This document shows positions 1 to 25,165 of a stretch of DNA of 25,165 nt, one piece after another. Position 1 is the first letter of the stretch. Each line of letters opens with the position of its first letter. Position numbers and translations under genes: made by a program. The DNA comes from a virus. The notes below the pieces were generated by a model, which had not been told where the DNA came from, did no database searches, and saw only the letters and a list, made by a program, of their open reading frames with translations. Location of the stretch: positions 1 to 25,165 of IMG/VR virus record IMGVR_UViG_3300030104_000410, one strand, 5' to 3'.

Positions 1-567
1 TAGCTTTTCTTTAAGCATTGATCTTACTTTGTCTATTGTAGTAAATAAACTATTTCTGCTTATTCTTGTTTTCTTATGTAGTGAGTCAAGTGTATTACCT
101 TCATAATAATATAACTCAAAAATCTTTTTATCGTACCAAGTGCAATTATCTAAAACCTTATCTATTTCTTCTAGCTTATTTAGTTGCCAATTATCTACTT
201 CTTCATTTGGAATATTATGTAAACTTTTAGCAACATTATTATCAAAGTATAAATTATCATCGTTATAAGTACAATTAAGAGTGTAAATAGAGCTGTCAAT
301 ATGTGAGTAAAACTTTTCATATTTGTAAAAAAAACTACTTCTTGTGCTTGTTAATGCTCTTCTTAATGCTACTGCTCCATAGCGTGTAATTCCATCTATT
401 CCATCTTTTTCCCATATTTTAGTTAACACATCAGGATTCATACTAAGGAAATAAAGCATTAATTCTTGTACAGCATTATCTATTTTATTTTTATCTTTTG
501 TAAGACCATATGCCATAGATCTAAACTTATCTGATAGTTTTGCTATTTCAGCATAAATATCATTCAT
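1..567 (-). CDS. Sigma-70-like / HTH transcription factor (partial, C-terminus off the left edge)
   Basis: An open frame starts at ATG 567..565 and runs off the left edge, giving at least 189 residues. It overlaps the stop of the preceding gene by 8 bases (ATGAATGA). The N-terminal part (residues about 15-80) has a sigma region 2-like look, with a VQELMLYF-type helix after AYGLTKDK. The C-terminal part (about 145-189) reads like a sigma region 4 helix-turn-helix: IFELYYYEGNTL, then RISRNSLFTTIDKVRSMLKE. In this position, last in the replication operon, a sigma-like factor would be a natural switch to late genes. That role is inferred from context. A terminase-small-subunit HTH protein is the main alternative, because such genes also often sit next to the packaging genes that may lie just beyond the edge. 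Confidence 0.55.
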   Translation of the reverse strand, partial: MNDIYAEIAKLSDKFRSMAYGLTKDKNKIDNAVQELMLYFLSMNPDVLTKIWEKDGIDGITRYGAVALRRALTSTRSSFFYKYEKFYSHIDSSIYTLNCTYNDDNLYFDNNVAKSLHNIPNEEVDNWQLNKLEEIDKVLDNCTWYDKKIFELYYYEGNTLDSLHKKTRISRNSLFTTIDKVRSMLKEKL

Positions 568-922
568 CAGTTGTTTCTATTTTATCTATCTTATCTACTG
601 TATCTTGTAGCATTTCATCTAAAACTGCTTTGTAAGCTCTTAAAACAGATGCGTTTTTTTTAGTTTCTAATGCTGCAAAATAGCCATTTGTTGCTACTGA
701 AACATTTATAGGTATTATCATTAACCAATCAAAGAAATTATGTTCTTTTGTTCCTGTTCCGTAAGAATTATGATAATCTAATATCAAATCTATAACTTTT
801 AAATAATTTTGGTATCTTGCTTTTGTGCTACATTCTTTAACAAACTCTTTACACATCAATAAGTAATTTTGTATTGATTGTCTATGTAATTCGTTTGCAT
901 AAATTGTTTGTCGCATACGCAA
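560..922 (-). CDS. Hypothetical protein, 120 aa
   Basis: This is a complete 120-residue open frame that I do not recognise. It is mostly helical in appearance. A hydrophobic patch around residues 65-85 (WLMIIPINVSVATNGYFAAL) could be a single membrane-associated helix but is weak for a transmembrane segment. The C-terminal end is acidic (DKIDKIETTDE). A second ATG two codons in (MRQTIY) could also be the start. It sits between the NinG-like gene and the sigma-like gene, and its stop overlaps the sigma-like start, so it is almost certainly translated in the same operon. Confidence 0.75.
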   Translation of the reverse strand: MRMRQTIYANELHRQSIQNYLLMCKEFVKECSTKARYQNYLKVIDLILDYHNSYGTGTKEHNFFDWLMIIPINVSVATNGYFAALETKKNASVLRAYKAVLDEMLQDTVDKIDKIETTDE

Positions 923-937
923 ACTTACTAGAAAAGT

Positions 938-1342
938 TTACTCTATTCCTTTGTCTTTTTTTAACTTATTAACAGCTTCCTTGTAATAACTGATTTTTTC
1001 TTCATAATCTACCCTAGTAAACTTAACTGTTTGTCTTGCTTTAAATTGTAGTTCTTCTGCTGTTCCTTCTCCATATTTTCCGTCTAAATGGAGTCCAAAG
1101 CGATACTGCTCACCCTGTCCAAATAAATTATCAGCAGCAGATTGTGGTTGCACATTAGTTTCACACCATCTCGTATTTAAATGTCTTCTTGACATAAAAT
1201 GTCCTGCGTGAAGTTTTTTGTAATGGTAAACCCTTCCTGAAGTGAAGCATTGAACCATACCTTCATCTGTTGCATTTCTTAAACGAATGAATAGACTAAA
1301 GTACTTGTCTAATTCTTTTTTTAATTTAGATATTGTCTTCAA
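938..1342 (-). CDS. NinG/Rap-like recombination protein with degenerate zinc site
   Basis: This 134-residue protein has the layout of the lambda NinG (Rap) family, which acts on recombination junctions. A short N-terminal helix is followed by CFTSG (32-36), AGHFMSRRH (46-54), QPQSAADN (65-72) and GQGEQYRFGLHLDGKYG. NinG proteins normally carry C-x-x-C near the start and C-x-x-CN after PQ. Here the second cysteine of the first pair is Ser35, and the second pair is Ser68 and Asp71, so most of the zinc ligands are gone. The GHF histidine (His48) and the GEQY block remain. It overlaps the upstream nuclease-like gene by 17 bases. The family call is fairly sure. Whether it still binds metal or is active is doubtful. 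Confidence 0.72.
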   Translation of the reverse strand: MKTISKLKKELDKYFSLFIRLRNATDEGMVQCFTSGRVYHYKKLHAGHFMSRRHLNTRWCETNVQPQSAADNLFGQGEQYRFGLHLDGKYGEGTAEELQFKARQTVKFTRVDYEEKISYYKEAVNKLKKDKGIE

Positions 1343-1751
1343 TTTTAATAAGATTTCTTTTGTCTATTTTTACCATTAGTTCAATATCGTGTGTACTACC
1401 TTTTCTTTTCTTTCGACCACCAAAATAAAATTCACCACTAAGTTTTTCAATTCTTTGATAAGCTATACAGTCATCAAATGCCCATATTATAGCTACAGGT
1501 TTTTTATTTTTTATTTGTTCTGCTTGACAATCTACTAACTTTCTCATCGATACAACTACATATTCTTTGTCATCATAGTTGCTATGAACGCCTTTTACTT
1601 CAGCTAATCCTACAAGTTTTGTATTTAATCTAAGAAAAGCATCAACAGGAGCAAAATCGCTATTTTCTGTAAATGTCATATTAAAATTATTACAAAATAA
1701 TTCTAAGGCTTTTGTTTGTCTTTGTCTATTAGAATAGTTTTCAAATTTCAT
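1326..1751 (-). CDS. PD-(D/E)XK-type nuclease-like protein, 141 aa
   Basis: The protein shows a compact restriction-nuclease-fold signature: Asp37 in FAPVDAFLRL, then LAEVKG with Glu51 and Lys53 (E-x-K), and a downstream helix with a Gln (VDCQAEQI) where the fold often has its QxxxY helix. Such proteins in phage recombination operons act as Holliday-junction resolvases, exonucleases or VRR-like nucleases, but the exact role cannot be told here. It starts at ATG 1751, which forms an ATGA overlap with the stop of the tiny upstream gene, and its end overlaps the NinG-like gene. The pairing of two recombination-type genes supports a nucleic-acid-processing role. The basic KKRKGS loop near residue 116 could contact DNA. 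Confidence 0.62.
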   Translation of the reverse strand: MKFENYSNRQRQTKALELFCNNFNMTFTENSDFAPVDAFLRLNTKLVGLAEVKGVHSNYDDKEYVVVSMRKLVDCQAEQIKNKKPVAIIWAFDDCIAYQRIEKLSGEFYFGGRKKRKGSTHDIELMVKIDKRNLIKIEDNI

Positions 1752-1876
1752 TTTCTTTTTCTTCTGTCAAATAATAAATGATTTCTATGTTGATCAAAAC
1801 CAAACATCATTTTAAAACTCCCACATTTGTCAGGGTCATACATTTTTTCTTTTTTTTCCTTTTTTTCTTTTTTCAT
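1748..1876 (-). CDS. Tiny basic protein, 42 aa
   Basis: An open frame of 42 codons fills the gap between the methyltransferase and the nuclease-like gene. It starts one base after the methyltransferase stop, and its own TGA overlaps the next ATG (ATGA). The product begins with a Lys/Glu run (MKKEKKEKKEKMYDPDK), has a central KCGSFKMMFGFDQHRNH stretch and ends in DRRKRK. I do not recognise it. The clean fit between two genes and the coupling-type overlap make it a believable real gene. A low-complexity start and short length keep the confidence moderate. Confidence 0.55.
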   Translation of the reverse strand: MKKEKKEKKEKMYDPDKCGSFKMMFGFDQHRNHLLFDRRKRK

Positions 1877-1877
1877 T

Positions 1878-2564
1878 TTAAAATAATTCTATTTGTTTAA
1901 TATTTTCTTTTTTTACAACACCTAACATAGTTTCAAATATTGTTTTACCTACTTCATAATCTACTAGGTTTCTTGCTATTTTGTCATTTTTTTGTTTTCC
2001 TTTATATTTAGTAAAATCGTAGTCGTGAAATTTGCACAAATTTTTAAATTCGTGATTGATAACTTTTGTTTTTGCTTGTTTTTTATTGGAACCTATGTTA
2101 ATTTTTCTTTTTCCTAAATTATAAGGTAAATTAAAGTTAGTCCAATATAAATGCCTACCTCTTTTTTTAGCAGGTATTAATGGCTCATAATAGGGTATAA
2201 CATTTTCTACAACATATTTACCTTTATATCTTGGATTTTTGCCACTTGATACTGTTTGTAATAAAATTATTTCTTCATACAGTTTCATCTCAGGGTATTT
2301 AGTTTCATATTTTGAGTTGTATGCCCTAGCTATACTATGAGTTGGGCAGGGTGGTGAACTCCAAATAAAGTCATATTCTTTAAAGTGTTTCAGTAAGTAT
2401 TGGTGTGCATCAGCTACTATTACTTTGTCATTAGGAAATCTCTCTTGATATAATCTAGCTAACTCAGGGTCAAGCTCTACTGCTGTTACTTCTATATCTT
2501 CTTTTACTTCGTTCCATTTGTATCTGTTGCCACCTAAACAAGCATATAAATTTAATATCTTCAT
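1878..2564 (-). CDS. C5-cytosine DNA methyltransferase, orphan, 228 aa
   Basis: The protein transfers a methyl group to cytosine in DNA. Motif I appears as LNLYACLGGNRYKW (residues 4-17), the acidic ribose-binding position as AVELDPE (28-34), the catalytic PC loop as SSPPCPTHS with Cys73, motif VI as VVENV (118-122), and motif VIII as KRGRHLYWTNF (134-144). The length is short for the full family but usual for the compact phage type, which has a small target-recognition region. No restriction enzyme lies beside it, so it probably protects phage DNA from host cutting or marks it for packaging or replication. It starts at ATG 2564 in an ATGA overlap with the preceding gene. Target sequence is not readable from the protein. 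Confidence 0.9.
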   Translation of the reverse strand: MKILNLYACLGGNRYKWNEVKEDIEVTAVELDPELARLYQERFPNDKVIVADAHQYLLKHFKEYDFIWSSPPCPTHSIARAYNSKYETKYPEMKLYEEIILLQTVSSGKNPRYKGKYVVENVIPYYEPLIPAKKRGRHLYWTNFNLPYNLGKRKINIGSNKKQAKTKVINHEFKNLCKFHDYDFTKYKGKQKNDKIARNLVDYEVGKTIFETMLGVVKKENIKQIELF

Positions 2565-2923
2565 TTTAATAGTTTTATTGGTTCTTGATAAAATGGTACA
2601 TTCTTTTGACCTAGTGTATGTGTTTGGTGGTATGCATCATCGATGACCTTCTTGTGAGCATACGTCCACTTATAAAAAGTTCTAATGTTTAAAAATGGTT
2701 CATCTTTTCCAAATCTAACCCCCTGATGAAATGCGTCAACAATTTGGTTAAATGTCATATTACCAAACCTTTTTTCTTTTATAAGGTCTTGTGCAAATAT
2801 TTGACTCAAACTTGCTAGAGTTTTTGGGTCTGACTTATGACCTATTTCTACTGCTGTTTTTGCTATTAGATCTAACACCTTACCTGTTAGTTCTTGTAAG
2901 TTTTCTTGTTTTAATGGTTTCAT
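2561..2923 (-). CDS. Conserved hypothetical protein in the replication cluster, 120 aa
   Basis: This is a 120-residue all-helical protein with no motif I can name. A notable block is KRFGNMTFNQIVDAFHQGVRFGKDE (about 51-75), followed by a LNIRTFYKWTYAHK aromatic/basic stretch. It starts with an ATGA overlap on the winged-helix replication gene and ends with an ATGA overlap on the methyltransferase. Its place directly after two replication-initiation genes suggests a helicase-loader-type or accessory replication role, but this is only context. Confidence 0.75.
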   Translation of the reverse strand: MKPLKQENLQELTGKVLDLIAKTAVEIGHKSDPKTLASLSQIFAQDLIKEKRFGNMTFNQIVDAFHQGVRFGKDEPFLNIRTFYKWTYAHKKVIDDAYHQTHTLGQKNVPFYQEPIKLLK

Positions 2924-3537
2924 ATTAATTTTTTAGCTTCTTGCCAAGCATTTATTTGAGCATCTAGCTTTGACATTGTTGGTTTTTTTGTTTTCTTTTT
3001 TTCCCAAGTTCTTACTGCTGCCTTCCAATCTTTCATTTTGTTTTTACCTACCATCCAACCTTTAGATTCATAAAAGTCAATAAAGGTTTCAGGGTCAACA
3101 TTATTTTTACGTAAAATACAATAATTTTTAACATCATCAATATTTGGCTTCTTAAAATATTTATTATGTATTGTTATTATTTTATTCTTATTAATAGTTG
3201 TTAAATTTTTATCAGACAAGTTGTTTAAAATTTGAAGGACTTGTTCTTCATTTATTTTAAAATATTGTTTAGCAGGTATTCCTTTACGCTTAACTTCTAT
3301 CAGGTTATGTTTTTTAAGTGTTTTAAGGCACTTTCTTTGATGATATGGGTTTAGTGTAGTATCTGCTTCAATATTAGCTTCAGTATTAAAAAACCAACCA
3401 TCAGTCATCCCATTAGCTATAAAGTATTCTTCTTTTGAAATTAGGTCAGCAAGTAGGATTGCTTCTTTTAACCCTACCTGCCTTGCTAATTCTTTATTTA
3501 ACACTATAAAAGCTGTACTACTTAAAAGGTGCTTCAT
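2920..3537 (-). CDS. Winged-helix replication protein (helicase-loader/initiator-like), 205 aa
   Basis: The N-terminal half looks like a winged helix-turn-helix: a helical stretch (about 10-40), an aromatic DGWFFNTEANIEADTTL turn, the recognition helix YHQRKCLKTLKKHNLIE (65-81) and the wing GIPAKQYFKI. After a charged linker, residues 131-181 form a second domain (PNIDDVKNYC, DPETFIDFYESKGWMVG, MKDWKAAVRTWEK). This type of tail is found in phage DnaD-like and replisome-organiser proteins of Bacteroidota. It overlaps the DnaA-like gene upstream by ATGA. The likely role is to join origin recognition to helicase loading. Origin recognition itself may instead belong to the neighbouring DnaA-like protein. 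Confidence 0.7.
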   Translation of the reverse strand: MKHLLSSTAFIVLNKELARQVGLKEAILLADLISKEEYFIANGMTDGWFFNTEANIEADTTLNPYHQRKCLKTLKKHNLIEVKRKGIPAKQYFKINEEQVLQILNNLSDKNLTTINKNKIITIHNKYFKKPNIDDVKNYCILRKNNVDPETFIDFYESKGWMVGKNKMKDWKAAVRTWEKKKTKKPTMSKLDAQINAWQEAKKLI

Positions 3538-4043
3538 ATAATTTTAATTTCATATTGATAATTTTTAAGAGCTAATTTAATACTTTCTAATTGATTTGAA
3601 AAATCAAAGTAAGAAGTTTTTATGATACATACAGCTTTTCCACTTTTTACTTCTATAAATACTTGACTTTTTTTATTTTCTTTAACTCCTTTTTTTAATA
3701 GATGAGCTTTTAAAAAATCATCATCTAAAAAAGATTTCTTTGAGCTTTCTAAGTTTTTGTAAGCTATATAAACTTTGTTAAAAGCCTTTCTGTATTGTAC
3801 CCAAGTAGCATAATTGTTTTTATGCTTTTTTTCATAGTGATATATTAATGTTCTGTGCCTACCTAACACATCAGCTATAACCTCGTGTTTTGTATAATCT
3901 TCCATTCTACCAATAACACTAGCAATAGATCTACCTATAGCAAGATTCTGTTTTCTACTTTTTAAGGCAAGAGAATCTTTAGGCAACCCCAAAACTCTCG
4001 TAGTAAGGTTGCACAAATTTATAAAGGTTTCTTGTTCTATCAT
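3534..4043 (-). CDS. DnaA domain-IV-like DNA-binding protein, 169 aa
   Basis: The first 75 residues match the pattern of the C-terminal, DnaA-box-binding domain of DnaA: a basic helix with LKSRKQNLAIGRSIASVIGR (27-46), a short acidic turn, and the helix VLGRHRTLIYHYEKKH (59-74), which corresponds to the DnaA signature G-R-D-H-T-T-V-x-H. There is no AAA+ ATPase domain. The remaining 90 residues are unrecognised and contain a basic linker and a beta-rich end. Such a stand-alone domain could mark the phage origin or act as an operator-binding regulator. DnaA-box-like repeats at 6293-6338 are the obvious target. It shares a TAATG junction with the SSB-like gene upstream. Confidence 0.7.
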   Translation of the reverse strand: MIEQETFINLCNLTTRVLGLPKDSLALKSRKQNLAIGRSIASVIGRMEDYTKHEVIADVLGRHRTLIYHYEKKHKNNYATWVQYRKAFNKVYIAYKNLESSKKSFLDDDFLKAHLLKKGVKENKKSQVFIEVKSGKAVCIIKTSYFDFSNQLESIKLALKNYQYEIKII

Positions 4044-4360
4044 TAGAAAGGTAAATCTGATTCATCATTATTGCCCACTGTTTCTTCACCTACCTTAACT
4101 ATAAACCAACCATCTATGTTATGGTAGTATTTTCCATTGTATTCTCTTGAAGATAAGTTTACTGATACATTAACTTCAGATCCTTCAGAAATATCTCTAA
4201 GGCTTCTTACCTTATCACCAAAAAAACTAATAACAACTTCTTTATTGAAGTCCTTACCATTTTGTTCTATGATAACTGATTGTTTTTCCCAACTCTTTCC
4301 TGATTTTGATGTTCCTGTTTCTTTGTCTAATTTTTTAACTAGCTTTCCAATTACTTGCAT
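4043..4360 (-). CDS. DUF3127-like OB-fold, SSB-like protein, 105 aa
   Basis: This small protein has the look of the DUF3127 family, a Bacteroidota OB-fold group tied to single-strand DNA work. It opens with MQVIGKLVKKLDKETGTSKS, carries the WEKQSVIIEQ strand, and has an FFGDKVRSL region and VNVSVNLSSREYNGKYYHNI strands. The last residues, NNDESDLPF, form an acidic tip like the bacterial SSB C-terminal tail, which docks replication and repair partners. The likely role is to coat single-stranded DNA for the annealing protein and the replication proteins beside it. Family membership is recognised from memory. The SSB-type tip is directly visible. Confidence 0.82.
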   Translation of the reverse strand: MQVIGKLVKKLDKETGTSKSGKSWEKQSVIIEQNGKDFNKEVVISFFGDKVRSLRDISEGSEVNVSVNLSSREYNGKYYHNIDGWFIVKVGEETVGNNDESDLPF

Positions 4361-4384
4361 TTTTATTTATTTATTTAATTAATA

Positions 4385-4765
4385 CTATTTTTTAAATTCT
4401 TCTGATTCGTCTTCACCGAATACACCTAATTCATAGAATCCTGTCAGCTTTAAAACTGCTCTTGACATTGCTCTTTTTTCTGCCATTTCTAATACGTACC
4501 AAGTATTGCAATTACCATCTTTAAACCCTCCCCTTAAAGCTGATCCAAATGTTTCTAAAGTAATTTCATCTTTAATTGCTGTTGCTTTTACTGCTGCAAA
4601 ATTTGATTCACATTTTACAACCTCATATCTTATTCTGATATTTTCTAAGGCTTGAATTTTCTCGATTCCTGAACGAGTTATAATGATGTAGTGTTGATGT
4701 CGAAATACATCTTCTTTTTCTAATCCATAATATTCATACTTTTCTCTAATTTTTTCTGTTTTCAT
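4385..4765 (-). CDS. Putative ERF/Rad52-like single-strand annealing protein, 126 aa
   Basis: The protein has a conserved block FRHQHYIIITRSGIEKIQ (21-38), a beta-rich middle ending in ETFGSALRGG, and a C-terminal helix AEKRAMSRAVLKLTGFYEL (95-113). The last element resembles the A-x-T-R-A-x-G-R-A-L helix of ERF-type single-strand annealing and ssDNA-binding proteins. It lies next to an SSB-like gene, the usual partnership for phage annealases. At 126 residues it is shorter than most ERF proteins and lacks a distinct C-terminal tail, so it may be a reduced form or a related ssDNA-binding protein. The assignment is an inference from motif shape and context. Confidence 0.5.
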   Translation of the reverse strand: MKTEKIREKYEYYGLEKEDVFRHQHYIIITRSGIEKIQALENIRIRYEVVKCESNFAAVKATAIKDEITLETFGSALRGGFKDGNCNTWYVLEMAEKRAMSRAVLKLTGFYELGVFGEDESEEFKK

Positions 4766-4822
4766 ATCTAATTTGTTTAGTTAATAATTTTGTTAAAAAT
4801 AATAAATTTAATTTAATTCATT

Positions 4823-5191
4823 CTATTTCCTTTGATAAACCTTTATAATGTCTTTTTGTGTTATTTCAGGATAGTCCTTTAGAGCTTCCATAGCAGGTTC
4901 TAAATCATTAGTATAATAAACTTCGTAATTTTCTAGTTCTCTTTGTATTACCCCTTGTATTCCATTATCTTTTAAATCTTCTTTCATTGCTTTTTTATGT
5001 ATTTTATGTAATGTTTCAATTACTTTATTTGCATTTTCTTTAGGTGTTATCATTCCTGAACCTAAACTTACATACTTAATTCCTTTTGTATGTTGCTCCT
5101 TAAATTGTTTATCTGAAAAAGCAAAGAATGTTCCTGTTTCATTAAAAAGTGCAGTTTGCTTTTCTTCCATATAATCGCTTAAATATTTCAT
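4823..5191 (-). CDS. Hypothetical protein, 122 aa
   Basis: I place the start at ATG 5191 because it forms an ATGA overlap with the stop of the gene upstream. The frame is open up to 5254, but starting there would add 21 very basic residues that overlap the neighbour. The protein has an aromatic block TGTFFAFSDKQFKEQ followed by KYVSLGSGMITPKENANKV and a helical charged C-terminal half. I do not recognise it. It belongs to the small-gene stretch between the promoter and the annealing-protein gene. Confidence 0.72.
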   Translation of the reverse strand: MKYLSDYMEEKQTALFNETGTFFAFSDKQFKEQHTKGIKYVSLGSGMITPKENANKVIETLHKIHKKAMKEDLKDNGIQGVIQRELENYEVYYTNDLEPAMEALKDYPEITQKDIIKVYQRK

Positions 5192-5391
5192 TTGTCTTTT
5201 ATGTGTTTTATTAATTGATCTTTTATATATTCTATTTGTTCTTTGTCTATCCAATTTAAAAAGTCATAAGCATCAAATACCACCTGAAAATCTTGTCCAT
5301 ATTCATCTGTACCTCTAAGGAATAATTCACCTTCACAACATTGAAAGGTGTTAATGTTATTCATTGCTTTGTGTATCATTTCTATTTCCAT
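5188..5391 (-). CDS. Hypothetical acidic protein, 67 aa
   Basis: This is a small open frame with a CCEGELFLRGTDEYGQDFQVVFDAYDFLNWI core that predicts a few beta strands and one helix. No family is recognised. Its start overlaps the stop of the preceding gene (TAATG), and its stop overlaps the next start (ATGA). That placement is the main argument for its being real. Confidence 0.7.
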   Translation of the reverse strand: MEIEMIHKAMNNINTFQCCEGELFLRGTDEYGQDFQVVFDAYDFLNWIDKEQIEYIKDQLIKHIKDK

Positions 5392-5726
5392 TATTTTATT
5401 TTTAAAATTAAAGCTCTTTTGTTTTCTTTATATAGTTCTTCATATTGCTTGAGCTTTTTAGCAATAATAATATTTCTTTCTTTGTTGTAAAATCTTGTTC
5501 CCTCCTTTTCTATTTCATAACTTAATGATTCGTCAAGATTTAAACCTGTTTTATCTGTATACTCATCTAAAGCTTTATCTATTTCTGATTGTGTTCCAAA
5601 AATCCTAATTGCTGTGCCTACTTCTTTTAAATCATTATCAAATGATAGTAGACCGCTTTTCCATTTAGAGATTGTAGTGTAACTTCCATTAGGGTAAAAG
5701 TAACAATCTTCGCATTTTAATTCCAT
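5391..5726 (-). CDS. Hypothetical protein, about 111 aa
   Basis: The frame is open from 5798, but the start is most likely ATG 5726, which overlaps the stop of the upstream gene as TAATG. An alternative ATG lies at 5738. The product begins MELKCEDCYFYPNGSY, with a C-x-x-C pair, and then SKWKSGLLSFDND. It ends in a long charged helix with many Lys and Glu. I cannot name it. The cysteine pair and the aromatic surroundings hint at a small metal-binding or nucleic-acid-binding fold, but this is weak. Confidence 0.65.
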   Translation of the reverse strand: MELKCEDCYFYPNGSYTTISKWKSGLLSFDNDLKEVGTAIRIFGTQSEIDKALDEYTDKTGLNLDESLSYEIEKEGTRFYNKERNIIIAKKLKQYEELYKENKRALILKIK

Positions 5727-5968
5727 TAGTAGTTCCATTGTATGTGTAGCAATGCTGATGCTACTGTTAATAATACAAAAGATGTACACAGAAGCCAAGA
5801 TGGTACTTTGTCAATAAATCTTTGGTCTGCATTTTCTATCTCATATTTAGTGTAGTCATTTTTAAATACAAAAGTTGCTAGTTCTTGAGCATTCATAAAC
5901 TGAACTGCTTTAGTCAGCTTGTGAGTTACTTTGTAGTCTGCACCTGTTTTAATGTTTAGTGTTTTCAT
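5726..5968 (-). CDS. Small protein with C-terminal membrane segment, 80 aa
   Basis: The first 55 residues are soluble and charged. Residues 57-76 (WLLCTSFVLLTVASALLHI) form one clear hydrophobic segment that would anchor the C-terminus in the membrane. No family is recognised. A strong hairpin (5983-6000) sits just upstream of its start, between this gene and the first gene of the operon, so it may be expressed at a different level from its neighbour. Confidence 0.68.
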   Translation of the reverse strand: MKTLNIKTGADYKVTHKLTKAVQFMNAQELATFVFKNDYTKYEIENADQRFIDKVPSWLLCTSFVLLTVASALLHIQWNY

Positions 5969-5982
5969 AGTTTAGTTTTTTT

Positions 5983-6000
5983 GGGGGTTTTTACACCCCC
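5983..6000 (-). other. Hairpin with GTAAAA loop, upstream of gene 5726-5968
   Basis: On the minus strand the sequence GGGGGTGTAAAAACCCCC can form a 6-bp stem with a GTAAAA loop. It lies 14 bases before the ATG at 5968. It is followed on the minus strand by a run of A, not U, so it is not a classic terminator in the direction of transcription. The same core, GGGTGTAAAAACCC, occurs at 13178-13197. A role in mRNA processing, stability or attenuation is possible. Confidence 0.55.
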
Positions 6001-6009
6001 TTGTTATTA

Positions 6010-6243
6010 TTAAAGGTTTCTAAAATCTGATTCAAATTTATTTTTGTTCATCATATCTATATAAAGTCCTACCATATCAACAATGAAATATTGTGGATTG
6101 AAAACTTGATTGAATGTTTTGCCATTTGTAAGTTCAGAATCTAAATTTGTAATGAATTCTAATTGTCCTTTTGTAAAATCTTTAAATCCTCTGTTGGTTA
6201 ATGCTGCTGCTAACTTTGTTTCTAATGATGTTAAATTTTCCAT
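6010..6243 (-). CDS. First gene of the leftward operon, hypothetical, 77 aa
   Basis: This is a 77-residue helical protein with the block TKLAAALTNRGFKDFTKGQLEFI and a second part FNPQYFIVDMVGLYIDMM. No family is recognised. It is the first gene after the Bacteroidota-type promoter at about 6274-6304, with a leader of roughly 25 bases, so it should be among the earliest and most strongly made products of this operon. In phages such first genes are often host-takeover or regulatory proteins. This is an inference from position only. Confidence 0.7.
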   Translation of the reverse strand: MENLTSLETKLAAALTNRGFKDFTKGQLEFITNLDSELTNGKTFNQVFNPQYFIVDMVGLYIDMMNKNKFESDFRNL

Positions 6244-6273
6244 TTTGTTTATTTTTAGTTAATTATTATGATG

Positions 6274-6304
6274 CAAATATACAAGCTTTTTTTTATTCAC
6301 ACAA
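6274..6304 (-). promoter_or_regulatory. Bacteroidota-type promoter for the replication operon
   Basis: On the minus strand a TATATTTG element (6281..6274) matches the Bacteroidota -7 consensus TAnnTTTG. A TTG (6304..6302) lies 20 bases upstream as the candidate -33 box. Transcription would start near 6268, about 25 bases before the ATG at 6243. The -33 region overlaps the first of the DnaA-box-like repeats, so a protein bound there could block the promoter. Confidence 0.7.
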
Positions 6305-6338
6305 TTATTTACAACTTTATTTACAAAGTTATTAACAA
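6293..6338. repeat. Four DnaA-box-like direct repeats, 12-bp period (candidate origin/iterons)
   Basis: On the plus strand four 10-mers start exactly 12 bases apart: TTATTCACAC (6293), TTATTTACAA (6305), TTATTTACAA (6317) and TTATTAACAA (6329). The first contains TTATTCACA, an exact match to the DnaA-box consensus TTATNCACA. The others differ from it at one or two positions. The array lies in the only sizeable gene-poor gap of the window and is next to AT-rich DNA. It is a candidate replication origin or an operator for the DnaA-like protein encoded at 3534-4043. Confidence 0.65.
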
Positions 6339-6376
6339 TTATAATGTTAGTAATAGTGTTTACTAGATATAAAGTA
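6339..6376. other. AT-rich stretch beside the repeat array
   Basis: This almost pure AT stretch has no gene. It lies between the repeat array and the end of the tiny membrane ORF. It could serve as a DNA-unwinding element if the array is an origin. Apart from that I see no motif in it. Confidence 0.3.
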
Positions 6377-6454
6377 TTATAAAGAAAGGAGCAATACTAT
6401 TGCAATAAATAGCATATAAAATAAAGAAAGTTTAGTAGAATCCTTTATTTTCAT
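6377..6454 (-). CDS. Tiny one-TM membrane peptide, 25 aa
   Basis: The ATG at 6454 overlaps the phosphoesterase stop as TAATG and opens a 25-codon frame: MKIKDSTKLSLFYMLFIAIV followed by LLLSL. A short basic/polar head and a 16-residue hydrophobic run make a textbook single-span peptide. No family is recognised. It closes the late block just before the origin/promoter gap. A membrane role in lysis or in keeping out other phages is imaginable. The small size leaves room for chance. Confidence 0.42.
   Translation of the reverse strand: MKIKDSTKLSLFYMLFIAIVLLLSL
6391..6403. repeat. Short palindrome inside the tiny ORF
   Basis: GCAATACTATTGC is a 5-bp inverted repeat around a 3-base centre. It lies inside the tiny membrane ORF. 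It may be a small operator or may be chance in AT-rich DNA. Confidence 0.25.
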
Positions 6455-7203
6455 TATAAAGGCATTAAAAGATTTAGCGGTGTTTTACCATTATTTAGTA
6501 TCACAGCACAACCAACAGCAGGTCTTTTACCATACTTAGCGTATGCCATTGCGTAAGACTTATGGTTGATTCCACAACCTACCTGAGTTCCATAGACCCT
6601 GAACTTCTTACCAACATAGTGTTCTGTATAACATTGTGTATGAAGATGACCTTGCACGGTATTCATCATATCAGCACGACATTTAGTTCTAGCTGTTCCA
6701 CCTTCTCCGTGTATATATTGAACCCCATCTTGTTCGTATCTTTCTACAAAATCCCAATTAGGAGTTTCTAAAACTTCTTTGTATGACTTAATCCATTTAC
6801 TTGGAATAGATGATGTTTGACTTTTCCTAGAAATAATCCTGTCATGGTTGCCAATAATAACTTTTGTACCTATTTCATCAAAAGCATCATACCAAGTAGA
6901 TATTTTCTTAATAGCTAATTCTAGCTCTTCTAAGCCACCCATTCCATCTGCTGATGTCTCATGGTAACTTGCGTAATGATTGTCGATTATATCGCCTATA
7001 AAGATTGTTTGGGTACAATTATAGGTTTCATACTGTTCTAAACAGAAATCTAAGTATCCATCTAAGCAGAATGGTTCATGAAGGTCACCGATAACTAGAA
7101 CGTTCCTAGTTTCGGTTTCCCTCATTTTTTCAAGTGCCACTATTTCATGCGGCTTTAATCTATATCTGTTATTTTTTGGCAACGTCTGCGATTCCTTGAC
7201 CAA
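6454..7203 (-). CDS. Calcineurin-like metallophosphoesterase, 249 aa
   Basis: All motifs of the two-metal phosphoesterase fold are visible in order: GDLHEP (Asp40, His42), GDIIDNH (Asp71, Asp74), GNHD (119-121), YIHGE (His165) and GHLHTQ (His186, His188). The enzyme would cleave phosphodiester or phosphomonoester bonds with bound Mn or Fe/Zn. In phages such enzymes may trim nucleic acids or nucleotides, but the substrate cannot be read here. The N-terminal 27 residues precede the fold. The first ATG (7203) overlaps the upstream small membrane gene by 35 bases, and an inner ATG at 7122 would cut close to the fold. It sits at the boundary between lysis genes and the origin region, which is unusual for a replication enzyme. 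Confidence 0.9.
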   Translation of the reverse strand: MVKESQTLPKNNRYRLKPHEIVALEKMRETETRNVLVIGDLHEPFCLDGYLDFCLEQYETYNCTQTIFIGDIIDNHYASYHETSADGMGGLEELELAIKKISTWYDAFDEIGTKVIIGNHDRIISRKSQTSSIPSKWIKSYKEVLETPNWDFVERYEQDGVQYIHGEGGTARTKCRADMMNTVQGHLHTQCYTEHYVGKKFRVYGTQVGCGINHKSYAMAYAKYGKRPAVGCAVILNNGKTPLNLLMPL

Positions 7204-7360
7204 CCACTAACGTCAATAAAGCATAATAAAGATTAGTAGCTGTTGCTTCATCAACGCCTAAAAAAGTTACAATTACAGGTACGACTACTGAACTAACAGC
7301 GTACCAAAACTTCTTAGATTTAAACATTTGTCCAATTAAAAATTTTTCTAAAAATTTCAT
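7169..7360 (-). CDS. Small two-hydrophobic-segment protein, holin candidate, 63 aa
   Basis: After a basic, aromatic N-terminus there are two hydrophobic stretches, about residues 19-36 (WYAVSSVVVPVIVTFLGV) and 43-58 (NLYYALLTLVVGQGIA), with a basic end (DVAKK). A short acidic turn (DEATAT) separates them. Size, layout and position directly after the endolysin candidate fit a class II-type holin, which would open the inner membrane for the lysis enzyme. A second candidate holin lies on the other side of the endolysin gene, so which one does this job is open. Confidence 0.55.
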   Translation of the reverse strand: MKFLEKFLIGQMFKSKKFWYAVSSVVVPVIVTFLGVDEATATNLYYALLTLVVGQGIADVAKK

Positions 7361-7361
7361 A

Positions 7362-7862
7362 TTATTTATTTTTGATTATTAAATTAATATTTTCTCCTCC
7401 CAAATTTAGTATTTCTTTCATTAGTAAATCCATAGCAAAAGTAGAGTTACTAACAAACCCCTGTTTACTTGCAAATCCTACTAGGATGCAACCGCTTGTG
7501 TCTTTTGCTGTATTTCCTCTATGAAATAGTATCCATTTTCGGTTAGGTACATCTTGTACTAATAAATGTAAATAATTTCTACTAGCACTTTCTCTTGCTA
7601 CTCTTAATCTTACTTTATATTCACCTTCAGGAATGCAAGAGATATTCCTTTGGTTGTCTTTCCACGGATTTTCTAATGTATCACACATACGTTCTCCATT
7701 AAGGAAAAGCTCACCCATTGTTGATTCTTCCGAAAAAGTATCACGTATGATTAAAAGGTTAATCTTATATTGAGGTTTAGACAGGGTATTTATATACTTT
7801 TGAGATTTTAACGCCTTTAACTTCTGCCACCAATTCTTCACGAACTTTATTATCCTTTTCAT
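7362..7862 (-). CDS. DUF5675-like protein, candidate endolysin, 166 aa
   Basis: The core (residues about 35-155) resembles the DUF5675 family, common in Bacteroidota phages and thought to act on peptidoglycan. Visible elements are RDTFSEESTMGELFLNG, CDTLENPWKDN, CIPEGEY, and the block FHRGNTAKDTSGCILVG with His114, Asp121, Ser123 and Cys125. This recalls the His/Ser-Gly-Cys layout of L,D-transpeptidase-type folds. The first 30 residues are basic and aromatic (KNWWQKLKALK) and overlap a small upstream ORF by 86 bases. Flanking small membrane proteins make a lysis cassette. Enzyme activity is inferred, not shown. Confidence 0.72.
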   Translation of the reverse strand: MKRIIKFVKNWWQKLKALKSQKYINTLSKPQYKINLLIIRDTFSEESTMGELFLNGERMCDTLENPWKDNQRNISCIPEGEYKVRLRVARESASRNYLHLLVQDVPNRKWILFHRGNTAKDTSGCILVGFASKQGFVSNSTFAMDLLMKEILNLGGENINLIIKNK

Positions 7863-7926
7863 CTTTTTTAATGTATTTAGGATTTTTACTGTTTAGCTTA
7901 CGTTTTTTATTTGTAGGTATGTCCAT
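7777..7926 (-). CDS. Tiny basic protein overlapping the endolysin start, 49 aa
   Basis: ATG 7926 overlaps the stop of the upstream holin-like gene (TAATG), and the frame runs 49 codons, ending inside the DUF5675 gene. The product is very charged (MDIPTNKKRKLNSKNPKYIK at the start, ending SKVYKYPV) and is not recognised. The tight start overlap favours translation. The 86-base overlap with the next gene is unusual and argues for caution. Confidence 0.45.
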   Translation of the reverse strand: MDIPTNKKRKLNSKNPKYIKKDEKDNKVREELVAEVKGVKISKVYKYPV

Positions 7927-8078
7927 TATTTTTTGAATTTATAAAATTTAAAAATAGTATATGCTATTGAAAGCACTAAAGCAATAAAACTTAAATATTC
8001 ATTACATTCTGTAAGGTTTAATGCTATTGCTGAACCATTAGCGACTCCTACCTGTATTGTGTCTTGTACCTCTTTCAT
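7926..8078 (-). CDS. Small membrane protein, holin candidate, 50 aa
   Basis: ATG 8078 opens a 50-codon frame: a polar/amphipathic N-terminal part (MKEVQDTIQVGVANGSAIAL), then NLTECNEYLSFIALVLSIAY as the membrane segment and a basic end TIFKFYKFKK. The layout of an N-terminal amphipathic helix, one membrane span and a Lys-rich cytosolic tail is common among small Bacteroidota phage proteins found beside endolysin genes. Together with the two-segment protein at 7169-7360 it may form a holin/antiholin pair. Its start overlaps the upstream 40-aa frame by 41 bases. Confidence 0.6.
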   Translation of the reverse strand: MKEVQDTIQVGVANGSAIALNLTECNEYLSFIALVLSIAYTIFKFYKFKK

Positions 8079-8160
8079 TTGTTTTTGTTTTAGGCTTACT
8101 TTCCAAGTAGGATTTTAGCTTTGTTATGTTTTGTGGTTTAGTTTTATAATGCTTTTTCAT
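8038..8160 (-). CDS. Tiny basic protein, 40 aa
   Basis: ATG 8160 overlaps the connector gene stop as TAATG, and the frame runs 40 codons. The product is strongly basic (MKKHYKTKPQNITKLKSYLE, then KPKTKTNERGTRHNTGRSR). It is not recognised. Its end overlaps the holin-like start by 41 bases, so it may serve mainly to carry ribosomes to the lysis genes. Confidence 0.42.
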   Translation of the reverse strand: MKKHYKTKPQNITKLKSYLESKPKTKTNERGTRHNTGRSR

Positions 8161-8723
8161 TAAGTTAAATCAGGTGTTAAGAAATTTCTTAAAGTTAATT
8201 TAGTACCCTGTCTACTAGGTCTTTCAAGATTCATACCGTTATAGTAGGCGTTTCTGTCAGGATTAACATCTGACCCTGAGTTAGTCGAGTATTCAGGGAA
8301 ACTAGCTAAATTGTTAGTTACATAATCAATCATACGTTCTGTATAATATTCGGCAGTATTTCTAACCTCTTCTCTAAGGTGTTGTGCCTCTTCTGTAGTT
8401 AACGAATTGCCTGTTTCTGAGGTCTTAGAATAAATATTACCATTCTCTATTTTAAAACGTAAAAAAGGAATAGCATGATAGAACGCCCAATTTGGGAGCA
8501 TGTCGCCTATGTAATCATCTACTAAAGTCTTGTCTGCACCTGTTAAAGTACCTGCTACAATATGATCTTTAAGGTGTTGTGTTAAATCAGTTCCTAGCTT
8601 AGTTTCAACATATAGTTTCTGTGCCTGTCTTACATACGGAAGTAATAAATCCGTTGAAACATTTAAGTTGATTGCAGTCGATTCACGAAGTTTCGCTTCT
8701 GATATAAAGAGTACGTATGCCAT
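8160..8723 (-). CDS. Head-tail connector (DUF6712/gp6-like adaptor), 187 aa
   Basis: This protein resembles the helical head-tail adaptor found after the portal in Bacteroidota phages: FISEAKLRESTAINLNVS, then STDLLLPYVRQAQKLYVETK and LGTDL in the first 50 residues, followed by a long helical hairpin and a polar C-terminus. Adaptors of this type form a ring under the portal and give a docking site for the tail. It starts 2 bases after the portal stop and ends in a TAATG overlap, which fits tight co-translation with the portal. The family name is from memory of the pattern. Confidence 0.75.
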   Translation of the reverse strand: MAYVLFISEAKLRESTAINLNVSTDLLLPYVRQAQKLYVETKLGTDLTQHLKDHIVAGTLTGADKTLVDDYIGDMLPNWAFYHAIPFLRFKIENGNIYSKTSETGNSLTTEEAQHLREEVRNTAEYYTERMIDYVTNNLASFPEYSTNSGSDVNPDRNAYYNGMNLERPSRQGTKLTLRNFLTPDLT

Positions 8724-8725
8724 AG

Positions 8726-10729
8726 TTATCTTGGTTCTAAAAATCCGTTATTTTTCATAGTTTTAGGAGCTTTTGCCACTAAACCACTATTTCTTTTTAA
8801 TGTAAATCCTTCACTAATTGCTTTTGCATCTGATATGATTTGACTACTGTTAATATTAGATTTAGCATTACGAAGTGATGTCTTATAGATTTGACGTTTC
8901 CAATAATGGTGACAGTTGCCTCCGCCCTTATAAAGCCATATAGAATAAGTTGCTGCTCCACGTGGTCCCCAACCTGCATTTACAGGTTTATTGGTCATTT
9001 GTAAAATATCTTCTTTACGATAGATTTTCTTAGCAGAAGTCATTAACCTACAAAAATCTCTTGTTTCTCCTTCTTGACTTAAAGCTGTATCTTTAGTATA
9101 AATATATCTAACTTTATAATAGTCATCATAATCATCATTTACGCCATCTTGCACACTTCTTGAATTTGGTCTTGCAGTTCCTGTAGATGCTAATTCTGTT
9201 TTGCCTTTAACTAATTTATTTAATTCAGCTTCAAAATCAAAATCTTCGTGTTCATCTTCAACCTTTTCTTCATCTAATAATTCCCAACCTTCAGGAATAT
9301 CCTCACCAAAATCTTCTATAAATTTTGATAGTTCCGTAGCTTCTGAATGTCCTTCACAAGCCATATAAGCTGTTCTACCTTCATATTCGTGTTCGTGGTA
9401 CCCACTACACCCAATTGTCTTTGCATACGCTTCAGCCTCTTCTATTGTGCTAAAAACAGGCTGCCCATCTATCATACCCATTTTACTTAGCTTTACATCT
9501 TGTTCTACAGTATCATCACCATCTAATGGTTCAAGTCCAAGTTCTTCTCTGATTTCGTCAGTAGTCATTACTTCTCTGATTGTCTTAGAATCAAATTGTA
9601 CTGTTATAGGTTTAAGCTGTACAAAGTTAACAGGCATATCCATATTATTCACTTGGAATATTTTTCTTAGCTGTTTTACCAATTGATCTTGGAAGGGCTT
9701 GATAACGGTGTTGAGATAGAAATTCGCAGCATTTATAATTTCATCTGTATTACTTGAAAAGCCATTAGCTGAATCAATACCCATTAGCGTTTTAGACGTT
9801 ACACGATGCCCACTAAGAATGTTCGATGTGAGCAGTTCTTGAAGTGCCAAATATTGCTTATCTAAATCAGATGGTGTTATTGGTGTGATTTCAGGTGTTC
9901 TAGTTTTATCGTCTGAGAAGGTAAGCACAAACTTGCCTGAATTAGTTTCTGAGCAAAATTTATCAGTAAGGCTTTGCTCTATTTGAAATCTTTCTTCTTG
10001 TGTCGGTATCCCGTTAGCGAAGGATATCATAAAAGAACCTGCGAATCCATTCGATATTGCGTTGAGATGATACTCAGATATACGACCATCGATTAACGCC
10101 CAATTATTGCAACTAACGTAGTCAGGAGTATAATAAGAGTTCATATTAGGGCTATACAACCCTGAATACATTATTTGATTAGCTGATGTCCTGTCATTAA
10201 CATTAAAAGCAGGAACATAATAAGGCTTGTTTTGTCTAGTATTTGACCAATCTGCTGAAATATAATAACCTTTAGTTTTTCCAAATTCATCAGGTCTTGC
10301 GCATCTAATCTTAGAAACATCGACGTGATAGACCTCAGCGATTCCTTTTGACCTATCCCTTGCCCAAACTATGTTAAGAGCGAATGCTCCTTGTAATTTA
10401 AAGTCAAAAGATAACTTCTTAATTACTTCGTGTAGGCTTTCATTAGAGTTTGCTCTATTAATAAAGTTTTGCAACTTAACTGTTGCTTCTAAATCTCTAT
10501 CTTCATCATCTTCTATAATAAGAGCTTCACCTGCAATCATTTCTGAAGTAGAATTTACGATAGCTGCTGATATACTACTTGAATAGTAAAGATCTATCAA
10601 AAATTGTGGATATAGGTTTTTCCACTCACCGTTAGCATCTCCGTATTCTATCCAATCCCTTCCACGTACTTCTTGAATTACAGGCGCTGTACTTGTTTCT
10701 AAATTTATGTTAATGATATTGTCTTTCAT
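8726..10729 (-). CDS. Portal protein with long C-terminal extension, 667 aa
   Basis: Residues 1-420 have the layout of a phage portal, the twelve-subunit ring through which DNA enters and leaves the head. Features are an N-terminal clip-type region (SSISAAIVNSTSEMIAGEAL), a wing and stem, and an SGHRVTSKTLMGIDSANGFSS loop (306-326) typical of portals. The rest is unusual. Residues 427-461 (PVFSTIEEAEAYAKTIGCSG, then YHEHEYEG and MACEGH) hold a possible Cys/His metal site: Cys441, His445, His447, Cys458, His461. An acidic linker follows. A last domain (about 535-615) has TRDFC, GWGPRGAATYSIWLYKGG and NCHHYWKRQIY, resembling the C-terminal part of minor head proteins. It may be a fusion of portal and minor head functions. 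Confidence 0.85.
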   Translation of the reverse strand: MKDNIININLETSTAPVIQEVRGRDWIEYGDANGEWKNLYPQFLIDLYYSSSISAAIVNSTSEMIAGEALIIEDDEDRDLEATVKLQNFINRANSNESLHEVIKKLSFDFKLQGAFALNIVWARDRSKGIAEVYHVDVSKIRCARPDEFGKTKGYYISADWSNTRQNKPYYVPAFNVNDRTSANQIMYSGLYSPNMNSYYTPDYVSCNNWALIDGRISEYHLNAISNGFAGSFMISFANGIPTQEERFQIEQSLTDKFCSETNSGKFVLTFSDDKTRTPEITPITPSDLDKQYLALQELLTSNILSGHRVTSKTLMGIDSANGFSSNTDEIINAANFYLNTVIKPFQDQLVKQLRKIFQVNNMDMPVNFVQLKPITVQFDSKTIREVMTTDEIREELGLEPLDGDDTVEQDVKLSKMGMIDGQPVFSTIEEAEAYAKTIGCSGYHEHEYEGRTAYMACEGHSEATELSKFIEDFGEDIPEGWELLDEEKVEDEHEDFDFEAELNKLVKGKTELASTGTARPNSRSVQDGVNDDYDDYYKVRYIYTKDTALSQEGETRDFCRLMTSAKKIYRKEDILQMTNKPVNAGWGPRGAATYSIWLYKGGGNCHHYWKRQIYKTSLRNAKSNINSSQIISDAKAISEGFTLKRNSGLVAKAPKTMKNNGFLEPR

Positions 10730-10738
10730 AATTTATTT

Positions 10739-11437
10739 TTATGAGTAAATTCCTTTGTAGTAATTATTGATGTTTGTAGTTAAAATACCACTTACTGAAC
10801 TATAAACCTGAACATCAAATATTTTACCATTAAAAGGATTTAAATCTGTTTTTCTTACACCTATGGCATCTATGTCAGCAGTTCCTGATAAATCACCTCC
10901 GTCTGTTTGTTTAACGCCATTATGCCATATATTAAATCTTGTTCCAAATCTTGTAATAACAACATAATTATTCCCCCAAGTTGTTCCTGAATTTAAATTT
11001 AAATCAATGTCAGAACTATCTATTTTTATTTTTACCTCATCATTTCCTGTTAACTTAATAAATTCACCTGCTGTAGTATTATCACCTATAACGCTATTAT
11101 TAAATGAAGTAGGGTGAAACCAAAAAGCCATAGTAAAACTACCTGATAATGAAATTTGTGAACCTGATTCTAAATGAGTAGTATTGGAGCTATCAAAAGT
11201 TATAGACCCTGAAGAACTATCGTAAATTGGTCTTTCAGCATCATTTTCTTGTAACATATTATGACTATTAGTAGAACTGTCTGCCCAAGCTGAAACCTTA
11301 TCATCAGCAACAGTAGTAACACCTGTTTTGTGTTTCCACCAACCCTCTAAGCTAGATTCTAATAAAGGCGACCATTCACTAGAAGGTGCTGAGTTTAATG
11401 CTAAACCTAATTTTAGTGATAAACTATTTTTAATCAT
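10739..11437 (-). CDS. LamG/concanavalin-like virion protein, 232 aa
   Basis: The protein starts with about 30 residues of leader (no signal peptide), then LEGWWKHKTGVTTVADDKVSAW, and then a jelly-roll pattern of alternating strands: FTMAFWFHP, GEFIKLTGNDEVKIKI, NNYVVITRFGTRFNIWHNG and GKIFDVQVYSS. This matches LamG/laminin-G-type lectin folds that bind glycans or proteins. It lies directly before the portal in the head cluster, so it is likely on the virion, perhaps as a head-surface decoration or adhesin. It is less likely to be a tail fibre, since the tail genes are far away. Confidence 0.75.
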   Translation of the reverse strand: MIKNSLSLKLGLALNSAPSSEWSPLLESSLEGWWKHKTGVTTVADDKVSAWADSSTNSHNMLQENDAERPIYDSSSGSITFDSSNTTHLESGSQISLSGSFTMAFWFHPTSFNNSVIGDNTTAGEFIKLTGNDEVKIKIDSSDIDLNLNSGTTWGNNYVVITRFGTRFNIWHNGVKQTDGGDLSGTADIDAIGVRKTDLNPFNGKIFDVQVYSSVSGILTTNINNYYKGIYS

Positions 11438-11440
11438 ATC

Positions 11441-11716
11441 TTAGCTAGTCGGTCCTTCGTCATAACCAATACCAATTCCACTCGTGAGTTGTATAGCGGT
11501 TATATTCATAAACAAACTCGTTCCCGCAGGAAGTGTCGTTACCAAAGCACTTTCACCTGTTGCATCAGCTACAGTTATTGAAGCTACTACACTTTCAACA
11601 GGAAAATAAACACAGTAAAAATCTTTACCTGTTTGTGCTGCTGTAGTAAAGACAACTGTATTACCATTTTTTCCTAGTTGCTCTGTTAAAAGTTGTTGTA
11701 CATTTTCTATTGCCAT
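11441..11716 (-). CDS. Small beta-rich virion protein, 91 aa
   Basis: This is a 91-residue protein of short beta strands (TVVFTTA, FYCVYFPVESVVASITVADA, LFMNITAIQLTSGIGIGY) with few charges. No family is recognised. The size, beta content and place between two other head-cluster proteins suit a small head decoration or spike protein. That role is inferred. Confidence 0.65.
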   Translation of the reverse strand: MAIENVQQLLTEQLGKNGNTVVFTTAAQTGKDFYCVYFPVESVVASITVADATGESALVTTLPAGTSLFMNITAIQLTSGIGIGYDEGPTS

Positions 11717-11727
11717 TTTATTTTATT

Positions 11728-12456
11728 TTATTGTCCGTAATATATATAATTCGTTTGTTCTATTGTTGCTGTTGCTCTAGCTACATTATCATCTGTTGTT
11801 CCACCCATAATTAGCACTACAGGATTCTCAGTGTATCCACTACCACCACTTGTAAGTGTTATTGAATCAACAGCACCTGCACTGATAGTACAAGTAGCTG
11901 TAGCATCTGTAATAGCATCACCTCTAAAAATAATTGTTGGAACTGTAGTATATCCTGTTCCTCCACTTACTAAAGATATAGACTGAACACTTTTCCCTTT
12001 TTGGGTGTATTGTACTTGTTCTGTACCTCCTTTTTCTGATACATACATAATTCCTTTAGTTACCAACCCTACTAAAGTTCCTACGTTATCTACTTTTGCA
12101 TCAGTAGAATCTAACTCTGTTGTAGGTGCGTGTGCAGCGTCTAATGTTACTGTATCCCCTGATTGCCAAGTAACTTCATACACTTCGTATTTATAATGAC
12201 CTGCTAATGTTAAATTTATTTGAGCTGCAAACATATCAGGGTTTGCGTTATAAGTAAAAGACATATGAGTATATCTATCATAAATCCTAGAATTTCCGCC
12301 TTGAACTATTGTAGGGTAAGAATAGTAAACACTACCATCCATATCATTCGTAAATTTAACTAAATAACGTATTAACAACCTATCGCCTGAATACTGTGTA
12401 TTATCCATTGTAGAAAGATAAGCGGAGAAAGATGTTTTTGTAATTGCTTGTACCAT
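11728..12456 (-). CDS. Structural protein with two SGGxGYT repeats, 242 aa
   Basis: Residues 1-150 form a beta-rich domain (DRLLIRYLVKFTN, HMSFTYN, AGHYKYEVYEVTWQ, GIMYVSE). The end carries two copies of a repeat seen in many virion fibres and decoration proteins. One runs from 157 with SISLVSGGTGYTTVPTIIF, and the other from 195 with SITLTSGGSGYTENPVVLI. They are about 38 residues apart, and each is followed by an ATATxTI-type strand. The repeats would stack as small beta sheets. It is the first gene after the terminator at 12504-12523. A TTATATAATAGA motif sits immediately before its ATG. The exact role on the head or neck is unknown. Confidence 0.7.
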   Translation of the reverse strand: MVQAITKTSFSAYLSTMDNTQYSGDRLLIRYLVKFTNDMDGSVYYSYPTIVQGGNSRIYDRYTHMSFTYNANPDMFAAQINLTLAGHYKYEVYEVTWQSGDTVTLDAAHAPTTELDSTDAKVDNVGTLVGLVTKGIMYVSEKGGTEQVQYTQKGKSVQSISLVSGGTGYTTVPTIIFRGDAITDATATCTISAGAVDSITLTSGGSGYTENPVVLIMGGTTDDNVARATATIEQTNYIYYGQ

Positions 12457-12458
12457 TA

Positions 12459-12474
12459 TTATATAATAGAAAAA
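12459..12474 (-). repeat. TTATATAATAGA motif before gene 11728-12456
   Basis: On the minus strand TTTTCTATTATATAA ends two bases before the ATG at 12456. The same core, TCTATTATATAA, occurs before the starts at 15630 and 14868. It is too close to the ATG here to be an ordinary -10 box, so a translation-linked role or a leaderless start is possible. Confidence 0.4.
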
Positions 12475-12500
12475 GTCCGAATTTATTTGGATTATAAAAG

Positions 12501-12523
12501 AAAAGAGGACTAAAAAGTCCTCT
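12501..12523 (-). terminator. Intrinsic terminator after the tail-tube-like gene
   Basis: On the minus strand AGAGGACT, a four-base TTTT loop and AGTCCTCT form a perfect 8-bp stem, followed by TTTCTTTT. It lies about 40 bases after the stop of the 193-aa protein. It would separate the protease-scaffold-capsid-tube transcript from the portal-side genes. Confidence 0.85.
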
Positions 12524-12565
12524 AATCAAGAATATATGAAAACTACAAATTAGATTTCAAGTATT

Positions 12566-13147
12566 TTATGCAACTGTTGGGAATGTTCCCGCTTTGTTTG
12601 TAAATCCTGCATTATCAAATGGGTCTGTAGTATAATCTTCTAAAAACGCCATTGGTACTGCCTCGAGACCATCGAAGGTCAACGTGTAACCATTCCTGTC
12701 TCCGAAGGCTAAACCGCTATCAGCAGTTCCTGCATTTAAACTCATTCCATTTGCCATTCCTAAAGCAAGTATTACATCGTGACCATTAGATAATTGTGAT
12801 TGAAGCTGCGCAAAGATCCTTACTTGCGTTTGCCCTAATAACTTAATTTCCTCTTGGTCAACTTGCGTAAGTCTGTTAAGAACTAGATTGACAGTTGGTG
12901 TGTAGAAAATTGTTCCATTTTCAACAGATCCTGTTATTGTATCGGTAATTGATGATGAACCTCTAGGTAAAGAATACCTGTAGATGGTATTACCACCAAA
13001 ATCAATAGTATCGATAGTTGACTTGTCAACTGCATCATAAGCGAAACTAGCTATTTCATCAAAAACTGAGAAATAGATAAATTTTAATCCGCCTGACACT
13101 CTGTTACAATCAAGTCCTCTACCTTTTGTTAAATTAGTACAAGCCAT
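12566..13147 (-). CDS. Tail-tube-like (major tail) protein candidate, 193 aa
   Basis: The protein opens MACTNLTKGRGLDCNRVSGG and has the beta-rich layout of a tail-tube subunit: KFIYFSVFDEI, IYRYSLPRGSSSITDT, a central SVENGTIFYTPTVNLVL strand pair, QVRIFAQL, and the final GDRNGYTLTFDGLEAVPMAF hairpin. Proteins of this shape often follow the capsid gene in Bacteroidota phages. It lies between the capsid gene and a strong terminator, consistent with high expression. A conserved hairpin sits in the gap before its start. The main alternative is a head decoration or completion protein. Confidence 0.55.
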   Translation of the reverse strand: MACTNLTKGRGLDCNRVSGGLKFIYFSVFDEIASFAYDAVDKSTIDTIDFGGNTIYRYSLPRGSSSITDTITGSVENGTIFYTPTVNLVLNRLTQVDQEEIKLLGQTQVRIFAQLQSQLSNGHDVILALGMANGMSLNAGTADSGLAFGDRNGYTLTFDGLEAVPMAFLEDYTTDPFDNAGFTNKAGTFPTVA

Positions 13148-13177
13148 ATGTTATTGATTTTTATTAGTTATAGAGTT

Positions 13178-13197
13178 GGAGGGTTTTTACACCCTCC
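13178..13197 (-). other. Hairpin with GTAAAA loop between capsid and tail-tube-like genes
   Basis: On the minus strand GGAGGGTGTAAAAACCCTCC forms a 7-bp stem with a six-base GTAAAA loop. It lies 30 bases before the ATG at 13147 and just after the capsid gene. No U-run follows. The loop and inner stem are identical to the hairpin at 5983-6000. It may mark an RNA-processing or stabilising site for the capsid message. Confidence 0.6.
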
Positions 13198-13219
13198 TTC
13201 TCCGTTTTATTTATTTTAA

Positions 13220-14134
13220 TTATGATACAAGTACAACGTCAGCACCAATTCCAACTTGAGTACCTCCTGAGTATCGAGCTACTACACGCATATTGTCTGA
13301 ACCATCGAGGTTAGCCATATCCATTAATTGGATTCTAGTAGCGTCTGAAAGAAGGTCAGTTCCGAAGAACAAGTTTGATCTTTCTGCTGCAACTAAAACA
13401 TCATTTTTCATACCGTTACAAACTGCAATTTTTATTCCTTCAAATACTGCATCGTAATCTCCATTCATTGAGTATGCGTTAACATATCCTAAAGTAGAGA
13501 TAGCTGAAATGTATAATCTGTAAGATTTAGGACTCATATAAATATGTAAGTCTTCTTTAGTGTAAACTGCTGTAGGAATAGCTGCTGTACAAGCCTGTAA
13601 ATTTGCTATAATGTTTGCAGCATCAAAAGCAGTTCCTGCTCCTCCTGCATTAGCTACATCTACTACTGTTGCGTCTAATACTAAGTGTCCAACACCACCG
13701 CCTACAAAACCTGTAAACTCTCCCGGAGTTGCATCATTACCTGTCCAAATAGATGCTTCTGTTGCATCTGCTATAATCTCACCTAAGTAAGAAATTACAT
13801 AGTCATCAAAAGATGCAGGTGGTGGTGCTCCTGCTCCTGCTCTCATTTGTAACGCTTCCCAAGAATCTAATAATGTAGATTTACATAAATCCGTATTGAT
13901 TTGTAAATTCTTTGGAGTAAGAACAGCTTCAGTTAATGTTAATGTTCCTGCTTCTGAGAAATTACAAGATGCGTCTTTAACTAAAGTTGCCCCCGCCATT
14001 TTCTGTATGTTACTTTTATATTTGATATTTTCTATCGTAGTCAAGAACTCGATAGAGTTTGCTTGACGTAATGCCGCAGAAATATAGAATCCTGCCGCTT
14101 TCCCTGCATAATTGCTAGTCGTTGCTAAAGCCAT
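13220..14134 (-). CDS. Major capsid protein (HK97-fold), 304 aa
   Basis: This protein forms the icosahedral head shell. The 304-residue length, the long N-terminal arm region (NYAGKAAGFYISAALRQANS, then EFLTTIENIKYKSNI), the spine-helix region around ASFDDYVISYLGEIIADATE, and the late P-domain motif MSPKSYRLYISAIS all fit an HK97-type capsid subunit. The final beta elements include NLFFGTDLLSDATRIQLMD and MRVVARYSGGTQVGIGADVV. It follows the protease and scaffold genes in transcription order, which is the usual assembly trio. The Ala- and Gly-rich composition and its place in the late block suggest very high expression. Confidence 0.85.
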   Translation of the reverse strand: MALATTSNYAGKAAGFYISAALRQANSIEFLTTIENIKYKSNIQKMAGATLVKDASCNFSEAGTLTLTEAVLTPKNLQINTDLCKSTLLDSWEALQMRAGAGAPPPASFDDYVISYLGEIIADATEASIWTGNDATPGEFTGFVGGGVGHLVLDATVVDVANAGGAGTAFDAANIIANLQACTAAIPTAVYTKEDLHIYMSPKSYRLYISAISTLGYVNAYSMNGDYDAVFEGIKIAVCNGMKNDVLVAAERSNLFFGTDLLSDATRIQLMDMANLDGSDNMRVVARYSGGTQVGIGADVVLVS

Positions 14135-14154
14135 TTTTTTTAATTTTTAAATTA

Positions 14155-14868
14155 TTATTTATTTAAGTTGTATATAAATTGTTCTCTTTTTGATAGTTTG
14201 TTATATTGTTTTTTTGATAAACTAACTTTTTCAGAGCTAAATTTGTTTGTGTTAATTGGAGAATCAGCAGGTGTTTCTGATAATTCTGTTTTTAACTTTT
14301 CGTTTTCAGCTTTTAATTTTTCCAATTCTTCTTCTGCTGAAAATTCAACCACCTCTTTAGTAGTTATTGTTTTTGGGTTTTTTGAAGGCTCAGTAGTTTC
14401 TTCTGACATTTCTTCTACATCACCTGTTTCACCAATTTCTTTTTTAAGGTCAGCTACAGCGTCTTCTAGGTTCTTGATACGTTTCTCCATACCTTTCCAA
14501 TCAGCAACGTCTGCTTCTTCCTCATAGTTGTCTTCGTCTTCTTCAGCTAATTCAGTTTCTTCAGACATTTCTTCTTTTTCCTCATAATCTGCTTCCACCT
14601 CTTCTTCGCTTTCTGACTCGATAACTTCACCAACAATACCTTCTTCTTCAACTCTAAAGGATACTCCTGTGTCCGTTTTATAAGTTCCAACAGGTAATAA
14701 TATCGTTGTTCCGTCTTCTGTAAGAACTGAAATATCTACACCTGCTTCTAATTCTTCGGCAGTAGAAACAAAGATTGTGCCATCTTCGCTTTTCGCTTGC
14801 CAAGCTAATTTGATTGTGTCCTCTTTATTTAATCCAAGAGCAATCAATATCTTTTCTTTTAAATCCAT
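14155..14868 (-). CDS. Capsid scaffold-like acidic protein, 237 aa
   Basis: The middle of the protein is extremely rich in Glu (residues about 80-130), followed by a coiled-coil (KRIKNLEDAVADLKKEIGET), a second coil (EELEKLKAENEKLKTELSET) and a basic C-terminal end (SLSKKQYNKLSKREQFIYNL). Acidic coiled-coil rods with a basic capsid-binding tail are the hallmark of phage scaffolding proteins. The N-terminal 75 residues fold as a small beta domain. It sits between the protease and the capsid genes, as expected. The protease next to it would probably remove it during head maturation. Confidence 0.8.
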   Translation of the reverse strand: MDLKEKILIALGLNKEDTIKLAWQAKSEDGTIFVSTAEELEAGVDISVLTEDGTTILLPVGTYKTDTGVSFRVEEEGIVGEVIESESEEEVEADYEEKEEMSEETELAEEDEDNYEEEADVADWKGMEKRIKNLEDAVADLKKEIGETGDVEEMSEETTEPSKNPKTITTKEVVEFSAEEELEKLKAENEKLKTELSETPADSPINTNKFSSEKVSLSKKQYNKLSKREQFIYNLNK

Positions 14869-14896
14869 AGTAATTTTTATTTAGTAAGTGAGTTTG

Positions 14897-14912
14897 TTAT
14901 ATAATAGAAAAA
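14897..14912 (-). repeat. TTATATAATAGA motif before the scaffold gene
   Basis: On the minus strand TTTTTCTATTATATAA lies 28 bases upstream of the ATG at 14868, between the protease and scaffold genes. Its 16-base sequence is identical to the copy at 12459-12474. This spacing would suit a -10-type promoter element. Confidence 0.4.
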
Positions 14913-14916
14913 CTTT

Positions 14917-15630
14917 CTATTCATTTGATTTTGTTATTATTTCATTTAAAGCCTCTAGGATTTCTTCATTAGTTGGCTCACGTTCTGACATTGCTTCCAT
15001 CTTATCGGTGAAATATCCTTCGATACTTAAACCACGTAAAGAACCATCTTTTATCTTAGACCATAAATCATCATTATCAATCTTCATTTTAACCATCCAA
15101 GTCCCTTTTGGTAAATCATAACCGTAAAGCCTTGATTTGTCCATTTTAGGGTCTTCAATTATCCAACTTTCAGTTGTTAAAACTCCTGACACTCTTTCAT
15201 TATGCTCGTGTGTAGCTTTGTGATGATTGTTATGTTTTAAATATAACTCAGCGGATTTTCTTACAGTTTCAGGACTGAAATAGACATAGTATTCACTATC
15301 CGTATTAGGGTCGTATCTGAATATCTGCTTATTAGGAATCAATGCAGGAGAAACCAACATTCTTTTTTCTTGATCTACTTTTGCAAAAGTTAGATTATTT
15401 TTTTCTTTACCAAAATACACAAAATCCTGCTCAATTGCAGGTGCTGATACTAAACTAATGGCATCTATTGCTAATTCTTGGTTATCATCATTTATTACAA
15501 GTTCTACAATAGAAGTAGTTTTCTCATAATAATCTTTATTAGCTTCTTCACATTCAGCTATAGAGTCATATTTACATTCCCCTGACTCTCCCCATTTTAC
15601 TTTCCCATCTTTACATTCTTTACACGGCAT
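14917..15630 (-). CDS. XkdF-like prohead maturation protease, 237 aa
   Basis: The N-terminus carries a small Cys-rich piece (MPCKECKDGKVKWGESGECK, with Cys3, Cys6, Cys19 and Cys27) that looks like a zinc knuckle. The rest matches the XkdF-type prohead protease: SLVSAPAIEQDFVYF, FSPETVRKSAELYLKHNNHH, KATHEHNERVSGVL (His141, His143), SWIIEDP, GTWMVKMKID, and the late SLRGLSIEGYF with Ser202. In this fold a His and a Ser form the active site that clips the scaffold and capsid arm. The gene is directly ahead of scaffold and capsid. An IEDP loop is also typical. Confidence 0.85.
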   Translation of the reverse strand: MPCKECKDGKVKWGESGECKYDSIAECEEANKDYYEKTTSIVELVINDDNQELAIDAISLVSAPAIEQDFVYFGKEKNNLTFAKVDQEKRMLVSPALIPNKQIFRYDPNTDSEYYVYFSPETVRKSAELYLKHNNHHKATHEHNERVSGVLTTESWIIEDPKMDKSRLYGYDLPKGTWMVKMKIDNDDLWSKIKDGSLRGLSIEGYFTDKMEAMSEREPTNEEILEALNEIITKSNE

Positions 15631-15631
15631 A

Positions 15632-15643
15632 TTATATAATAGA
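15632..15643 (-). repeat. TTATATAATAGA motif before the protease gene
   Basis: On the minus strand TCTATTATATAA ends one base before the ATG at 15630. It shares 12 bases with the copies at 14897 and 12459. The location right against the start codon suggests an element that works at translation or from a leaderless transcript. Confidence 0.4.
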
Positions 15644-15666
15644 TTTTTAGTTAATATATTTGATTT

Positions 15667-17571
15667 TTAAATTGTAGCCCTTCGTCTTATGTTTGCTAAT
15701 TGTGCTTGTGACGAACTAAGCTCATCCGTAACAACGAAGGCTTTTATAGGCTCAGGTTCTACCCCACCTGCTAAATTAAATTCTCCTGACATCATTTGTG
15801 GTGCAGGTGGTGCTTCTGAAGTAGTAGATGGTGCAGATATATTACCTGCCCCTGCTGATGCTCCTCCACCTCCTCCACCTGAACTTAGTATTTTTTGAAT
15901 ATTTGATAAACCTGTTGCTATTGCTACTCCTGCAAATATCGGACCTAATATCGGACCTGCTCCTACAGGTGGTGGTGCTAAAGCTGCTGTTGCTGCACTA
16001 TATGTATTTATCGTAGCTGATGTTACTGCTAAGGCTTTTCCTGCTGCTGTTTCTTCACCTGCTATTTGTGCCAACCCATCAACCGCTTGTTGTGCTACAG
16101 ATACTTTTTGTTTTGCAGTCATTTCCGACCACTTTAATTCACTAATGCTTCTTTGTTTTATTTTATCAAGATTTTGTTTATCATATTTAGCATCAATAGC
16201 ATCTAATTCTGCTTGTAAGTTTTCTTCTAATTGTATTCTTGTTTCAGATATTTCTTTTTCACCATCAATAACTACCTGATATTTTTCTCTTAATGCCTTT
16301 TTTTCTTGCTCTATTGCAGTAAGTTGTTTAGTGTTAAATTCATCTAATAATGCACCTGCTCTTTTTACTTGTTCTTCTAACCTTTTTTCTTCTATTTCTA
16401 CAAGCTTTTGTTTTGCAGCAATTTCAGCATCAATTGCATCTTGTCTGTCTTTTGCTATTGCAGCTTGTTCTGCTGCTATTTCACGTTCTAAAGTGTTAAC
16501 TTCAGTAACAACTCTTCTTCTAAGTTTTACAGAAGCAGTTTCTTTTTCAGTTAATTGTACTCTTAAATCAGATAATTTTTGTTCGTCAGCTACAAGATTT
16601 TGTGAAGTTTTCATTTGTTCTTCTTGAATCGCTACCTTTTCTCTTGCTAATTCTAATTCTCTTTGTGTTGTTTTCTCTTCAAGTTCTAAAGCCTTTTTAA
16701 GGTTTTCTAATCTTTCTGCTGCTGATTTTGTTTCGTCTTCTGCAATTAATCTAGCTTTTTCAATCTCTTGTCTTGTTTTAGCCTTTTGTTCTGCAAAAGC
16801 TAATTCAGCATCTCTAAGTGTTTGTAATCTTTTTTCTAAGGCTGTCATTATTTTAACTTCTTCCTTAGCTTCTGCAACTATTCCTGTAACACTATCTTTT
16901 AGCTTTTTAGCTGCTTCAGTCCATTTACCTGACAAAGCTAAACCTATAGCTTCACCAACTGCCGATAATCTGTCTTTTAATACATCAACAACAGCTCCTA
17001 AACCTGCTAAACCAACTTTTAATTTATCTGCTCCTGCTTTTGTATTTGTAAAATAAGAAACAATAGAACCTAAAGCTAAAACAAAAGCACCAATTCCTGT
17101 AGATATAAGACCTGCCTTAATAGTCCCAAACATTGTTTTTGCTAAAGGAATTATTTTACCAAATGAAGACCTTATGTCATTTAATGAAACTCCCATTAAC
17201 CTAAAGTTTCCTACACCTTCTTGTAGTTGTTTGTTTGTTTCTGCTTGTTCTTTATTAAATTTATCTACTTCTTTAGTTGCTTGTTTTTGTTCTTGTTTTA
17301 AACCTTTTAAAGCATTTTTTTCTAACTTTAACTCGGTAGTAGTTTTTTTGATTTTATCATTAAGACCATCCATTCCTTTTACCCAAGCACCTTTAGGAAT
17401 AGCATCTTGTTGTGCTTTTAATTTAATAAGGTCTTTATCTAATTCATTAATGACTTTCTCTTGTATTACAATTGATTCATTAGTTTCTTTTAAAGCCTTA
17501 TTCCAATCCTGAGTATCTTTTGTAACAGATTTGATGTTACTTTTTACATTCATTACTAATTCTTCTGCCAT
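15667..17571 (-). CDS. Tail tape measure protein, 634 aa
   Basis: This protein sets tail length and lies inside the tail tube. Residues 1-125 are coiled-coil. A hydrophobic segment follows (about 148-175, IKAGLISTGIGAFVLALGSI), then a very long charged coil (about 235-475). At the C-terminus there is a second hydrophobic part (GAGPILGPIFAGVAIATGLS, about 537-556) and a Gly run (563-570). This rod-helix-membrane-Gly pattern is typical of tape measures. Using the common rule of about 0.15 nm of tail per residue, the tail would be near 95 nm. The gene is followed, in transcription order, by the protease, which is unusual for a tape measure. Confidence 0.88.
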   Translation of the reverse strand: MAEELVMNVKSNIKSVTKDTQDWNKALKETNESIVIQEKVINELDKDLIKLKAQQDAIPKGAWVKGMDGLNDKIKKTTTELKLEKNALKGLKQEQKQATKEVDKFNKEQAETNKQLQEGVGNFRLMGVSLNDIRSSFGKIIPLAKTMFGTIKAGLISTGIGAFVLALGSIVSYFTNTKAGADKLKVGLAGLGAVVDVLKDRLSAVGEAIGLALSGKWTEAAKKLKDSVTGIVAEAKEEVKIMTALEKRLQTLRDAELAFAEQKAKTRQEIEKARLIAEDETKSAAERLENLKKALELEEKTTQRELELAREKVAIQEEQMKTSQNLVADEQKLSDLRVQLTEKETASVKLRRRVVTEVNTLEREIAAEQAAIAKDRQDAIDAEIAAKQKLVEIEEKRLEEQVKRAGALLDEFNTKQLTAIEQEKKALREKYQVVIDGEKEISETRIQLEENLQAELDAIDAKYDKQNLDKIKQRSISELKWSEMTAKQKVSVAQQAVDGLAQIAGEETAAGKALAVTSATINTYSAATAALAPPPVGAGPILGPIFAGVAIATGLSNIQKILSSGGGGGGASAGAGNISAPSTTSEAPPAPQMMSGEFNLAGGVEPEPIKAFVVTDELSSSQAQLANIRRRATI

Positions 17572-17574
17572 ATC

Positions 17575-17778
17575 TTATTTTTTTATAAATTCTAAAATGA
17601 TGTCAATCTTTCTTTTTATCTCATTCATATCTTCTGCATTCTTTTCGTGATACCTAGAGAATTGGTTTTTTACTTCGTACAGGCTAAACACTAGGAATCT
17701 GTATAAAGCATATAATGCTCCTAACAATAATACTAATGGCAATCCGTATCCTTCTATTAATTCTAATATTTCGTTCAT
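17575..17778 (-). CDS. One-TM small protein before the tape measure, 67 aa
   Basis: An N-terminal membrane span (about residues 12-33, LPLVLLLGALYALYRFLVFS) is followed by a charged helix ending KRKIDIILEFIKK. It starts in a TAATG overlap with the fibre-like gene. Small proteins of this layout often accompany tail genes or lysis genes in phages. The function is not known. It could be an additional holin-type or tail-tip membrane-contact protein. Confidence 0.68.
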   Translation of the reverse strand: MNEILELIEGYGLPLVLLLGALYALYRFLVFSLYEVKNQFSRYHEKNAEDMNEIKRKIDIILEFIKK

Positions 17779-18656
17779 TATGATAAAGTTACTCCTGTTT
17801 TTATTTGTGTTATTCTAATTGTTGATGCCCATTCAAGCGTCATATCTGTTGCACCTTTTACTGTTTGTAAAAAGTTTGTGCCTGATACTGAATTAATAGG
17901 ACTCCAACCTGTTGTTGTTCCTGAATCAGCAGGTGATGTTCTTGATCTATCTATGCTTAGTGTTCCTGCTGCATTTTTAACTACACCCCTTTCAACCCAA
18001 GCCTTAAAATCACCTACTGCACCTGAGCCTGAAGATCCTCCAACCCTAACTGCTAAAGTTTCTGATTGAAAATATATTACAGTATTCTCAGGAACTACAA
18101 AATAACTATCTGTTGTATTATTTAAAAACGCATCTACTGTACTATTATTTGTAGTCTGACACCCATACATTATAGTCATTGTCTGTCTTTCACCTAAATT
18201 ATCTGCTGCTGCATTACCCCCTAAGACAATAGAGTTATTTGCTGTCGCTTCACCTAAAGTGCCAAATACATTAGCATTATCAACAGCTTCTACAATATTA
18301 TTATTATTCCCAACTATTATATTGTTTCTTGAATTACCTTCAATAGTATTATCAGAACCTAATATATAACTGTTAGTAGTTCCTTGACCTACTACATTAG
18401 ATTGTCCACTAATTAAATTATCTTCAGTCCTTAAACTTGTTTCAATAGATGTAGTAGGTTGAAATGCCTTACAAGTTCCTGTTCCCCTATCAAATTTATA
18501 ACCATAAGCATTACAAAGACTTTCATTTGGTGTAACTTCATTATCTAACCTATCAACAAAAGTTACAGTTCCTAAAGTATCTATTGATAATGGTTTAGCC
18601 GATACATTAGCTCTAAATGGAGGGTCACTTGGTGGATAACTTCTTCTACTAGACAT
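17778..18656 (-). CDS. Tail fibre/tip-like protein with YadA-type beta-roll, 292 aa
   Basis: After a short N-terminal attachment part with YGYKFDRGTGTCKAF, residues about 80-150 show a degenerate repeat in the style of YadA-like head domains: NLISGQSNVVGQGTTNSYIL, GSDNTIEGNSRNNIIVG, ANVFGTLGEA, NNSIVLGG. Such repeats build a trimeric left-handed roll that is used in adhesins and phage fibres. The C-terminal part is beta-rich with a VRVGGSSGSGAVGDFKAWVE turn and a WASTIRITQIKTGV end. It overlaps the stop of the large tip protein by 8 bases. The likely place is the tail tip or fibre, binding the host. Confidence 0.7.
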   Translation of the reverse strand: MSSRRSYPPSDPPFRANVSAKPLSIDTLGTVTFVDRLDNEVTPNESLCNAYGYKFDRGTGTCKAFQPTTSIETSLRTEDNLISGQSNVVGQGTTNSYILGSDNTIEGNSRNNIIVGNNNNIVEAVDNANVFGTLGEATANNSIVLGGNAAADNLGERQTMTIMYGCQTTNNSTVDAFLNNTTDSYFVVPENTVIYFQSETLAVRVGGSSGSGAVGDFKAWVERGVVKNAAGTLSIDRSRTSPADSGTTTGWSPINSVSGTNFLQTVKGATDMTLEWASTIRITQIKTGVTLS

Positions 18657-21402
18657 AATTCAATAGTATTAATTCAACAGTTGCAAAATCATTAGGTTTA
18701 TAATCTATTTTATTCACACGATATGCTCGGTTTTTAATCATAACTTGGTCATTAAATTTAAAAGTATTAATATCACCTGAATTTAAATTAACTTTGACTG
18801 TTACAACTCTTGTATTAGGGTCATACAGTTCATCATAATATGGCAACCAATATCTATTAAATAAACCATTAGTTGTAGGAATAAAGTTGCTAGGAATTAA
18901 TTGACAAGCTCCAAAATTATAATCTAAGCTAGTTACAGATGATGGCATTTGTGACAAATGTCCTGCTTTTAAATATTGAGTTAACAAAGCAAATGCAACT
19001 CCGTTTTGTGCAGGTACATAATAATCTAATGTTCCTGTTAAATTTGCCAAACCTGCATTATAAATAATTCTTGGACTATTATCAAAACTAGCTGTTTCTC
19101 CATCTTCACTCATAGAATATAATGAAGGTGTTACAAAATCAGGGTATTGACTCATTAAAGGTTTTAAAACTGTAGCTGCAAAAGGTTCTGCAACTACTTC
19201 TTCTTCACCTGCTAACAATGTAAGATCTGAAGCGTCCCAAGTAAAACTACCATACAAAAAACCACTTACATCTCTTTTATAAACTGAAAAAGGATAGTCA
19301 TCTTCATCTTCAACAAATTTAAAGACAGTTTGTTTATTTAAATCTGATAATGGTGCAACTTTCATAGTTTCATAATCAACTTTATCTGTCCAATTATGCG
19401 AAATACCTCTATCAGCTAAAGAAACTGAATTATTATTAGATGATTTTATAAAGACATTTTCATATGTTTCTATTATAATATTATTAACATCATCAGGGTC
19501 AGGAATTGTTACAAGATTAAACATTGTCATAATACCTTTTAAAAACTCCCATTGGTTTACGTCAGCTCTTGCTGAATCTAAAAGGGTATAAACTCTTGCA
19601 CCATTATTATTATAAGATGTAATATTTATAAAACTTTTATTAGATGTATTTACTTTTACTTGGTTAGAATCACCACTGTATTGTCTAGCCCTAAAACCAA
19701 TAAACTCACCACTATTTAAAGTTGTTGAAAAACTACCTTCCATTATACCGTTTAAAGTACCTCCGTCTGCAATAGAACCATTATTAGATGCTAAAGTTTC
19801 AAGCACTACTACACCACTCGGACCTATTTTCATTTTTTGCAATCTCATCTCTACACCTCTTTCTAGTCCAAAACCATTTACATTACGTAAAGTTAATCGG
19901 TAGCTTCCAACTACTTCTAAATTATTTACATCAGAAGTAAATCTATTTACATTCCATAAACTATTATCACCACTTGCAGTTGTTTGTAAACTTATTAATT
20001 GAAATGCTTGTGTCATATATTGAGTAGAACCATCTGTTTCTTGTTCTAAAGAAGCATTTCTGTTAGGTGCGGCACCAACTTCATTACCACCCCAATTAAA
20101 GTCCATATATAGCTTCTTAAATGTAGTGGTGCTGAAAAAAGTAGATGTGTAAGTAAATGGAATATTTTCAAATATTCTATCAATTAAATATTTAAGTTGT
20201 ATAAAAGGTCTAAAAGCATCTTCCAATTTACTTAACATTGGATTTCCTTCTGTACCACTATAACCATTAGAAACTAGCATTTGGTGGTTCCAATCAACAA
20301 AAGGATATTTTACAGTATCAAAAGCATCTCTAAAACCTGATGTATTTGGATTAGGATATGTTATACCATTAGGAGAACCTGCATTATTCCAACTATACTG
20401 TATTTGTGTAATATTATAATCGTGTTCTAACTCTTCAAAACTTAAATCTTGGAATGTCCTTTCTTTTATTAAATCAGCTAAGGCAGTTACTTCAGCATAA
20501 AGATTTACATTGTAGCTTAGTTCACCATTCTTTTCTGATATATCCAACAATCTTAAAAAGCCTTCAAATATTACAAAGCCATCTTGTTTTAAAACTGCCT
20601 TAGTTTGAATTAAAGGATTAAAGTTTATTGACTGTCCATCTACATATCTTGTAATTTCAAAGACATTATCAAAGATTTTATTGTTTCTTTTAGTAGCAGG
20701 TAAATTAAAAGCCTTTGAATATGATTGTACTTTTTCTGCTGCATTCTTAAAATTATCTACACTTAAAGTTAAAGGTATGTTTTCATCTTCATAAAGATCA
20801 CAAATAACAGAACCATTAGCAACATCTTGTACTGATGTTGGTGGTGTTTCTATTACTTGTTTTACCGACACATAAGATAGTTGTGTTGATACTGTTTCAT
20901 TAAGATAATCTAAATTTATTACAGTATCATTCACACTTGGAGCTGTAAATTGAAAAGTAGCTATACTTGAAATTGGTGTAAGTGTTGTGTTTACTACAGG
21001 ATTATTAACACCAAAACTTGTATCATATACCTTAAATTTTATATTTTGTGCTGATAAAGATGTTGTGCTATAAGTTATTCTTATCTCATATAAAGCACCA
21101 ACAGTCATTCCTGATAATTTTTGAAATACACCACTAGATGTATGACCAAATTTTAATTCACTAAAACCTCCTGTTATACTTCCTGTTCCGTTCTTATAGT
21201 ACCCATACCATTTACCTGCTACTAAAGGAAAAAAAGAATCTAATGCAGCCTGAGATATTTGTGATGCTGAAGCTGTAAAAGCTGTTCCATTATTTATCTG
21301 TGAAAAATTAGCTGCGTTTGTTACCATCTCATTTGGCACTATAGGTATTACAGATACACCATCTTCATACCATTGTGGATATACTACTAATTGTACTGAC
21401 AT
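18649..21402 (-). CDS. Large tail-tip/baseplate protein with an inserted beta-sandwich, 917 aa
   Basis: This is the largest protein in the window. A short N-terminal strand is followed by a beta-sandwich (about 28-183), with FTASASQISQAALDSF, GKWYGYYKNG, LYEIRITYSTTS and TVINLDYLNET strands. It resembles a carbohydrate-binding module. From about 198 a domain begins ICDLYEDENIPLTLSVDNFK, then SYSKAFNLPATKRNNKIFDN and FEGFLRLLDI, a pattern found in tail-tip proteins of Bacteroidota phages. A long beta-rich part follows, ending with a domain of NTFKFNDQVMIKNRAYRVN, as in hub-type proteins. It starts in a TAATG overlap. It probably forms the distal tail hub and contacts the cell envelope. Confidence 0.7.
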   Translation of the reverse strand: MSVQLVVYPQWYEDGVSVIPIVPNEMVTNAANFSQINNGTAFTASASQISQAALDSFFPLVAGKWYGYYKNGTGSITGGFSELKFGHTSSGVFQKLSGMTVGALYEIRITYSTTSLSAQNIKFKVYDTSFGVNNPVVNTTLTPISSIATFQFTAPSVNDTVINLDYLNETVSTQLSYVSVKQVIETPPTSVQDVANGSVICDLYEDENIPLTLSVDNFKNAAEKVQSYSKAFNLPATKRNNKIFDNVFEITRYVDGQSINFNPLIQTKAVLKQDGFVIFEGFLRLLDISEKNGELSYNVNLYAEVTALADLIKERTFQDLSFEELEHDYNITQIQYSWNNAGSPNGITYPNPNTSGFRDAFDTVKYPFVDWNHQMLVSNGYSGTEGNPMLSKLEDAFRPFIQLKYLIDRIFENIPFTYTSTFFSTTTFKKLYMDFNWGGNEVGAAPNRNASLEQETDGSTQYMTQAFQLISLQTTASGDNSLWNVNRFTSDVNNLEVVGSYRLTLRNVNGFGLERGVEMRLQKMKIGPSGVVVLETLASNNGSIADGGTLNGIMEGSFSTTLNSGEFIGFRARQYSGDSNQVKVNTSNKSFINITSYNNNGARVYTLLDSARADVNQWEFLKGIMTMFNLVTIPDPDDVNNIIIETYENVFIKSSNNNSVSLADRGISHNWTDKVDYETMKVAPLSDLNKQTVFKFVEDEDDYPFSVYKRDVSGFLYGSFTWDASDLTLLAGEEEVVAEPFAATVLKPLMSQYPDFVTPSLYSMSEDGETASFDNSPRIIYNAGLANLTGTLDYYVPAQNGVAFALLTQYLKAGHLSQMPSSVTSLDYNFGACQLIPSNFIPTTNGLFNRYWLPYYDELYDPNTRVVTVKVNLNSGDINTFKFNDQVMIKNRAYRVNKIDYKPNDFATVELILLNYV

Positions 21403-22841
21403 TATATTGCTTGTGTTCTTAGGTTTTTACTCTTTTCAACTTCAAAAGTGTATTGAATAAGTTTATCATTTGCAACTGTTTTTTTAGTAAAGTTTGTAGT
21501 TGTTAATCTAACAGGTGTTACTTCTTGATTTAAAACTTTTCTCTCAGTTGTTGGTGAAGCGACTGATGACTGAATACGTGGCAACTCCCAATCTTTTAGC
21601 ATATAAACTTCAGGGCTATTTACAAGTTCTTCAAACCAATCTGAATGTTCTTCAGTAATGTAATCTGTATTCATTCTTATTTTTTCAGAAGCATTTACCC
21701 TAAATGTCTTAGTTCCACCTTTGTACCCATAAGGATTATAAGTTTTTGAGTTCCAAGTTCCCCCTAGCTGTTGATAGGTTGTGCTTTTAGTTGATATTGA
21801 CTTAACAGATTTTTGATTAAATGTATAATAGTCCCAAGTTCCAAATTGATTTAACCAAGTTAAACGAATTGGTTTATATTGTTTTAAATTAGGACATAAA
21901 ATATCAAATCTTTTTGTTTCTGAAACAGGGTCACCTACTGCATCTAAAAGTGTTATAGTATAATAAGCTAAATTACTTTCTAATAGAACATTAAAAGTTG
22001 TATCTTGTTTAAGGTTAGCAGGACCGACACCAATGTAAAGGATTCTATTTTCCACATTGTTTCCTACATTTACAGTACCACTAAAAGCTCCAAAAGCTTC
22101 TGACCTAGTTACTTGAATTGTACCAATCGTAGAATCTTCATCGTTGTACATTTTAATTTCAGTTTTATCTACATCACAACTACCATTTGAAAACTCACTA
22201 ATAGCTAAAAAAGGCAATGTGCAATAATCTTCAGCTCTTACATATTGTGTAGATGGTGAGTTAGTAAGGAATTTTTTTGTTTGTGTCTTTGCTATTCCAT
22301 AATCTTCTAAACTATAAGAAAATCCATAAGCATCACCCACAGAAGTTTGAAAAACAGCTTTAAGAGTGTCAGCGTGTTTTACATATCCATTTATTATTAT
22401 ACCTATAATTATTGTTACTGAATCTGTTTGTACTATTTGTCCACCATTTGTAAATTCTGTATAGCCTTTCATTGAAAAAACTTTTACAGCATTTTTACTC
22501 CTACTATAGTAATCTATCAAGTGTATTGGAATATCTTGGTCATTAGCACCATTACGTTTAAATTCTGCATTTTTAGAAGCTATATTATCAGCAGCCACAT
22601 AATTTTCTATAATTCTATTTATATCTAAAAGTCCAACCCCTGCATTATTTGGTGTTGTTTTAAAAGTACCAATACTTGCTGTAGTGCTAAATGTATCACC
22701 TACTAAAATATTAAAACAGAACTTAACATTTTGTTCTTGTGTTACACATAAGTCATTAGATAAACCCACTATCAATTCTTGACCAACTAGGAGTTCTCCA
22801 AAAGGTAATGATTGTGCTACTTCTGTTGTATATGATGCCAT
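21402..22841 (-). CDS. Tail-tip/distal tail protein candidate, 479 aa
   Basis: This beta-rich protein has an N-terminal domain (PFGELLVGQELIVGLSNDL), a mid part with GLLDINRIIENYVAADN, and a C-terminal region with YKPIRLTWLNQFGTWDYYTF, NQKSVKSIS, and NTDYITEEHSDWFEELVNSP. The last two blocks are seen in tail structural proteins of Bacteroidota phages. It begins after the gp10-like gene with a one-base gap and overlaps the large tip gene as TAATG. The likely role is a distal-tail subunit that links the tube to the large tip protein. No enzyme motif is seen. Confidence 0.65.
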   Translation of the reverse strand: MASYTTEVAQSLPFGELLVGQELIVGLSNDLCVTQEQNVKFCFNILVGDTFSTTASIGTFKTTPNNAGVGLLDINRIIENYVAADNIASKNAEFKRNGANDQDIPIHLIDYYSRSKNAVKVFSMKGYTEFTNGGQIVQTDSVTIIIGIIINGYVKHADTLKAVFQTSVGDAYGFSYSLEDYGIAKTQTKKFLTNSPSTQYVRAEDYCTLPFLAISEFSNGSCDVDKTEIKMYNDEDSTIGTIQVTRSEAFGAFSGTVNVGNNVENRILYIGVGPANLKQDTTFNVLLESNLAYYTITLLDAVGDPVSETKRFDILCPNLKQYKPIRLTWLNQFGTWDYYTFNQKSVKSISTKSTTYQQLGGTWNSKTYNPYGYKGGTKTFRVNASEKIRMNTDYITEEHSDWFEELVNSPEVYMLKDWELPRIQSSVASPTTERKVLNQEVTPVRLTTTNFTKKTVANDKLIQYTFEVEKSKNLRTQAI

Positions 22842-22842
22842 T

Positions 22843-23382
22843 TTATTTTGTGTAAGTTGTTATATAATTCTGTATGTCTAATTTTAAGACATCTAGTATA
22901 TCTTTTTTTAGTTTTCTATATTCTATGCCTAAAGGTTTTTGGAAAAAACTAAGGCTTTTGATTCCTTCTCTTTTTATCTTTTTACTTATTAAATAAGCAA
23001 ACCCTGAAATAAATTGCCCTGTAGTTTTTGATCTACCACGCCCAAGTCCTTTAGGTTTTATGCCTTTCCTTTTAATCCATTTTGAAAGTATGTCTACAGG
23101 TGGTCCTTTAGTCGTGTAGCTATATGAACTTTTCTTTGATTTACCATCTACACCTATAAATGAACGTTTTGTTTTATTACCTGAAACTCCTTCATCTAAA
23201 TAAGTTCCATAATCCTCCATATAGAATTTAGTTTCAAAACCTGTAGGTGTTGTAATCACTTTAACTCTTATTGATTTACCTAAAGCAGTATCACCTTTCT
23301 GTTTTTGTAGACTTTCTTGTGCTTCTTTTACTACCTTATCACCAAAGTTCTTTAAATACCTTTCAAGAGCAATTGCTTTCAT
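22843..23382 (-). CDS. HK97 gp10-like tail completion/neck protein, 179 aa
   Basis: The protein has an N-terminal helix (LERYLKNFGDKVVKEAQESL), then KGDTALGKSIRVKVITTPTG, FYMEDYGTYLDEGVSG, and a middle SYSYTTKGPPVDILSKWIKR. A long basic helix completes the fold. This order (helix, small beta sheet with YG-x-x-L-x-x-G, then PP-x-x-x-L-x-x-W) is that of HK97 gp10-type proteins, which sit at the head-tail joint. It is very basic in the C-terminal half. It lies in the tail part of the order, before the tip genes. Confidence 0.8.
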   Translation of the reverse strand: MKAIALERYLKNFGDKVVKEAQESLQKQKGDTALGKSIRVKVITTPTGFETKFYMEDYGTYLDEGVSGNKTKRSFIGVDGKSKKSSYSYTTKGPPVDILSKWIKRKGIKPKGLGRGRSKTTGQFISGFAYLISKKIKREGIKSLSFFQKPLGIEYRKLKKDILDVLKLDIQNYITTYTK

Positions 23383-23832
23383 TTATACAAGCCCTACAAA
23401 TACTTCACATTGTACATCTGCTGTACCTCTAGGTCTTACTTGAATATTTGAAATACTTTCTAATGTACCAAAAGCAGGACTTGTATCTTCTTCACCTATT
23501 ACTGCTGTATCAGCTTGACATAATATATGCGATGCACCTCCTGTTAATACTACCTGATAGTTTGTACCACTTGCAACTATTGCTATGTCTATGACTTCCG
23601 TAGTATCCAAGTTTGTTAGTCTTATATATTTTGTTCTATCTAAGTCTATTGCTCCTGCTGAAGTGTGAGGACTTGCAGCAAATAATGCTACTGTTGTTGT
23701 TTGCGAATGAGAGCAAGTTACTATCCTTTCAAATACATCATTTATTCCTGTTACTGTTAATGAATTTGTTGACCCCCTATTTGAGGAATTTAATGTTACT
23801 GCTTCTGTAATTGTTACTGTTAAATCTGCCAT
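23383..23832 (-). CDS. Small beta-rich virion protein, 149 aa
   Basis: The protein is made of short beta strands: LTVTITEAVTL, VFERIVTCSHSQTTTVALFA, YIRLTNLDTTEVIDIAIV, YQVVLTGGASHILC and VQCEVFVGLV, with a TSPAFGTLESISNIQV loop. The last part resembles decoration or tail-accessory proteins of marine phages, often with one copy near the tail completion genes. No firm family is recognised. It is tightly packed against the gp10-like gene, with stop and start adjoining. Confidence 0.68.
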   Translation of the reverse strand: MADLTVTITEAVTLNSSNRGSTNSLTVTGINDVFERIVTCSHSQTTTVALFAASPHTSAGAIDLDRTKYIRLTNLDTTEVIDIAIVASGTNYQVVLTGGASHILCQADTAVIGEEDTSPAFGTLESISNIQVRPRGTADVQCEVFVGLV

Positions 23833-23834
23833 AA

Positions 23835-24185
23835 TTATTTTTTGTCTATTTGTTTTAATTTATTTATTGCCCACTCTATACCTGAAGTTCCACCCCAAGC
23901 ATCCCACATAATACCACCACAACCTTCTGAATATGGTACGTCTTTATGCTGTTGATGCCTTTTAAAAGATGCCATTCTAGCTATTGTATCTCTGCTTATA
24001 TTTTTTTTTCCTGCTAATTGTGAAGCTCTTGTCCAACCAACTCTTGTACCACAATCACTACCATTTTCTTTTTTCCATTTAATAGCACGTTTAGCATTGT
24101 TACTAGCAGAATCAGGATAATCATTATATGTTTCTAACTTTACACTAATTGCTTCTAGCTGCTCTAATATATCTTCATAATTCAT
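23835..24185 (-). CDS. Conserved phage-domain protein of unknown function, 116 aa
   Basis: After a helix that may be a coil (DILEQLEAISVKLETYNDY), the protein carries a highly distinctive block: SNNAKRAIKWKKENGSDCGT, RVGWTRASQLAGKKNISRDT, IARMASFKRHQQHKDVPYSE and GCGGIMWDAWGGTSGIEWAI. I recognise this block as a recurring domain in phage structural and protease proteins, alone or fused. Its function is unknown to me. The two cysteines, three Trp/Gly turns and a basic FKRHQQH helix suggest a compact domain. It may bind nucleic acid or protein during head or tail assembly. Confidence 0.7.
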   Translation of the reverse strand: MNYEDILEQLEAISVKLETYNDYPDSASNNAKRAIKWKKENGSDCGTRVGWTRASQLAGKKNISRDTIARMASFKRHQQHKDVPYSEGCGGIMWDAWGGTSGIEWAINKLKQIDKK

Positions 24186-24250
24186 AACTTAATTGTTATT
24201 TTAAAAAATCCTATTATTACTTTATATTTTCCAATTTTAAATTTCATCAT
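24182..24250 (-). CDS. Tiny coupled ORF, 22 aa
   Basis: ATG 24250 overlaps the upstream stop as ATGA, and the frame runs exactly to a TGA that overlaps the next gene's ATG, again as ATGA. The product (MMKFKIGKYKVIIGFFKITI plus KL) is basic and hydrophobic. It bridges the only gap between the tail-terminator-like gene and the next gene. It may be a real micropeptide or just a ribosome bridge. Chance cannot be excluded. Confidence 0.35.
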   Translation of the reverse strand: MMKFKIGKYKVIIGFFKITIKL

Positions 24251-24795
24251 CTTCCTGTTCCTCCACTTCCTGCAGGAATATTACAAGTTTGAAAGTCATT
24301 ATGTACCAATATACCTAAATTAAAAACCCACCCACAACACAAATTATCAAACCTTTCTTGAAATGGTTCTATATTAAATTGATCATCTGTAAAATATACA
24401 GGTGCATTAATATTACTTACAGTAGTTAATGACTGTTGTACTGAATGTCTAAACATACCAATAAAATCTGTAACTATTTGTAAGGTTTCATTAAATACAT
24501 CTTGCTCATTACTTAGTGTCTTATATAATTTATTGAATTCATTTAAATTACTATTCTTTGTCCAATCAGATTTTTCATCTACCATATCCATAATAAATAT
24601 CTGAAAGTTATACGTTAATGTAGAATCACCTGTTGTTACTGAGGTTGGATTTATATGTAGTAAAGGAAATTTAGTACGCTTTTCCATATCAACCTCCCAT
24701 ATATCGCCTACCGATATAGTTTGTATTTGTTCGTGGCTATTTGCCATATCAAGCAAAGTGCTGATTACATTATTATAAGTTTTGTTATTTACCAT
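24247..24795 (-). CDS. Tail-terminator-like protein candidate, 182 aa
   Basis: The fold reads as an alpha/beta protein: helix NKTYNNVISTLLDMANSHEQ, strand ISVGDIWEVDM, KFPLLHINPTSVTTGDSTL, strand TYNFQIFIMDMVDEKS, an NEQDVFNETLQIVTDFIGMF helix and a final EPFQERFDNLCCGWVFNLGI strand. This order matches small tail-terminator proteins of Bacteroidota and marine phages, which cap the tail tube at the head end. It is followed by genes for tail completion. Its start overlaps the upstream frameshift gene by 11 bases. The function is inferred from shape and place. Confidence 0.55.
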   Translation of the reverse strand: MVNNKTYNNVISTLLDMANSHEQIQTISVGDIWEVDMEKRTKFPLLHINPTSVTTGDSTLTYNFQIFIMDMVDEKSDWTKNSNLNEFNKLYKTLSNEQDVFNETLQIVTDFIGMFRHSVQQSLTTVSNINAPVYFTDDQFNIEPFQERFDNLCCGWVFNLGILVHNDFQTCNIPAGSGGTGR

Positions 24796-25165
24796 TTAAT
24801 TTTATTTTTTGACTTTCATTTAAATCTGTTTCATAACTGAGCCACGTTAAGCATTCTAATAATCCTAATTTTGTTACTCTTTCCAAATTAACTATTTGTT
24901 CATTACAAAGCCTGTGCATTACTCCAAACCAACCCCATTTGTCGCTGACTGATTCTGATGCGATTGAATCTTCATTTCCTTCAGCTTCTTGGTCAAATAT
25001 GATTCCGAAGTCACCGATAATTCTTTCACGAAAAGATAAAAAAAAACCAATGCACTTTGCACTTGTTCTGCTGACATCTTTTTCATTTTCTCGGCTCGTA
25101 TAGTTAGATCACCACTATATGCTTCAATAGTATAGACATTATTTTCCTTTTCTAATATGGGTCTA
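24785..25165 (-). CDS. Frameshift gene, candidate tail-assembly chaperone (partial, start beyond the right edge)
   Basis: The 0-frame is open from the edge (codons from 25164) and gives RPILEKENNVYTIEAYSG, then IRAEKMKKMSAEQVQSALVF and FYLF, ending at a TAA at 24921..24919. At 25046..25038 there are nine T in a row. A -1 shift there gives VFFLSFRERIIGDFGIIFDQ and continues to a TAA at 24787..24785. The -1 frame ends with DKWGWFGVMHRLCNEQIVNL and ERVTKLGLLECLTWLSYETD, which is the coding-like part. This frame has no ATG before 24930, so separate initiation is unlikely. Tail-assembly chaperones commonly use a -1 shift to make two products. A sequence error in the T-run is the alternative. The 5' end is outside the window. 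Confidence 0.6.
25038..25046 (-). promoter_or_regulatory. Candidate -1 ribosomal slippery site (T9)
   Basis: The minus-strand codons are GTT TTT TTT TAT. A one-base backward slip within this run moves ribosomes to TTA TCT TTT CGT, which is open for 84 more codons. The run offers identical tRNA pairing before and after the slip. No strong downstream hairpin was identified by eye. Confidence 0.5.

Follow-up and report, generated by a model that had tools for sequence, protein, structure and literature searches.

The four 12-bp repeats at 6293-6338 are best explained, with a probability that we put at roughly 0.55 from sequence comparison, as the operator of the early/replication promoter of this phage, a predicted site for its own stand-alone DnaA domain-IV protein through which that protein would exert feedback on the operon. 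The window is the whole IMG/VR virus record, 25,165 bases, and nearly all of its genes lie on the minus strand. Along the transcript, head, tail, and portal genes are followed by a phrog_1501 gene, a metallophosphoesterase (6454-7203), an AT-rich gap (6244-6453), and the early/replication operon, which includes an SSB (DUF3127), the 169-aa DnaA-like protein, and an O/DnaD-like protein. The following genes of this operon are referred to below.

6010-6243, minus strand: gene at the head of the operon (77 aa), without functional assignment and differing between relatives.
4043-4360, minus strand: SSB-like DUF3127 protein, in the same operon as the 169-aa gene.
3534-4043, minus strand: 169-aa DnaA domain-IV protein, stand-alone, which is proposed to read the array.
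2920-3537, minus strand: 205-aa O/DnaD-like winged-helix replication protein (PHROGs O-like, DnaD-like), proposed helicase loader or co-initiator.

The nearest cultured relative of the portal protein is Nonlabens phage P12024S (31%), which makes a flavobacterial host likely; the phage family carrying the array is uncultured and marine, probably with hosts of this group. Five related records of 28.5-30.1 kb (L104, L048, L060, L109, and L106) terminate in exact 77-, 99-, or 127-bp repeats and, because these are typical assembler k-mer lengths, were taken as circular maps of 28.4-30 kb genomes. A short hydrophobic ORF of 25 aa (6377-6454, minus strand) overlaps the stop of the metallophosphoesterase gene, and similar short ORFs are found there in several relatives.

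The array consists of four TTATT(C/T/A)ACA(C/A) units with an exact period of 12 bp, and its first unit runs into the promoter elements of the opposite strand.

6293-6302, plus strand: array unit 1, TTATTCACAC, exact DnaA-box match, overlapping the -33 element on the gene strand.
6305-6314, plus strand: array unit 2, TTATTTACAA.
6317-6326, plus strand: array unit 3, TTATTTACAA.
6329-6338, plus strand: array unit 4, TTATTAACAA, the top PWM score of the window.
6344-6353, minus strand: probable inverted unit (ATGTTAGTAA on the plus strand).
6302-6304, minus strand: TTG, -33 element of the early promoter, called by consensus (PMC7366714).
6274-6281, minus strand: TATATTTG, -7 element (consensus TAnnTTTG), with the 6010-6243 gene starting 30 bp further on.

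The first-pass annotation had placed four DnaA-box-like repeats at 6293, 6305, 6317, and 6329, the first holding an exact box. All are present; the first unit contains TTATNCACA, and each of the other three carries one mismatch to it, at box position 6. TRF reports the same stretch as a 12-bp repeat of 3.8 copies (6293-6338), and it is the sole cluster of such units within the window. A weaker inverted unit-like site (6356-6365) follows the probable inverted unit, the position of which is kept in relatives as a TTAACAc consensus that, on the gene strand, comes just before the array (A86/A81/C62 at -9/-10/-8). Single boxes are not above chance in the window, with 38 matches at no more than one mismatch against 45.8 expected, and 18 PWM sites were found compared with 13.1 in shuffles. 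The chance of four boxes falling at exact 12-bp steps is by our own estimate ~1e-8 to 1e-7 (9e-4 per position and strand, cubed, × 46). A chance origin of the array is ruled out by these exact steps, by conservation in relatives, and by the shuffle controls. Two further box-like units 12 bp apart (TAGTTAATAA and TTGTTAAAAA, plus strand) lie at 4778-4799 in the short gap 5' of the 4385-4765 gene, and are possibly a second, weaker site.

The strongest sequence evidence on function is that the array appears to lie within the replication operon's promoter, with what looks like the anatomy of an operator. Bacteroidetes promoters are built from a -33/-7 pair, with TTTG or TTG near -33 and TAnnTTTG at -7 (PMC7366714; also PMC2483708). 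Both primary-sigma elements occur in the window, TATATTTG at -7 and TTG near -33, a call that rests on the consensus and would put the transcription start about 7 nt beyond the -7 box. On the gene strand, the array (AATTGTTAATAACTTTGTAAATAAAGTTGTAAATAATTGTGTGAATAA) leads into AAAAAAGCTTGTATATTTGC, which contains the TTG and the TAnnTTTG box, and because it thereby runs into the -33/-7 pair ahead of the 6010-6243 gene, it was assigned to the operon promoter. The array had originally been described as beside the gene for the 169-aa protein. That placement did not hold up, as it lies 2.25 kb upstream of that gene, with the same direction of transcription, and adjoins the 77-aa gene.

The spacing between array and promoter is nearly fixed across relatives. 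Among 43 dereplicated loci, a TAnnTTTG box was found downstream of the array in 41, and the array-to-box distance was 9-11 mod 12 in 39 of these 41. The in-register position falls 21-24 bp upstream of the -7 box in 3-unit and 4-unit arrays alike, the dereplicated loci in this register having 3 or 4 units per array. Judged from this spacing, whole units are gained or lost between relatives and the phase with the polymerase is constant. Loci collected through the loader gene agree on the register (81 of 85 at 9-11 or 0 mod 12). The binomial value for the register, 1.6e-21, overstates the case because the loci share kinship. It is mainly this fixed register with the -7 box that led us to call the array an operator. 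A CTAG(A/T) element is also conserved 20-35 bp upstream of the array (window 6360-6369; L108, L136, and L097). The element is doubled in about half of the relatives, giving a dyad (TACTAGA...TCTAGTA) with the potential to fold as a hairpin; the dyad is absent in the window. A structured RNA or tRNA at this element was considered and dropped, as no Rfam match and no tRNA match were obtained there.

The proposed reader of the array was examined by sequence and by structure prediction. The 169-aa ORF had been described as carrying a helix resembling the DnaA signature (VLGRHRTLIYHY) and no ATPase domain, which proved correct on every point, and an AF2 model together with Foldseek fold matches supports its description as a stand-alone DnaA domain IV without the AAA+ motor. 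The model, built from 30 family sequences, has a pLDDT of 93, and its top PDB matches are all DnaA (3pvp, TM 0.83, and 1j1v, TM 0.82, both domain IV bound to DNA; and longer structures such as 8btg). The DnaA-like fold spans the N-terminal 100 residues, with a TM of 0.82-0.83 over the domain, and the AAA+ ATPase domain III is absent. Bac_DnaA_C was matched in 26 of 30 relatives (best 1.3e-6), the protein of the window itself scoring below the curated Pfam cut-off (17.9 versus 31.5). In E. coli DnaA, R407 and H434 are DNA contacts. R399 of the same protein contacts the minor groove and T435 a base, according to PMC9638019 on the basis of the DnaA–DNA structure. Alignments to T. maritima and E. 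coli DnaA place R30 and R38 of the phage protein at R399 and R407 and R64 at H434; all three arginines are invariant in 43 loci, and the position equivalent to T435 is S, T, or A. On the DNA side, the most constant letters of the units are T4, A7, C8, and A9 (box numbering), the same as in the DnaA box. The relaxed position is 6, with C in only 5% of 129 units. The array letters and their putative reader thus appear to fit each other. Covariation between recognition helix and array was unusable because almost no variation occurs at R30, R38, R64, Y68, H69, and Y70, and none in the array core.

Searches for the array and gene pair in related phages, as the first-pass annotation had proposed, found the two kept together, an outcome that withstands the refutation test set there. 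When contigs were searched at DNA level for three units spaced by 12 bp, 46 were retrieved, and a DnaA-like gene is present in 32 of them: in 27 it lies within the stretch that was fetched (some copies are partial), and in 5 more it was found in the whole record. Thirteen of the remaining 14 break off no more than about 2.1 kb from the array, too soon to show the gene. Only L037 truly lacks it, with no Bac_DnaA_C match in the whole record; this 40.9-kb contig, from a different phage, has three exact TTATTCACAA boxes with a 12-bp period (7362-7397) before a gene, which may be a variant of this switch that host DnaA reads. In nearly all 46 contigs the linkers between units are also conserved, and the first downstream gene varies. 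Across these contigs, found by the array pattern, protein identity falls to 36% while the array is nearly constant.

The search from the protein side weighs more because a pattern search favours constant arrays. Protein and alignment searches gave about 100 loci selected without regard to the array (some contigs entering twice), and 88 of them, including the window, had at least 1.2 kb of upstream sequence. The 3-unit score exceeded the 95% shuffle level (22.7) in 78 of the 88 and the maximum of 704 shuffles (27.4) in 69, the window scoring 34.2; the shuffles are the control that counts, since the scoring scheme was devised after the arrays were known. These arrays precede the gene by about 1-4 kb and adjoin a TAnnTTTG box. 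Loci without an array mostly had short upstream sequence or belonged to the most distant clade (L018-L021); in this clade as a whole (L018-L022) the gene is kept and the regular array is absent. A third search started from the loader gene. It yielded 98 loci having 3.5 kb or more of upstream sequence, and the DnaA-like gene was adjacent in every one. A strict array was present in 84 of them, a drifted 12-bp array (e.g. GGTGAAAAACTT three times) in 11, and none in 3. In all these comparisons the loci are related to one another, and most records are fragments.

In whole records of about 29 kb there is one array per genome, within the initiator/loader operon. The second-best 3-unit score elsewhere in whole records was at most 9.7, compared with 28-36 for the array in most of them; the exceptions are G027, the drifted array of which scores 14, and G042, in which the array lies at the record ends and was mis-oriented in scoring. 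No array was found in the cultured flavobacterial phages without the DnaA-like gene that were examined (Fpv5, phi39:1, and P12024S). A loader gene without the DnaA-like gene, sought as a contrast in viral contigs, was not encountered at the search depth used, and the cultured phages that provided the contrast are distant ones. No cultured relative of the 169-aa protein was found in the phage collection at E ≤ 0.1, and no prophage copies were confirmed in GTDB genome contigs.

A winged-helix protein had been noted next to the 169-aa gene, and this neighbourhood extends well beyond the window: an O/DnaD-like gene is directly next in 99 of 99 loci, which supports a replication role for the pair. 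In the window the two genes overlap by 4 bp. The O/DnaD-like gene occurs in two types that share the C-terminal part (phrog_15768) and have unlike N-terminal domains (an MKHLLSSTAF type and a KPNYYAIIPAEVRY type with HTH_36). Behind a constant DnaA-like gene and array, these N-terminal domains appear as exchanged modules (window 2920-3537; L127:5513-6118). Strict arrays accompany type 1 in 40 loci and type 2 in 44, and because both types keep the array, it is tied to the DnaA-like protein and not to the loader. In the cultured phages Fpv5 and phi39:1, loader homologues are found without a DnaA-like partner. An AF2 model of the loader was of moderate confidence (72) and was not used.

As we picture the operator, one protein monomer would read each 12-bp unit (DnaA box TTATNNACA, with position 6 relaxed), and three to four monomers would line up along the array. 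The promoter-proximal unit would double as the -33 element, so that a filled array would compete with RNA polymerase, and the operon would be shut down once the protein is plentiful, giving feedback repression. Less certainly, the same protein–DNA array might recruit the neighbouring loader-like protein, in which case the site would double as an origin, as in autoregulated iteron replicons.

The first-pass annotation had proposed that the array is the phage origin. As its primary role, this is the most credible of the alternatives and still a doubtful one: a DnaA-IV initiator bound to iterons would hand over to the O/DnaD-like loader, and the promoter overlap would be a by-product or would serve transcriptional activation of the origin. 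The strict adjacency to the O/DnaD-like gene and the single array per genome argue for it, and tandem repeats of the kind expected of an iteron-type origin do lie in one genome region, the initiator/loader operon. Lambda-type iterons within the replication genes were sought and rejected, direct or iteron-like repeats being absent from 1800-4400, which also favours an origin at the array. Iteron initiators commonly autoregulate, and operator and origin roles are compatible in iteron plasmids. However, an origin does not require a rigid register with the -7 box, and homologous loaders in cultured phages function without a DnaA-like gene. GC skew, suggested earlier as a check on the origin, did not bear it out: at fourfold sites in 10 whole records, the skew had no consistent minimum or turning point at the array. 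That the array also serves as an origin, besides its proposed operator role, is possible from its sequence context.

It is rather unlikely that the DnaA-IV protein is instead an activator of the early promoter, binding the upstream units, recruiting the primary sigma factor, and driving positive feedback. A precedent exists in GafY, a stand-alone relative of the N-terminal DnaA-like domain of GafA, which interacts with RpoD and helps to activate the operon that encodes it (PMC11150451), and units 2-4 do lie upstream of -33, a usual position for an activator. The proximal unit, however, coincides with -33, where a bound protein should exclude sigma, and an early promoter dependent on its own product could not start itself. 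Because of this coincidence with -33, repression is more likely than activation.

Host DnaA is an improbable reader of the array, whether the purpose is to link the operon with the cell cycle of the host or to bring host DnaA to a phage origin. The exact TTATNCACA in unit 1 would suit it, as would the three exact boxes of L037 in the absence of a phage DnaA-like gene, but the rarity of C at position 6 (5% of 129 units) does not, and the array tracks the phage gene and is absent from cultured flavobacterial phages without it. Still less probable is recognition by the O/DnaD-like neighbour, although it is a DNA-binding type of protein present at every locus: the array is the same with either of its two types, the N-terminal domains of which are unlike (40 and 44 strict arrays), and is missing where cultured phages have a homologue but no DnaA-like gene.

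Compared with known systems, the 169-aa protein shares the domain-IV fold and key arginines of bacterial DnaA, and the units keep T4, A7, C8, and A9 of TTATNCACA; it differs in lacking the AAA+ domain III and domain I and in having an extra C-terminal alpha/beta part, and the units differ from bacterial DnaA boxes in the relaxed position 6 and the strict 12-bp tandem inside a promoter. The iteron initiators RepE, RepA, and pi are motorless and autoregulated, and their tandem repeats, spaced near one helical turn, lie next to or over the promoter of their own operon. By analogy, the array would place tandem repeats over the promoter of its reader's operon, with a proposed motorless initiator; iteron Rep proteins, however, are winged-helix proteins, unlike the DnaA-IV protein, and the origin role of the array is putative. 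Phage lambda O/P and the HTH_36/DnaD-like replisome organizers likewise combine a motorless DNA-binding initiator with a loader, and the 205-aa neighbour belongs here. Lambda O iterons sit within the O gene, whereas in-gene iterons were not found in 1800-4400 and a separate DnaA-IV protein is added.

GafA and GafY of gene transfer agents, a phage-derived system, offer a motorless DnaA-like domain that targets the promoter of the operon in which it is encoded (PMC9638019, PMC11150451). The 169-aa protein resembles them in having such a domain, and its control of its own operon is proposed from an array that falls within the predicted promoter of that operon in nearly all relatives. GafA and GafY, in contrast, are activators of Alphaproteobacteria acting together with IHF or the omega subunit at far-upstream or unmapped sites without a tandem DnaA-box-like array, and the neighbour here is an O/DnaD-like replication gene (99 of 99 loci) and not an RNA polymerase modifier (GafZ or the GafA C terminus). 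Stand-alone "DnaA C-terminal" proteins are known from the annotation of many phages. Some similar to the 169-aa protein occur in uncultured Caudovirales, Flavobacterium phage tooticki6-1, and Tenacibaculum phage Gundel_1, with fold matches at E down to 7e-17 and at most 43% identity. They are annotated by name only, and no description of a binding array, operon logic, or role for them was found in open-licence papers, which, being all that the search covered, make this absence weak evidence of novelty.

For one family of stand-alone DnaA-IV proteins, the array is a predicted binding site that is defined down to single bases, has a fixed architecture, and comes in many natural variants, and the role of the family is therefore directly testable. 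The arrangement of the array suggests that these phages may reuse the DNA-reading part of DnaA, without the motor, to control their own replication genes. A broader and still tentative proposal is that replication of a large group of uncultured phages starts at this array, read by a free-standing DnaA-IV protein that hands over to exchangeable O/DnaD-like loaders, and that the array is also the off-switch of the promoter; if true, initiator supply and initiation would be set at one site. Should the array also be an origin, the box-reading domain of DnaA could serve initiation without the AAA+ motor, which would bear on how much of DnaA is needed for origin marking.
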